From NCBI RefSeq assembly GCF_014204895.1, contig NZ_JACHMF010000001.1, positions 6,014,001-6,078,000 of the forward strand: a stretch of DNA of 64,000 nucleotides, in the 5' to 3' direction. A program made the translations under genes and the position numbers. Within the stretch, counting starts at the first letter, position 1. Each line of letters opens with the position of its first letter. The notes beneath the pieces were generated by a model. That model did no database searches and was not told the DNA's origin. It worked only from the letters and a program-made list of their open reading frames with translations. Of this stretch, positions 1-64,000 are shown in pieces. The DNA is from Paractinoplanes abujensis (GTDB taxonomy: Bacteria > Actinomycetota > Actinomycetes > Mycobacteriales > Micromonosporaceae).

Positions 1-692
1 AGCGAGAACTTGCCCCAGTTGGTCGACTCCTTGATCGTCCAGCCCTCACCGGGGAGGCGGGCGGCGATCGAGGTGAAGATCAGGACGGACATGCCGTTGC
101 CGACGCCGCGGTCGGTGATCAGCTCGCCGAGCCACATCACCATGCCGGTGCCGGCGGTCATCGTCAGCACCAGGACCGAGAGCGTGAGCCACATCGGCAG
201 CCCGGTGTTCTCCGGGATGATCTGCAGCGTGGCGTCGTTCTGGTCGCAGGCGTTGCCGAACAGCTGACCGGTCCGCGCCAGGGCCACGAACGCCGAGGAC
301 TGCAGGACCGCGAGGCCGAGCGTCAGGTACCGGGTGTACTGCGTGATCTTGGCCTGGCCGGACTGGCCTTCCTTGCGGAGCTGCTCGAGGCGGGGAATGA
401 CCACGGTCAGCAGCTGCAAGATGATGGAGGCCGTGATGTACGGCATGATGCCGAGGGCGAACACCGAGAGCTGCAGCAGCGCGCCACCTGAGAACAGGTT
501 CAGCAGGTTGAGCACGCCGTTGCCGGCGTCCTGGGAGTTCACGATGTCGATGCACCGCTGCACGTTGGTGTAGGACACACCCGGGCTGGGCAAGGTGGCG
601 CCAAGCCGGTACAGCGCGATGATGAAGATCGTGAACAGCAGTTTTTTGCGCAGGTCAGGCGTCCGGAACGCACTAGTAAAGGCGGAGAGCAA
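1..692 (-). CDS. secY: SecY preprotein translocase channel subunit (5' part; 3' end outside window)
   Basis: SecY is the pore subunit of the SecYEG channel in the cytoplasmic membrane. The visible 230 or so codons begin with LSAFTSAFRTPDLRKKLLFT and continue through the first hydrophobic segments, including FALGIMPYITASIILQLL and GTGMVMWLGELITDRGVGNG, both typical of SecY. The start is TTG at 692, placed by an AGGAGG six bases upstream; no ATG lies in frame near it. The gene continues to the left of position 1. Unusually, it is not coupled to rplO: about 1.1 kb holding a plus-strand gene and a terminator lies between them, so secY needs its own promoter. Identity is secure. Confidence 0.97.
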   Translation of the reverse strand, partial: MLSAFTSAFRTPDLRKKLLFTIFIIALYRLGATLPSPGVSYTNVQRCIDIVNSQDAGNGVLNLLNLFSGGALLQLSVFALGIMPYITASIILQLLTVVIPRLEQLRKEGQSGQAKITQYTRYLTLGLAVLQSSAFVALARTGQLFGNACDQNDATLQIIPENTGLPMWLTLSVLVLTMTAGTGMVMWLGELITDRGVGNGMSVLIFTSIAARLPGEGWTIKESTNWGKFS

Positions 693-1290
693 CTTCTTCC
701 TCCTGCGCGAGGTTACCGCCGCAATCGGCGGATGGGGGAAGGCATCGGTCCGGACGACCGATATCCCTAGCTGGGAACGGACTCTAACAGTCTTGCGGGA
801 GCGCGGTGTGTCACGGTAGCCGTCACCGCGCGTAGGCATCGACCAGGCCCGTAAAAGACCAGGTCAGACGCCACAAAGGGGATGCTGCCCGAGCTTCGCG
901 TTCGCAGCGCCGGGAAGACACCCCCACGAGCTTGCGACTAAGCACCAGAGGCACTCTCGTCGCACAAGCTACCAGCGGAGGAGTGTATCAGTTACGCCCC
1001 GCTCGGCAACCAGCAGCCCGCGCGACTGAGCGCGGGGACAAAAATTTTCCGGGGCCCGGAGCGGCGCTCCCTCCCCTGTTAACGACGATCAACCCGGAAG
1101 CGCACTGAACCGGCACACCCGCAGGATCCGCATTGGTTGTGAACATTGACATGGCCGAATTGCTTTGCAAAACAAGCTCATTCCGAATAGAAATGTGCAC
1201 TCCCCATACGCATTGACCATCACTGAATGGCTGTGTTTGCCTTGGGCATCGGCGAACACGGGGTTGGCCGATGTTTACGGGAGGAATCAG
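693..1290. promoter_or_regulatory. Intergenic region between secY and the divergent secreted-protein gene
   Basis: About 600 bases without a credible gene. Because a terminator ends the spc operon at 1771-1806, this region should contain the secY promoter on the minus strand. A possible -10 (TAGAGT, complement of 781-786) lies about 90 bases upstream of the TTG start, but I see no good -35 at 16-18 bases. On the plus strand a TTGACA at 1146-1151 could be a -35 for the secreted gene, also without a convincing -10. The part from about 1130 to 1250 is visibly richer in A+T than its surroundings. A minus-strand open frame over 988-1809 looks like an antisense shadow. Confidence 0.4.
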
Positions 1291-1698
1291 ATGCGTCACA
1301 GCATCAGGGCCGTTGCGGTCGTCGCAACCTTGGCCGCGTCCGGAATCGTATTCGCCAGCACTCCGGCCTCGGCCGACGCGCCGGTGGAAGCGTTCGCGTG
1401 TGCGATTTCCGTGACCGCTCCCCAGAAACTGGGCACCTCGACCATCCGGGTCACCGGGAATCGCAACACCGACTGCGGTACGGGTAACTCCACGCTGAAC
1501 CTGCAGCGTCAGCAGATCCCGGGGTTCTGGGAAACGGTCGCCAGCCGCACGCTCAGCGGCGGCGGATTCGGCTCCCTGGACTTCAACTGCAACGGGCGGG
1601 GAACACAGACCTATCGCGGCCAGCAGGTGGCGCGTCAGGTCGGCGGAACGACCCTCGTCAAGAATTCGAGCAACGTCCGCATCACCTGCTCGGGCTGA
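1291..1698 (+). CDS. Small secreted protein inserted between rplO and secY (unknown function)
   Basis: A 135-residue protein with a clear Sec signal peptide: basic MRHSIR, hydrophobic AVAVVATLAASGIVFAS, and a likely cleavage site after ASTPASA. The mature part of about 105 residues is rich in Gly, Thr, Asn and Ser and has four Cys (FAC, TDC, FNC, ITC), enough for two disulfides, suggesting a small folded extracellular protein. ATG at 1291 follows GGGAGGA at 1280-1286; an upstream in-frame start at 1165 has no such site. The gene lies on the opposite strand to the ribosomal operon, converging on rplO, and is followed by a 30-bp perfect palindrome. I do not recognise the family. Its position inside the spc cluster suggests insertion in this lineage. 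Confidence 0.8.
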   Translation: MRHSIRAVAVVATLAASGIVFASTPASADAPVEAFACAISVTAPQKLGTSTIRVTGNRNTDCGTGNSTLNLQRQQIPGFWETVASRTLSGGGFGSLDFNCNGRGTQTYRGQQVARQVGGTTLVKNSSNVRITCSG

Positions 1699-1728
1699 TT
1701 GCCGACGCCGGCTGACCGGTAACGGAAA

Positions 1729-1758
1729 GGGTGCCGCACGCGATCGCGTGCGGCACCC
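1729..1758 (+). terminator. 30-bp perfect palindrome after the secreted-protein gene
   Basis: GGGTGCCGCACGCG and its exact reverse complement meet with no spacer, 30 bases after the stop codon of the plus-strand gene. A transcript in either direction would form a very stable hairpin. It is followed on the plus strand by TTCGCC, not a long U run, so termination strength is uncertain. Confidence 0.6.
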
Positions 1759-1770
1759 TTCGCCATTGCC

Positions 1771-1806
1771 AAAAAGGGCGACCCGATTTCTCAGGCCGCC
1801 CTTTTT
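1771..1806 (-). terminator. Bidirectional rho-independent terminator ending the spc operon after rplO
   Basis: AAAAAGGGCGaCC and GGcCGCCCTTTTT form a stem with an A run on one side and a T run on the other, so it is a canonical intrinsic terminator on both strands. On the minus strand it begins 9 bases after the rplO stop. On the plus strand it would also stop transcription from the secreted-protein gene. It separates rplO from secY. Confidence 0.85.
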
Positions 1807-1815
1807 CAAGAAAAA

Positions 1816-2265
1816 CTACAGCTCGGTGACCGAACCACCGGCTGCGGCGATCTTCTCCTTGGCCGACTCGCTGAACGCGTGCGCCTTGATCGTCAGCGAC
1901 ACGCCGCCCAGCTCGCCCGAGCCGAGGACCTTGACGGGCTGGTTCTTGCGAACCGCGCCGGCCTCGAACAGCTCGTCCGGTCCGACCTCGCCGCCGTTCG
2001 GGAACAGCTCGGCGAGGCGGTCCAGGTTCACGACCTGGAAGACGACCTTGTTGCGGGGCCGGTTCTTGAGGCCCTTGAGCTTCGGCAGACGCATGTGGAG
2101 GGGCATCTGCCCACCCTCGAACGCCGCCGAGGTGTTCTTGCGGGCACCGGTGCCCTTGGTGCCGCGACCGGCGGTCTTGCCCTTGGAGCCCTCACCACGA
2201 CCCACGCGGGTCTTGGGGGTCTTGGCTCCGGGCGCCGGACGCAGGTGGTGGACCTTGATCGCCAT
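1816..2265 (-). CDS. rplO: 50S ribosomal protein L15
   Basis: L15 binds 23S rRNA late in 50S assembly. The 149 residues show the glycine-rich basic N-terminus ([15 protein letters not shown]) and the family segment [20 protein letters not shown] at 2265 overlaps the last base of the rpmD stop codon, so the two are translationally coupled. It is the last gene of the continuous S10-spc run: a strong terminator follows immediately instead of secY, which is unusual. Confidence 0.98.
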
Positions 2266-2447
2266 TACTCGACCTCCTCAACAGTCACGAGGTGGTTCAC
2301 GGCGAAGATCATGCCCCGAATCTCGGGGCGGTCCTCCTTGACCACCACATCGTTGATCCGCTTCAGCCCGAGCGACCGCAGGGAGTCCCGCTGGTTCTGC
2401 TTGCGGCCGATCTCGGACCGGATCTGGGTGACCTTCAAACGGGCCAT
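2265..2447 (-). CDS. rpmD: 50S ribosomal protein L30
   Basis: A 60-residue protein beginning [16 protein letters not shown] with the L30 core [13 protein letters not shown]. It is the single-domain bacterial form. ATG at 2447 shares its first base with the TGA stop of rpsE and its own stop overlaps the rplO start by one base, typical of tight translational coupling in the spc operon. A longer open frame upstream is only the continuation through rpsE. Confidence 0.96.
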
Positions 2448-3070
2448 CAGTGCACCGCCGCTTCCGCACGCGCCGCCAGCATGGCCGCCGGCGCCACGTC
2501 CTCGACCGGCAGGCCACGGCGAGCCGCGACCTTCTCCGGCGACTCGAGGCCCTTCAGGGCCGCGACGGTCGCGTGCACGATGTTGATCGGGTTCGACGAA
2601 CCCAGGCTCTTGGAGAGCACGTCGTGGATGCCCGCGCACTCCAGCACGGCACGCACCGGGCCACCGGCGATGACGCCGGTACCGGCGGAGGCCGGCTTGA
2701 GCAGCACGACGCCCGCGGCAGCCTCACCCGTGATCGGGTGCGGGATCGTGGCGCCGATCCGCGGAACCTTGAAGAAGTGCTTCTTGGCCTCCTCGACACC
2801 CTTGGCGATGGCCGCGGGCACCTCCTTGGCCTTTCCGTAGCCGATGCCGACGGTGCCGTCGCCGTCGCCCACGATCACCAGGGCGGTGAAGCTGAAGCGA
2901 CGACCGCCCTTGACGACCTTGGCGACACGGTTGATCGCGACGACCCGCTCGAGATGCGGGGTCTTCTCGACGGGCGCGTTGCCGCGACCGCCCTCACGGC
3001 GGTTGTCCCGGCGGTTGCCACCCTCGGTGTTACCGCCGGACCCGCCGCCTCGGCGCTGCTGACCAGGCAT
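2447..3070 (-). CDS. rpsE: 30S ribosomal protein S5
   Basis: S5 helps set decoding accuracy in the 30S body. The protein has 207 residues: an N-terminal Gly/Arg/Asn-rich extension (about residues 1-35, a common actinobacterial addition), then the S5 double-stranded-RNA-binding domain ([19 protein letters not shown]) and the C-terminal domain ([16 protein letters not shown]). It starts 13 bases after rplR and overlaps rpmD by one base. Confidence 0.98.
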
Positions 3071-3083
3071 TGGTCAATTCCTC

Positions 3084-3479
3084 CTAGAACTCGAGTCCGG
3101 CTTCGCGAGCGGCATCGGCCAGCGCGGCGATCCGCCCCGCGTACCGGTTGCCACCGCGGTCGAAGACGACCTTGGACACGCCTGCGGCCTTGGCCCGCTC
3201 GGCGAGGAGCGAGCCGACCTTGCCGGCCAGGGCGCTCTTGTCACCCTCGGTGCCCCGCAGGGACGTGTCGAGGGTAGAGGCCGAGGCCAGCGTGTGGCCC
3301 TTGAGGTCGTCGATGATCTGCGCGGTGATGTGCCGCGACGACCGGGTGACGACCAGACGGGGGCGCTCGGCGGTACCGCGAACGTTCCGACGGACCCGGA
3401 AGTGCCGACGCGCCTTTCCGACAGCCCGCTTGGCGGCGGCACCCGCGCCGTTGCGACGCTTGAGCAGCGTGGCGGTCAC
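3084..3479 (-). CDS. rplR: 50S ribosomal protein L18
   Basis: L18 carries 5S rRNA into the 50S subunit. The 131 residues include the conserved basic N-terminal region, the [16 protein letters not shown] strand and the C-terminal [20 protein letters not shown] signature. The start overlaps the rplF stop by four bases. Confidence 0.97.
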
Positions 3480-4015
3480 TTCTTACCTGCCTTTCCAGCC
3501 TTACGGCGGATGACCTCGCCCTGGTACTTGACGCCCTTGCCCTTGTAGGGCTCCGGCGGGCGGATCTTCCGGATGTTGGCGGCGACCTCGCCGACCAGCT
3601 GCTTGTCGATGCCCGCGACCGTGAACTGGGTCGGCTTCTCGACCGAGAACGTGATTCCGGCCGGCGGCACGACGTTGACCGGGTGCGAGAAGCCCAGGGC
3701 GAACTCGAGGTCCTTGCCCTTGGCCGTGACCCGGTAACCGGTGCCGTTGATCTCCAGCGTCTTCTTGTAGCCCTCGGTGACGCCGACGATCATGTTGGCG
3801 ACCAGGGTACGGGAGAGGCCGTGGAGCTCCTTGGCCTTGCGCTCGTCATTGGGGCGGTTGACGTGCAGCTCGCCACCCTCCTGCTCGACCGTGATCGGCT
3901 CGGAGACGGTGTGCGACAGCTCGCCCTTGGGGCCCTTGACCTTGATGGTCTGGCCCGAGATGGTGACGTCGACGCCGGCCGGGACCGGGATCGACTTACG
4001 TCCGATTCGCGACAT
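3476..4015 (-). CDS. rplF: 50S ribosomal protein L6
   Basis: L6 lies near the factor-binding site of the 50S subunit. It has the usual length of 179 residues, with two repeated L6 domains and the C-terminal family signature [14 protein letters not shown]. It begins [14 protein letters not shown]. It is 17 bases downstream of rpsH and overlaps rplR by four bases. Confidence 0.98.
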
Positions 4016-4032
4016 GGTTTCTCAGTCTCCAG

Positions 4033-4440
4033 TTACCAGACGAAGGCGAGGACTTCCCCGCCAACGCTCCGCTTGCGGGCCTGCCGGTCGGTCAGCAGCC
4101 CCTGGGACGTCGAAATGATCGCGACGCCCAGGCCGCCGAGCACGCGAGGGAGCTCGTCGGACTTGGCGTACACCCGGAGGCCGGGCTTGGAAACGCGCTT
4201 GATGCCGGCGAGGCTGCGCTCGCGATTCTGGCCGTACTTGAGCTCAACGACCAGACGCCGGCCGACGGCGCCTTCCTCGGGCTCCTCAGCCGTCCAGGAG
4301 GCGATGTAACCCTCAGCCTTGAGGACCTCGGCGATGTTCGCCTTGATCTTCGAGAAGGGCATGGTCACCTTGTCGTGGTACGCCTGGTTGGCGTTACGCA
4401 GACGCGTCAGCATGTCTGCGATCGGGTCCGTCATCGTCAT
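4033..4440 (-). CDS. rpsH: 30S ribosomal protein S8
   Basis: S8 is a central 16S rRNA binder; in E. coli it is the spc-operon autoregulator (known for that species, not shown here). The 135-residue protein starts [20 protein letters not shown] and ends with the conserved [16 protein letters not shown] and GGEVLAFVW. It is 72 bases downstream of rpsN, one of the longer gaps in this cluster. Confidence 0.98.
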
Positions 4441-4512
4441 GGGTGTTCGTCAACCTTTCTCGCCGGGGTTCCCACGTGGCGCAGGCCTACGGCGAAGCGG
4501 TGTTGCTATCGG

Positions 4513-4698
4513 TTACCAGGAAGCCTTGGACACGCCGGGGAGCTCACCGCGGTGAGCCATGTCCCGCACGCAAACCCGGCACAGACCGAACTTGCGGTAG
4601 ACCGAATGCGGGCGTCCGCACTTCTGGCAGCGGGTGTAGGCACGCACGGCGAACTTCGGCTTCGCGGCCGCCTTGATGATCAGCGCCTTCTTAGCCAT
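4513..4698 (-). CDS. rpsN: 30S ribosomal protein S14, zinc-binding (type Z) form
   Basis: The 61-residue type Z form. [24 protein letters not shown] leads into a zinc ribbon with two Cys pairs (CQKC and CRVC), which distinguishes it from the longer zinc-free paralogue. ATG at 4698 follows rplE after two bases, so the two are coupled. A longer in-frame upstream extension merely reads through rplE in another frame. Actinobacteria often carry a second, zinc-free S14 elsewhere. Confidence 0.97.
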
Positions 4699-4700
4699 GC

Positions 4701-5270
4701 TCAGTTCTCCTTGAACGGGAAGCCCAGGAGCTTGAGCAGCGCCCGGCCCTCGTCGTCGGTCTTGGCGGTCGTGACCACCGTGATGTCCATGCCCCGCGGA
4801 CGATCGATCCGGTCCTGGTCGATCTCGTGGAACACCGACTGCTCGGTCAGACCGAACGTGTAGTTGCCGTGGCCGTCGAGCTTGCGGCCGTCGAGGCCGC
4901 GGAAGTCGCGGATACGGGGCAGCGCGATCGAGAGCAGCCGGTCCAGGAACTCCCACATCCGGTCGCCGCGAAGGGTGACCTTCGCGCCGATCGGCATGCC
5001 CTCGCGCAGCTTGAACTGCGCGATGGACTTGGTCGCCCGGCGAACCAGCGGCTTCTGACCGGTGATGGTGGTCAGGTCACGGACCGCGCCGTCGATCAGC
5101 TTGGCGTCCCGCGCGGCCTCGCCGACACCCATGTTCACGACGACCTTGACCAGGCCGGGGATCTGCATGGGGTTGGCGTAGTTGTGCTGCTCCTTGAGTC
5201 CCGCAACAACCTCGTTGCGGTACTTCTCCTTGAGCCGGGGCAGCGTCTTGGTCTCGGTGGCGGCAGTCAT
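4701..5270 (-). CDS. rplE: 50S ribosomal protein L5
   Basis: L5 is part of the 5S rRNP and touches the P-site tRNA. It has 189 residues with characteristic segments [31 protein letters not shown] and FREGMPIG-like [16 protein letters not shown]. The ATG at 5270 overlaps the rplX stop by one base. Confidence 0.98.
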
Positions 5271-5584
5271 CAGAGTTCCTTACCGGTCGTCCGAGCGATA
5301 CGGACCTTGTTGCCGTTCTCGTCGACCTTGTATCCGATGCGCGTCGGCTTGCCCTGGTCGTCCACGATCTGCACATTCGAGATGTGAATCGCGGCTTCCT
5401 GGGTCACGATGCCACCGGTCTTCGAACCACGCTGGGTGGTGCGGATACGTTCGTGCTTCTTGACGCGGTTGACGCCCTCGACCAGGACCTTGTCCTGCCG
5501 CGGGTAGGCCGCGATGACCTTGCCCTTGGCACCCTTGTCCTTGCCGGCGATGACGACGACCGTGTCGCCCTTCTTGATCTTCAC
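5270..5584 (-). CDS. rplX: 50S ribosomal protein L24
   Basis: L24 is an assembly initiator for 23S rRNA. The 104 residues begin with a KOW motif ([23 protein letters not shown]). It lies two bases after rplN and overlaps rplE by one base. Confidence 0.98.
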
Positions 5585-5586
5585 GG

Positions 5587-5955
5587 TCAGAGCACCTCCG
5601 GCGCCAGGCTGATGATCTTCATGAACCGCTTGTCGCGCAGCTCGCGCCCGACCGGGCCGAAGATGCGGGTACCGCGGGGGTCCCCGCCGTCCTTGATGAT
5701 GACGGCGGCGTTCTCGTCGAAGCGGATGTACGAGCCGTCCGGACGACGCTTCTCCTTGGCGGTGCGGACGATGACCGCCTTGACGACGTCACCCTTCTTC
5801 ACACCGGCGCCCGGAATGGCGTCCTTGACCGTGGCCACGATGACGTCGCCGATGCTCGCGTAACGGCGACCGGAGCCGCCGAGCACGCGGATGCACAGGA
5901 TCTCCCGGGCACCCGTGTTGTCAGCGACGCGCAGTCGCGACTCCTGCTGAATCAC
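5587..5955 (-). CDS. rplN: 50S ribosomal protein L14
   Basis: L14 forms part of the intersubunit bridge. At 122 residues it has the standard length. It starts [19 protein letters not shown] and contains [20 protein letters not shown] 93-base gap to rpsQ upstream separates the end of the S10-type gene set from the first spc gene; I see no clear promoter there. Confidence 0.98.
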
Positions 5956-6048
5956 GTCTGTCTCCTATGTCTGCCAGTTCTCCGGTCAGCGACCGAAGCT
6001 TGGCGGAACGATGGTGGGCCGGGCCGGCCGGAGCCGGCCCAGCCGCAC

Positions 6049-6324
6049 TCACTTGGCCTTTTCGAGGATCTCCACGACACGCCACCGCTTGGTGGCCGAC
6101 AGCGGACGGGTCTCCATCAGCAGAACCCGGTCGCCGACGCCGCACGCGTTCTGCTCGTCGTGCACCTTGAGCTTGCGGGTGCGACGCAGAACCTTGCCGT
6201 AGAGGGCGTGCTTGACACGGTCCTCGACCTCGACGACGACGGTCTTGTCCATCTTGTCGCTGACCACGAGACCCTCACGAACCTTGCGGTTCGCGCGGAC
6301 CGTGGCCGTGCTCTCGTCACTCAT
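6049..6324 (-). CDS. rpsQ: 30S ribosomal protein S17
   Basis: A primary 16S rRNA binder with an OB fold, 91 residues. The core [19 protein letters not shown] and the C-terminal [18 protein letters not shown] are diagnostic. Its start overlaps the rpmC stop by four bases (ATGA). Confidence 0.97.
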
Positions 6325-6554
6325 GCTGTCACCTCATCCGGCGCAACCGAGAGCCCGAGCTCGCGTTCACGCATGATCGTGTAGATCTTCGCGATGTCCT
6401 TGCGGACCACCTGCAGCCGACGGTGATTGTCGAGCTGGCCGGTCGCGCCCTGCACGCGAAGGTTGAACAGCTCCGCCTTGGCCTCCCGCAGCCGCGAAAC
6501 AAGCTCCTCGCCGGAGAGTTCGCGCAGCTCGGCTGCCTTAACGCCCGCTGCCAT
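6321..6554 (-). CDS. rpmC: 50S ribosomal protein L29
   Basis: A 77-residue helical protein at the peptide tunnel exit. The core is [20 protein letters not shown], followed by the LFNLRVQ segment. It shares one base with rplP upstream and four with rpsQ downstream. Confidence 0.97.
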
Positions 6555-6979
6555 CAGCTTTCACCCACTTCGCGTGTCACGATGCGGCACTTCATCGGGA
6601 GCTTGTGGATCGCGCGGCGCATCGCCTCGCGCGCAATCGTCTCGTTCGGGAACGACATCTCGAAGAGGATGCGACCCGGCTTGACGTTCGCGACCCACCA
6701 CTCGGGAGAACCCTTACCGGAACCCATGCGGGTTTCGGCCGGCTTCTTGGTCAGAGCGTTGTCGGGGAACACCGAGATCCAGACCTTGCCGCCACGCTTG
6801 ATGTGACGGGTCATCGCGATACGGGCCGACTCGATCTGCCGGTTGGTCACGTACGCGGGCTCCAGCGCCTGGATACCGAACTCGCCGAAGACAACCCGGT
6901 TGCCGCCCTTGGACGCGCCGTGGCGGTCCGGGTGGTGCGGCTTGCGGAAGCCCTTCGGGGGCTTACGCGGCATCAGCAT
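6554..6979 (-). CDS. rplP: 50S ribosomal protein L16
   Basis: L16 helps shape the A-site region of the 50S subunit. The 141 residues start [21 protein letters not shown] and include [23 protein letters not shown]. It follows rpsC by three bases. Confidence 0.98.
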
Positions 6980-6982
6980 GTG

Positions 6983-7840
6983 TCAGCCCTCCTGCTGCGT
7001 ATCGGCCAGCGCCGGACCCGCGGCAACCGCGGCGTCGTTCGTGTTCTCGCCGGTCGGGGTGTCCCCGGTCCGGGCCTGGGCGGCCGCGCGGCCGGCCTCG
7101 GTGCCACCCGCGGTCGTGCCGGACGAGCCGGAACGGCCACGGCGCGGACGCTCGGGACGGTCACCACGGTCGCGGCGCGGACGCGCGGGCGCCTCCTGCA
7201 CGGCCTCGCGGCCGGGCACGGCGTCGCCCTTGTAGATCCAGACCTTCACACCGATGCGGCCGAACGTCGTACGGGCCTCGAAGAAGCCGTACTCGATGTT
7301 CGCGCGCAGCGTGTGCAGCGGAACGCGACCCTCACGGTAGAACTCCGTGCGGCTCATCTCCGCGCCGCCGAGACGACCGGAGACCTGCACCCGGATGCCC
7401 TTGCAGATCGGGTTCTTCATGGCCGACTGCATGGCCTTGCGCATCGCCCGGCGGAAGCTGACCCGGGAGGACAGCTGCTCGGCGACGCCCTGCGCCACCA
7501 GCTGAGCGTCCGACTCCGGGCTCTTCACCTCGAGGATGTTGAGCTGGACCTGCTTGCCGGTGAGCTTCTCGAGCTCGCCACGGATCCGGTCGGCCTCCGC
7601 GCCCTTGCGGCCGATGACGATGCCCGGCCGGGCGGTGTGGATGTCGACCCGGACCCGGTCACGGGTCCGCTCGATGTCCACCTTGGAGATGCCGGCGCGC
7701 TCGAGGCCCTTGGACATCATCCGGCGGATCTTGACGTCCTCGCCGATGTAGTCCTTGTAGAGCTTGTCCGCGAACCAGCGGCTCTTCCAGTCGGTGGAGA
7801 TGCCGAGGCGGAATCCGGTGGGGTGAACTTTCTGGCCCAT
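6983..7840 (-). CDS. rpsC: 30S ribosomal protein S3
   Basis: S3 is part of the mRNA entry site helicase. It has 285 residues with an N-terminal KH type II domain ([20 protein letters not shown]) and the S3 C-terminal domain ending near [10 protein letters not shown]. The C-terminal tail, roughly residues 215-285, is a low-complexity Arg/Pro/Gly/Ala extension common in actinobacteria. It shares one base with rplV. Confidence 0.98.
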
Positions 7841-8304
7841 TACTCGGACTCCTCCGTGGTCTGGGTCTGGGCAGCCGGCTCCGCCTTCTTGGCCGGAGCG
7901 GCCTTCTTCGCCGCGGTGGCCTTCTTGGCCGGCCGGGCGACCTGGACCGCCTCAACGGCGATCGTGATGTGGCAGGTGCGCTTGCGGATCCGGTACGCCC
8001 GGCCCTGCGCCCGCGGCCGGAACCGCTTGAGCGTCGGACCCTCGTCCACGAACGCCTCGCTGACCAGGAGCGCGTCCGGGTCGAGCCGCTCGTTGTTCTC
8101 CGCGTTCGCGATAGCGCTCGCGAGCACCTTGTAAACCTGCTCGCTCGCGGCCTGCGGCGCGAACTGCAGGACCGTGAGAGCCTCCTTCGCGGGCAGACCG
8201 CGGACGAGGTTGATCACACGGCGAGCCTTGTTCGGCGAGATGCGGACGTGCTTCGCAACCGCCCGACTGCCCGGAAGAACCGGAGCGTCGTTCTTTGCTG
8301 GCAT
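7840..8304 (-). CDS. rplV: 50S ribosomal protein L22
   Basis: L22 lines the exit tunnel. It has 154 residues: a normal L22 core ([21 protein letters not shown] and the beta-hairpin region [16 protein letters not shown]) followed by a lineage-specific Ala/Lys-rich tail of about 35 residues. It lies 31 bases after rpsS. Confidence 0.98.
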
Positions 8305-8335
8305 CGCTGTAACCCCTTTCTTATCCGTGGACTGA

Positions 8336-8617
8336 CTAGCGCCGACGGCTCTTGCGGTCGTCCTTCTCGTGACCCTTGAACGTGCGGGTCAGAGCGAACT
8401 CGCCGAGCTTGTGACCGACCATGGCCTCGGTGATGAACACCGGGACGTGCTTGCGCCCGTCGTGCACGGCGATCGTGTGCCCGAGCATGTCGGGGATGAT
8501 CGTCGAGCGCCGCGACCAGGTCTTGATGACGTTCTTGGAATTCTTCTCGTTCTGGACTTCCACCTTCTTGATCAGGTGGTCGTCGACGAACGGGCCCTTC
8601 TTCAGGCTGCGTGGCAT
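8336..8617 (-). CDS. rpsS: 30S ribosomal protein S19
   Basis: A 93-residue 30S head protein that pairs with S13. It begins [19 protein letters not shown] and contains [21 protein letters not shown]. It is 15 bases downstream of rplB. Confidence 0.98.
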
Positions 8618-8632
8618 CTTCTTCTACTCCCG

Positions 8633-9472
8633 TTACCCGCGCTTGCGGGTGGCGTAGCGGCGGCGAACGATCAGCTTGTCGCTCTCCTGGCCCTTGCGGC
8701 GGGTACGGCCCTCGGGCTTACCAGCCGGGTTGACCGGGTGGCGACCACCGGAGGTCTTACCCTCACCACCACCGTGCGGGTGGTCGATCGGGTTCATGGC
8801 GACACCGCGGACGGTCGGGCGCTTGCCCTTCCAGCGCATGCGGCCGGCCTTGCCCCAGTTGATGTTCGACTGTTCGGCATTGCCGATCTCGCCGACCGTC
8901 GCGCGGCAACGGATGTCGACCCGCCGGATCTCGCCGGAGGGCATACGCAGCGTGGCGTACGCGCCTTCACGGCCGAGCAGCTGGATGCCGACACCGGCCG
9001 AGCGGGCCAGCTTGGCGCCACCGCCGGGACGAAGCTCCACACCGTGGACCGTCGTACCGACCGGGATGTTGCGCAGGGGCAGGTTGTTCCCCGGCTTGAT
9101 GTCCGCGCCCGGGCCGGACTCGACGCGGTCGCCCTGCTTCAGGTCCTTCGGCGCGAGGATGTAGCGCTTCTCGCCGTCGGCGTAGTGCAGCAGTGCGATG
9201 CGGGAGGTGCGGTTCGGGTCGTACTCGATGTGAGCGACCTTGGCCGGCACGCCGTCCTTGTCGACCCGCTTGAAGTCGATGAGCCGGTACTGCCGCTTGT
9301 GGCCGCCGCCCTGGTGCCGCGTGGTGATGCGGCCGTGGACGTTGCGACCACCCTTCTTGGGCAGCGGGACCAGCAGAGACTTCTCCGGGGTGGACCGGGT
9401 GAGCTCAGCGAAGTCGGCGACGCTCGAGCCGCGACGGCCCGGCGTGGTCGGCTTGTACTTACGGATAGCCAT
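8633..9472 (-). CDS. rplB: 50S ribosomal protein L2
   Basis: L2 is needed for subunit association and the peptidyl-transferase region. The 279 residues carry the C-terminal signature [19 protein letters not shown] with the functionally important His. It begins [18 protein letters not shown]. It is 12 bases downstream of rplW. Confidence 0.98.
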
Positions 9473-9484
9473 TGTTCAAACCCC

Positions 9485-9787
9485 TTAGCTGACCGGGCCG
9501 CCGAAGGCCTCGATGCGGTCACCGTCAGCCAGCTTGACCATCGCGCGCTTGGTCGCTTTGCGCTGCCCGAAGCCGGTCCGGGTGCGCTTGCGCTTGCCCT
9601 CGCGGTTCGCGGTGTTCACCGTCAGCACGCGGACGTTGAAGATCTGCTGGATCGCGATCTTGATCTCGGTCTTGTTCGCGTTCGGGTTGACCAGGAACGT
9701 GTACCAGTTCTGGTCGAGAACGCTGTAGCTCTTCTCCGACACGACCGGCTTGATGATGATGTCGCGCGGGTCGGCGATGGTGCTCAC
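9485..9787 (-). CDS. rplW: 50S ribosomal protein L23
   Basis: L23 at the tunnel exit docks trigger factor and SRP. The 100 residues begin [20 protein letters not shown] and include [19 protein letters not shown]. It overlaps the end of rplD by four bases. Confidence 0.98.
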
Positions 9788-10431
9788 TTGTTCTCCCCCT
9801 CGGCGGTCGCCGGCACGCCCAGGAACTCGTCGAGCGCGTCCTTGGTGAAGACCACCTCGTCGGCCACCAGCACGTCGTACGTGTTGAGCTGACCGGCCTC
9901 GAGCAGGTGCACGGTCGCCTCGTTGCGCAGCGAGAGCCAGTTCAGCTCGTCGGTGCTGCTCAGCACGACCAGGACCTTGGTGGATTCGGTGGCCTTGCGC
10001 AGCGTGCTGATCGCGGCCTTGGTCGACGGCTTGTCGCCGCTGACGAACGCCTCGACCACGTGCACGCGGCCTTCGCGGGCCCGGTCGGACAGGGCGCCAC
10101 GCAGGGCGGCGGCCTTCATCTTCTTGGGGGTCCGCTGGCTGTAGTCACGCGGCACGGGACCGTGCACGACGCCACCACCGGTGAACTGCGGCGCGCGGAT
10201 CGAGCCCTGACGGGCGCGACCGGTGCCCTTCTGCTTGTACGGCTTCTTGCCGCCACCGGCGACCTCACCGCGGGTCTTGGCCTTGGCCGTGCCCTGGCGA
10301 GCCGCGGCCAGCTGGGCCACGACGACCTGGTGCATCAGCGGGATGTTGGCCTGGACGTCGAACACCGAGTCCGGCAGCTCGACCGAGCCGGCCTTGTTGC
10401 CCTCGACGTTGATCACGTCAACCGAGCTCAC
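9784..10431 (-). CDS. rplD: 50S ribosomal protein L4
   Basis: L4 has a globular domain and a tunnel-lining loop; in E. coli it represses its own operon, which has not been shown in actinobacteria. The 215 residues include the loop [20 protein letters not shown]. It overlaps both rplC and rplW by four bases. Confidence 0.98.
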
Positions 10432-11078
10432 TTGGCACCGCCCTTCTTCGCCGCGGTGCGGACCAGAACAAGCGCGCCCTTGGGGCCGGGCACAGCGCCC
10501 TTGACCAGGATCAGGTTGTTCTCGACGTCCACCGCCTGCACGGTCAGGTTCTGCACGGTGAAGCGCTGGCTACCCATGCGACCGGCCATCCGGACACCCT
10601 TGAAGACGCGACCCGGGGTCGCGCAGGCGCCGATCGAGCCGGGCGAGCGGTGCTTGCGCTCGACACCGTGGCTGCTCTTGAGGCCGTGGAAGCCGTGACG
10701 CTTCATGACACCGGCGTAGCCCTTACCGCGGGTCTTACCGGTGACGTCGATCGGCGCACCGACCGCGAACGTGTCGACGGTGACTTCCTGGCCCAGCTCG
10801 TACTCACCGGCGTCGGTGGTGCGCAGCTCGACGACGTGGCGCCGCGGCGACACACCCGCCTTGGCAAAGTGACCGCCCTCGGGCTTGTTCACCTTGCGCG
10901 GGTCGATCGCGCCGTATGCCAGCTGGACGGCAGCGTAGCCATCCTTCTCATCTGTGCGGACCTGGGTCACGACGCAAGGGCCGGCCTGCACCACGGTCAC
11001 CGGGACAACCTTGTTGTTGTCCCAGACCTGGGTCATGCCGAGCTTGGCGCCCAGGATCCCCTTAACTTGCCTGTCCAT
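10428..11078 (-). CDS. rplC: 50S ribosomal protein L3
   Basis: An early 50S assembly protein whose loop reaches the peptidyl-transferase centre. It has 216 residues beginning [20 protein letters not shown] and the central signature [19 protein letters not shown]. It is 13 bases after rpsJ. Confidence 0.98.
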
Positions 11079-11091
11079 CAGTCGCAGATCC

Positions 11092-11400
11092 CTACAGCTT
11101 GATCTCGATGTCGACGCCAGCCGGCAGGTCGAGGCGCATGAGCGAGTCGACCGTCTTGGGAGTCGGGTCGATGATGTCGATCAGCCGCTTGTGCGTGCGC
11201 ATCTCGAAGTGCTCGCGCGAGTCCTTGTACTTGTGCGGCGAGCGGATGACGCAGAAACGGTTGATCTCCGTGGGCAGCGGCACCGGGCCAGCAACCTGCG
11301 CCCCGGTACGCGTCACCGTCTCGACGATCTTCCGAGCCGAGGAGTCGACGACCTCGTGGTCATAGGCCTTGAGCCGGATGCGGATCTTCTGTCCCGCCAT
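11092..11400 (-). CDS. rpsJ: 30S ribosomal protein S10 (NusE)
   Basis: S10 is a 30S head protein and, as NusE, a partner of NusG/NusB in antitermination. The 102 residues contain the signature [20 protein letters not shown]. It opens the S10 operon; ATG at 11400 follows GAAGGAAACAG. The 326-base leader upstream carries hairpins and a 28-nt element shared with the rpsL leader. Confidence 0.98.
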
Positions 11401-11483
11401 GGTGGCTTCTGTTTCCTTCTCTCGATGCCGCTACGTGCGAAAGCGGTGGCTCTCGCATGCCCGCAGGACCGTTGATCCTGCGT

Positions 11484-11511
11484 TGTCCGACCCCCGCGGT
11501 CGGGCGTGTCG
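11484..11511 (-). promoter_or_regulatory. Leader element shared with the str operon (copy 1)
   Basis: Twenty-six of 28 bases match positions 16174-16201; the core CCCGCGGTCGGGCGTGTCG (plus-strand reading) is identical. It lies 84-111 bases upstream of the rpsJ start, almost the same distance as the other copy from rpsL. In the transcript it can form a small hairpin (CCGAC/GTCGG). The conservation and placement suggest a common cis-acting RNA or DNA signal for the two ribosomal operons. Confidence 0.6.
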
Positions 11512-11628
11512 CGTTGACTCTCAGAAACCTGCGCAGGGCAGCTCTCTAGATCGCGGGGATCTTGAGGTGTCTCCGGGCCTTCTCAGTCCCACGGGGCGGC
11601 TGTAAACACACCCCCAGACACCCGGCGA

Positions 11629-11661
11629 GGGTGGGCACCTGCCCAAGGCAGCTACCCACCC
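11629..11661 (-). terminator. Hairpin downstream of tuf (terminator or leader structure)
   Basis: GGGTGGG...CCCACCC encloses an inner CTGCC...GGCAG stem, giving a two-part hairpin about 65 bases beyond the tuf stop on the minus strand. There is no U tract, so it may be a weak terminator or a structure in the S10 leader. A smaller GCCGGA/TCCGGC hairpin sits at 11687-11703. Confidence 0.45.
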
Positions 11662-11726
11662 CGCTCGGACGCAACCTGACTAGTATGCCGGAAACTATCC
11701 GGCAATGCTAATCGGGGTCAGGGTCC

Positions 11727-12920
11727 TCAGACGTTGATCTTCGTGACCGTTCCGGCGCCGACGGTGCGGCCACCCTCGCGGATCGCGAACTTCAGGCCCT
11801 GCTCCATGGCGATCGGCTGGATCAGCTTGACCGACATGCTGGTGGAGTCGCCCGGCATGACCATCTCGGTGCCCTCGGGCAGCGTGACGACGCCGGTGAC
11901 GTCCGTGGTGCGGAAGTAGAACTGCGGGCGGTAGTTCTGGAAGAACGGGGTGTGCCGGCCGCCCTCTTCCTTCGAGAGGATGTAGACCTGGCCCTCGAAC
12001 TCCGTGTGGGGAGTCGTGGTGCCCGGCTTCACAACCACCATGCCGCGCTCGACGTCCTCGCGCTTGATGCCGCGGAGCAGCAGACCGACGTTCTCGCCGG
12101 CGCGGGCCTCGTCGAGCAGCTTGCGGAACATCTCGATGCCGGTGCAGACGGTCTTCGTCGACTTCTCGCGGATGCCGACGATCTCGACCTCCTCGTTCGG
12201 CTTGAGGATGCCACGCTCGGCGCGACCCGTGACCACGGTGCCACGACCGGTGATCGTGAAGACGTCCTCGATGGGCATGAGGAACGGCTTCTCGGTCTCA
12301 CGCTCGGGCTGCGGGATCGCGGTGTCGACCGCGTTCATCAGCTCGAGGAGCTTGCCGGTCCACTCCTTGTCACCCTCGAGCGCCTTGAGCGCGGAGACCC
12401 GCACGACCGGCAGGTCGTCACCCGGGAACTCGTAGGTGCTGAGCAGCTCGCGGACCTCGAGCTCGACGAGCTCCAGAAGCTCCTCGTCGTCCACCATGTC
12501 GCTCTTGTTCAGGGCGACGACGATGTACGGAACGCCGACCTGGCGGGCCAGGAGCACGTGCTCCTTGGTCTGCGGCATCGGGCCGTCGGTCGCGGCGACC
12601 ACCAGGATCGCGCCGTCCATCTGGGCGGCACCGGTGATCATGTTCTTGATGTAGTCAGCGTGGCCGGGGCAGTCCACGTGCGCGTAGTGACGCGCCGCGG
12701 TCTGGTACTCGACGTGCGCGATCGAGATCGTGATACCACGGGCCTTCTCTTCAGGCGCCTTGTCGATCTCGTCGAACGGGGTGTACGGGTTCAGGTCCGG
12801 GTATTCGTCGTGCAGGACCTTCGTGATGGCCGCAGTCAGCGTCGTCTTACCGTGGTCGATGTGACCAATGGTGCCGATGTTGACGTGCGGCTTAGTCCGC
12901 TCGAACTTCGCCTTCGCCAC
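11727..12920 (-). CDS. tuf: Translation elongation factor Tu
   Basis: GTPase that brings aminoacyl-tRNA to the ribosome. The start is GTG at 12920, directly behind AGGAGG (spacing 6), giving 397 residues beginning (M)[13 protein letters not shown]; the longer frame adds 14 unlikely residues. G1 GHIDHGKT, G3 DCPGHAD and G4 NKSD are intact. It lies 130 bases after fusA, across a strong hairpin, so it may have its own promoter as well as read-through from the str operon. Confidence 0.98.
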
Positions 12921-12999
12921 TGGTGTCCTCCTGTGGACTGTGGAATTACTTGCGCCCGGCACGCCCGATAAGGCGATGGGGACTCTGTCGACTGCTCGT

Positions 13000-13030
13000 G
13001 CGCGTGCGGCCCTCGACGGACCGCACGCGC
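13000..13030 (-). terminator. Ten-base-pair hairpin between fusA and tuf
   Basis: GCGCGTGCGG and CCGCACGCGC are perfect inverted repeats around an 11-base loop, 21 bases after the fusA stop. No U run follows, so it may attenuate or protect an mRNA end instead of terminating fully. It separates rpsL-rpsG-fusA from tuf. Confidence 0.5.
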
Positions 13031-13050
13031 CTCATCGATCAAGCGTGGTA

Positions 13051-15147
<2,097 letters not shown>

Positions 15148-15202
15148 TTCAATCCCTACTTTTCTTCGTCGTCGTCTCTCGGACCGGTACGACTTGCGCT
15201 GT

Positions 15203-15222
15203 GGCCCGGCGGATGCCGGGCC
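15203..15222 (-). other. Hairpin between rpsG and fusA
   Basis: GGCCCGGC-GGAT-GCCGGGCC, a perfect eight-pair stem with a four-base loop, lies 13 bases after the rpsG stop. It has no U run. It may set relative mRNA levels of rpsG and fusA. Confidence 0.4.
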
Positions 15223-15234
15223 GGCAGCGGGGTC

Positions 15235-15705
15235 TTACCAGCGGTAGTGCGCGAAGGCCTTGTTGGACTCCGCCATCTTGTGGGTGTCCTCGCGACGCTT
15301 GACAGCGGCACCCAGGCCGTTGCTGGCGTCGAGCAGCTCGTTCTGCAGGCGCTCGATCATGGTCTTCTCGCGGCGGGCCTTGGAGTACTGGACCAGCCAG
15401 CGCAGACCGAGAGTGGTCTGACGCGGGGTGCGGACCTCGACCGGAACCTGGTAGGTCGCGCCACCGACGCGGCGGCTGCGGACCTCGAGGGTCGGCTTGA
15501 CGTTGTCCATGGCGCGCTTGAGCGTCACCACGGGGTCGGTGCCGTTCTTCTCGCGGCAGCCCTCGAGGGCGCCGTACACGATGCGCTCAGCGAGCTGACG
15601 CTTGCCGCCGACCAGGATCTTGTTGACCAGCTGGGTCACGAGCGGCGAGTTGTAAACCGGGTCCGCGACCACTGGGTGGCGCGGAGCGGGGCCCTTGCGC
15701 GGCAT
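15235..15705 (-). CDS. rpsG: 30S ribosomal protein S7
   Basis: S7 initiates 30S head assembly. [20 protein letters not shown] at ATG 15705 gives the standard 156 residues; the open frame extends a further 27 codons upstream but without family similarity. It is one base downstream of rpsL. In E. coli S7 is the str repressor (established there only). Confidence 0.98.
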
Positions 15706-15706
15706 G

Positions 15707-16081
15707 TCAGCTCTTCTCCTTCTTCGCGCCGTAACGGCTGCGAGCCTGCTTGCGGTTGCGGACACCCTGGGTGTCCAGCGAACCACGGACGATCTTGTAG
15801 CGGACGCCCGGCAGGTCCTTCACACGACCGCCACGCACGAGCACGATCGAGTGCTCCTGCAGGTTGTGGCCGACACCGGGGATGTACGCCGTCACCTCGA
15901 TCTGGCTGCTGAGCTTCACACGAGCGACCTTGCGCAGCGCAGAGTTCGGCTTCTTGGGGGTGGTGGTGTACACGCGCGTGCACACGCCGCGCCGCTGGGG
16001 GCTTCCCTTAAGCGCCGGCGTCTTGGTCTTGCTCGTCTTAGCCTGTCGGCCCTTGCGGACCAGCTGCTGGATCGTGGGCAC
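15707..16081 (-). CDS. rpsL: 30S ribosomal protein S12
   Basis: S12 controls decoding accuracy. GTG at 16081 gives 124 residues beginning (V)[20 protein letters not shown]. Both regions where streptomycin-resistance changes occur look wild type ([11 protein letters not shown] and [10 protein letters not shown]), so a streptomycin-sensitive ribosome is predicted. First gene of the str operon, about 270 nt downstream of a good promoter. Confidence 0.98.
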
Positions 16082-16173
16082 CGGGTTTCTCCGCTCCCTT
16101 CGGCCGCTTCCTAGGCGGCCGCACCGTCTTATGTCTGCCTCTGTGTGCTGGTCAATCCCCGGTACGAGAGGAC

Positions 16174-16201
16174 TGTCCGGCACCCGCGGTCGGGCGTGTC
16201 G
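16174..16201 (-). promoter_or_regulatory. Leader element shared with the S10 operon (copy 2)
   Basis: Partner of the element at 11484-11511 with two mismatches in 28. It lies 93-120 bases upstream of the rpsL GTG. The flanking sequences are not alike, which argues for selection on this element and against recent duplication of the whole leader. Confidence 0.6.
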
Positions 16202-16359
16202 TCCGGCTCACGGTCCCGCCGCGCGTTGGTCAACGCGCACCGGGTCTTGTCTTGGTCGACACCCGCTGGGCGCCGGCTCGGCGTGGCGCCACCAAGTCGC
16301 TTTGACGCGGACTCGGGCGCACGCACGAGTTGCCCGGGCAAGCCCGGGCACGAGGGGAA

Positions 16360-16388
16360 AGATTACCCACCCCGAGCACCCAGGTCAA
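16360..16388 (-). promoter_or_regulatory. Housekeeping-type promoter of the str operon
   Basis: On the minus strand TTGACC (16388-16383) is followed after exactly 17 bases by TAATCT (16365-16360), a near-consensus SigA/HrdB-type promoter. Transcription would start around 16352 and run into rpsL after a leader of about 270 nt. Confidence 0.75.
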
Positions 16389-16476
16389 AATGAGGCCCAG
16401 GACCACGCGACGGATATCTCCGATACAAGTGTACCGGGTGGCTCACGGAAGCAACGCCGCGGTGCCGGATCCAGCC

Positions 16477-16947
16477 TCAGACCGAAATCTGCAACACCAG
16501 AGTCAACGCGAGGGACAGCAGCGCAATTCCCGCGCCGGCGGCGCCGCACACGATCCCCGACATGCCCAGCCCGGCTCCGGTGAAGCGCACGTGACCGGTC
16601 CGGCCCGACGTGCGGACCTGTCGGCGAGCCACCGCCCCGAGCGCGATCGCACCCCCGCCCACCAGCACGCTGAGCAGCGTGAAGGCGCCCGAGACCCAGC
16701 CGCCCCAGCCGCTTGCCGAGCCGGCCAGGCCGAAGCAGAGCACGAGCAGAGAGGCCAGGATCGAGCCGATGCCGGCAATCAGGGAGCCGATCGCCAGGCC
16801 CGAGGTGATCGGCTCGACCCGCAGCTGGACCAGGCCGAACTCGGTGCCCGGCATCGCGTCGACCCGTTCCGGGCGCCAGCGGCCCGACGGGGGCGGCGGT
16901 GGCACTGCCGGCGGGTAGGGCACCTGCGGCGGGGGCGGGACCGTCAT
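16477..16947 (-). CDS. DUF4190-like small membrane protein
   Basis: A 156-residue protein. Residues 1-25 are a proline-rich cytoplasmic head (MTVPPPPQVPYPPAV), typical of actinobacterial DUF4190 proteins. Three or so hydrophobic stretches follow (about residues 48-75, 82-106 and 125-153). Function is unknown. It lies between the str promoter and rpoC, with the neighbouring 16995-17345 gene being of similar type; the pair may be cotranscribed. Family assignment rests on layout and composition. Confidence 0.75.
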   Translation of the reverse strand: MTVPPPPQVPYPPAVPPPPPSGRWRPERVDAMPGTEFGLVQLRVEPITSGLAIGSLIAGIGSILASLLVLCFGLAGSASGWGGWVSGAFTLLSVLVGGGAIALGAVARRQVRTSGRTGHVRFTGAGLGMSGIVCGAAGAGIALLSLALTLVLQISV

Positions 16948-16994
16948 GACAAGAGCATGTCACTCGTACGGGATCGGCCGCATCCCGCCCGCGG

Positions 16995-17345
16995 CTAGTC
17001 GGTGCCGGGTGAGAAGTCGGCGCCGCCCGGGGTGCCCGCCAGATGCAGCAGACCGGCGATCGACGCGACCACGAGTGCCGTCAGCGCGAGCACGATGCCG
17101 GCCCAGGCCAGCCGGCGGCCCCGCCTGATCCACGCCGAGCCGGTCAGATAGCCCTTGGCCTCGTACGCCTGCCGGGCCGTCTGCTTGGCCAGCAGGAGGG
17201 CGATGGTGGCCGGAATCACACCGCCCACGAAAGCGCCGGTCAGGAAACCCACCAGGCCGAGCGCGAAAACCGCCCGAGCCTTCGACGAGGGCTCAGGATC
17301 CGGGTCCATGGGGTGGCGGTCCGGCACGGTCATCGGAAGGGTCAC
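16995..17345 (-). CDS. Small two-helix membrane protein (DUF4190-like)
   Basis: A 116-residue protein with an acidic/proline N-terminus (PDRHPMDPDPEP), a first hydrophobic segment VFALGLVGFLTGAFVGGVIP, a basic loop and a second segment LAWAGIVLALTALVVASIAG. The start could also be the ATG five codons later. It follows the rpoC terminator and precedes the similar gene at 16477. No function can be assigned. Confidence 0.7.
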   Translation of the reverse strand: MTLPMTVPDRHPMDPDPEPSSKARAVFALGLVGFLTGAFVGGVIPATIALLLAKQTARQAYEAKGYLTGSAWIRRGRRLAWAGIVLALTALVVASIAGLLHLAGTPGGADFSPGTD

Positions 17346-17368
17346 CCCACCATCTTAGAAACGCCGAA

Positions 17369-17395
17369 GGGCGGCCGCGCAGTGCGCGGCCGCCC
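17369..17395 (-). terminator. Hairpin terminating rpoBC
   Basis: GGGCGGCCGCGC and its exact complement with a three-base loop, a 12-pair stem, 15 bases after the rpoC stop. On the minus strand TTCGGCGTTTCT follows, giving a partial U tract. Confidence 0.75.
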
Positions 17396-17409
17396 CGGTG
17401 CTTACAGCC

Positions 17410-21300
<3,891 letters not shown>

Positions 21301-21351
21301 TTGGTCTATCCCTCGTATTTCGTTGCTCGAATGGGTTCCAGGCCGGCGGTG

Positions 21352-21385
21352 GCGTCCCCCGGGGCTTTCACACCCCGGGGGACGC
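21352..21385 (-). other. Thirteen-base-pair hairpin between rpoB and rpoC
   Basis: GCGTCCCCCGGGG and CCCCGGGGGACGC around CTTTCACA, starting just after the rpoB stop. There is no U tract after it on the minus strand, so it is more likely an attenuator, processing site or stability element than a full terminator. Confidence 0.55.
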
Positions 21386-21390
21386 TTCCG

Positions 21391-24831
<3,441 letters not shown>

Positions 24832-25269
24832 GATGCGTCCTTCCGAGGACCGGTGCTGCTGATGCGGCTGCAGCTGCGGTATGCAACTGTCTGCGTGCAC
24901 TCCAACGAGCCCCCAGGAATTCATCCGAATGGATGTCCCGAAAGGGCTCAAGACAGAAGGCAGCGCAAACTAGCAGTGTAGCCGCTCGGCTAACCGCTGT
25001 CCAGCCCACACCTGAGGGGGCCTGCGGAACGCATCCCCGCGGCCTCTGACCTGCGCCTCAGGGGCCAGGGCCAAGAGCGGGGCCGCTCGGAACGCGGCAA
25101 CTCTCCCTCTAGTGCCTCTCCGCGGGAACCGGTGAGACCGGATTACCCTCGGCTCGGCTGTCGCAAGCGCGGAAACTTGCTGTCATCAGCGTGCCTGTCA
25201 GGGGACACACAGTCAAGGGCTCTGGCGCGGGTCGAACCCCCGCCGTCGCCCACCCGGCGCGCTCTAGCG

Positions 25270-25297
25270 ACCATACTCCACGGCTTGCCCGATTGAA
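25270..25297 (-). promoter_or_regulatory. Candidate rpoB promoter
   Basis: TTCAAT (25297-25292), 16 bases, then TATGGT (25275-25270) on the minus strand. The -10 is good, the -35 poor. It lies between the rplL terminator and rpoB. Confidence 0.35.
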
Positions 25298-25367
25298 CCC
25301 GCTTTGTACGTCGGCCGTCCGACAGCTCGGCTTTCCCAAGTCATACCTGGTCAAGGGGTTATGAACA

Positions 25368-25405
25368 CGAATGGCGAGGACCCGCACACGGGTCCTCGCC
25401 ATTCG
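25368..25405 (-). terminator. Strong terminator after rplL
   Basis: A perfect 17-base-pair stem (CGAATGGCGAGGACCCG and its complement) with a four-base loop CACA, 26 bases after the rplL stop. On the minus strand it is followed by TGTTCATAACCCC. It should uncouple rplJL from rpoBC. Confidence 0.8.
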
Positions 25406-25430
25406 CAAGAGAATGCAGTGGAGCGTTAGA

Positions 25431-25817
25431 TCACTTGAGGGTGACCTTGGCGCCCTCGCCCTCGAGCTTGGCCTTGGCGGCCTCGGCCTTCTCCTTGTTG
25501 ACACCCTCGAGGATCGCCTTGGGGGCGGACTCGACGGCGTCCTTGGCCTCCTTGAGGCCCAGGCCGGTCAGCTCACGCACGACCTTGATGACCTGGATCT
25601 TCTTGCCACCGTCACCCTCGAGGACAACGTCGAACGAGTCCTTCTCGGCCTCGGCCTCGGGGGCAGCGCCGCCGCCACCGGGGGCAGCCGCGACGGCAAC
25701 CGGGGCGGCCGCCTTGACGTCGAAGACGTCCTCGAACTGCTTCACGAACTCCGACAGCTCGATCAGCGTCATCTCCTTGAACGCGTCGAGCAGCTCGTCG
25801 GTGCTGAGCTTCGCCAT
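25431..25817 (-). CDS. rplL: 50S ribosomal protein L7/L12
   Basis: The stalk protein that recruits translation GTPases. ATG at 25817 ([16 protein letters not shown]) gives 128 residues: N-terminal dimerisation helix, Ala/Gly hinge near residues 40-55 and the C-terminal domain ending [18 protein letters not shown] three codons upstream is less well spaced from GAAAGG. Confidence 0.98.
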
Positions 25818-25872
25818 GTCTGGCAACCTTTCCTAGCTTTTGAGTAAAAAAGTCGTGCTGGTGCGCGGTGGC

Positions 25873-26418
25873 TCAGGCCTCCGCGGGACCGTCCTTCTCG
25901 CGCTTCTCCTGAAGAGCGGCCGCGAGGCGTGCCACCTGCGCAAGCGGGGCCTGGAACGTGCCCACAGCCTTGGCCAGGTTGCCCTTCATGGCGCCGGCCA
26001 GCTTGGCCAGCAGAACCTCACGCGACTCGAGGTCAGCGATCTTGTTGACGTCATCCGCCGAGATCGCCTTGCCCTCGAAAACACCGCCCTTGATGACCAG
26101 GACGGGGTTGGCCTTGGCGAAAGCCCGAAGGCCCTTGGCCGCCTCGACCGGGTCGCCGCTGATGAAAGCGAGCGCGGTAGGACCGGCAAACAGAGTGTCG
26201 AGGCCCTCGATGCCCGCGTCGCTCGCAGCGCGCTTCGCCAGGGTGTTCTTCGACACCGCGTACTTGGTGTCGCCGCCCAGCGAACGGCGCAGCTCGGTGA
26301 GCTGCTTGACCGTGAGACCGCGGTACTCGGTCAGCACGGTGGCCGACGAGTTACGGAAGTCCTCCGTCAGCTCCGCAACGGCAGTGGCCTTGTCGGCCCG
26401 GACCGGCTTGTCCGCCAT
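25873..26418 (-). CDS. rplJ: 50S ribosomal protein L10
   Basis: L10 anchors the L7/L12 stalk. The 181 residues show [23 protein letters not shown] near the N-terminus and a C-terminal helix for L12 binding. It starts ATG at 26418 behind GAGGAGGGAC. Its leader contains a hairpin typical of L10-type autoregulation. Confidence 0.97.
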
Positions 26419-26480
26419 GTCCCTCCTCTCTCAATGCTCGAACCACTGGCCGGCATCGAAGGAGGGGCGAAATGAGAAAC

Positions 26481-26504
26481 GCCCCGGCGCAGGGCGCACG
26501 GGGC
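26481..26504 (-). promoter_or_regulatory. Hairpin in the rplJ leader (L10-leader-like)
   Basis: On the minus strand GCCCCG...CGGGGC with an inner GCGC...GCGC stem is followed by GTTTCTCATTTC, 60-85 bases upstream of rplJ. Position and shape resemble ribosomal leader structures where the L10(L12) complex binds and represses translation; the identification is by analogy. Confidence 0.5.
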
Positions 26505-26642
26505 GGAACAGACTCGGATCGACCCGAGCCCAGTCACGAACCGTTCTCCCCTGCGCGGGCCGCCCGCATCTGCGGGACCTTCGACCACGGCCGGAAAACG
26601 GCCACGGCGACCAGCGGTCTGTGGGTGGAACTTCGACAAGGA

Positions 26643-26671
26643 ACTGTACGCGACCCGTCCGTCAACGCCAA
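26643..26671 (-). promoter_or_regulatory. Candidate rplJ-rplL promoter
   Basis: Minus strand TTGGCG (26671-26666), 17 bases, TACAGT (26648-26643). Transcription would begin near 26636, giving a leader of about 215 nt that includes the L10-leader-like hairpin. Confidence 0.45.
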
Positions 26672-26784
26672 ATCACCTGCCGGGGCGGTTGTCTACACGC
26701 GTTTACCTCTCCTACCCATAGACCCCACCCACCCGGGGTGGCCACCCACTTTCAGCCTACGCGGCCCCGGCGGCGGGACTGGAG

Positions 26785-26810
26785 TTATCCACAGTTACGG
26801 GTTATCCACA
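26785..26810 (+). other. Two perfect DnaA boxes in tandem
   Basis: TTATCCACA occurs at 26785-26793 and again at 26802-26810, same orientation, 17 bases apart. Both match the strict DnaA-box consensus. They lie between the rplJ promoter and the 43-bp repeat array. They could titrate DnaA or couple ribosomal transcription to replication; this is inference. Confidence 0.65.
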
Positions 26811-26893
26811 GGGCCCAGGGCAGATCTTGGCGCGAGGAGGCAGGATCGCCGGCGACAGGAACGGGACCGGCCTCGCGGAAGCCGGGAACGGCC

Positions 26894-27224
26894 GTCGGAG
26901 CTCGGAGCGGCCTGGCCGCCGGAGCCGGGAGCAGCCAACCGAGCCGGGAGCGGCCTGGCCGCCGGAGCTGGAAGCGGCCAACCCAGCCGGGACCGGCCTG
27001 CCCGCCGGAGCTGGAAGCGGCCAACCCAGCCGGGACCGGCCTGCCCGCCGGAGCTGCGAGCAGCCAACCGAGCCGGGACCGGCCTCGACGCGGAAGCTGG
27101 GAGCGGCCGACCGAGCCGGGACCGGCCTGGCCGCCGGAGCTGGAAACGGCCAACCGAGCCGGGGGCGGCCTCGCCGCCGGAGCCGGGAGCGGCCTCACCG
27201 CCGGAGCTGGGAGCAGCCGTCCGA
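26894..27224. repeat. Tandem 43-bp imperfect repeat array
   Basis: The segment GCCGGAGC (with small changes) recurs at 26918, 26961, 27004, 27047, 27090, 27133 and 27176, exactly 43 bases apart, with two shorter steps of 24 bases at the ends (26894 and 27200). Each unit contains GAGCTGGAAGCGGCCAAC and CCGGGACCGGCC-like blocks. The period is not a multiple of three, so it is not selected as coding sequence, though open frames run through it. It sits just after the ABC permease gene. Confidence 0.85.
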
Positions 27225-27239
27225 GCCGGGGCGGCCTTG

Positions 27240-27920
27240 TCAGGAACGGGAGCGACGGAGGTAGGCGTAGATGGTCAGGGCGGCGGTGCACCAGACAGTG
27301 GCCCACAGGGTGAGCAGGGCCAGCGTTGCCGCGGACGGGGTGGTGTCGGGGGTGAGGGCGCGTGCCGTGGCCATGACAGGCGGGACCAACCACGGCAGGA
27401 AGGAGCCCTGCAAGCCCAGCACGACCACGAGGACGGCCGCGGTGACGAGCACGGCCACGCCGTTGCGGACGCCGCGCGTGACGGCCCGGCTGGCCAGGGC
27501 GCCGATCGCGACGGCGGGTGGCACGGCCAGCAGGTGGGCCAGTATGCCGAGCAGGGTGCCGGAGAGCACGGGCTTCTCGGTGTCGATGCCGTGGAACAGC
27601 CAGGGTGCGCCCATTGCGAGGGCGCAGACGATCAGCGACAGCGCGGCGGCGGCCAGCAGACCGGCTGCGGCTTCGGCGCGGGCGCCCACTGCCACGCGGG
27701 CCAGGCGGCGCTGCCCGTCGGGCTCGGTGTCGAGCAGCAGCTTCGACTGCCAGGCGAGCACGGGGAAAAGCGCGGCGGCGGAATACCCGTAGGCCACCGC
27801 CGCGGGCGACGCTCCCCCGCCGTAGATGACGCCCAGCACGACCAGCACGGCGATGGCGGGTGGGAGGATCCGGCCGCCGCGGAGGAGGGCGGCCAGACGC
27901 ATCCGGATCAGGGCGTTCAT
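27240..27920 (-). CDS. ABC-2 type transporter permease
   Basis: A 226-residue membrane protein with about six hydrophobic segments (e.g. ILPPAIAVLVVLGVIYGGG, GLLAAAALSLIVCALAMGAP, AVLVTAAVLVVVLGLQGSF). Its start overlaps the ATPase stop by four bases, so the two form one exporter. It ends where the 43-bp array begins. Substrate unknown. The position between rplA and rplJ is unusual for the rif cluster. Confidence 0.85.
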   Translation of the reverse strand: MNALIRMRLAALLRGGRILPPAIAVLVVLGVIYGGGASPAAVAYGYSAAALFPVLAWQSKLLLDTEPDGQRRLARVAVGARAEAAAGLLAAAALSLIVCALAMGAPWLFHGIDTEKPVLSGTLLGILAHLLAVPPAVAIGALASRAVTRGVRNGVAVLVTAAVLVVVLGLQGSFLPWLVPPVMATARALTPDTTPSAATLALLTLWATVWCTAALTIYAYLRRSRS

Positions 27921-28816
27921 CGGGCGTCACCGGAGCTCACGTCGCGGACGCCCAGGACGGCGTGGCCTTGGGCCCGCAGCCGGACCACGGCCTCGTCGGC
28001 GGCGGCGCGCGGGACGGAGATCTCGATGACGACCTCGTCGCGGCCGGGAGAGGCCGGGGCCGGCGAACCAGACGGCGCGGGCAGAGCCGACGGAGCAGGC
28101 AGGGCCGACGGAGCAGGCACGGCCGACGGAGCCGCCGGGGAGGAAGGAGCAGGCAGGGCGGACGGAGCAGGCGGAGCCGGCGGGGCTGGGGCCGGCGGGG
28201 CTGGAGCAGGCGGGGCTGGGGCCGGTTCGACGGTGGCGTCGGTGACCGACCAGTGGGTCGCGCCGGGGAGGGCGGCTATCTCGCCACGGTGGTCGCTGAC
28301 CAGCACCATGGCGCCGGTGGCGGTGACCTCGGCGACGATCTCGGGGATCAGGGTGCGGGCCGCGGCGTCCAGGCCCTCCCACGGCTCGTCGAGAATGAGC
28401 AGGCCGGGCCGGGCGATAAGGGCCTGGGCCAGGCCGACTTTCTGGGCGGTGCCCTTGGAAAGGTCGCTCAGGCGGGTGCCGGTGTGGCCGGTCAGCAGCA
28501 GGCGCTCGATCCACTCGTCGGCCCGGGCGGGGGCGTGGCCGCGCAGCGTGGCCATTCGGTGCAGGTAGTCGCCCGCGGTGAACGGCTGGTCGGCCGGGAA
28601 GCGCTCGGGCACCCAGCCCACGATCGGCGGGCGGTCGCGCACGGCGCCGCGTCGGGGGCGGAGGACGCCCGCGGCCAGCTGGAGCAGCGTGGATTTGCCG
28701 GCGCCGTTGCGGCCCAGCACGACCACCGTCTGGCCCGGCTCGACGACGGCGTCGACCGCGCGGAGCGTCCAGTCGGCTCGGCGGCCGTAGCGGAACCACA
28801 CCCCGTCGAAACGCAC
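27917..28816 (-). CDS. ABC transporter ATP-binding protein with Pro/Ala linker and C-terminal domain
   Basis: The 299 residues contain Walker A GRNGAGKST (about 36-44), a signature LSKGTAQKV (about 117-125, a variant of LSGGQ), Walker B LLILDEP and the H-loop SDHRG. After the ATPase comes a low-complexity run of PAPP and APSALP repeats (about 195-255) and a short C-terminal domain (DEVVIEISVP...) of unknown role that resembles a small ACT-like or regulatory fold only by composition. Partner of the permease at 27240. Confidence 0.88.
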   Translation of the reverse strand: MRFDGVWFRYGRRADWTLRAVDAVVEPGQTVVVLGRNGAGKSTLLQLAAGVLRPRRGAVRDRPPIVGWVPERFPADQPFTAGDYLHRMATLRGHAPARADEWIERLLLTGHTGTRLSDLSKGTAQKVGLAQALIARPGLLILDEPWEGLDAAARTLIPEIVAEVTATGAMVLVSDHRGEIAALPGATHWSVTDATVEPAPAPPAPAPPAPAPPAPPAPSALPAPSSPAAPSAVPAPSALPAPSALPAPSGSPAPASPGRDEVVIEISVPRAAADEAVVRLRAQGHAVLGVRDVSSGDAR

Positions 28817-28836
28817 GGGCGAACTTTGCCACAGAA

Positions 28837-28864
28837 AAGCCCCCGGGGATGTCCCCGGGGGCTT
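28837..28864 (-). terminator. Terminator after rplA
   Basis: AAGCCCCCGGGG-ATGT-CCCCGGGGGCTT, a 12-pair stem. On the minus strand CTTTTCTG follows, a fair U tract. It separates rplA from the ABC transporter. Confidence 0.85.
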
Positions 28865-28878
28865 CGCTGAAGCAGTGA

Positions 28879-29589
28879 TCAGGCCTCGGCGTTGGTCAGG
28901 CCCTTGACCACGTTGGGGTCGACCGGCACGCCGGGGCCCATGGTGGTGGTGACGGTGACCTTCTTGAGGTACTTGCCCTTGGCCGCGGACGGCTTGGCCC
29001 GCAGCACCTCGTCGAGCACGGCGGCGTAGTTGTCGGTCAGCTGCTCCGGCGTGAACGACGCCTTGCCGATGATCAGGTGCAGGTTCGAGTGCTTGTCGAC
29101 CCGGAACGTGATCTTGCCGCCCTTGATCTCGTTGACGGCCTTGGTCACGTCCATGGTGACGGTGCCGGTCTTCGGGTTGGGCATGAGACCACGCGGGCCG
29201 AGGATGCGGGCGATCCGACCGATCTTGGCCATCTGGTCGGGGGTGGCGATCGCGGCGTCGAAGTCGAGCCAGCCACCCTGGATGCGGGCGACGAGCTCGT
29301 CGGTGCCGACCTCGTCGGCGCCGGCCGCGACGGCCTCCTCGGCCTTCGCGCCCTGGGCGAAGACGATCACGCGGGCGGTCTTGCCGGTGCCGTGGGGCAG
29401 GTTGACCGTGCCGCGGACCATCTGGTCGGCCTTACGCGGGTCGACGCCGAGACGCATGGCGACCTCGACGGTGGCGTCGAACTTGGTCGGGCTGGTCTCC
29501 TTGGCGATCTTGATCGCCTCGGCCGGCTCGTACAGCTTGTTCGGGTCGATCTGCTCGGCGCCCTTGCGGTAGCCCTTGCTGCGCTGCAT
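28879..29589 (-). CDS. rplA: 50S ribosomal protein L1
   Basis: L1 forms the mobile E-site stalk. The 236 residues contain the signature [22 protein letters not shown]. It begins [13 protein letters not shown]. It directly follows nusG; the rplK gene that normally precedes it is absent. Confidence 0.98.
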
Positions 29590-29652
29590 TTCACTTACTC
29601 CTGTGTGGTAGATGGCGGGCCTCGTCGCGAGGCCCTCCCACTGACGTGCTTG
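29590..29652 (-). other. nusG-rplA junction lacking rplK, with hairpin
   Basis: Only 63 bases separate nusG from rplA, and they hold the rplA ribosome-binding site (GAGTAAG-like) and a GGGCCTCG-TCG-CGAGGCCC hairpin at 29617-29635. The about 430-base rplK gene (L11) expected here in nearly all bacteria is not present, whole or broken. Confidence 0.85.
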
Positions 29653-30453
29653 TCAGATCTTGGCGACCTGGTTGAAGTTCAGTTCCACCGGCGTCTCACG
29701 GCCGAAGATGGAGACCAGAACCTTCAACTTCTGCTGGTCGGCATTGATTTCGCTGATCGAGGCGGGCAGCGAGGCGAACGCGCCGTCGGTGACCGTGACC
29801 GAGTCGCCGACCTCGAAGTCGAGCACCTTGACCTCGGGCTTGACCTTCTTCTCCTCCTGCTCGACCGCGGGCGCCAGCCACTTCAGCACCTCGTCGAGCG
29901 AGAGCGGGGCGGGGCGGTCGACGCGGTCGGTCGCACCCACGAAGCCGGTCACTCCGGGCGTGTTGCGAACACAGGAGTACGACTCGGGGGACAGATCCAT
30001 CCGAACGAGGATGTAGCCCGGGAAAACCTTGTTGTTGACCTGGAGGCGCTTGCCGTTCTTGACCTCGACCTCTTCGCGGGTCGGCACCTCGACCTGGAAG
30101 ATGAAGTCCTCCATGTCGAGGCTGGTGATGCGGGTCTCGAGGTTGGTCTTGACCTTGTTCTCGTAGCCCGCGTAGGAGTGCACGACGTACCAGTCGCCGG
30201 GCGCATAGCGCAGCTTCTGCCGCAGCTCCTGCACCGGGTCGAAGTCTTCGTCGTCCTCGGCTGCGGAGGAGCCCCCGGCTGCGGAGGAGTCCTCGACCGC
30301 GGAGGAATCCTCGACCGCCGGGGCCGCGGGCTCCTGCGGCTCGGTCGCCTCGTCCTGCGGCTCAGCGGCCTCGACCGACTCGTCGTTGTCCGCCGTGGCC
30401 ACCGACGACTGCTCGTCGACGGACTGCGCGGTCTCGTCGTCGTACTCAGGCAC
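29653..30453 (-). CDS. nusG: Transcription termination/antitermination factor NusG
   Basis: NusG links RNA polymerase to the ribosome or Rho. It has 266 residues: an acidic N-terminal extension (about 1-85) with repeated VEDSSA/AEDD units, the NGN domain ([20 protein letters not shown]) and a C-terminal KOW domain ([17 protein letters not shown]). The long acidic extension is usual in actinobacteria; here its repeats are also visible in the DNA near 30250-30320. Confidence 0.97.
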
Positions 30454-30492
30454 GCTCGCTCACTTCCAGCTATGTCTTCTCAAACTGCGGGG

Positions 30493-30855
30493 TCAGCCGC
30501 CGAACGCCCAGAGGATGGCCTTGCCCAGGCCGAGGTCCAGCAGGCCGACGATGGTGGTCATGACCGCCACGAAGACGATCACGATCGTCGTGTAGGTCAG
30601 CAGTTCCTTGCGCGTGGGCCAGATGACCTTACGCAGTTCGCTGACGACCTCACGGAAGAATCCGCCGATGCGCCCGAAGAAGCCGGACCGGCGGACCTCC
30701 TTCTTCGGCTTCGCCGAGCGCTCGGCGACGGCGGTGCCGCCCCGGCCTACCGGCTCGTCGCCGTCGGTCGCGTCCTTGTCGTCCTCGACGGCGTCGTCGA
30801 ACACCTCGTCGTCGGCAGGGTCGCCGGCGTCACCGGGTCGGTTCCTGTCGGCCAT
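30493..30855 (-). CDS. secE: Preprotein translocase subunit SecE
   Basis: A 120-residue protein with a long charged acidic N-terminus and one C-terminal membrane helix (TTIVIVFVAVMTTIVGLLDLGL) preceded by the conserved amphipathic segment REVVSELRKVIWPTRKELLTYT. It is 39 bases upstream of nusG. ATG at 30855 follows AGGGCGCC. Confidence 0.96.
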   Translation of the reverse strand: MADRNRPGDAGDPADDEVFDDAVEDDKDATDGDEPVGRGGTAVAERSAKPKKEVRRSGFFGRIGGFFREVVSELRKVIWPTRKELLTYTTIVIVFVAVMTTIVGLLDLGLGKAILWAFGG

Positions 30856-30962
30856 GGCGCCCTACTTCCGTCATCGGTGGTGGGGGTCCCCTGTCGGCGC
30901 TCGTCACGGGCGCGGAGGTCGTGCGGACCGCGCACCGGGCGGGCACGTCTAGGAGGGTTGCG

Positions 30963-31035
<73 letters not shown>

Positions 31036-31142
31036 GTGCGAGGCAACTGAAACCCCGTCCCAGGCAGGCTGGTCCGGGGGTCATTGCCCCACGGCGCACC
31101 AGTGTACGGGTTCACACCGGGTTCGCCCAACCCGGGCTCGCC

Positions 31143-31538
31143 CTACCTCTTACGGATGGTCGCCTGGGCCATGGAAAGCACCTTCTCGCCCTGGCAGGTG
31201 GCGGTCAGGGCGAGCTTGGTGTGGCCCTCGTCGGTGGTCCCTTTCACCGTGGCGGTGACGACCACCTCGGTACCCTCGTCGGTGTCGGGCACCGGCACCG
31301 GGCGGGAGAAACGCACGTTGTACTCGACGACCGCGTCGGGCGCGCCGGCCCAGGCGGTGACGGCCCGGCCGACCAGGGCCATGGTGAACATGCCGTGCGC
31401 GATGACGCCGGGCAGGCCGACGCTCCGGGCGATCCGGTCGTTCCAGTGGATCGTGTTGAAGTCACCGGAGGCGCCCGCGTAGCGCACCAGGTCGGCCCGG
31501 GTGATCCGGAAGGTCTGCGGTTCCAGCGTGTCGCTCAC
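31143..31538 (-). CDS. hadB: MaoC-like (R)-hydratase, HadB type
   Basis: A 131-residue hot-dog-fold protein. GTG at 31538 overlaps the upstream stop by four bases (GTGA). The hydratase signature is present: DFNTIHWNDRIARSVGLPG with catalytic Asp26/His31-type residues, then HGMFTMALVGR. In mycobacteria HadAB dehydrates 3-hydroxyacyl-ACP in FAS-II; the same function here is inferred. A longer reading frame upstream belongs to another frame of hadA. Confidence 0.88.
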   Translation of the reverse strand: MSDTLEPQTFRITRADLVRYAGASGDFNTIHWNDRIARSVGLPGVIAHGMFTMALVGRAVTAWAGAPDAVVEYNVRFSRPVPVPDTDEGTEVVVTATVKGTTDEGHTKLALTATCQGEKVLSMAQATIRKR

Positions 31539-31981
31539 TCGGCGCCCCTCTGCACAAGCTTGGACCAGACGGTGACCACCGGCTCGCCGGCGACCGTGGT
31601 GACCTCGGTGCGGGTCGTCAGGAAGTCGTGCCCGCCCCGGGAGGTGATGTCGTCGACCGAGTTGACGCAGACCAGCTCGTCGCCGGCCACGACCGGGCGC
31701 TGGTACGAGAACTTCTGGTCGCCGTGCACGACCCGGCTGTAGTCGAGGCCGAGCGCCGGGTCCTCGATGATCTGCCGGCTGGCGGCCATGGTGATCACGA
31801 CGGGGAACGTGGGCGGGGCCACGACGTCGGGATAGCCGATGGCTCGGGCCGCCTCGGGGTCGTGGTAGGCGGCGTCGGCGGCGCCGATCGCGCGGGCGAA
31901 CTCGCGGATCTTCTCGCGACCGACCTGGTAGGGCTCGGTGGCCGGCCACGTGCGGCCGACGAAGGACTGATCCAGGGGCAT
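31535..31981 (-). CDS. hadA: MaoC N-terminal-like dehydratase subunit, HadA type
   Basis: A 148-residue FAS1-type dehydratase domain protein: MPLDQSFVGRTWPATEPYQVG then KIREFARAIG and VVAPPTFPVVITM. This subunit normally lacks the catalytic pair and binds the acyl chain while HadB supplies catalysis (known for the mycobacterial complex). It follows rpmG and is translationally coupled to hadB. Confidence 0.87.
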   Translation of the reverse strand: MPLDQSFVGRTWPATEPYQVGREKIREFARAIGAADAAYHDPEAARAIGYPDVVAPPTFPVVITMAASRQIIEDPALGLDYSRVVHGDQKFSYQRPVVAGDELVCVNSVDDITSRGGHDFLTTRTEVTTVAGEPVVTVWSKLVQRGAE

Positions 31982-32058
31982 GGCTAAGAAACTACTTGCC
32001 TTCGAACGACTCTGCGCCGCCCGGTCGGAACCGGACGGCGCAGGTGAAGTGCGAAAGA

Positions 32059-32226
32059 TCAGCGGGTCTCGCGGTGCAGGGTGTGCTTGCCGTCGCGCGG
32101 GCAGAACTTCTTCAGCTCGACCCGGTCCGGGTCGTTACGCCGGTTCTTCCGGGTGATGTAGTTCCGCTCCTTGCACTCCGTACAAGCCAAAGTGATCTTC
32201 GGACGGACGTCGGTCGCCTTGGCCAC
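32059..32226 (-). CDS. rpmG: 50S ribosomal protein L33, with incomplete zinc ribbon
   Basis: GTG at 32226 behind AGGAAGG gives 55 residues: (V)[17 protein letters not shown], then [14 protein letters not shown]. The first Cys pair CTEC is intact, but the second pair is CPRD in place of the usual CPxC, so one of four zinc ligands is an Asp. It is likely still a functional L33. It opens the rpmG-hadAB cluster. Confidence 0.95.
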
Positions 32227-32266
32227 GACGGATTGCCTTCCTGCTAACGGGGTTTAACGACGCTCC

Positions 32267-32296
32267 AGATTACTTCATCGGAGCGCCGACATGCAA
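32267..32296 (-). promoter_or_regulatory. Candidate rpmG-hadAB promoter
   Basis: Minus strand TTGCAT (32296-32291), 18 bases, TAATCT (32272-32267). Transcription would start about 34 bases upstream of the rpmG GTG. Confidence 0.5.
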
Positions 32297-32329
32297 AGTG
32301 GGACCCCGGGTGGGATCCCTATTGCAAAG

Positions 32330-32402
32330 TAGCGGTGGCCGGACTTGAACCGGCGACACAGCGATTATGAGCCGCTTGCTCTGCCATCTGAGCTACACCG
32401 CC
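32330..32402 (-). tRNA. tRNA-Met (CAT), elongator type
   Basis: 73 nt; acceptor GGCGGTG/CACCGCT (one G-U), D arm GCTC/GAGC, anticodon loop CTCATAA, T arm GCCGG/CCGGC. The first acceptor pair exists and the anticodon stem lacks the three G-C pairs of initiators, so it is the elongator or a tRNA-Ile2 with lysidine; the sequence alone does not decide fully. Confidence 0.93.
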
Positions 32403-32449
32403 AGAGCCAGGCTCAAGTCCATCGCCTGAGGCGGGAACGAACCCGGTAG

Positions 32450-32522
32450 AGCCCCCTTACGGAATCGAACCGTAGACCTTCTCCTTACCATGGAGACGCT
32501 CTGCCGACTGAGCTAAGGGGGC
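32450..32522 (-). tRNA. tRNA-Thr (GGT)
   Basis: 73 nt; acceptor GCCCCCT/AGGGGGC, anticodon stem TCTCC/GGAGA, loop ATGGTAA with anticodon GGT, T loop TTCGATT, discriminator T. It lies 47 bases upstream of tRNA-Met and is probably cotranscribed with it. Confidence 0.96.
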
Positions 32523-32616
32523 TTGCGCGCGATCGCTCGCTTGGTGCGCAGGGAGAAGCTTACACGGCCCCGGGCAGGGGGTGAAATCGACTCCCCCAAA
32601 CCCGTGTCGCCGCAGG

Positions 32617-35151
32617 TCAGATCACGGCTCGAAGCCTTCTGACCTCACCCGCGTCGGTGGTCGCGGGCTCGGTCTGCGCGCTGAACCAGGCCTCGAGCCG
32701 CTCGTACGGCAGAGGGCGGCTGAACAGGTAACCCTGGCCGATCTCGCAGCCCATCTCCTCCAGCAGATCGAGGGTGAGTTCGCTCTCGACGCCCTCGGCC
32801 ACCACCGTGAGGCCGAACTCCCGGGCCAGGCTGATCACCGCGCGGACGATCGCCAGGTCGCCGGTGTCGGTCGCCATGCCCTGCACGAAGCTGTCATCGA
32901 TCTTGACCTCCTGCACCGGCCACTGCCGCAGATAGGACAGTGACGACGCGCCGGTGCCGAAGTCGTCGACGCTGAGCTTGACCCCGAGATCGCGCAGGCG
33001 ATAGAGGGTGGGCAGCACGCGCTCGATGTCGTTGAGCATGCCCGGCTCAGAGATCTCGAAGGTGACCTGGGCCGCGGCCACGCCGTACTGCTCGAGCAGC
33101 GTGGCGACCTGGTCGGGGAAGCGCGAGTCGAGCAGCGTACGGACCGACAAGTTGACCGCGATCGAGAGCGGACGGTCCTGATCGGCCCATTCCCGGCAGC
33201 GCCGCAGGCCCTCGGTGAGCACCACCTCGGTCAGCCGGGACAACTGACCGGTGTGCTCGGCCACGGCCACGAAGTCTTCCGGGGCCACCTCACCCTGCGC
33301 CGGGTGCTGCCAGCGGGCCAGGCACTCGACGCCGACGAGATGCCGGTCGGTCAGCGTGACCTTGGGCTGGAAGTAGACGTCGAGGGCGCCGTTGTCGAGA
33401 GCCGTACGCAGGTCGGCCGCGATGCCCAGGCGGCGCACGGCGCGGGACTCGAGCGCGGGGTGGAAGAGCTGCACCCCGTACGGGAGGACCTTGGCCGCGT
33501 TGCCCGCGAGCTCGGCCCGCTGCAGGAGCATCTCGGGATCGCCACCGTGGTCGGGGTAGACCGCCACGCCGACCGCGGTGTCGACGTCGAGGGTGAGCGT
33601 GCCGACCGTCATCGGGCCGCGCAGCTGCTCGCGCATCTCGGTGGCCAGCTGGACGGTGGCGTCGGTGCTCTCGGCGCGCAACGTCACCACGAACTCGTCG
33701 CCGCCGATCCGCCCGACCAGCGCGCCCGGCCCGGCGATGGACCGCAGCCGACCAGCCACCTCGGCCAGCAGCTTGTCGCCGGCGGCGTGGCCCATCGATT
33801 CGTTGACGTCGCGCTGCCCGTCCACGTCGAAGAGCAGGACCGCGACTACTTCGTCCTCGGCGCGCACCTTGACCGACTCGGCCAGCGCGTCGGTGACCCG
33901 GCGGCGGTTGGGCATGGCGGTCAGCCGGTCGTGGTAGGCGTCGTAGAGCAGCCGGTCGACCAGGCGTCCGTTCTCGACCGCGGCGGCGGCGTGGGTGGCG
34001 ATCGTCTCGAGCACTTGGATGTCGGCCGGGCGGAACGACCGCGCGTCGCCGAGCCGGTTCACCACCTCGAGCGTGCCGATCGTCGTCTGCCCCGACCGCA
34101 GCGGGACGATCAGAACGTCCTTGATCTTCGAGTCGCGCAGCGGCTTGCGCAGGTCCTGGGTCTCGACGAAGCTCGGGCCGACGGCGAGCGCGCCGCCCCC
34201 GGCCACCGCCCGCTCCCGCACCGAGGCCGGCGTCGGGGAGATGTCGAGCAGGCCTTTGTTCTCCACCCGCGCGGTGAGCAGGACCTCGGGATGCCGGTCC
34301 TGCGGGGCGAGCCAGAGGGTGGCGTATTCCGAGCGCATCAGCGCCTGGACCCGGCCGAGCAGCACGTCGGGCAGGCCCGCGCCGTCGCTCGCCTCGCGGA
34401 CGGCCTTGGTCAGCTCGTAGACCTCGGCCAGCGTGCGGTGCTGGCGGAAGAACTCGGCGAACGAGCGCAGGATCAGGATGAGCGCGCCGACGAGCAGCGC
34501 CAGCAGCACGGCCGACCAGTGCGTGGCCTCGAACGCGACCAGGAAGATCAGGCCGATCACCACATTGATACTGGCGATGATCATGCCGGGCACGCCGCCC
34601 CGCAGGACGTCCTGACCGGCGCGCAGGCCCTGCACGACGGTCATGACCCCGGCGAAGCTGAAGACGTCGGTGGCCGTGTAGACGAGCAGCGCGCCGGCCA
34701 GGATGAGCCACGTCCGGGGGTCGCGGCCGTCGTAGTGCGGCAGGGCCGCGACGACGAGGGAGGCCAGCGTGATGCCGGCGGAGGCCTTGGCGACGTTGAA
34801 CCACAGCTTGGTCGGCGTGATCACGGCCGAGCGGATCACCTGCGTGATCAGGGTGGCGATGGCGACGACGGAGATCACCATGGCCGGCGGCAGGTAATAC
34901 AGCACCAGGACGAACGGGACCTCGACCAGCACGATGCCGTAAGCACTGCGGCGGATGACGACGTGGAAGACGCCGACGTAGACCAGCCCGATGCCGGCCA
35001 GCGCCAGCAGGCCCTCGGGCCAGTAGTCGTACCAATCGCGATCGGTGGCCCAGAAGACGGCGAAACACGCGAGCGTGAAGGCGGCAAGCGGGCCGGTCAC
35101 CAGCCATGCGTACTGGGCGGAGCGCGGCCGCGCTCGCGGGCGCTCGGCCAT
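32617..35151 (-). CDS. Membrane-bound GGDEF-EAL protein (cyclic-di-GMP turnover) with GAF domain
   Basis: ATG at 35151 behind AAGGAG gives 844 residues. Residues about 15-235 hold seven or eight membrane helices; 250-395 a GAF-like domain; 405-560 a GGDEF domain with the exact GGDEF at 483-487 and no visible RxxD inhibitory site; 575-830 an EAL domain. The signature reads ECL at 609-611, but the catalytic Glu, DDFGTG (729-734), K750 and the late Glu in VVAEGVES are kept, so phosphodiesterase activity remains possible. It may make or degrade c-di-GMP in response to a ligand. Confidence 0.93.
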   Translation of the reverse strand: MAERPRARPRSAQYAWLVTGPLAAFTLACFAVFWATDRDWYDYWPEGLLALAGIGLVYVGVFHVVIRRSAYGIVLVEVPFVLVLYYLPPAMVISVVAIATLITQVIRSAVITPTKLWFNVAKASAGITLASLVVAALPHYDGRDPRTWLILAGALLVYTATDVFSFAGVMTVVQGLRAGQDVLRGGVPGMIIASINVVIGLIFLVAFEATHWSAVLLALLVGALILILRSFAEFFRQHRTLAEVYELTKAVREASDGAGLPDVLLGRVQALMRSEYATLWLAPQDRHPEVLLTARVENKGLLDISPTPASVRERAVAGGGALAVGPSFVETQDLRKPLRDSKIKDVLIVPLRSGQTTIGTLEVVNRLGDARSFRPADIQVLETIATHAAAAVENGRLVDRLLYDAYHDRLTAMPNRRRVTDALAESVKVRAEDEVVAVLLFDVDGQRDVNESMGHAAGDKLLAEVAGRLRSIAGPGALVGRIGGDEFVVTLRAESTDATVQLATEMREQLRGPMTVGTLTLDVDTAVGVAVYPDHGGDPEMLLQRAELAGNAAKVLPYGVQLFHPALESRAVRRLGIAADLRTALDNGALDVYFQPKVTLTDRHLVGVECLARWQHPAQGEVAPEDFVAVAEHTGQLSRLTEVVLTEGLRRCREWADQDRPLSIAVNLSVRTLLDSRFPDQVATLLEQYGVAAAQVTFEISEPGMLNDIERVLPTLYRLRDLGVKLSVDDFGTGASSLSYLRQWPVQEVKIDDSFVQGMATDTGDLAIVRAVISLAREFGLTVVAEGVESELTLDLLEEMGCEIGQGYLFSRPLPYERLEAWFSAQTEPATTDAGEVRRLRAVI

Positions 35152-35209
35152 CGCGCTCCTTGTCAGTCGGGCGTGCGGGTGACTCGACGGATCACGAAGG
35201 GGCGGACCC

Positions 35210-35383
35210 CTATTCCCACTCGAGGCCACCGTTTGTGGTCTGCACCGGGCCAGAGTTGTACGTGCGTGCGGCAGCGGAATTGAGCCCATCGGCGTCGCTC
35301 GTAGCCACAGCAGCCACACCGCCGAAGACGGCGGCGAGCACGAAAACCAAGCCGGCGAAACGGCCCAGCTTCCTCGCGATCAT
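35210..35383 (-). CDS. Small exported or membrane peptide (57 aa, unknown)
   Basis: ATG at 35383 follows GGAGATAAAC. The N-terminus MIARKLGRFAGLVFVLAAVFGGVAAVATSD looks like a signal peptide or a single membrane helix, and the remaining 28 residues are polar (LNSAAARTYNSGP, NGGLEWE). No family is recognised. It lies upstream of the GGDEF/EAL gene, 58 bases away, and could be cotranscribed. Confidence 0.6.
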   Translation of the reverse strand: MIARKLGRFAGLVFVLAAVFGGVAAVATSDADGLNSAAARTYNSGPVQTTNGGLEWE

Positions 35384-35596
35384 GTTTATCTCCTGCGCTT
35401 TTGTTACGCGTTCCGGTGGGGGGTTCCATGATGGTGCCACACGCGGTGTGCGACTGGCAGTGTCCGGCGGCGGGTCGAAACCGCACATGAGGAAATCCTG
35501 ACCGAACGGTTGAGCCACGCCCCCCTCGGTTACGCGCAAAATTGACGACTTTACGCCCGAAATATTGGGAGAAGTGAGGGCAATTCGCGTGGTCAA

Positions 35597-35630
35597 CGTC
35601 AGGTGATCTTGACGTCAAGCGCTCCTGACG
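35597..35630 (+). promoter_or_regulatory. Palindromic operator overlapping a promoter
   Basis: CGTCAGG...CTTGACGTCAAG...CCTGACG: an inner perfect 12-base palindrome flanked by a matching outer pair, 16-49 bases before the small HTH gene. TTGACG (35609-35614) in its centre, followed after 17 bases by CATGCT (35632-35637), could be the promoter, so the palindrome would overlap the -35. Confidence 0.5.
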
Positions 35631-35645
35631 CCATGCTCTCCCGCC

Positions 35646-35957
35646 GTGAGTGCGACTCCGGACGACCTCGAGCGGAAGCACACGCTGTCCACGGCCACCA
35701 CCCGCTACGACGAGCTGCGGATGCGCGACGCCCTGGCGGCGGTGGCCGGACCGGGAAAGGGAAACGCCGTCCCGCTGACGCGGGAGGAGACGCTGGAGAT
35801 GCTGGCGCTCGGCGAGGTCGTCATCCGCAAGGCGGGTTATGCGCGGCAGTCGATGGTGCGGGTCGCTCGCGAGGCCGGCGCCTCATGGGCCCAGATCGGC
35901 GCCGCGCTGGGCACCACCAAGCAGGCCGCCTGGGAGGCGCACCGCCGGTCGGACTAG
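35646..35957 (+). CDS. Small helix-turn-helix-like protein (103 aa)
   Basis: GTG at 35646. The C-terminal part VRVAREAGASWAQIGAALGTTKQAAWEAHRR has the pattern of a helix-turn-helix (helices around residues 74-82 and 86-97) seen in many small actinobacterial regulators. No Shine-Dalgarno is visible; the putative -10 at 35632-35637 would place the transcript start within a few bases of GTG, suggesting a leaderless mRNA. It may bind the palindrome upstream. It overlaps the convergent gene by four bases. Confidence 0.75.
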   Translation: MSATPDDLERKHTLSTATTRYDELRMRDALAAVAGPGKGNAVPLTREETLEMLALGEVVIRKAGYARQSMVRVAREAGASWAQIGAALGTTKQAAWEAHRRSD

Positions 35958-36259
35958 ACGCGGTTGACGGGGCGCCGGCGGGGGCGCGGCCGGAATCGGA
36001 CCAGGGCCGTGCCCGCCATGACGATCGCCAGCACGGTGATGGTGGTGGTGACCACGGGGTTGTTGATGCCCGTGCCGATCACGACCAGGCCCAGGGCGGC
36101 GCCGAAGAAGAAGTGGTAGAAGCCGGCGTCACGGACGGAGCGGAAGGCTCGTGCGGTCGGCCCCGGGGCCCGGCCGGTCACCAGGATGACCAGGCCGAAC
36201 ACCGCGAGTCCGGCCCCGGCCAGGCCGCCGGCCACCATGGTCCACGAACTGGTGCTCAT
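35954..36259 (-). CDS. Small membrane protein (101 aa, unknown)
   Basis: Three hydrophobic stretches (MVAGGLAGAGLAVFGLVILV, FFFGAALGLVVIGTG, TTITVLAIVMAGTALV) and an Arg-rich C-terminus. ATG at 36259 follows GGGGGCC. It converges on the small HTH gene and lies behind yajQ. No function assigned. Confidence 0.7.
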   Translation of the reverse strand: MSTSSWTMVAGGLAGAGLAVFGLVILVTGRAPGPTARAFRSVRDAGFYHFFFGAALGLVVIGTGINNPVVTTTITVLAIVMAGTALVRFRPRPRRRPVNRV

Positions 36260-36290
36260 GGCCCCCAGTCTGGGGCCTGAGCCAGACGAT

Positions 36291-36785
36291 TCAGCGGTAA
36301 TTCGTGAACTGGAGGGCGACTCCGAAGTCCTCGGCCTTGAGCAGGGCGATCACTGCCTGCAGGTCGTCGCGCTTCTTGCCGGTGACCCGCAGCTGGTCGC
36401 CCTGGATCTGGGCCTGCACGCCCTTGGGGCCCTCGTCGCGGATCTTCTTGCTGATCGCCTTGGCCTTGTCAGTCTCGATGCCCTCGATGACCTTGCAGTC
36501 GATCTTGTAGGTCTTGCCGGACTGCCGGGGCTCGCCCGCCTCGAGGGACTTGAGCGAGATGTTGCGCTTGACCAACTTCTCCTTGAGCACGTCGAGCGCC
36601 GCGCTGGCCCGCTCCTCGGTCTCGGAGGTGATGGTGATCCCGGCGTCGCCCGACTTGGCGAGCGAGGTGCCCGTGCCCCGGAAGTCGAACCGGGTGCCGA
36701 GCTCCTTCTCCGCCTGGTGGAACGCGTTGTCCACCTCCTGCTGGTCGACCTTGCTGACGATGTCGAAGGACGGGCTGGCTGCCAT
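36291..36785 (-). CDS. yajQ: YajQ-family nucleotide-binding protein
   Basis: A 164-residue protein of the DUF520/YajQ family: [41 protein letters not shown] and the C-terminal LQFTNYR are diagnostic. Some homologues bind cyclic-di-GMP and tRNA/rRNA; a link with the nearby GGDEF/EAL gene is only suggestive. The longer open frame crosses tRNA-Tyr and is not real. A GGCCCC/GGGGCC hairpin at 36260-36277 may end its transcript. Confidence 0.95.
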
Positions 36786-36934
36786 GATCAGGACTCCTGC
36801 GATGCTGGCTTCGTCGATGAAGGCGGGGCCCGCGGAACGGGCGCCGACATGCCGACCGTACCCGGTTGCGAATCGCCTCCGCGGTACGGCTAAGCTGTTC
36901 TCCGCTGCCACGGGCAACCGTGGTGGTGTGCCCA

Positions 36935-37015
36935 GGCGGGTTGCCCGAGCGGCCAATGGGAGCGGACTGTAAATCCGTCGCGAAAGCTTCGAAGGTTCGA
37001 ATCCTTCACCCGCCA
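36935..37015 (+). tRNA. tRNA-Tyr (GTA); integration target of the AICE
   Basis: An 81-nt class II tRNA: acceptor GGCGGGT/ACCCGCC, anticodon stem GCGGA/TCCGT with loop CTGTAAA (anticodon GTA), variable arm, T arm GAAGG/CCTTC and discriminator A. From the anticodon stem onwards (36964) its sequence is repeated exactly at 52661, so the element has replaced and restored its 3' half. Confidence 0.97.
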
Positions 37016-37020
37016 CCAGG
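36964..37020. repeat. attL of the integrated element (57-bp direct repeat)
   Basis: A 57-base sequence from GGACTGTAAA to CACCAGG, identical to 52661-52717. It covers the anticodon loop through the 3' end of tRNA-Tyr plus five bases. SLP1 of Streptomyces coelicolor also uses a tRNA-Tyr gene, so this is an established type of AICE site. Confidence 0.95.
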
Positions 37021-37028
37021 TGCACAAG

Positions 37029-37066
37029 AAGGCCCCTGACCAGCAGTGATGCTGGCCGGGGGCCTT
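37029..37066. terminator. Terminator after tRNA-Tyr and the integrase gene
   Basis: AAGGCCCC...CCAGC-AGTGAT-GCTGG...GGGGCCTT forms a long stem just inside attL, usable on both strands. A similar but not identical hairpin follows attR at 52724-52754, the original chromosomal terminator. Confidence 0.8.
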
Positions 37067-37118
37067 CTTCGTGTGTCTCACTGAGTCTCAGTCGGTACCG
37101 CTGGATCTCACTTGCTGT

Positions 37119-37134
37119 CCCCCATACGTCCCCC
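37119..37134 (+). repeat. Sixteen-bp repeat near attL, candidate integrase arm site
   Basis: CCCCCATACGTCCCCC, repeated exactly and in the same orientation at 52595-52610 near the other end of the element. Both copies lie inside the att sites, about 100 and 50 bases from them, where arm-type binding sites for the integrase or excisionase would be expected. Confidence 0.5.
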
Positions 37135-37149
37135 AAACTTCGGGCTTGA

Positions 37150-38586
37150 TCATTTGGGCGTGTCGGGGTCGGTGGGAAATTGCTCGTATCCCTCCTCGAT
37201 CCGTCGCATCGCGGCCTCGGCCTCCCCATAGATCCAGGTCGCGTAGATCGATAGCAGGACCTTGATGCTGTTGCCGGCCCACCGGGCGACCAGGGCCGGG
37301 GAGATGCCACGGGACAGCTGATAGGACAGGCAGGCGTGGCGCAGGTCGTACGGCCGGCGTGCGAGCGGGGACGCCAGTTCGGCCGGGGTGAGTCCGGTCT
37401 CGCGTGCCTTCCGCCACGCGGTGCTGATGGCGTTGCGGGTGAGCGGTCGGTTGCTCGCGGTGACGTACGTCCCTCCCGGCCCGCGTCGGGTGACGAACAA
37501 TCGCCCGTTCGGGGCAGGCGGCCACCGCTCGATGTGCCGGTCGAGTCGGGCACACAGCCGGGGTGGCGCGGGGACGGAGCGGACCGCAGTCGCGGCTCGA
37601 TGCTTGAGGCCGCGTTCCTCGGTCGACTCCCCCGCGTCGGTCCACGCGCTCCCAGCCTCGGAGATGGCGCCGCTCAGGTGAAGCCAGCCCCAGTCGCCCT
37701 GTCGTTTCGGCCGCTCGTAGTCGGCGTCGGCCAGCATGAGGCTTTCCTCGGGTCGGAGTCCGGCGTCATACAAGGTCCCGAAGAACGCTTCCAGCTCGGG
37801 TGTGGTCCGGCGGACGGCGAGCAGGAGCCGGTGCCCTTGCTCTTGGTTGACCACAGCCCGGCGGTCGACCTCGTTGGTGAGCTTCGGGGCCTCCCACCGG
37901 ACCTTGTCGAACGGGTGGGCCACCAAGTGCCCGGTCTCCACCCCGTACCGCAAAGCGCCGCTGAAGATCGCCTTCTTGCGCTGGACGGTGCTCGCCGCGG
38001 CGGCCTTGCCGTCGATGCGCAGCGCGAGCGCATCGAGAGCCTTGCGGATCACGGCGGGATCAAGAAGGGCGCCGAGATCCACTGTGTTGCTTCCGAGCCA
38101 GCGCACGGCGTCCGCCAGGTCGGCCGGCGGCTGGTCGGCGGCGGCGCGGCGGCCCCTGTTGTAGGACCACCCCCGCAGCGCGGCCCGGAGGTCGACCTCG
38201 GCCGGTGCGGCACGCTCGGTGGTCCGCAGCGCCAGGGTCACGGCTACCAGGGCGTCGGCGATGTCCCGGCGGTGCTTGGCCGAGGCTCGCGACCATTTGA
38301 GATCCACGTAGGCAACCGCGTGGTCGTACCACGATCGGGTGTGCAGTGCCCGGGCCATCGGCTCGGGGAGTCCCGTGGCGGTGTCGAACGCGAGGCCCTC
38401 GCGCTGCGCGGTGATCAGTTTTGCGCGGAAGCTCTCGGCGAGGGCCTTGGTGCGGAAGGTGTCGCCGAACTTGCGGCCGGCGACGGCCCACCGCACCCGG
38501 TAGGAGGTGCGGGCCTTGCGACCTTTGGCGGCCGGATAGTTCCGCTCCTCGATCTTGTATACCTGCACGTCATAGCTGGTCTTCAT
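37150..38586 (-). CDS. int: Tyrosine recombinase (site-specific integrase)
   Basis: ATG at 38586 ([20 protein letters not shown]) gives 478 residues and overlaps the excisionase stop by four bases. The N-terminal arm-binding and core-binding domains are followed by the catalytic domain: Arg in AGLRPEE (about 278), YDLRHACLS (Arg about 416; first box His replaced by Tyr as often in AICE integrases), RWAGNS and the nucleophile Tyr448 in LLSIYATW. It lies next to attL, as usual, and would insert and excise the element at tRNA-Tyr. Confidence 0.95.
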
Positions 38587-38774
38587 GCGGCTTGCGGCTC
38601 CTCCAGGCTCTTCTGCCAGGCTTCGTAGGCGTCGAGGCGGATGCGGATGCGGCCGTTCGGCAGCTTGTAGGTCCGGGGCGCCAGACCGAGGGCCTTCCAA
38701 CGGAAGAAGGTCGACTTCGGGACGCCCTCGGCCGCGAGGAACTCGGCGAGGCTGATGGATTGACGGTTAGCCAT
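38583..38774 (-). CDS. xis: Excisionase (MerR-type HTH)
   Basis: A 63-residue protein beginning MANRQSISLAEFLAAEGVPK with the winged-helix excisionase pattern STFFRWKALGLAPRTYKLPNGRIRIR. ATG at 38774 follows GGGAGG. It directly precedes int and overlaps it by four bases, so the two are coexpressed. A longer frame upstream has no similar content. Confidence 0.9.
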   Translation of the reverse strand: MANRQSISLAEFLAAEGVPKSTFFRWKALGLAPRTYKLPNGRIRIRLDAYEAWQKSLEEPQAA

Positions 38775-38995
38775 GGGTTCCGGCCTCCCTGGCTGGGGTC
38801 GTACGGGCGCTATGGAGCGTTCTGCCAGCCGATCGGCGCCGGCTGGCGTCAGTGCGGGAGTCACCTGCGGCGGTCGACAGAGGGGCGGAGAGCGGGCCCC
38901 TGAGAGCCCCGCTAAGCCAAGATTTCGACCCTCCGAGGGTGTTCCTATACATCTGCAGGGGTATTTGCTGTATCGCCCCTGTTTCAGTAGATCTG

Positions 38996-40117
38996 TCATG
39001 GCCACCCCGCTCCGCGGGTGTCACTCGTACTGTCACTCTCGTTTTGGCTGGTCAGCGAGGGTTGGATGACAGCAGTGACAGGAGTGACAGCGGTGACACC
39101 GGGGACGCGGTACCGGCCGCCGGGGTCAGCGGCGAGCTGGCCATCGGCGAGCATGCGGGAGCAGGTCTGCCGGGCGGTGTCCGGCTTGAGCCCGGTGCCC
39201 TCGGCGATGGCCTTGGGTGTGCTGCCGGGCGCGGTGCGCAGGAAGCGCAGGATCGCCGCGCGGGTGTCGCTGACCCGGTAGTCCGCGGCCGGGCCGTCCA
39301 GCATCCGCCATGCGCCCGTCCCGGGCTCGAAGGCCAGCGGGTATTCGGCCTCGTCGACGTCGCGGCCGGTCACATGGAGCACCCCGTCGCCTTGGTTGCG
39401 TGCGCGTTTGAGCACGAGGGTGGCGTCCGCGGCGCCGGCGAGACCGTTGGTGCCGGACACCTCGGACAGGAAGTCGTCGGATCCGGCCTTGCGGACGTGG
39501 TGGACCGCGACGATGGCAACGCCGTAGTCGTCGGCGACCTTCTTCGCCCGGCCGACTGCGGCGTAGTCGGCGTCGTACGCGGACGCGCCGGGAGCCGAGT
39601 TGCCGCGCAGCTTGGCGAACACATCGATGATGACCATCCGCGCGGACGGGTGCCGGTCGAGCCACGCCGCGATCGCCTCGGCGCCGCCCTGCGGGAGCGG
39701 CGGGCATTGAGTGGCCAGGGTGAGCCCGGCGGGCGCCTCCCGGTCGCCGAGAACTTTGCGGAGCCGGGTTTGCAGTCGGCGGGCGGTGTCCTCCAGCGCG
39801 AGGTAGAGCACGGGGCCGGGTTCGACGTCGATCGCACCGAGCGCCTTGTGGCCGAGGGCCACGTCTACGCCGAGGCCGAGGGACATCCACGATTTGCCGA
39901 CCTTGGGTGGACCGCAGAGCAGGCTGAACCCTTCGGAGATCACCCCGGGCACGGCCCACCGGGGCGGGGCGAACTCCATCGCCATGATGTCCGCGGCGGT
40001 CCACGAGGTCCGCAACCGTGCAGGTTGACCACGGTCGGCGGCCGTGAGGACGGCGGCGGCGTCGTCCGGTCCGGCGACGCGCAGCGCGGGGCGCTCCGCG
40101 GGGATGGGCGCGGTCAT
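38996..40117 (-). CDS. RepA/RecA-like AAA ATPase (replication helicase-type)
   Basis: ATG at 40117 overlaps the upstream stop by four bases; 373 residues. Walker A is GPPKVGKS (about 69-76) and Walker B MVIIDVF, with ALED and HHVRK elements of the RepA-type DnaB-like ATPases (AAA_25). A C-terminal winged-helix segment (TPKAIAEGTGLKPDTARQTC) may bind the origin. Together with the prim-pol gene it probably forms the element's replication module. Confidence 0.85.
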   Translation of the reverse strand: MTAPIPAERPALRVAGPDDAAAVLTAADRGQPARLRTSWTAADIMAMEFAPPRWAVPGVISEGFSLLCGPPKVGKSWMSLGLGVDVALGHKALGAIDVEPGPVLYLALEDTARRLQTRLRKVLGDREAPAGLTLATQCPPLPQGGAEAIAAWLDRHPSARMVIIDVFAKLRGNSAPGASAYDADYAAVGRAKKVADDYGVAIVAVHHVRKAGSDDFLSEVSGTNGLAGAADATLVLKRARNQGDGVLHVTGRDVDEAEYPLAFEPGTGAWRMLDGPAADYRVSDTRAAILRFLRTAPGSTPKAIAEGTGLKPDTARQTCSRMLADGQLAADPGGRYRVPGVTAVTPVTAVIQPSLTSQNESDSTSDTRGAGWP

Positions 40118-40953
40118 GCGGCGGCCTCCCAGTCGAAGAGGGCGGGCTGCGGCGCGGGCCGCGCAGCTGCGGCGAGCACGCGGGTACGCCAGTGCAGGGC
40201 GTAGGGCAGGCAGTTCGCGCAGTTGCGGTGCCGCCCGGCGGCGACGCATTGCGGTAGCGCGGGGCGTCGCAGTTTGCGGGCGACGTCGGACCACGCGAGG
40301 CTGTCAGCCGAGGTGAGCAGGTGCCCATGCGCGGCGAGGCCGAGGGTTTTGAACCCGAATCCGTGCAGCCTGCGGACACCGCGAATGTGAAGGGCGCGCA
40401 GGATACGGCCCGCGTCCCGGGTGCCTTGCCGGCGGCACACCGAGCCGACACCGACTAGCGGCGCGGTGGCCAGGTCGTAGCCGATTAGCGTGGTGTAGAG
40501 ATCGGCGCAGCGGAGGTAGTCGTCGCGTTCCCAGCCCTGCACGACCGGGATGATGGGCAGGTCCGGAGCGAGCTCGCGCAGCAGCGCGAAGTTGAGCACA
40601 GTGCGCCGTTGGTGTTCAGCCACCGACAGGTGGCTACCAGCGAACCGGATCGGGCCGGCCTGCCCGCCGTTGATCACGATGGGTTCGCACATCCAGTCCT
40701 GCGGTGCCGCCCACAACAGCTCGCCGATCTCGTCGCGGTAGCGGCGGAGCCGGGCCAGGTAGTCGCGGGGCTCAATCGTCCACCGGCCGAACTTCTGCAG
40801 CTCGGTGAAACCGCCCGAGTCGCAGCCCCACGGCGCGACGGCGCGGGGCAGCGTCTTGTAGACGCGCAGCCGGGTGTCGGAGACGAACAGCGGCACGCCG
40901 GCTTTGCCGAGCCAGCCGGGCTGGTGGGTGCCGAGCAGTAGCCGCGCGGTCAT
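40114..40953 (-). CDS. DpdA-like tRNA-guanine transglycosylase family protein (predicted DNA base exchange)
   Basis: A 279-residue protein I recognise as the DpdA/queuine-transglycosylase-like family found in actinophages and AICEs. Visible features are GTHQPGWLG at the start, CDSGGFTEL with Asp45 in the TGT catalytic position, PQDWMCEP (Asp87), VVQGW, GVGSVCRR, HGFGFKTLG, TSADSLAW (Asp216, possible nucleophile) and a zinc-binding C236...H...C245xxC248. In known Dpd systems DpdA exchanges guanine in DNA for a 7-deazaguanine. No queuosine-precursor genes lie nearby, so the base would come from the host or the enzyme acts on tRNA. It sits between replication genes with four- and one-base overlaps. 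Confidence 0.8.
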   Translation of the reverse strand: MTARLLLGTHQPGWLGKAGVPLFVSDTRLRVYKTLPRAVAPWGCDSGGFTELQKFGRWTIEPRDYLARLRRYRDEIGELLWAAPQDWMCEPIVINGGQAGPIRFAGSHLSVAEHQRRTVLNFALLRELAPDLPIIPVVQGWERDDYLRCADLYTTLIGYDLATAPLVGVGSVCRRQGTRDAGRILRALHIRGVRRLHGFGFKTLGLAAHGHLLTSADSLAWSDVARKLRRPALPQCVAAGRHRNCANCLPYALHWRTRVLAAAARPAPQPALFDWEAAA

Positions 40954-42005
40954 CAGGCCACCTGCCGCGGGCGGCGGGCGCCGGCGACGAGCCCGGAGCG
41001 GATGGTGTTCTCGAGTTCGCGGGGTCCAAGGCCGAGACGGGTCGCGGTGTCGGCGAGGACGGCGGTGATGGTGTCCTCGGCGACGGCGCCGCCGGCGACG
41101 AGTTGGCCGAGGGTTTGGGCGGCCATGAACAGCGCCCGGTTCCGGCCGCCCTCACGTGCCTCGGCAAGCTTGGCCAGTGTGCCGTCGATCGCGGCTCGCA
41201 GGTAGGCGCCGCGCCGGTCGGCGGGCAGCTCGACAACGAGCGGTGGGCCTTCCGGCCGTAGCGGTGCGGGTCGTAGCCGATCGGTCAGCCAGCCGGGCAG
41301 CGTGGTCGGGCGGGTGTCGAGCCGGACTGTGTACAACCGGCCGGCGACAGTCGAGCCAGCGGCGACGACGTAGCCGCCGTGCGCGCGGGTGTCGATTAGC
41401 CAGCCGAGGGCACCTGCGGTGTTGCGCAACTCGCCGTGCTCGGGGTGGCGGAAGTATAGGTGGAGCCCGCCGCGGCCGGTGGCCACGGCGTATGTGTGAT
41501 TGGGGATCGGGTGGCCGAGGTCGGCGCACAGGTCGGTGAAGACGCCCCAACCGTGCAGGTAGCCCTCGCGGCCTTCGGGCGCGGCTTGTCCGGTCTTGCG
41601 GGCGTCGAAGTCGAGCACCACGAGCCCGGACGGCCCGCAGGCAAGGCCGATCCCGTACGGGCCGGTCTGCCAGCAGCGGCGGATCCGGTCGGGATCGACG
41701 GTGGCGCGGGTCTCCCACCGCTCGATCGCGGGCCGTTTGTCGCCGGGGCGCAGGGGGAAGACGTGCCAGCCGCGGGCGGCGGCGGATAGGGCGGCGGTCA
41801 GCAATTCGTTGCTGTGCATGGGGATCCGCTCCTTCGGGTCGGTGGTGGGCGGTGTGAGCGCTTGTTCGGCGCAGGTTTTGTGGCAGGGCCGGTCGTGCTC
41901 GTCGCGGCAGATCGCCGGGAGGTGGCAGATCCGGCAGGGCAGTGGGGAGCCGGCGAGGTGCTCGCGCCAGTCGAGCCAGCCGGTCGGCACGGTGCGGCTG
42001 GTCAT
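40953..42005 (-). CDS. Bifunctional DNA primase/polymerase (prim-pol) with N-terminal zinc-finger-like region
   Basis: A 350-residue protein. Residues 1-62 contain CRICHLPAICRDEHDRPC, a zinc-finger-like set of Cys and His. The prim-pol domain starts around MHSNELLTAALSAAARGWHVFP and shows VVLDFDAR (metal-binding acidic pair), GRGGLHLYF and IDTRAHGGYVVAAGS. An internal ATG at 41819 has its own AAGGAG, so a shorter product of 288 residues is possible. It would prime or copy the element during autonomous replication. Confidence 0.85.
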   Translation of the reverse strand: MTSRTVPTGWLDWREHLAGSPLPCRICHLPAICRDEHDRPCHKTCAEQALTPPTTDPKERIPMHSNELLTAALSAAARGWHVFPLRPGDKRPAIERWETRATVDPDRIRRCWQTGPYGIGLACGPSGLVVLDFDARKTGQAAPEGREGYLHGWGVFTDLCADLGHPIPNHTYAVATGRGGLHLYFRHPEHGELRNTAGALGWLIDTRAHGGYVVAAGSTVAGRLYTVRLDTRPTTLPGWLTDRLRPAPLRPEGPPLVVELPADRRGAYLRAAIDGTLAKLAEAREGGRNRALFMAAQTLGQLVAGGAVAEDTITAVLADTATRLGLGPRELENTIRSGLVAGARRPRQVA

Positions 42006-42529
42006 GGTGTGTCGCGGCGCCGGCGGACCTCGGCCCGGATTTCGTCGTAGAGCGCCCCTGGGGTGGCGGTGTCGCGTTGGGCCATGGCCAGGTCGGCGTC
42101 GGACGCTGCGGTGACGCCGCCGCTGACGATGCGTTCGCGGGCGCCGGAGTCGATCGGCTTGCGAATGTTGATCGCGTGGTTGTCCTGGTTGCCGATCCGG
42201 ATAGCGGCGTCGCGTTGCTCCTGGGTAAGGACCTTCTGGTTGGTCTCCGGGACGAGAGTGACGTTGGGATCACGGAACAGTTCGCGGAGGGCGGCGTCGA
42301 CTTCCTGGCGGCTCAGGTCGGACAGCGCGTCGCGGATGTCGGAGAGCGCCACCCAGCCCTCGGCGCTACCGAGCAGCTCGAAGACGGTGCTGCGGATCCG
42401 ATCGGCCGGCGCGGCGACTTGCTCGGTTTCTGTGTCCGGTTCGGCAACCTCGGGCGGCGGGACCGGCGGCGGCGCACCGGGGCCGGGCGGCTTACTCGAG
42501 CGGCCCTTGCCGCCGCGGCCGCCCATCAC
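42002..42529 (-). CDS. Winged-helix-like protein of the element (unknown)
   Basis: A 175-residue protein with a basic/Pro-rich head (residues 1-40) and a probable winged helix (about 45-105: RSTVFELLGSAEGWVALSDI, LSRQEVDAALRELFRD). It overlaps the prim-pol start and the DUF4417 stop by four bases. It could be an origin- or DNA-binding accessory. Function not known. Confidence 0.65.
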   Translation of the reverse strand: MMGGRGGKGRSSKPPGPGAPPPVPPPEVAEPDTETEQVAAPADRIRSTVFELLGSAEGWVALSDIRDALSDLSRQEVDAALRELFRDPNVTLVPETNQKVLTQEQRDAAIRIGNQDNHAINIRKPIDSGARERIVSGGVTAASDADLAMAQRDTATPGALYDEIRAEVRRRRDTP

Positions 42530-43200
42530 CGACCTGCCCAGCGCGACGGATACGCGCGGATCGGCGCGTCACCAACCGTGCAGGTCGGCAAGGCCGTGCC
42601 GTAGACCAGCACGAGCGCGGGACGGAGCCGCTCGCACATCGCCTCATAGCCAGCCGCAAACAGCTCCCGTGCTTCCCGGTCACGGACGATCCCGACGGTG
42701 GACACGGCCACGGTCGAGCCGGCGGCGATGCCAGCGAACGCGAACGGGTAGCTGTCCGGGGTAGACCAGCTGACGGTCGGAATCGCGGTGATGTTGTGAG
42801 CGAGCATCCAGGCGCCGCACCAGCGCGAGCGGTAGACCTGCCATTGCTGCATGACCAGCGGCATCGTGGTCCACAAGCTGAAATCGGGGGTGAGGGCGGC
42901 GCCGACCGAGGCGCAGCGGGACAGGCCGCGTTCGGGTTTGGTCCACACGATTTCGAACCGGTAGTCATCGAGGAAGAAGTGCACCGCGTCGCCCGGCCGC
43001 GCGGCGGCGGTGGCGCGGCGGTCGTTGTAGGGCAGCAACCGTGCAGGTTCGCAGGTCACCGGGGGCAGGTCGGGAATGCCCCACGGGTTGCTGCTGGAGA
43101 ACAGGGCGCGGGTGTTGAGCCGGTCCCAGCCGCCGGGCATTTCGCCCCAGCGGTGACTCGTCCGGGTTCCGCCGAGGGTGTGTTCGGGTGCCAGGGTCAT
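42526..43200 (-). CDS. DUF4417 family protein
   Basis: ATG at 43200 (MTLAPEHTLGGTRTSHRWGE) gives 224 residues. DUF4417 features include FFLDDYRFEIVWTKPER, LTPDFSLWTTMPLVMQ, YRSRWCGAWM and IPTVSWS. The family is common in phages and AICEs of actinobacteria and has no established function. It overlaps its neighbours by four bases. Confidence 0.82.
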   Translation of the reverse strand: MTLAPEHTLGGTRTSHRWGEMPGGWDRLNTRALFSSSNPWGIPDLPPVTCEPARLLPYNDRRATAAARPGDAVHFFLDDYRFEIVWTKPERGLSRCASVGAALTPDFSLWTTMPLVMQQWQVYRSRWCGAWMLAHNITAIPTVSWSTPDSYPFAFAGIAAGSTVAVSTVGIVRDREARELFAAGYEAMCERLRPALVLVYGTALPTCTVGDAPIRAYPSRWAGR

Positions 43201-43568
43201 CGGGTGCTCCGTCCGTCGTAGCAGGTCAGGCATTGACCGAGCGAGCGCGGGATGTAGTAGTCGCGGGTCTCGCGGCAGGTCGGGCAGGTGCGGCGGGCGC
43301 GCAGCGCGGCCCGGATCGCGCGCTGCTGCGCAGGGCTCGCGGGCCGCTTGGGCCGGGCCAGGTCCAGCCGGTAGAGATGCGCGGTCCGGGTGCCGCCGAT
43401 CCCTGCCCACAGGATTTGCGCGGCGATCGGCTGGCGACCGGGGCACAGTCCGCGGGCGCGCAACTGCCGGCGGGTGGCATAGCCCTCGGGCGCGCCGCGC
43501 CACCAGAACGTCGGCAGCCCGTACCGGTCGCCCTCGGGGTCGTGGAACGCGGCCCGGATGCGGCTCAT
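43197..43568 (-). CDS. RRQRL-motif-type zinc-binding protein
   Basis: A 123-residue protein with TRRQLRARGLCPGRQPIAAQ and two C-terminal Cys pairs (CPTC and CLTC), the pattern of the small RRQRL zinc-binding proteins seen on actinobacterial elements. The motif here reads RRQLR. Function unknown; tight overlaps with neighbours suggest coexpression. Confidence 0.75.
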   Translation of the reverse strand: MSRIRAAFHDPEGDRYGLPTFWWRGAPEGYATRRQLRARGLCPGRQPIAAQILWAGIGGTRTAHLYRLDLARPKRPASPAQQRAIRAALRARRTCPTCRETRDYYIPRSLGQCLTCYDGRSTR

Positions 43569-43906
43569 TGCGCGGCCCTACGCCCGACCGCAGGTCGCTC
43601 GGTTCGGTGCCGCACCATCTGTTGGCGGATGGCGACCTCGGCGAGCAGCTCGCGCATGAGGCGCAGCGTGGTGGCGAGCTGCCAGCGGGCGCCGGTTTCG
43701 GTGTGGTGCAACGGAATCCGGGCGCGGATCTCGATGTAGTCCACGTCGCCGGCGCGGACACGGGTGACGATCGCGCGGCCGCCGATCTCATCGGCGATCA
43801 GGTCGGGTGAGCGATGCTCGGTGATCCCGCAGCGGTGGTCACGGGCGCACCATGGCGTGTGCTCGGTGGGCTCGCGCCGGAAGTGGGCCATGGTCCGGGC
43901 GCTCAT
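43565..43906 (-). CDS. Small conserved element protein (113 aa, unknown)
   Basis: ATG at 43906 (MSARTMAHFRREPTEHTPWC) overlaps the neighbouring stop by four bases. It contains CARDHRCGITEHRS, a possible metal site, then an Ala/Arg/Leu helical C-terminus. No family assigned. Confidence 0.65.
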   Translation of the reverse strand: MSARTMAHFRREPTEHTPWCARDHRCGITEHRSPDLIADEIGGRAIVTRVRAGDVDYIEIRARIPLHHTETGARWQLATTLRLMRELLAEVAIRQQMVRHRTERPAVGRRAAQ

Positions 43907-44175
43907 CGGGTGCCCTTGTCGTGCAGTTCGCGCACGGTGTTGATGATCCGGCGGCCGATGCGCAGGCGGCGTCCGTCGCCGTGGCAGCGGCGGCACAGGC
44001 CGAACGCGCGGCCGAACGGCGAGCGGCGCTTGCCGGATCCGTGGCACTTGCGGCAGTTGCCGAACGGCCAGATCCAGCAGCCCAGGGCGTAACAGAGGGT
44101 GGCGATCATGGCGGCGAGGATCAGGGCGCCGATCATGGTGGTTTCGGGGGTTGCGGTCGCGGCGAGGGTAGGCAC
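43903..44175 (-). CDS. Single-pass membrane protein with DnaJ-type zinc finger
   Basis: GTG at 44175 behind GGAGG; 90 residues. One membrane helix (MIGALILAAMIATLCYALGC) is followed by two CxxCxGxG units: CRKCHGSG and CRRCHGDG, as in the DnaJ zinc centre. Such a membrane-anchored zinc finger could act in mating or in binding unfolded proteins or nucleic acid; this is inference. Confidence 0.65.
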   Translation of the reverse strand: MPTLAATATPETTMIGALILAAMIATLCYALGCWIWPFGNCRKCHGSGKRRSPFGRAFGLCRRCHGDGRRLRIGRRIINTVRELHDKGTR

Positions 44176-44311
44176 AGTGAGCCTCCAGGGGCCGGTTTCA
44201 GGGTGTGAGGGGCCGGCGGCGCAACCCGCGACCGGTGAAGGTCTGCGCTGACCAGGACGGTCGCGGGTTGAGTCGCGGTGACGCGACCGGTCGCGGGTGG
44301 GCCGCGACCGT

Positions 44312-46459
44312 TCAGGCAGCCTTGCGGCGGCCGATCGCGGCGTCGATGTCGTCGGTCTTGGCGCCCTTGAGGGCCTTGCCGGACCGCTTGACGTCTACGC
44401 TGCGTACACCGAACGAGCGGACCTGAGCAGAGATCGATTCGGCGGTGAGGTCCGCGTACGCCTCGGGCAGCCGTTCGGCGAGCCGGGTGGCGATCTCGTC
44501 CCACTGCGCGCCGGTCTCGCCGCGCTCGATCACCGAGCGGACGTCAGCGAGCACGTCGCGGTGCTCGCGGGCGATGTCCTCGCCGGCGGCCATGCCGGAC
44601 AGAGTCCCGGCCTCCTCGCGCAGCTTGCGCGCGGCGATCAGGATCTTCTCGGCGTCGTCGGCGTCAGCCAGGTACGTGCGTACGGTCGGGGTGGCGTCCG
44701 AGGCGCCGCGCAGGATCCCGACGCCCTTGTAGCTGGGCAGCAGCGTGGACGAGTCGTAGCCCTCGGAGTTCGCCCCAGCGCCGAGGACCAGGTCTGAGAC
44801 CTGCCATGAGCCGGTACGCAGCGAGAACCGGACCTGGTGGTTGTCGCGGAAGCTGATGAACTGGGTGGCCACCTGCCCGCCACCGACACCGCTCGGGCGC
44901 TGGGTGGCGTCGACAAAAATGACGCCGGCCGCGGGGGCCACCTTGACCAGGTAGACCAGCAGGCTCGCGATCTCCTTGCTGATGTCGCCAAGGTCGAAGT
45001 ACTCCTGGAACTCGTCCAGGAACACGGCACGCACCGGCATGCCGTACTTCGGGTCCCGGGCGATCTCGCGAGTCAACTTACCCTCGGGGCAGACGTCGGC
45101 GGGCAGCTTGGACAGCCGCTCGTATCGGTCCTGCACGTCGGCCTTGATCTCCCGCAGCGCTTCCAGCACGATCTCGGCAGGGTCGCCGTCGCGGGTCATC
45201 GCCAGCCCGAACGCGCAGCGGTCCGCGACCAGGGCGAACTTGCGCCAGTCGGGCTTGCCGCCGCCATCGAGCACGGTCAGCTTCACGTAGGGATCCAGCG
45301 CCGCATACAGCGCCAGCGCGCGGGCCGCGAATGTCTTACCCTGCCGAGGCTGCGCACCGATCAGGATGCTGTTCCACAGCATGTCGACGGTGACCTTGTT
45401 GCCGCGCTCATCGAGCCCGAACGGGGCCGGCTGCCAGATGTCGGTCGGCTTGCATCGCAGCAGCGGCGTCCGGCCGGCGGCCTGCGCGAGCGGGTCCCGG
45501 TCGGCCACCCACAGCACGTGCCGGCGGTGGCTGCTGGGGTCACGGGTGATGAACACCTGCGACAGGGCCACGTCCAGCCCCGAAGCGATCGCGCCGCGTG
45601 CCTTGACCGCGTCATCGAACGTCTTGCCGTACGGCAGGTCGATCGACACCTGCGAGCCGGTGCCGGACGGGTCACGGCCCATCGTGGACCCGAACCCGAT
45701 CTGCTGATGCGCCTTGTCCGGGTGCCCAAGACCGGCCGCATAGTAGGCGCGCAGCACGATGTCGGAGTTGACCCGCCGGAACCGGCCAGCCACCGTGGCC
45801 GGGGTGATGATGCGTCGGTCATCCGGCCGGCCGACATGCGCCAGGAACGCCACGATCCCAGCCGTGACCAGCAGAAGCACCCACCACGAGGCGGTCGCCC
45901 ACAGCACCGGCAAGCCGATCCCGATCAGCAGCACCTCGGCGGCGAGCACGAGGAACCGCCACATGCGAGTGGCCTTGACCTCGCGGTGCAGCTTGAGCCA
46001 CATCGCGGGGTCGTTGGCGTCGGCGGCGGCCTGCCGCAGCCGGTACTGCTCGGTCACCCACCACCACTTGAGCTGACGCCCGGCAAGCCGGACCACACCC
46101 ACCGTCGCCCAAAACATGGCGAGGACGGCGTACATCGGCGAGCGCAGGGCGTGGAAACCGATCCGGTAGCCGGTCACCTCGGCCGCCTGCGCGAGGCTGT
46201 GCCGAATGTTCGGCCACGTAGACCAGTTCACCGGCACGATCGGCCGCCGCCCGGACGGACTGACCGGCTCGGCGTCAACGGGCTTTCCGCCCGGCTGGGG
46301 GTGCTCGTCCAGCGTGATGTCGAAGTGGGTGCCGGCCTCGGCCCGGCGGGTCCGCTCAGCGTCCAGGTCGACCACCTCGGCGCCCTCGGCGGCAACGGCG
46401 ACGTCGGCCTCGGCGGCGGTCCAGTCGAAGTTCTCCGGGTTGTTCTGCGGGCTGGTCAT
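44312..46459 (-). CDS. traB: TraB-type FtsK/SpoIIIE DNA translocase (conjugation)
   Basis: ATG at 46459 behind GGAG gives 715 residues. Two to three membrane helices (about 109-126, 168-190, 191-208) precede the motor domain with Walker A GAQPRQGKT (about 368-376) and Walker B RAVFLDEFQ (about 477-485). A C-terminal winged helix (about 655-690) could recognise clt repeats. In AICEs one such protein moves double-stranded DNA between mycelia. Coupled to the small membrane gene upstream by an ATGA overlap. Confidence 0.92.
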   Translation of the reverse strand: MTSPQNNPENFDWTAAEADVAVAAEGAEVVDLDAERTRRAEAGTHFDITLDEHPQPGGKPVDAEPVSPSGRRPIVPVNWSTWPNIRHSLAQAAEVTGYRIGFHALRSPMYAVLAMFWATVGVVRLAGRQLKWWWVTEQYRLRQAAADANDPAMWLKLHREVKATRMWRFLVLAAEVLLIGIGLPVLWATASWWVLLLVTAGIVAFLAHVGRPDDRRIITPATVAGRFRRVNSDIVLRAYYAAGLGHPDKAHQQIGFGSTMGRDPSGTGSQVSIDLPYGKTFDDAVKARGAIASGLDVALSQVFITRDPSSHRRHVLWVADRDPLAQAAGRTPLLRCKPTDIWQPAPFGLDERGNKVTVDMLWNSILIGAQPRQGKTFAARALALYAALDPYVKLTVLDGGGKPDWRKFALVADRCAFGLAMTRDGDPAEIVLEALREIKADVQDRYERLSKLPADVCPEGKLTREIARDPKYGMPVRAVFLDEFQEYFDLGDISKEIASLLVYLVKVAPAAGVIFVDATQRPSGVGGGQVATQFISFRDNHQVRFSLRTGSWQVSDLVLGAGANSEGYDSSTLLPSYKGVGILRGASDATPTVRTYLADADDAEKILIAARKLREEAGTLSGMAAGEDIAREHRDVLADVRSVIERGETGAQWDEIATRLAERLPEAYADLTAESISAQVRSFGVRSVDVKRSGKALKGAKTDDIDAAIGRRKAA

Positions 46460-46617
46460 CGCTGGTGCTCCTTCCGGGCGGTGCGGGCGGCGAGAACGGT
46501 GCTGACGGTGAACCCCACCGAGGCGGCGGCGGACAGCCACCATCCGGCGCCGGGGTCGGTGATGGCGTCCACGGCGAACAAGACCGCGGGGATGGCGAGC
46601 AGGTACCAGAAACGCAT
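46456..46617 (-). CDS. Tiny Spd-like membrane protein (53 aa)
   Basis: MRFWYLLAIPAVLFAVDAIT starts at ATG 46617 and a second hydrophobic segment follows (GWWLSAAASVGFTVSTVL). The stop overlaps the traB start (ATGA). Small hydrophobic proteins near tra genes are spread (Spd) functions in Streptomyces plasmids; here that role is inferred. Confidence 0.65.
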   Translation of the reverse strand: MRFWYLLAIPAVLFAVDAITDPGAGWWLSAAASVGFTVSTVLAARTARKEHQR

Positions 46618-46623
46618 GTCGAG

Positions 46624-46794
46624 TCAGCCCTTCGCGCGGGTGAGGCCGATCGAGCGGCTGTCACGGCCGGCGGCGTGCCCGGCCCGGAGGCGGGCTGAGT
46701 CGGCCGTCTTAGCTGCCTTCTGACCGGCGGCGACGTCGGCCTTGTGAGTGGCGTTGCGGACAGGGTCTTCACCAGAGGTGTTGTGGCGGAACAT
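46624..46794 (-). CDS. Small basic element protein (56 aa)
   Basis: ATG at 46794 behind AAGGAG. MFRHNTSGEDPVRNATHKAD continues as an Ala/Lys/Arg-rich polar chain without hydrophobic segments. No family recognised. It lies six bases upstream of the small membrane gene. Confidence 0.55.
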   Translation of the reverse strand: MFRHNTSGEDPVRNATHKADVAAGQKAAKTADSARLRAGHAAGRDSRSIGLTRAKG

Positions 46795-46880
46795 GATGGG
46801 GGTCTCCTTGACGTTCTTGGCGGATGGGAGACCGGCGGCACGGCGCTGCTTTGGTCGGTTGAGCCGTGCTGCCGGGCGGA

Positions 46881-47069
46881 TCAGAAAGGGCGCCGCGGGA
46901 GCGGCTCGCCGCGGGCCAGTGCGGCGGCTGCCGCGGACAGGTACTCGGCGATGTACTGCCGGTCGTGCTCGTCGTTCAGCGCGTTCTCGGCCCAGTCGTG
47001 CAGGTTCGCCAGGTCGGTGCGCAGGTTGTGCAGTTCGGCGTGCGCCTCGTAGATCTCGGGCTCGGTCAT
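46881..47069 (-). CDS. Small acidic helical protein (62 aa)
   Basis: ATG at 47069 (MTEPEIYEAHAELHNLRTDL) with GAGG nine bases upstream; a start five codons earlier is possible. Two predicted amphipathic helices. Overlaps no neighbour but lies close behind the DUF2637 gene. Unknown function. Confidence 0.6.
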   Translation of the reverse strand: MTEPEIYEAHAELHNLRTDLANLHDWAENALNDEHDRQYIAEYLSAAAAALARGEPLPRRPF

Positions 47070-47080
47070 CGCAGGCCGCC

Positions 47081-47815
47081 TCACGCGGCTACGAGAGTGG
47101 GCATTTCCGCAGGAACCGGTGCGGATGGTGACGCATCGGTGACGGGCGCGGGGGGCAGGTGCCGGCGGGCGGTCGAGATCGACACACCGGCCTTCTTGGC
47201 GATTTCGGCGACGCTCGCGCCAGGCAGCTTTGCAGCCGCCTTGGCCACCTTGTCGGCCGACGCCGGCCGCGGCGTGACGCGCTTCGCGGGAGCCTTCTTG
47301 ACCGGCTGCGCCGGCTCAGGCGTCGAGGCGGGCTCAGGCTCGATTACCGGCGCAGGAATGACCGTGGCGAGCACCGGAGTCGGCGCTGGCGCAGCTGCGG
47401 GAACCTCCGCCTCGGTCAGCGCGCGGATCCGGCCGCCGATCTCCACCAGACTGATCGAGGCGACGATGATCAGGCCGTCCACGCTCAGCGGGAGCAGGTA
47501 CGGGCTCGCGTCCGTCTCGCCGTAGCGGGACGCCACAGCGACCATGTGCCAGTACGACACCCACGCAGCGATGCCCGCGATCACACCGGTAGCACCCAAC
47601 CGGACGTATGACGTCCAACCGCGGCGAGCCGGGACACGCGAGATGAGCTCGACCGCCAGCAACAGCGCCAGCGGTGACCACGCCGAAATGGCCTTGCTGA
47701 CCGGACTGTCCGCGGCGTGCAGCACGTTGCCCGCGAGCGATGCGGCGATACCAAGGGCGAACACGCCTCGGGTGCCCCAACCGATGCGCTTGAGTCGAAC
47801 GACGTCCTGCGTCAT
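47081..47815 (-). CDS. DUF2637 membrane protein with C-terminal helix-turn-helix (Spd-like)
   Basis: A 244-residue protein with four hydrophobic segments (about 15-35, 45-60, 70-90, 105-125) typical of DUF2637 proteins of Streptomyces plasmids and AICEs, then a Pro/Ala linker and a short HTH-like segment (VAEIAKKAGVSISTARRHL). Probably a spread or transfer accessory. It overlaps the upstream gene by one base. Confidence 0.8.
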   Translation of the reverse strand: MTQDVVRLKRIGWGTRGVFALGIAASLAGNVLHAADSPVSKAISAWSPLALLLAVELISRVPARRGWTSYVRLGATGVIAGIAAWVSYWHMVAVASRYGETDASPYLLPLSVDGLIIVASISLVEIGGRIRALTEAEVPAAAPAPTPVLATVIPAPVIEPEPASTPEPAQPVKKAPAKRVTPRPASADKVAKAAAKLPGASVAEIAKKAGVSISTARRHLPPAPVTDASPSAPVPAEMPTLVAA

Positions 47816-48057
47816 CAGGCCACCTCCCGGAAGGCGGCGGGACGCGCGGCCAGGTCGGCGGCGAGGCGCGTCACGCGGGCCTCAGCCCGACGCAAACGAC
47901 GCCAGTCCAGCGGCGACGGGCCGCCGTGGTCAGCGGCGTGGATCAGGGTGATCTCGGCGTCTAGCAGAGACAACTCAGCCTCGATCAACGGCCACTCGAC
48001 CTCAATCGCGGACAACGCCTCTGGGGAAGGATCGAACTTTCGGTCTGCGGCTCTCAA
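47815..48057 (-). CDS. DUF6284-like small protein (80 aa)
   Basis: TTG at 48057 has AAGGAG six bases upstream, which favours it over longer open frames. The sequence includes SAIEVEWPLIEAELSLLDAE and LDWRRLRRAEARVTR, as in small proteins at the head of AICE operons. It is the first gene of the long minus-strand operon, just behind the control region. Confidence 0.65.
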   Translation of the reverse strand: MRAADRKFDPSPEALSAIEVEWPLIEAELSLLDAEITLIHAADHGGPSPLDWRRLRRAEARVTRLAADLAARPAAFREVA

Positions 48058-48100
48058 GACGCACTCCTTCGCGATGATCGGGAATAGGTGCCGGTGTTCG

Positions 48101-48259
48101 CCCCCCTTCACTGCATCGTTCAGGGGGGTGCACCAACAGAGCACCATGCCGACCTCGCCGTAGTCAACCCCCCTTAACAGATAACTTCATGGGACTAGAT
48201 GACTGCTCAAGTTGCCATCCCCCCTTGACCGGGAGCCGAGTATGATTAGGCCCCTTGAC
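48101..48259. promoter_or_regulatory. Divergent control region with CCCCTTNAC repeats
   Basis: Direct repeats of CCCCTTNAC occur at 48101-48111, 48168-48178, 48219-48229 and 48249-48259, with an inverted related copy at about 48118-48130. They lie between the minus-strand tra/rep operon and the plus-strand regulator. A TATGAT at 48241-48246 is a good -10 for the regulator. The repeats look like operators, probably for the HTH protein that follows. Confidence 0.65.
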
Positions 48260-48279
48260 GGCTGTGGGGAGATTTCGCC

Positions 48280-49116
48280 TTGAAGGATCTGGCCGACGTT
48301 GAGGCCCTCACCAACGCACGCGAGCGTGCCCTGACCGCACATAAGCTGATCGACGACCACCAGCTGGCAATCGCGGAGTTATCCCGGATCCGGCGGTCTG
48401 CGCTCGAAGAGCTGCTCAGTGACAACATGACGCAAGCTCAGCTAGCGGAAATGCTCGACATGTCGCGCTCACGCGTCTCGCAGCTTCTCTCCGCCGGGAC
48501 ACGGCCCGAACGGGCATTCCTCGGCGCCGGCCGCATCACCATGGCAATCGGGGGAAAGTTCGAGGTCGGCCGAAGCGACCCCGGCGCTGTGTTGTCTGCC
48601 GAAGCCTTTACGGCGTACGAGGTTCTCGCCGAGACCGCGAGGGCAGTTGGACTCGATGCTGCCTACGAGGTGGTTCCCCCACCAGGGCACGTGCACCTCA
48701 ACCGCCCGAATCTGATTGTCCTAACCAACCCGCGGCTTCTCCCCTTCTTGAGCCAAGTAATGGAAGCCGATCCGCATCTCCGTTATGTCGAGGATCGGAA
48801 CGGCTGGTTCATCAAAGAGCCCGACACGGGCAAGGAGTACCGTTCGCCCCGCGACAGCGGCGAGTGCGCGGACTATGGCTACCTTGGCCGCCTACCGCGG
48901 CCAGATGGGAAGGGATCCTTCCTCTACATAGCCGGCACACACGCGCAAGGAACTCTCGGAACTGCCCGCTATGTGGCCGACAATTTGCCGGAGCTGCACA
49001 GAGAGCTGAAAACTCGGCGGTTCTCAACCGTCATTCTCTGCCGCTACAGCGAGAACGATCGCCTTCAGATCACATCTACAGAGCGGGTCACGCCGCTCTT
49101 CCGCCACGAAGGTTGA
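48280..49116 (+). CDS. HTH transcriptional regulator of the element
   Basis: TTG at 48280 behind GGGGAGA; 278 residues. A helix-turn-helix (MTQAQLAEMLDMSRSRVSQL, about 50-70) follows a helical N-terminus; a C-terminal domain of about 180 residues (DPGAVLSAEAFTAYEVLAET... VILCRYSENDRLQ) is unknown and may sense a ligand. It contains a TTA leucine codon at 48379-48381. It faces the repeated operators and precedes a PP2C-like gene by eight bases, suggesting a two-protein switch for excision and transfer. Confidence 0.8.
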   Translation: MKDLADVEALTNARERALTAHKLIDDHQLAIAELSRIRRSALEELLSDNMTQAQLAEMLDMSRSRVSQLLSAGTRPERAFLGAGRITMAIGGKFEVGRSDPGAVLSAEAFTAYEVLAETARAVGLDAAYEVVPPPGHVHLNRPNLIVLTNPRLLPFLSQVMEADPHLRYVEDRNGWFIKEPDTGKEYRSPRDSGECADYGYLGRLPRPDGKGSFLYIAGTHAQGTLGTARYVADNLPELHRELKTRRFSTVILCRYSENDRLQITSTERVTPLFRHEG

Positions 49117-49124
49117 CGCACCCC

Positions 49125-49931
49125 ATGCGTACTGCCGTAGCTTCACTTCCCTCCAGCGAAGATGGATCTAACGAGGACTGGTACTCCGCATCTCCGCACC
49201 TTATCGTCGTGCTCGATGGCGCCACCGCGAGGACCGATACCGGATGCCAACACGGCGTCTCTTGGTATGCCGCACACCTCGGCGCAGCCCTGTCCGAGGG
49301 AGCGCACGATGTCAACCAGTCGCTACCGCACGTGCTTTCAATGGGAATCGAACGAGTAGCCAGCCTGCACCCATCCTGCGATCTCACGCATGAGGGCACC
49401 CCGTCTGCAGCGGTAGCCATTGTCCGCATAGCCGGGGACTGGGCTGAGTATCTAGTTCTCGGCGACGTATCAGTCGTGTTCGATGACGGCAACGACCCCA
49501 TAGTTGTGTCAGATGAAAGAGTCAGCCAAACAGCACTGGTCGAGCGCCGCGCTGCGGACGCCCATCCCATAGGGACTGCGAAAAAGCAACAAGCAATGAT
49601 CCGCATGAAACATGCGGAACTTGCGATGCGAAATCGGCACGGCGGTTACTGGATCGCGGCTGCAGATCCATCCGTGGCAGAGCACGCCCTCATCGGCCGA
49701 CTGCCTGAAGCCAGTCTCCGACGCTTCGCTGTGCTAACTGACGGCGCGGCACGTGCGATCAGCCCATTTAACGAAATGGAGTGGAGAGATCTTCTCGATC
49801 TCGCGGAAGCGGAGAGTCCTGAAAGCGTACTGCGGCGGGTACGCGCCGCCGAGGCAGCCGACCCATACGGGATCCGATGGCCGCGCAACAAGCGAAGTGA
49901 CGATGCAACGATCGCATTCGCGACAAAATGA
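49125..49931 (+). CDS. PP2C-like serine/threonine phosphatase domain protein
   Basis: ATG at 49125 gives 268 residues. The PPM/PP2C pattern is present: SNEDWYSAS, LIVVLDGATARTDTG, SAAVAIVRIAGDWAEYLVLGD, FAVLTDGAARA and DDATIAFATK, with metal-binding Asp residues. No membrane segment. It follows the regulator in one operon and may control it by dephosphorylation; no kinase gene is visible in the element. Confidence 0.8.
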   Translation: MRTAVASLPSSEDGSNEDWYSASPHLIVVLDGATARTDTGCQHGVSWYAAHLGAALSEGAHDVNQSLPHVLSMGIERVASLHPSCDLTHEGTPSAAVAIVRIAGDWAEYLVLGDVSVVFDDGNDPIVVSDERVSQTALVERRAADAHPIGTAKKQQAMIRMKHAELAMRNRHGGYWIAAADPSVAEHALIGRLPEASLRRFAVLTDGAARAISPFNEMEWRDLLDLAEAESPESVLRRVRAAEAADPYGIRWPRNKRSDDATIAFATK

Positions 49932-50084
49932 ACACCAAGGCGCCGGTTGCATAGAGGGTAGGCCACCCCGGTCACCGTCAACGCATTCGGCCGGCGCGCC
50001 TCTTAAGTGGTGGCCATCTATGTTTGGTCAGATCCGGCAACAGAAGCGCCACTATCTCGGACGGCGCCAGATCCCAACGTGGAG

Positions 50085-50981
50085 CTATCGCGGCGGTGGC
50101 GTCACTGTTACTTGGACAGTATTGCTGTACACCTTTACGGGACATGGTGGAATAATCGGGGCAACGTCCACAGTTCGCTGCTTACGCAAATCGTCTACGA
50201 GAATAGTCTGTTTGGAAGACCGGCCCGGAAAGTCGCAGATTAACCTCTTTACGATGTCGTCACTTTTATAACGCTTAACACCATCTGACCCTGTCCATAA
50301 AATCGTCGTCTCATCATCCTTGCGGCTTAATACATAACCAGTTTGAGGCGAAAAAGACTTCACAGTTATAGATTCGATCGGTAACCACATTCCCCTATTA
50401 AGGGGAGCAGTCACTGTAGGGATGAATAGCAGCGCGGCCGTCATGCCGCCTAAGAGTAAAGGCTTTACGGGACCGCCAAATGCTTCGTCGGGAGACCCCA
50501 GCCAGCCGACAATTACTCTCTTAATCTTCCCGACAAGCAGTAGATAAATTGCCATGGCCACGCCAAGGATAGCGGTATACCACCTCCCGAAGGGATCCAT
50601 AGGTAGATAGAATACTGCTAGAGCAACTGCGAGAACCGTCAAGAGCGCCCAAACTGAGCGGACTCCGAAAGCGACTGAACGAGCGACAGTCCCTCTTGCC
50701 ACGAGTGCGGCGAGAGCAAAGACTATATAGAGCGGCAAGGTGTCGAGCACTGCGACGAAAACCATAGGGACCAGATCTAGATTTTGTAAAAGTGCCAAAT
50801 AAGTCAGCCGGTCGCCACCAGCTGCACGGGTAATCGCAATAGCCGCCATCAGGAACGGCAATATCGCCAGCCCGACAGGAATCAAAGCCGGCAGATACTT
50901 TTCCGCTGGCGAGGCCGAGGGAATCTCTATCGCGTTAGGCCGCTTCCTTCGAATCCGACTTTGAAGATGTTGCGGCGACAT
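50085..50981 (-). CDS. Multi-pass membrane protein (unknown)
   Basis: About 298 residues from ATG at 50981 (MSPQHLQSRIRRKRPNAIEI); other starts are possible because no good ribosome-binding site is seen. A basic head precedes five hydrophobic segments (about 30-50, 68-90, 105-125, 132-148, 175-195), then an extracytoplasmic C-terminal domain of about 95 residues. The DNA is visibly poorer in G+C than the neighbours and contains a TTA codon at 50241-50243, signs of recent transfer. No family recognised. Confidence 0.65.
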   Translation of the reverse strand: MSPQHLQSRIRRKRPNAIEIPSASPAEKYLPALIPVGLAILPFLMAAIAITRAAGGDRLTYLALLQNLDLVPMVFVAVLDTLPLYIVFALAALVARGTVARSVAFGVRSVWALLTVLAVALAVFYLPMDPFGRWYTAILGVAMAIYLLLVGKIKRVIVGWLGSPDEAFGGPVKPLLLGGMTAALLFIPTVTAPLNRGMWLPIESITVKSFSPQTGYVLSRKDDETTILWTGSDGVKRYKSDDIVKRLICDFPGRSSKQTILVDDLRKQRTVDVAPIIPPCPVKVYSNTVQVTVTPPPR

Positions 50982-51084
50982 GGCAGCACGCGTCCGTTTC
51001 TTGGCCGTCCTCACGCAATAGACGCTACGTTGCCTCTGCAAGCCGAGAAAAATTCATAGGCTGGCGGGCCGGGAAGTGCGTGGT

Positions 51085-51960
51085 TCAGCGTTGATCAAAA
51101 ATGGCACGGCCGGCCTCAAGCTGCCGGGCACGGACAGTGGCTCGCAGGAGGGTAGCCTGCTCACGCCTGTCGCTCCCGTGGTGAAGTCGGTCATGACAGG
51201 TCCCACAAACCGCTCCGATCCAGTCTGTGAGATCGATGTCTGGGTCGATGTGATGCGCCTGAAAGTGTGGGCGACCAAAGTCGTCCAACCATCCTGGGGC
51301 CACGCCACAGGACTCGCAGGCCCCTCCATTGTCGATCGCTCGCTGGAGGACGTACGCCGTAAGGACGGGGTCTGAGACCCGTCGATCTCGGCTGGTCTTG
51401 GTTGCACGCCTCCTTTTACCGCCGGTCTTGTCGGTCCGGGCCGCAATCAACGCCCAAAGTTCGGCTTCTGTTGGGGGCGCCGGCGGCGTGAGTTGCGGAC
51501 GCTCCGGCATTGGCTGCGAGATCAGCTCTTGCGTGATCCGCAGGAAGCGGAAGCGAATGTCGTCGCGCAAGTTCTGTTCCTTGTCGCGGCTAATGCCCGC
51601 GATGACCTCCATGACGGTAAATTCGCCGAGGTGTAGCCAGTGAGAGCCGGTCCGCTTGACCTTGTAGAAAACGGGCACAGGCCTCGCCTGCTCATGACAC
51701 TCCTTCAGCTGCCAGTTGCCGCCGGTATAGGTCATAGGCCCCGTACTACCTTCGCCCGAGTAGACGAATTCGTCAGGCTCTTTGATCCACCGGTTGGCGT
51801 AGAGGCCGCGGAAGGGGTTCCAGAACACGCAAAGGTCGGCGCCTACGGTGGTGATACCGGCGGTGGCGTTCCCCGGCGGCAGACCGGCGAGTTTAGCCGC
51901 AGCATGGATCTCGGCGCGGTCGTAAACCTTGTTTGGGACGTAGCCACTCATGCCGGTCAT
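51085..51960 (-). CDS. SRA/YDG-like + HNH endonuclease (probable modification-dependent nuclease)
   Basis: A 291-residue protein. Residues 10-120 resemble the YDG/SRA-like reader domain of McrA/ScoMcrA-type proteins (NKVYDRAEIHAAAKLAG, GITTVG, VYSGEGSTG, WLHLGEFTVME). Residues 195-265 form an HNH domain with zinc ligands CESC and CGTC and the HH pair in FQAHHIDPDIDLTDWIGAVC. Known relatives cut DNA with modified cytosines or phosphorothioates. It could protect the element by restricting modified incoming DNA. It is separate from the main operon and near attR. Confidence 0.75.
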   Translation of the reverse strand: MTGMSGYVPNKVYDRAEIHAAAKLAGLPPGNATAGITTVGADLCVFWNPFRGLYANRWIKEPDEFVYSGEGSTGPMTYTGGNWQLKECHEQARPVPVFYKVKRTGSHWLHLGEFTVMEVIAGISRDKEQNLRDDIRFRFLRITQELISQPMPERPQLTPPAPPTEAELWALIAARTDKTGGKRRRATKTSRDRRVSDPVLTAYVLQRAIDNGGACESCGVAPGWLDDFGRPHFQAHHIDPDIDLTDWIGAVCGTCHDRLHHGSDRREQATLLRATVRARQLEAGRAIFDQR

Positions 51961-52306
51961 GATGACCTAGGGGTACGACAGGTGCGGCGGCGCCGGCTGA
52001 GGTAAATACCGGCGAGCCGTAAGTTATCCACAGGCGCCGCTGCGCTCCTGTGGACGTGCGACGCTGCTGTGGTCGGCGAGGACACTCCCTCGCGCACGCC
52101 GGCCACGGCCGTGAGCAGGTGGGGCGTGGCGAGTAGCAGCGCCACCGACACGATCCAGGGCGGCCGCTCGCCGCTACGGCGGGCGGCCCTCCGTCACCCT
52201 TGTCACTGCTGTCACTCCGACGCGTCAGAGCTGCGGAAACGCGGAGTGATACGGCACTAGCAGCTGTCACTATTCTCTCGTACAGGCGTTCGACTAATCT
52301 CTTGGA
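51961..52306. other. Non-coding region near attR with DnaA box and inverted repeat
   Basis: About 346 bases without a convincing gene. TTATCCACA lies at 52024-52032 and overlaps an inverted repeat TCCACAGG...CCTGTGGA (52027-52054). Several GC-rich short repeats follow near 52155-52200. This could be part of the element's replication or transfer origin. Confidence 0.4.
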
Positions 52307-52570
52307 ATGGCGGTTGTTGGTCGGTGGTGGAACGGCGTCTGGGGTCGGATCGGCCGGCGGGACGTGTGGCTCTCGGTCAGCTTCCGGGTCACGGCCCGTC
52401 AGGGCGGCTCAGAGGGCGGCAGAGTGCTCTCGTGGGATTTCGCCACGGAAGACGCCGCACGGGCGATGGTGGACCGTCTCCGGGCCGCTGAAGGGCCGGG
52501 CGAGTGGCGCGAGCTGACTCTGGGACGCGCCGCCTCGGCGCCGGCCGATGAGGCTCCGAAGGACGGCTGA
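52307..52570 (+). CDS. Small Trp-rich hypothetical protein (87 aa)
   Basis: ATG at 52307. MAVVGRWWNGVWGRIGRRDV then a compact polar chain with DFATEDAARAMVDRLRAAEG, which looks like a folded small domain. No strong ribosome-binding site is seen. Near the right end of the element; function unknown. Confidence 0.55.
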   Translation: MAVVGRWWNGVWGRIGRRDVWLSVSFRVTARQGGSEGGRVLSWDFATEDAARAMVDRLRAAEGPGEWRELTLGRAASAPADEAPKDG

Positions 52571-52594
52571 AACACCGAGGGGCTGGCATCTCCT

Positions 52595-52610
52595 CCCCCA
52601 TACGTCCCCC
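52595..52610 (+). repeat. Sixteen-bp repeat near attR (partner of 37119-37134)
   Basis: CCCCCATACGTCCCCC, exact second copy, 51 bases inside attR. See the copy near attL. Confidence 0.5.
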
Positions 52611-52660
52611 GCCAACGCCCGCCCCCGGTGTTTCAGCAGGTCAAAGATGGTGCGCGCCGT

Positions 52661-52717
52661 GGACTGTAAATCCGTCGCGAAAGCTTCGAAGGTTCGAATC
52701 CTTCACCCGCCACCAGG
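52661..52717. repeat. attR of the integrated element (57-bp direct repeat)
   Basis: Exact copy of 36964-37020. It holds only the 3' part of tRNA-Tyr, with no 5' half in front, so it is not a second tRNA gene but the remnant left on the chromosomal side. Confidence 0.95.
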
Positions 52718-52723
52718 CGCACG

Positions 52724-52754
52724 AAAGGCCCTCGACTCCGGTCGGGGGCCTTTT
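52724..52754. terminator. Original tRNA-Tyr terminator, shared with the MOSC gene
   Basis: AAAGGCCC...GGGGGCCTTTT forms a stem-loop with a T run on the plus strand and an A run on the other, directly before the end of the convergent MOSC gene. It resembles the hairpin after attL. Confidence 0.8.
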
Positions 52755-52755
52755 C

Positions 52756-53418
52756 TCATCCCAGCCTGCGCTCGATCTCCTGCCGCAGGTCGGCGGGCAG
52801 GGCCTCGGCCACCAGCAGGCGGGCCAGTTCCTCCTTGCGGTGCATGTAGATGTCGAAGGCCTCCGAGACACCGATGCTCTCCGCCGGGCGGTGCACGATC
52901 TCGATCGGGTCACCCGTGCGCAGCGGGCCCGGCGTGATCACCCGCAGGTAGGTGCCCGTACGGGCCTCCCGCGCGAACCGCTTGAGCCACTGCTTCTCGC
53001 CCATCTTGACTGCGAACGTCGCGCACGGAATTCGCCCGAACGTGGTCTGCAGCTCGAGCACGTCGCCGATCCGCCAGACCTCGCCGATCCGGGTCTCGTT
53101 GAGGTCGAGCCCGACGGTGGTCATGTTCTCGCCGAACATGCCGGGCGGCAGTGTGCGGCCCAGCGACTCCTGCCACCAGTCGTAGTCCTCGCGGGAGTAG
53201 GCGTACACGGCCTGGTCGTTCCCGCCGTGGTTCTTGACGTCGCCGATCGGGTCGCCGACCACTCCGCTGTGCAGGCCGGTCGTTTTCGGCCCGGGTGCGC
53301 GCACGTCCACGGCGTGCTCCACCGGCAGCTTGTCGATGCCGGTCAGGCCGCCGTTGCGCTTGGCCGGGTTGGGCCGGGCGACACCGACGTTCACCGAAAG
53401 CACCTTGCCGTCTGTCAT
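52756..53418 (-). CDS. MOSC domain protein (YiiM-like)
   Basis: A 220-residue protein with the MOSC core: HGGNDQAVYAYSREDYDWW, FGENMTTVGLDLNE and FGRIPCATFAVKMG, including the conserved Cys. MOSC proteins handle molybdenum cofactor sulfur or reduce N-hydroxylated compounds; the YiiM-like length suggests a stand-alone enzyme. Its start overlaps the GNAT stop by four bases. Confidence 0.88.
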   Translation of the reverse strand: MTDGKVLSVNVGVARPNPAKRNGGLTGIDKLPVEHAVDVRAPGPKTTGLHSGVVGDPIGDVKNHGGNDQAVYAYSREDYDWWQESLGRTLPPGMFGENMTTVGLDLNETRIGEVWRIGDVLELQTTFGRIPCATFAVKMGEKQWLKRFAREARTGTYLRVITPGPLRTGDPIEIVHRPAESIGVSEAFDIYMHRKEELARLLVAEALPADLRQEIERRLG

Positions 53419-54260
53419 CTCGTGAACTCCACGATCACTCGATCCTCGACCGGGCGGAAGCCGAGCCGCTGATACAAAGCATTACTGGTCGGGTTGGCCA
53501 AGTCTGTGTTGAGCACGACATCGCGCGCACCGGAGTCGAGGGCCGTCTGCGCCGCCACCACGGTCACCGCCCCGGCGTAGCCCCGCCCACGACGTACGGG
53601 CGGGGTGTAGACGATCTGCACGCGCACCATGCCGGCCTCGGGATGCGACGTCATCGCCATCGCCATCGGCTGCCCGCCGTCCTCCCAGAGCAGAATTCCC
53701 CCGTACGCCAGCCGGTCGTCGATCGCCGCGAGCGGATCACCCGGCCGACGCTCACCGATCTCGTCGTGAAACGCGAGCAGCCAGCCCTGCAGCAGCGAGC
53801 GGTCGTCCGGCCCCGCGTAGCGGGCGTGCCCGGGCGGCGGCTCGGCCGGGAAGATCAGTGACTCCAGCCGGTAGAGCCGGGTCCGCCGGACGACCTGGGT
53901 GCGCACTCCGGCGCGGCTGCGCCAGCCCGCGGCGAACCCGTCGACGGCGTCCGCGGGCAGGTTCGCGCCGGGCAGGTGACGGCCGCTGAGGGCCAGCACC
54001 GCCGCCGGCACTGCCCGCGGTGGCAGCTCGCTGAACATCATCGGGTGCGGCGGGGTCTGCATCAGCACCCCCGACACCTGCCCGGCCGGGGTGCTCCACC
54101 AGCCGAGGACCGGTTCGGCCGGCCCGTACGCGTAGGGGCCGCGCCGTTGCAGCGTGGCCAGCACGGTCAGCAGCGTGGTGTGCTCGATCGGGCGGGAGCG
54201 CAGGAAATCGCCGGCGGTGGCGGCGAAGGTCTCGACGTCGTCGGTCAGCTGCCAGCTCAT
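53415..54260 (-). CDS. GNAT-family N-acetyltransferase
   Basis: A 281-residue protein whose C-terminal half has the acetyl-CoA loop (VRVQIVYTPPVRRGRGYAGA, with RGRGYA) and the strand VVLNTDLANPTSNALYQRLGF. The N-terminal half is an alpha/beta extension common in this actinobacterial type. Substrate unknown. Translationally coupled to the MOSC gene. Confidence 0.87.
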   Translation of the reverse strand: MSWQLTDDVETFAATAGDFLRSRPIEHTTLLTVLATLQRRGPYAYGPAEPVLGWWSTPAGQVSGVLMQTPPHPMMFSELPPRAVPAAVLALSGRHLPGANLPADAVDGFAAGWRSRAGVRTQVVRRTRLYRLESLIFPAEPPPGHARYAGPDDRSLLQGWLLAFHDEIGERRPGDPLAAIDDRLAYGGILLWEDGGQPMAMAMTSHPEAGMVRVQIVYTPPVRRGRGYAGAVTVVAAQTALDSGARDVVLNTDLANPTSNALYQRLGFRPVEDRVIVEFTR

Positions 54261-54307
54261 AGAGCGATCATGTCGTCGCTACGCGTGAGCGCGCGACCCC
54301 GTGCTGC

Positions 54308-55303
54308 CTAAAGCCCCCAAGCCTTCGCTATTCGGGCAAGAGTGTCCTGTCTGGTCGCCGGGTCGTAGACCGTGCCCGCCAGCATGAGCTCGCGGGCGCC
54401 CGTGCGTTCGACCAGCGCGTCGAGACCGGCCACGACCTCTTCCGCCGTGCCCGCGTACTGCGTGCCGGGCAAAGACGGGTCGAGATCGGTGGCGTTCTCG
54501 GGGGCGACGATCGGGCCGAGCCGGCCGCCGGTGCGCAGGCTCTGCACCATGACCCGGCTGGGGCCGGCCAGGAACTGCGCTTCCGCCGTCGTCCCGGCCG
54601 CGATCACCGAGGCGCTGACCATGGGGTACGGCTCGGGGAAGCGCGGTGACGGCTGGAAACCGGCCCGGTAGAGCTGCAGGGCCGTGTCCACGTCGGAGCC
54701 CATCGCGAAGTGATACGCATAACAGAAAGGAAGTCCGAGGGCGGCCGCGACCTGTGCCCCGTACGTCGAGGAGCCCAACATCCAGACCTCCGGATGACTT
54801 TCGGCGACCGGGGTGGCGCGCAGCCGGGCCGCCGGGCCGGGATCGATCCGGTCGTCGCCGAGAAGGGCCAGCACCGTGCGCAGATGGTCGGGGAACTGTT
54901 CGACCGTCAGATAGGGGGAGACACCCCGCAAAGCGGCCGCGGTCGCCTGGTCCGTCCCGGGCGCTCGGCCGATACCGAGGTCGATACGTCCCGGATGCAG
55001 CGCTTCGAGAATGGCGAACTGCTCGGCCACCACGAACGGCATGTGATTGGGCAGCATCACGCCACCCGACCCGACCCGGATCGTTCTGGTTTGTGCGGCC
55101 ACCGAAGCGATCAGGACGGGAGGCGCCGTCGAAGCGACGGCAGGCATGTTGTGGTGCTCTGCTACCCAGAACCTTCGGTACCCGAGCTCGTCAGCGGTGC
55201 GTGCGATCGCGATCGTGCCCCGCAAGGCATCGGCGCTGGAGTGCCCTTCACGGACCGTGGCCAGGTCAAGAACGGACAGTGGAACACGTTCGATCAAGGT
55301 CAC
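54308..55303 (-). CDS. Luciferase-like flavin-dependent monooxygenase
   Basis: A 331-residue LLM-class protein. The N-terminal PLSVLDLATVREGHSSADAL, RFWVAEHHNMP and DLGIGRAPGTD, with LRTV and later SSTYGAQVAAALGLPF segments, match the bacterial luciferase superfamily (YhbW/group 2 type). GTG start at 55303, preceded by AGGGTCGAAAT. It probably uses reduced F420 or FMN; substrate unknown. Confidence 0.88.
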   Translation of the reverse strand: MTLIERVPLSVLDLATVREGHSSADALRGTIAIARTADELGYRRFWVAEHHNMPAVASTAPPVLIASVAAQTRTIRVGSGGVMLPNHMPFVVAEQFAILEALHPGRIDLGIGRAPGTDQATAAALRGVSPYLTVEQFPDHLRTVLALLGDDRIDPGPAARLRATPVAESHPEVWMLGSSTYGAQVAAALGLPFCYAYHFAMGSDVDTALQLYRAGFQPSPRFPEPYPMVSASVIAAGTTAEAQFLAGPSRVMVQSLRTGGRLGPIVAPENATDLDPSLPGTQYAGTAEEVVAGLDALVERTGARELMLAGTVYDPATRQDTLARIAKAWGL

Positions 55304-55332
55304 ATTTCGACCCTAGCGCGAGCCGGTTCACC

Positions 55333-55361
55333 TCGACCCTGGCCCGCCTACTGAGTATCTT
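55333..55361 (+). promoter_or_regulatory. Candidate promoter giving a leaderless acyltransferase mRNA
   Basis: TCGACC (55333-55338), 17 bases, TATCTT (55356-55361). Transcription would begin within about five bases of the ATG at 55373, and no ribosome-binding site is seen before that ATG, so the message may be leaderless. Confidence 0.4.
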
Positions 55362-55372
55362 GTGCGGCGACC

Positions 55373-57538
55373 ATGAATTATTCAGTCCATACCCCCATCG
55401 TCGGCCAGCGGCCCCCGTCCTCGACCGAGGACACCCAGGGCACCGGGACTCCCCCGGCGCCGCCGCGCGCTCAGGGCCCGCACATCGGGTTCCGGCCGGA
55501 CATCGAGGGCCTGCGGGCCATCGCGGTGGTGCTCGTGGTGCTCAGCCACGCGGGCATCAGCACCTTCGCCGGCGGCTACGTCGGTGTGGACGTGTTCTTC
55601 GTCATCTCCGGCTTCCTCATCACGACGCTGCTGCTCAAGGAGCTGGGCAAGACGGGCACGATCTCGCTGCCCGGCTTCTACGCCCGGCGCGCGATCCGGC
55701 TGCTCCCGGTCTCGACGGTGGTGCTGGTGGCCACGGTCGTCGCGGCGTGGCTCTGGCTGCCCGCCACCCGGTTCAAGTCGATCTCGCTGGACGCGCTGTT
55801 CAGCACGTTCTACGGGATCAACTGGCGGCTCGCGTACGAGGGGACCGACTACCTCAACGCCACTGCCGCGCCCTCACCGCTGCAGCACCTGTGGTCGCTC
55901 GCGGTCGAGGAGCAGTTCTATCTGGTCTGGCCGCTGCTGCTGCTCGCGGTCTGGGCCGGGCGCCGGGCCCACCGGCGGGCCCTGTTCGCGCTGAGCGCCC
56001 TGGTCGTGGTCTCGCTCGTGGTCAGCGTGCAGCAGACGACCAGCGCCGCGCCGTGGGCCTACTTCGGTTCCCACACCCGCGCCTGGGAGCTGGGGATCGG
56101 CGCGCTGGTCGCGGTCGGTGCCGGTTTCCTCCGCCGTACGCCGAAAGCGCTGGCCGCCGTGCTGACGTGGGGCGGCCTCGTGGCCGTCGTCATCGCCGCC
56201 GTGACCTTCGACGAGGCGACCGCGTTCCCGGGCTACCACGCCCTGCTGCCCGTGCTCGGCACCGCCGCGGTGATCGCCGGTGGCACGAGCGCCGAGGGCT
56301 GGGGCGCCGGCAAACTGATCGGCACCGGCCCCTTCCGGTTCATCGGCAAGCTGTCGTACGGCTGGTATCTGTGGCACTGGCCGGTCCTGATGATCTGGCC
56401 GGCCGCGTTCTCGCGCGACCCCGGCATCAAGAGCAATCTGGTCTTCGCGGTGGCCGCGCTCGGCCTGGCCTGGGTGACCTACCACACGGTGGAAAATCCG
56501 GTCCGGATGCGGCCTGCCCTGCGCAGCCGCGCCCGCAACGGCCTGGCGCTGGGCCTGGTCCTGTCGGCCTCGGCGGCGCTCTTCGCGCTGATCATCGGCC
56601 AGTTCACGCCGCCGCTGCCGGCCGGCCCGGCCGCCCCCGACACCACTGCCGAGGTGGCCGCCGCGGCCGACCCCCAGGCCCGGATCACCGAGCTGATCAC
56701 GAGCTCGCTCGGCGGCGAGAAGCTGCCCAAGAACCTGACCCCGAAGGTCACCGACGCCGGGGCGCAGAGCCCGCAGATCTACGACGACCAGTGCCACTTC
56801 AACTACACCCAGGTCGAGCAGAACCGGGAATGCGTCTACGGCGACCCGGCCGGCGCCAAGACGATGTATCTGATCGGCGACTCGCACGCCGCCCACTGGT
56901 TCCCGGCGGTCGACGACACCGCCAAGAACAACGGCTGGAAGCTGGTCGCGCTGACCAAGGCGGCCTGCCAGCTGCCCCAGGTGCTGACCTACAACTCGGC
57001 CCTCAAGCGCAACTACACCGAGTGTGTGACCTGGCGTGACCAGATCGTCCAGCGGGTTGCCGACGCGAAGCCCGACCTGCTCGTGATGGCCTCCAACGAC
57101 CTCGACAACGGCGGCATCGTCGGGGAGGACGGCCAGCTCATCGCGCGCACCGGCGCGCAGGACGACCCGGTCTGGGTCGCCCGCTGGAAGCAGACCTGGG
57201 CCAAGTTCGACGGCATCCCCAAGGTGCTGCTGCAGGACACGCCGTGGCCGGCCGGGGACGCGCCCGAGTGCGCCGCCGAGAACGCGCGCCGCCTGGCCAA
57301 GTGCGACCGGCCGCTGACCAAGGCGATCGCCGAGAAGAACCGCCGCGAGTTGGTGGCCGAGGCGGCCCGCACGGCCGGCATCCGCGTGATCGACCCGACG
57401 CCGTGGTTCTGCGACGCGACGAAGTGCCCGATCGTGGTCGGCAACGTGCTGGTCTACAAGGACAACAGCCACATGACGCTGGCCTACGCCCACGCGATCT
57501 CGCCGCTGCTCGACGAGGCGCTCTTCCCCCGGAAGTAA
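55373..57538 (+). CDS. OafA-type acyltransferase with SGNH domain
   Basis: A 721-residue membrane enzyme. After a Pro-rich head come about ten membrane helices of acyltransferase-3 type: FRPDIEGLRAIAVVLVVLSH (catalytic His), GGYVGVDVFFVISGFLIT and FYARRAIRLLP. The C-terminal extracytoplasmic SGNH domain shows LIGDSHAAHWFPAV (Ser) and KDNSHMTLAYA (Asp/His). Such proteins O-acetylate surface polysaccharide or peptidoglycan. No polysaccharide genes are adjacent. Confidence 0.92.
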   Translation: MNYSVHTPIVGQRPPSSTEDTQGTGTPPAPPRAQGPHIGFRPDIEGLRAIAVVLVVLSHAGISTFAGGYVGVDVFFVISGFLITTLLLKELGKTGTISLPGFYARRAIRLLPVSTVVLVATVVAAWLWLPATRFKSISLDALFSTFYGINWRLAYEGTDYLNATAAPSPLQHLWSLAVEEQFYLVWPLLLLAVWAGRRAHRRALFALSALVVVSLVVSVQQTTSAAPWAYFGSHTRAWELGIGALVAVGAGFLRRTPKALAAVLTWGGLVAVVIAAVTFDEATAFPGYHALLPVLGTAAVIAGGTSAEGWGAGKLIGTGPFRFIGKLSYGWYLWHWPVLMIWPAAFSRDPGIKSNLVFAVAALGLAWVTYHTVENPVRMRPALRSRARNGLALGLVLSASAALFALIIGQFTPPLPAGPAAPDTTAEVAAAADPQARITELITSSLGGEKLPKNLTPKVTDAGAQSPQIYDDQCHFNYTQVEQNRECVYGDPAGAKTMYLIGDSHAAHWFPAVDDTAKNNGWKLVALTKAACQLPQVLTYNSALKRNYTECVTWRDQIVQRVADAKPDLLVMASNDLDNGGIVGEDGQLIARTGAQDDPVWVARWKQTWAKFDGIPKVLLQDTPWPAGDAPECAAENARRLAKCDRPLTKAIAEKNRRELVAEAARTAGIRVIDPTPWFCDATKCPIVVGNVLVYKDNSHMTLAYAHAISPLLDEALFPRK

Positions 57539-57539
57539 G

Positions 57540-57995
57540 TCAGTGCCGCTGCTGGTGGCGGATGACCTGGACGCCGACGGTCACCGCGGCCAGCGCCGCG
57601 CCGGGCACCGCCATCCAGACCGGCCAGGGGTAGATCGCATCGTCGGCGCCCGCCGCGACGAGGGCGAAGACCACCAGGTTGACCACCGTCAGCGACGCCC
57701 AAATGGTCCACAGCACCAGCATCGCGACCGGCATGCGGCGGGCGGCCCGGCGCTGCTCGGCCTCGTGCCGGGCCCGCACCTCGCTCGCGCTCAGACCGGG
57801 GCGGGGCAGATCGGTCAGGAGCATCAGCAGCTCCTGGTAGGTCTTGGACGAATAGGCCAGGGCCACCCGCTCGTCGTACTCGTGCAGGGTCAGCCGGCCC
57901 TCGTCGAGCGCCGTCTTGAGCTGTTCGGCGACCTTCTGACGATCGGTGTCGGCGGCTCGCATCGTCTCGATGTCGGCCCGGACCTCTTTCGCCAT
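57540..57995 (-). CDS. DUF1707 protein with two membrane segments
   Basis: A 151-residue protein with the DUF1707 region (QKVAEQLKTALDEGRLTLHEYDERVALAYSSKTYQEL), a linker, and two hydrophobic segments (VAMLVLWTIWASLTVVNLVV, YPWPVWMAVPGAALAAVTVG). Its function is not known. It converges on the acyltransferase gene with one base between them. Confidence 0.83.
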   Translation of the reverse strand: MAKEVRADIETMRAADTDRQKVAEQLKTALDEGRLTLHEYDERVALAYSSKTYQELLMLLTDLPRPGLSASEVRARHEAEQRRAARRMPVAMLVLWTIWASLTVVNLVVFALVAAGADDAIYPWPVWMAVPGAALAAVTVGVQVIRHQQRH

Positions 57996-58072
57996 CGGTC
58001 GCTCCTTTACGCACCCCCGTCGATCGGGTCAGGCTATCCGAGCGGCACGAACAGTCGGCAGGGGGGAAAACC

Positions 58073-58723
58073 ATGAGATTGCGCCTCGAGAACGCCGGTC
58101 CGGCAACCTACGCCGAGGTGGTCGCGCGCAACCGCGCGTCGTACGGGGAGACCGAGGCGGCCCGGCGCGACGCCCATCCCAAATCGGCCTGGAAGGTCGA
58201 CGAGCGGGCCGCCTTCCTCGACCGGCTGCGCGCCGCCGGCGCCCGCACGCTGCTCGAGATCGGCTCCGGCACCGGGCAGGACAGCGTGTTCTTCCAGCAG
58301 GAGGGGCTCGACGTCACGGCGATCGACGTGTCCCCGGCCATGGTGGAGAAGACCACGGCCAAAGGCATCAAGGCCCTCGTCCGCGACCTGATGGCGCTCG
58401 ACCTCCCCGCCGAGTCGTTCGATGCGGCCTACTCGCTCAACACGCTGCTCCACGTGCCCAACTCCGACCTGGACGCGGCGCTGCGGGCGATCCGGGCCGT
58501 GCTCGTCCCCGGCGGACTCTTCTATCTGGGCGTCTTCGGCGGCGACCAGGAGGAGGGCGTCGCCTCCGACGACCAGCACGTGCCGGCCCGGTTCTTCTCG
58601 TTCCGGTCGGACCGGCAGCTGCTGGAGTACGCCCGGGAGGTCTTCGAAGTGCTCGACTTCCACGTCTACGACGACCGGGCCGGCGTCCGCTTCCAGGCCC
58701 TGACCTTGGTCAAGCCGCTCTAG
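58073..58723 (+). CDS. SAM-dependent methyltransferase
   Basis: A 216-residue class I methyltransferase: motif [16 protein letters not shown], acidic [31 protein letters not shown] and [17 protein letters not shown] at 58073 follows GGGGGAAAACC. The C-terminal DYD... [20 protein letters not shown] is a normal end. Substrate unknown. It overlaps the convergent MFS gene by four bases. Confidence 0.88.
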
Positions 58724-59976
58724 CGGCCCAGGGCCTCGCTCAGGCGGGCCGTGGCCCGGCGGTCGGCGCGGGCGATCGAGCCGTGCGGGACGGCCGCCAC
58801 CAGCGCGGCCACCATGAGGACGGCCGCGTTGAGGGCGAACGCCCAGCCCAGGCCGCCCGGCTGGTCGACGATCGCGCCGGCTGTCGCTCCGCCGGCGGCG
58901 CTGCCGGCCACCGAGACGGTAACGACCCAGGTGTACGCCTCGTTCAACATCGCCGGCGGGGTGAGCCGGCCGACCAGGTTGGTCTCGACGGTCAGGGCCG
59001 GTGCGATCACGGCGCCGCCGAGCACCAGGGCCACGCCCAGCCAGAGCGGGCTCGGCATGAAGGCCAGCACCAGGAAGCTCAGCGAGACCGCACCCAGCAG
59101 CCAGGCGAACTGCCGGGGCAGCTCCATGGCCGGGCGCCGGGTGCCGAACCAGATGCCACCGATCGCGCTGCCCACGCCCCAGATGCCCAGCAGGACACCG
59201 CCCAGGCCGTCGCCGCCGCCGTGCTGGCTGGCGTAGGCGGGGACGATGACGCCGGCCGCGCCGAACCCGATGCCGAGCGCGATCACGCAGACCAGCAGGG
59301 CCGGGAAACCCGACACCTTGAGCGGGCCCAGCCCGCGGGCCGCGTCGTCGCTCTCGGCCCGGTGACGGCGGCGCATGACCGGCAACCGCGAGATCCACAG
59401 GGTGCCGAGCAGGGTCGCCACCGCCGCCCCCAGCAGGGCCGCGGCCGGGCTGGTGACCACCACGAACGCCGCCACCAGGATCGGGCCGAGCACGAAGACC
59501 AGCTCGAACAGCGAGGTCTCGGCGGCGATGGCGGCCCCCCGCAGGTGATGCTGCCCGCTGCCGGGCTCGGTCATGTCGGTCCACGCACGCCGGATGGCCG
59601 CGCTGAGCGGCGGATAGGTGGCCCCCGCGAAGGCCGCGATCACAAAGATCCAGGGCAGCACCCCGGCACCGCCCCGGCTGGTCAGCACGAGGGCGACCAG
59701 CGCGAGCGGATGCAGGACGGCGGTGGTGGCCAGGATCGGCGCCGGGCCGATCCGGTCGGCCAGCCGGCCCGCGACGGGGCTCAGGGCCGCGCCCGCGAGC
59801 GCGTAGACGCCGCCGGCCAGACCGGCCGCCGCGTAGCTGCCGGTCGCCTGCTGCACGAGCAGGAGCAGGGCCAGCGGGGTCATGCCGATGCCGAGCCGGG
59901 CCAGGATGCCCACGCTGAGCAGGACCCGCCCGCCCGGCAGCTGCCAAACGCCCAGATACTGACGCAACGCGGTCAC
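58720..59976 (-). CDS. MFS transporter
   Basis: GTG at 59976 has GGGGGAGG eight bases upstream and gives 418 residues with about 12 hydrophobic segments; longer frames start at ATG 59994 or earlier. The N-terminal half has the MFS loop [13 protein letters not shown] and the second half starts near [21 protein letters not shown]. Probably an efflux pump; substrate unknown. The upstream sequence has the palindrome-like GTAACGCTTGTTAC at about 60001-60014, a possible operator. Confidence 0.87.
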
Positions 59977-60083
59977 GGTGTCCGCCTCCCCCATCATTCG
60001 GTAACGCTTGTTACGGCTCCCCGACCCTAACGCCGGAGGCCCGCACAACACGACCGAAATATGGGGGGTGGTGTCCGGAAACA

Positions 60084-60119
60084 CAGGAGGGGCCGCTCGA
60101 AGGTGAGCAGCCCCTCCTG
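60084..60119. terminator. Terminator after htpX
   Basis: CAGGAGGGGC...CGCTC-GAAGG-TGAGCA...GCCCCTCCTG forms a long, almost perfect stem just beyond the htpX stop (60130). It can act on both strands. Confidence 0.75.
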
Positions 60120-60129
60120 ATTGGACGGA

Positions 60130-61002
60130 TCAGCGAACGTACTGGATGGCTCCGGCCTGCTGACGCAGCCGGGCGACACGCTCCTCCATCGGCGGGTGCG
60201 TCGAGAAGAGCTTGGCCAGGCCGCCGCCGCGGAACGGGTTGGCGATCATCAGGTGGGCCGCGCTGGTGAGCCGGTTGTCGGCCGGCAGGGGCAGCCGCTG
60301 CGCGCCGTACTGGATCTTCTCGAGGGCACTGGCCAGGGCCAGCGGGTCACGGGTCAGCGTGGCGCCGTCCGCGTCCGCCTGGAACTCGCGGTTGCGGCTG
60401 ATCGCCAGCTGGATGACCGACGCGGCCAGCGGGCCGAGGATGAGCATGAGCAACAGGGACGCCGGGTTGGGGCTGTCCTCGTCGTCCGACCCGCCGAGCG
60501 GCAGGAAGATCGCCAGCTGGGCGAACATCGTGATGATGCCGGCCAGGGCGCCGGCCACGCTCGAAATGAGAATGTCGCGGTTGTAGACGTGCGACAGCTC
60601 GTGCCCGATCACCGCACGCAGCTCACGCGGGCTGAGCAGGCGGACGATCCCCTCGGTCACGGCCACCGCCGCGTGCTGCGGGTTGCGCCCGGTCGCGAAC
60701 GCGTTGGGCTGCGGCGTGGGCGACACGTAAAGCCGGGGCATCGGCTGCCGGGCGGCCTGCGAGAGCTCACGCACCATCGCGTAGAGCTCGGGGAACTGGG
60801 CCTCGCTGACCGGCTGCGCACGCATCGCCCGCAGGGCCAGCTTGTCCGAGAAGAAGTAGGTGCCGGCGTTCATGGCCAGCGAGATGAGAACCGCGAAGAC
60901 CAGACCGCCACTGCCGCCGAGCCAATAGCCGGCGCCCAGGATGAGAGCGGTCAGCAGACCCAGCAGAGCGGCCGTCTTGAGGCCGTTGTGATGGCTGTGC
61001 AA
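60130..61002 (-). CDS. htpX: HtpX zinc membrane protease
   Basis: The start is TTG at 61002 ((L)HSHHNGLKTAALLG), behind AGGAG with spacing six; 290 residues. Four membrane helices are visible and the zinc site is HELSH with Glu in NREFQAD. HtpX cleaves damaged membrane proteins. A longer frame adds 12 residues before the TTG. It is divergent from the MFS gene at 61086. Confidence 0.94.
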   Translation of the reverse strand: MHSHHNGLKTAALLGLLTALILGAGYWLGGSGGLVFAVLISLAMNAGTYFFSDKLALRAMRAQPVSEAQFPELYAMVRELSQAARQPMPRLYVSPTPQPNAFATGRNPQHAAVAVTEGIVRLLSPRELRAVIGHELSHVYNRDILISSVAGALAGIITMFAQLAIFLPLGGSDDEDSPNPASLLLMLILGPLAASVIQLAISRNREFQADADGATLTRDPLALASALEKIQYGAQRLPLPADNRLTSAAHLMIANPFRGGGLAKLFSTHPPMEERVARLRQQAGAIQYVR

Positions 61003-61085
61003 CAGGGACTCCTTAACCAGGTGACCCGGTAGGGCCACGCACTCTGAAGAACGTCGCTCACCTGGCTGTTCATCCCGGTCAGGCT

Positions 61086-62246
61086 GTGAGTTGGCTGAAC
61101 CCGTACGGTGCTCATGTGCGCATGTGGCCCCTCTACGCGGCAGGCTTCACGACCGCCTTCGGCGCTCACGCCATCGCGGCCAACCTGGGCGGCGCCACCT
61201 CGCTGATCATGCTGGGTGCGCTGCTGGCCCTCTACGACGGCGCCGAGGTGCTGCTCAAGCCGATCTTCGGCAGCCTGGCCGACCGCATCGGCCTGCGCCC
61301 GGTGCTGCTCGGCGGCCTGGTCGCGTTCGCCGCGGCCTCGGCCGTCTACGTGCTCGCCGACGACCCCGGCTGGCTGTGGGCGGCCCGGCTCGGTCAGGGC
61401 GCGGCCGCCTCGGCGTTCTCCCCGTCGGCGTCCGCGCTGGTGGCCCGGCTCAACCCGGCCGCCAAGCACGGGCGTGCGTTCGGCTCGTACGGGTTCTACA
61501 AGTCGATCGGCTACACGCTGGGCCCGCTGCTCGGCGCCGTGCTGGTCTGGGCGGGCGGCCTGTGGCTGCTGTTCCTGGTCATGACGGTGATGGGCGTCGC
61601 GGTGGCGATCTGGGCCGCCGTGGCGGTGCCCTCGGTGCCGCCCCTGCCCAAGACCCGCCAGACGGTGGTCGACCTGGCCCGCCGGCTGGCCGACCCCGCC
61701 TTCCTGGGCCCGACGAGCGCGCTGGCCGCCGCGACCGCCGCCCTGTCGGTGGCCGTCGGCTTCCTGCCCGTGCTGGGCCGCGAGGCCGGTCTGGGTGTGA
61801 TCGCCACCGGCGCCGCGGTCTCGGTGCTGGCCCTGTGCGCCGCGCTGGTGCAGCCGCGCACCGGGCGGCTGCTCGACGAGGGCCGGCTCAGCACCCGCAC
61901 CGGGGTGTTCGCGGGTCTGCTGCTGACCACGGCCGGCCTGGCCGCGGTGGTGCTGCCCGGCCTGGCCGGCATCCTGGCCTCGGCCGTGCTGACCGGCGTG
62001 GGCACGGGCCTGATCACCCCGCTCGCCTTCGCCGCCCTGGCCGCGTCGACCCCCGAGGCCCGGCTGGGGCAGACGATGGGCACGGCGGAGCTGGGGCGCG
62101 AACTGGGCGACGCCGGCGGTCCGCTGCTGGTGGCCGGGGTGGCGTCGCTGGCCGGTCTGACGGCCGGGTTCGGGGTGCTGGCGCTGCTGCTGGCCGGGCG
62201 GGCCGTGCTCAGCCGGCCAGCCAGTCGTAGATCTCGGAGTACGTGA
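61086..62246 (+). CDS. MFS transporter
   Basis: GTG at 61086 gives 386 residues; an ATG at 61122 (MWPLYAAGFTTAFGAH) is an alternative. Twelve hydrophobic segments; the signature GSLADRIGLRPVLLGG is in the first cytoplasmic loop and HGRAFGSYGFYKSIGYTLGP in the second. Probably drug or metabolite efflux. A parallel frame of almost the same length is a shadow. Its 3' end overlaps the convergent hydrolase gene by 38 bases. Confidence 0.87.
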   Translation: MSWLNPYGAHVRMWPLYAAGFTTAFGAHAIAANLGGATSLIMLGALLALYDGAEVLLKPIFGSLADRIGLRPVLLGGLVAFAAASAVYVLADDPGWLWAARLGQGAAASAFSPSASALVARLNPAAKHGRAFGSYGFYKSIGYTLGPLLGAVLVWAGGLWLLFLVMTVMGVAVAIWAAVAVPSVPPLPKTRQTVVDLARRLADPAFLGPTSALAAATAALSVAVGFLPVLGREAGLGVIATGAAVSVLALCAALVQPRTGRLLDEGRLSTRTGVFAGLLLTTAGLAAVVLPGLAGILASAVLTGVGTGLITPLAFAALAASTPEARLGQTMGTAELGRELGDAGGPLLVAGVASLAGLTAGFGVLALLLAGRAVLSRPASRRSRST

Positions 62247-63000
62247 CCGGGCCGGGCAGGTGCCCGCCGTCGTAGACGTGCTCCACCGCGCCGGGGATGC
62301 GACCGAGCATCCAGGTGGCGTGGTCGGCGGGCACCGCGGTGTCGTTCGTGCCGCGCCAGATCGCGACCGGGGCGGTGATGGTCGCCGGGTCGAAGTCCCA
62401 CGGCCGGCTGAACGCGAGCGTGTCGTCGACCCAGCCGTCGATGCTGTCGGCGAACGTGGCCCGTAACCGCGCCATGGCCAGCGGGTCGTCGCGGGCGGGG
62501 GGCCCGGGCTCGCCGATGAACTCGGGCCCGCCCGCCGCCACCTGCGCCATCACCGACCTCGAGTGCTCGACGGTCTTTTCCCGTACGGCCGGTTCCTCGC
62601 GCGGCGGGCCGCCCGGCTTGATCCCCGACAGCACCGCGCACCGGGTGACCCGCTCGGCCAGCCGGGCGGCGCAGGCCAGCGCGTGCGGCCCACCGCCCGA
62701 GCCGCCGAAGACCCCGAACCTTTCCCACCCGTACGCGTCGGCCAGCACACGGACGTCGTCGGCGGCGTCGGCCACCGTCCGCCCGGGGCTGCGCGTGGAA
62801 CCGCCGTAGCCGGGCCGGTCGTACACGAGCAGGCGCAGCCGGCTGCGCTCCATCACGTCGAGCACGTCGGGCCGCTTCCACCGGCTGCTCGGCGACCCGC
62901 CGTGGAAGATCACCGGGACGCCGTCGGCCGGGCCGTACAGGCAGTAACGGAGCACCCGGCCGTCGCCGAGAGCCACTTCGTACGTGTTGGGCAGGGTCAT
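62209..63000 (-). CDS. Alpha/beta hydrolase
   Basis: ATG at 63000 overlaps the nuoN stop by four bases (ATGA); 263 residues. The fold shows the oxyanion HGGSPSS, YDRPGYGGS, nucleophile elbow GGSGGG, the acid in GTNDTAVP and the His in YDGGHLP. Substrate unknown; coupling to nuoN appears positional. The longer frame upstream is a shadow of nuoN. Confidence 0.88.
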   Translation of the reverse strand: MTLPNTYEVALGDGRVLRYCLYGPADGVPVIFHGGSPSSRWKRPDVLDVMERSRLRLLVYDRPGYGGSTRSPGRTVADAADDVRVLADAYGWERFGVFGGSGGGPHALACAARLAERVTRCAVLSGIKPGGPPREEPAVREKTVEHSRSVMAQVAAGGPEFIGEPGPPARDDPLAMARLRATFADSIDGWVDDTLAFSRPWDFDPATITAPVAIWRGTNDTAVPADHATWMLGRIPGAVEHVYDGGHLPGPVTYSEIYDWLAG

Positions 63001-64000
63001 GACAGGGCGTCGAACAGCAACTGCGGGGCGAAACCGAGGGTGACGGCCACGACGGCCGCGGTGATCAGGGCGGCCGCCACCGGGCGGGTCACCGCCGGGC
63101 GCGGGTGGGTGGCCGCCTCGAGCAGGGCGGGGTCCGCGACCGCGATGCCGACGCGCGGCGGGGCGGCGTAGAGCAGGGCGGCCACGCGGATGTAGTAGGC
63201 CAGGGCGACCACGGCGTTGAGGGCCACGATCACGGCCAGCCAGGTCTGACCGCCGTCGATCAGGGCGTCCACGATCGTGACCTTGGCGAACAGGCCGGCC
63301 AGGCCCGGGGGCAGCCCGGCCAGACCGGCCAGGGCCAGCACGAGGGCGGCGCCCAGCCACGGGGAGCGGCGGGCGGCACCCCGATAGGACGTGATGTCGC
63401 CGCCGTCCCCGCCCGCCGGGCGCAGGGCCACGACCACGCCGAACGCGATGAATTCGAGAACCACGAAGAAGACCGCGTACGCGGCCGCGGCCCGCACACC
63501 GTCGGCGCCCAGGGCCAGCGGGGCCAGGATGTAACCGGCCTGCGCGATCGACGACCAGGCCAGCAGGCGGACCATGCGGGTCTGGCGCAGCGCGACCAGG
63601 TTGCCGACCGTCATCGTGACCAGGGCCAGCAGCGCGGTCAGGGTCGCCGCGTCGAGGCGGGTCACCACCGCGGCCAGGGCCAGCACACCGCCCAGCTTGG
63701 AGGCCGTGGAGAGGTAGGCGGCGACCGGCAGCGGAGCACCCTCGTAGGTGGCCGGGGCCCAGGCGTGCAGCGGGACGGCGGCCACCTTGAAGGCGAGACC
63801 GATCACCAGCAGGGCCACCCCGGCCTGGGCGACCGGGGCCGCGGGACCGGCCCCGTCGACCAGGCGGTCGAAGTGCAGGGCACCCGTGGCCGCGTAGTTG
63901 AGGGCCGCCCCGAGCAGCGCGATCGCCGTGGAGACGACGCTGATCAGGAAGAACGTGACGGAGGCGGAGGCGGCCGAGGGGGTCACCCGCTCCCCCGGCG
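62997..64000 (-). CDS. nuoN: NADH-quinone oxidoreductase subunit N (3' part; 5' end outside window)
   Basis: About 334 C-terminal codons of a proton-pumping membrane subunit of complex I. Key segments are VIGLAFKVAAVPLHAWAP (with the functionally important Lys), TYEGAPLPVAAYLSTASKLG and LAWSSIAQAGYIL. It starts beyond position 64000, where the frame stays open (ERVTPSAAS). The other nuo genes should lie to the right. Confidence 0.95.
   Translation of the reverse strand, partial: PGERVTPSAASASVTFFLISVVSTAIALLGAALNYAATGALHFDRLVDGAGPAAPVAQAGVALLVIGLAFKVAAVPLHAWAPATYEGAPLPVAAYLSTASKLGGVLALAAVVTRLDAATLTALLALVTMTVGNLVALRQTRMVRLLAWSSIAQAGYILAPLALGADGVRAAAAYAVFFVVLEFIAFGVVVALRPAGGDGGDITSYRGAARRSPWLGAALVLALAGLAGLPPGLAGLFAKVTIVDALIDGGQTWLAVIVALNAVVALAYYIRVAALLYAAPPRVGIAVADPALLEAATHPRPAVTRPVAAALITAAVVAVTLGFAPQLLFDALS

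Follow-up and report, generated by a model that had tools for sequence, protein, structure and literature searches.

DpdA enzymes of proven activity come from phage 9g, from phages of the Rosebush type, and from bacteria, and they travel in company: 9g- and Rosebush-type phages carry preQ0 genes, and the DpdA of the bacterial dpd island (structure 7ui4) is accompanied by DpdB, DpdC, and QueC, as it is in one locus considered below (L134). The 7-deazaguanine marks shield phage DNA from restriction enzymes to various degrees, and dPreQ0 inserted by the 9g DpdA alone (790 per million nt on expression from pBAD24), amounting to about 0.3% of G or less, gave no resistance to EcoRI (PMC6884629). The largest group of phages with DpdA, however, 76 in number, has the enzyme without preQ0 genes, and singleton DpdAs fall in separate network clusters, leaving functional divergence as a matter for more studies (Hutinet et al. 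2019; PMC6884629). The DNA of Orion, a phage with a singleton DpdA, was unmodified in M. smegmatis, as expected, since neither phage nor host makes preQ0, while in Salmonella phage 7-11, which belongs to the other singleton group, dADG amounted to a trace, 50 per million nt (PMC6884629).

The window, that is, the whole stretch of 64,000 nucleotides from Paractinoplanes abujensis that was analyzed, contains a DpdA-like gene in an element of 15.8 kb, inserted in a tRNA-Tyr (GTA) gene (36935-37018, plus strand, found by ARAGORN). Direct repeats bound the element: an attL-like copy of 72 bp, covering the 3' end of the tRNA and the sequence downstream (36964-37035), and a 95.8% identical attR-like copy of 71 bp at the right end (52661-52731). 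Because it is bounded in this way and has FtsK-like, Prim-Pol, and integrase-like genes, the element is by structure an AICE, as the first-pass annotation had held. The integrase-like gene (37150-38700, minus strand, TTG start as listed) is below the Pfam cut-off for Phage_integrase; its position is conserved, since in related elements homologues are found on the downstream side of the AAA ATPase. The FtsK/SpoIIIE-like (Tra-type) protein for transfer of double-stranded DNA (44312-46543, minus strand; phrog_1358, E 7e-21) is present in many related elements. Beyond it on the minus strand are genes for a DUF2637 protein (47081-47815; PF10935, 39 bits) and a DUF6284 protein (47815-48147; PF19801, 62 bits), followed on the plus strand by one for a helix-turn-helix protein, a probable regulator (48280-49116; HTH_3, 24.6 bits against a cut-off of 23). 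Apart from this protein and a PP2C-type phosphatase, no larger ORF on the right side of the element has a family above cut-off. Four tRNAs carry queuosine elsewhere, tRNA-Tyr (GTA) among them, so the integration site belongs to that set, probably by coincidence.

The replication genes of the element form an operon on the minus strand. A DUF4417 protein stands at its head (42526-43791; PF14386, 186 bits; phrog_940, called 'nuclease'), of a kind that recurs near Prim-Pol in several sister elements, and is followed by an ORF of 175 amino acids without a family in the Pfam scan (42002-42529), the bifunctional primase/polymerase Prim-Pol (40953-42005; PF09250, 153 bits), dpdA (40114-40953), and a replicative ATPase of the AAA_25 type (38996-40117; PF13481, with 136 bits when the ORF is scored as listed, 38996-40294). 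Neighbors overlap by 1-4 bases. The placement of dpdA between ATPase and Prim-Pol was correctly described at the outset, the overlaps being 1 base with Prim-Pol and 4 with the ATPase if the latter begins, as we chose, at the ATG at 40117, overlapping the dpdA stop. The dpdA gene is an intact ORF of 279 codons for amino acids with an ATG start (the plus strand of the same interval is interrupted by stops in that frame), and it is under purifying selection, with dN/dS well below 1. It does stand alone, as had been supposed: the larger ORFs of the element, scanned with Pfam and PHROG, include no DpdB-like or queuosine-pathway family. Nor is this a bacterial dpd system, as Pfam found no DpdB, DpdC, or QueC family among the element ORFs scanned and the genome has no QueC. 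The preQ0 genes that accompany DpdA in phages of the 9g and Rosebush types are likewise lacking from the ORFs scanned.

The protein matches Pfam family PF23859, named 'DpdA', over residues 1-278 (260 bits against a cut-off of 27), and also phrog_1279. The family is large: 7521 of 7998 candidate proteins scored are relatives at E<=1e-3. BLASTP finds the protein 44-55% identical to nine PF23859-type proteins of phages and plasmids, and it is 51% and 49% identical to the singleton DpdAs of mycobacteriophages Murucutumbu and Soto, respectively. Its best match in BFVD is a protein of phage Bella96 (E 2.4e-30), and mycobacteriophages account for 391 of the 399 phage records that tblastn yields at E<=1e-3; among the phage matches listed, the annotation is mostly queuine tRNA-ribosyltransferase. 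By sequence, then, the gene falls within the singleton lineage of mycobacteriophage DpdAs, because the DpdAs of phages of clusters K and B1 (Orion being a B1 phage) match PF23859, while those of 9g and of the Rosebush-type phage Vic9 do not at E<=1. BLASTP likewise gives no significant match between the window protein and the DpdA of either 9g or Vic9. Proven activity therefore lies outside this sequence family. There are faint signs of kinship nonetheless: Vic9 DpdA is weakly similar to some PF23859-type proteins (best BLASTP E 7e-5, to a plasmid protein of M. aubagnense), and an alignment of 9g/Rosebush-type DpdA with the family has the DSG motif, the His of HGFG/HGWG, and the DS..W motif in common. 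Like the window gene, the mycobacteriophage singletons have no preQ0 genes annotated in the flanking stretches seen, but in the phages the gene lies elsewhere, whereas here it is part of the replication operon of an AICE in a host of the Micromonosporaceae. We found no DNA modification published for this lineage in the literature, and no report of DpdA in AICEs was recognized by title or start of abstract among open-licence papers. Since Orion DNA is unmodified and the lineage may have diverged, the Pfam name 'DpdA' is by itself no proof of activity. No PADLOC model, that for DpdA included, matches the protein at E<=0.01.

The AlphaFold model (pLDDT 91) has a TGT-type fold, its best matches being solved DpdA and TGT enzymes, so that the protein is, as predicted, a TGT-fold transglycosylase resembling solved DpdA, in line with what the first-pass annotation had proposed. 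With Foldseek the TM-scores stay modest, none exceeding 0.55, and from E 2.6e-4 onward other TIM barrels come up. The top VIA row is ArcTGT, and third in rank by Foldseek is the Cap10-CdnD complex 9ntn. The two catalytic Asp motifs that had been pointed out, DSGGF (D45) and SADS (D217), are both found in the ORF, and D45, D86, Q139, H197, and D217 are present in 90-91 of 91 aligned family members (the window protein included). The zinc site that had been proposed fares less evenly: C248 is found in 91/91, H242 in 82/91, and C245 in 79/91 (with E in 12), but among the other candidate positions tested 237 and 254 vary. Bacterial and archaeal TGT (PF01702) resembles the protein in fold and, by eye, in the order of active-site motifs; it differs in that there is no match between them by sequence profile, the window protein is shorter, and its context is a DNA element. 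Comparison of sequence profiles with TGT found nothing, PF01702 gave no match, and sequence searches against PDB gave none. With hhalign, Vic9 DpdA aligned weakly to A1 (E 9.5e-5, probability 31), while the other known enzymes compared singly (9g DpdA, two bacterial DpdAs, and a TGT) gave no alignment.

A transglycosylase of this kind requires a base to insert, and the first-pass annotation suggested that the element might use preQ0 made by the host. This finds no support in the host genome (one contig of 9.33 Mb), which has no match to QueC, TGT (PF01702), or the importer family QPTR/VUT, and matches QueE only at the level of chance (best E 0.195). Host preQ0 also fails as a general explanation, as most carriers of the gene have no QueC. 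In an even sample of 200 Micromonosporaceae genomes, PF23859 exceeds the cut-off in 24, QueC is found in 30, and both in 5; among 150 Streptomyces genomes the numbers are 14, 19, and 3, including the centre genome. With that genome excluded, QueC is present in 7 of 37 carriers and 41 of 312 others (p=0.32), made up of 5/24 carriers versus 25/176 in Micromonosporaceae and 2/13 versus 16/136 in Streptomyces, so there is no significant association, and 30 of the 37 carriers are without it. These counts admit QueC only at E<=1e-20; at the Pfam cut-off the tallies would be 107/200 and 138/150, the extras being mostly short or partial matches in longer frames. Genomes selected for DpdA (48 searched, from 57 genome_contigs loci) had full-length QueC in 16 cases and lacked it in 32, a share with QueC higher than the 19/150 of Streptomyces, but the sets differ in make-up and no inference is drawn from this. 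TGT itself is rare in the Micromonosporaceae, with any match in 15 of 200 genomes, 7 of these at E<1e-40. Half of the genomes with a chromosomal dpd-like locus (a weak TGT match near QueC) carry PF23859, 4/8 compared with 20/192 for the rest (p=0.008), an overlap that is a lead and not a result, being post hoc and uncorrected for kinship, with only L134 of the eight scanned for dpd genes. One Micromonosporaceae genome (G112, contigs C1 and C4) has seven PF23859 matches, some of them fragments.

If the base is not made by the host, perhaps it is imported. According to PMC11130926, many transporters of queuosine precursors have yet to be identified, so salvage is conceivable; the paper also describes PF02592 as a known family of such transporters, QPTR. 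A gene of this VUT (QPTR) family lies directly upstream of a PF23859 gene on four plasmids, from Nocardia (L091), Embleya (L092), S. janthinus (L106), and Streptomyces sp. QHH-9511 (L109), and three genomes have this arrangement as well (G120, at L138; G296, at L116; G342, at L130), which makes seven loci in total. Among 14 VUT records found on plasmids, six are actinobacterial and four of the six have the pair, a tally in which the query VUT gene was itself found beside a PF23859 gene and which is not an independent sample, three of the loci (L091, L092, and L106) having first been found via DpdA; of the other eight records, one (L110) was examined. In a tree of 91 proteins the seven importer-linked genes need five label changes, of which starred branches force three; several of these genes sit on long branches, and the tree does not distinguish gain from loss. 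No QPTR gene was found within up to 10 kb on each side at the 57 genome_contigs loci, nor is there any linkage in the 13-row clade of the window gene. Across the 200 family genomes QPTR is present in 11. PF23859 is missing altogether from 9 of these, and the remaining two, G120 and G198, have both genes, adjacent to each other only in G120. Still, the linkage where it occurs points to use by the family of a queuosine precursor, a 7-deazaguanine, and the residues assumed to bind the base do not differ between importer-linked and solitary members, one row excepted.

What the enzyme might do with such a base is suggested by the place its gene occupies. Related replication modules were collected by homology to the ATPase, with DpdA not used (L142-L191, besides the window's own L141); the query came from a dpdA-bearing element and so favors close relatives. 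After loci were dropped where Prim-Pol was not in range (L161, L165-L167, L182, L183, and L187-L190) or the ATPase match was too weak (L168), 39 were left, from 36 genomes (two each from G022, G090, and G559). Prim-Pol and ATPase adjoin in 30 of the 39, and a gap of 170 bp separates them in one (L160). In the remaining 8 a gene is inserted at the junction. Four of these are dpdA (L153 and L170, both from G022, and L184 and L191), the other four are of the C5-methyltransferase type (L147, L154, L156, and L185), and no inserted gene of any other type was found in the 39 loci. Three of the four methyltransferases exceed the cut-off of PF00145, while that of L154 (refetched as L219) falls below it (E 0.0025) and has the PPCQ and ENV motifs. 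As seen in these loci, then, dpdA shares its place with DNA-modifying enzymes only. Since the junction is usually empty or otherwise filled, dpdA is an optional cassette and not a core replication function. The place is not invariable: seven Streptomyces loci selected for DpdA have the same ATPase, but their dpdA is upstream of Prim-Pol instead. Of the 57 DpdA loci, 10 contain a methyltransferase-like match in the stretch around the gene. The count leaves aside methyltransferase-like genes that precede Prim-Pol in L209, L212, L217, L231, and L232 and are below the Pfam cut-off or unmatched. Outside the 39, a close relative of the ATPase in the plasmid collection (L208, from Nonomuraea) adjoins Prim-Pol, and in six viral-contig loci with the ATPase no Prim-Pol was found with the queries used.

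The orphan C5-cytosine methyltransferases of AICEs thus occupy the same junction in 4/8 of the occupied cases, although their chemistry and cofactor are different and they require no imported base. The alternation suggests that the enzyme marks the element's own DNA, and this comparative evidence favors the role in DNA modification that had been proposed from the sequence alone. We put at about one in two the probability of the following explanation as a whole: the gene would encode a singleton enzyme of TGT fold by which an AICE optionally marks its own DNA with 7-deazaguanine, provided that the base is available. The enzyme would exchange guanine in DNA for the free base (preQ0 or a close relative), by way of a covalent intermediate between DNA and Asp at D217, with D45 as general acid/base and D86 and Q139 holding the base. 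The gene would be an optional, mobile accessory of AICEs whose translation is coupled to that of Prim-Pol and of the replication ATPase, and owing to that coupling the enzyme would be made when the excised element replicates. Excised copies could in this way be marked before transfer by the FtsK/Tra-type protein and resist restriction in the recipient; in sister elements with an orphan C5-methyltransferase at the junction, that enzyme would play the same role. AICEs are described in two papers as transferring unprocessed double-stranded DNA (PMC3218068; PMC5365140). Such transfer, unlike that of single strands, would be exposed to restriction in the recipient.

According to this explanation, the base would either be synthesized in those hosts, a minority, that have QueC (hosts with a chromosomal dpd cluster among them) or be taken up from outside, and in the present host the enzyme would be idle unless the base is imported by some route. 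Of the original proposal, family, fold, catalytic residues, and the solitary setting in an AICE stand, but the supply of preQ0 by the host is unsupported. Hosts with a dpd-like locus may be a special case. Dpd islands restrict unmarked DNA, and such hosts would make the base and might also restrict whatever arrives without it. It is tempting to go further and see at the Prim-Pol/ATPase junction of actinobacterial conjugative elements an interchangeable DNA-marking cassette, in some a C5-methyltransferase and in others a solitary transglycosylase, of which the latter form uses a scavenged base, so that protection depends on a metabolite and could evade dpd restriction in the recipient. This extension is tentative and, on balance, doubtful; if true, the base would come from other organisms or from a dpd island that the recipient itself has.

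The scarcity of QueC may be read differently. Perhaps the fold and the exchange on DNA are as supposed, but the base is not preQ0 but some other 7-deazapurine or guanine analogue that most actinomycetes contain or encounter. This would account for a family that keeps its catalytic residues under purifying selection even though most carriers have no QueC (30/37 and 32/48), and it would suit both the functional divergence of singleton DpdAs raised by Hutinet et al. (PMC6884629) and the 7-deazapurine natural products that actinomycetes are reported to produce. We consider it rather unlikely, as the pairing with a QPTR importer in seven loci points instead to queuosine precursors, and the near constancy of the base-binding residues offers no sign that importer-linked and solitary members bind different bases. 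A different view of the same scarcity is that the gene confers no present benefit here, a hitch-hiker maintained by passage through hosts where it is useful. The pathway genes sought are absent from this host, and carriage is patchy (24/200 family genomes and 14/150 Streptomyces), but an intact frame and a dN/dS well below 1 are not what one would expect of a gene without use. That the gene is such a passenger seems unlikely to us; the idea is compatible with marking of the element's DNA and differs from it only as regards the present host.

Two further alternatives retain the fold but change the target. The enzyme might act on tRNA, altering the translation of the element or its host, as would be consistent with ArcTGT in the top VIA row, with the database name of its relatives, and with a host that has no TGT of its own. 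At 279 amino acids, however, it falls short of the 359-390 residues of the TGT targets from bacteria and human, and neither a replication operon nor a junction common to DNA methyltransferases suggests tRNA, so a role in translation appears quite improbable. Least of all would one expect the 7-deazaguanine to be conjugated to protein, as in type IV CBASS, where Cap10-CdnD carries an NDG modification. The third Foldseek match is that very complex, and QueC-family enzymes of type IV CBASS deazaguanylate protein, according to PMC13279940. Nevertheless, the element ORFs scanned contain no CD-NTase or QueC-like family, PADLOC has no match to the protein, and the gene was seen in the company of replication, transfer, and DNA methyltransferase genes, which together make conjugation to protein very improbable.

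As one of many members of a known family, the window gene is not what raises the interest; the exchange with methyltransferases and the pairing with importers do. Thousands of relatives exist, and what they do without a supply of base is the question raised by Hutinet et al., which the exchange and the pairing make directly testable for singleton DpdAs. If marking of the element's DNA is the right explanation, then conjugative elements that move double-stranded DNA would be protected by a scavenged 7-deazaguanine, and their defense against restriction would depend on the metabolism of the community.

Some other loci have a composition of their own. In two of them (L107, 4501-5070, and L108, 4517-5089) the gene after a VUT importer encodes some 190 amino acids without a Pfam family, in the place that dpdA occupies on other plasmids. 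Two plasmid PF23859-type proteins (L091, 6016-7281, and L100, 6061-7101) are extended at the C-terminus; the one from L091 also shows weak helix-turn-helix matches. Finally, on the Roseivivax plasmid pTHAF30_b (L110, 150-4495), the VUT importer lies beside a short QueC-family protein, a protein of the PfkB/nucleoside 2-deoxyribosyltransferase kind, and one annotated as 8-oxoguanine DNA glycosylase; such a cluster might lead to a deazaguanine deoxynucleotide with no need of DpdA.
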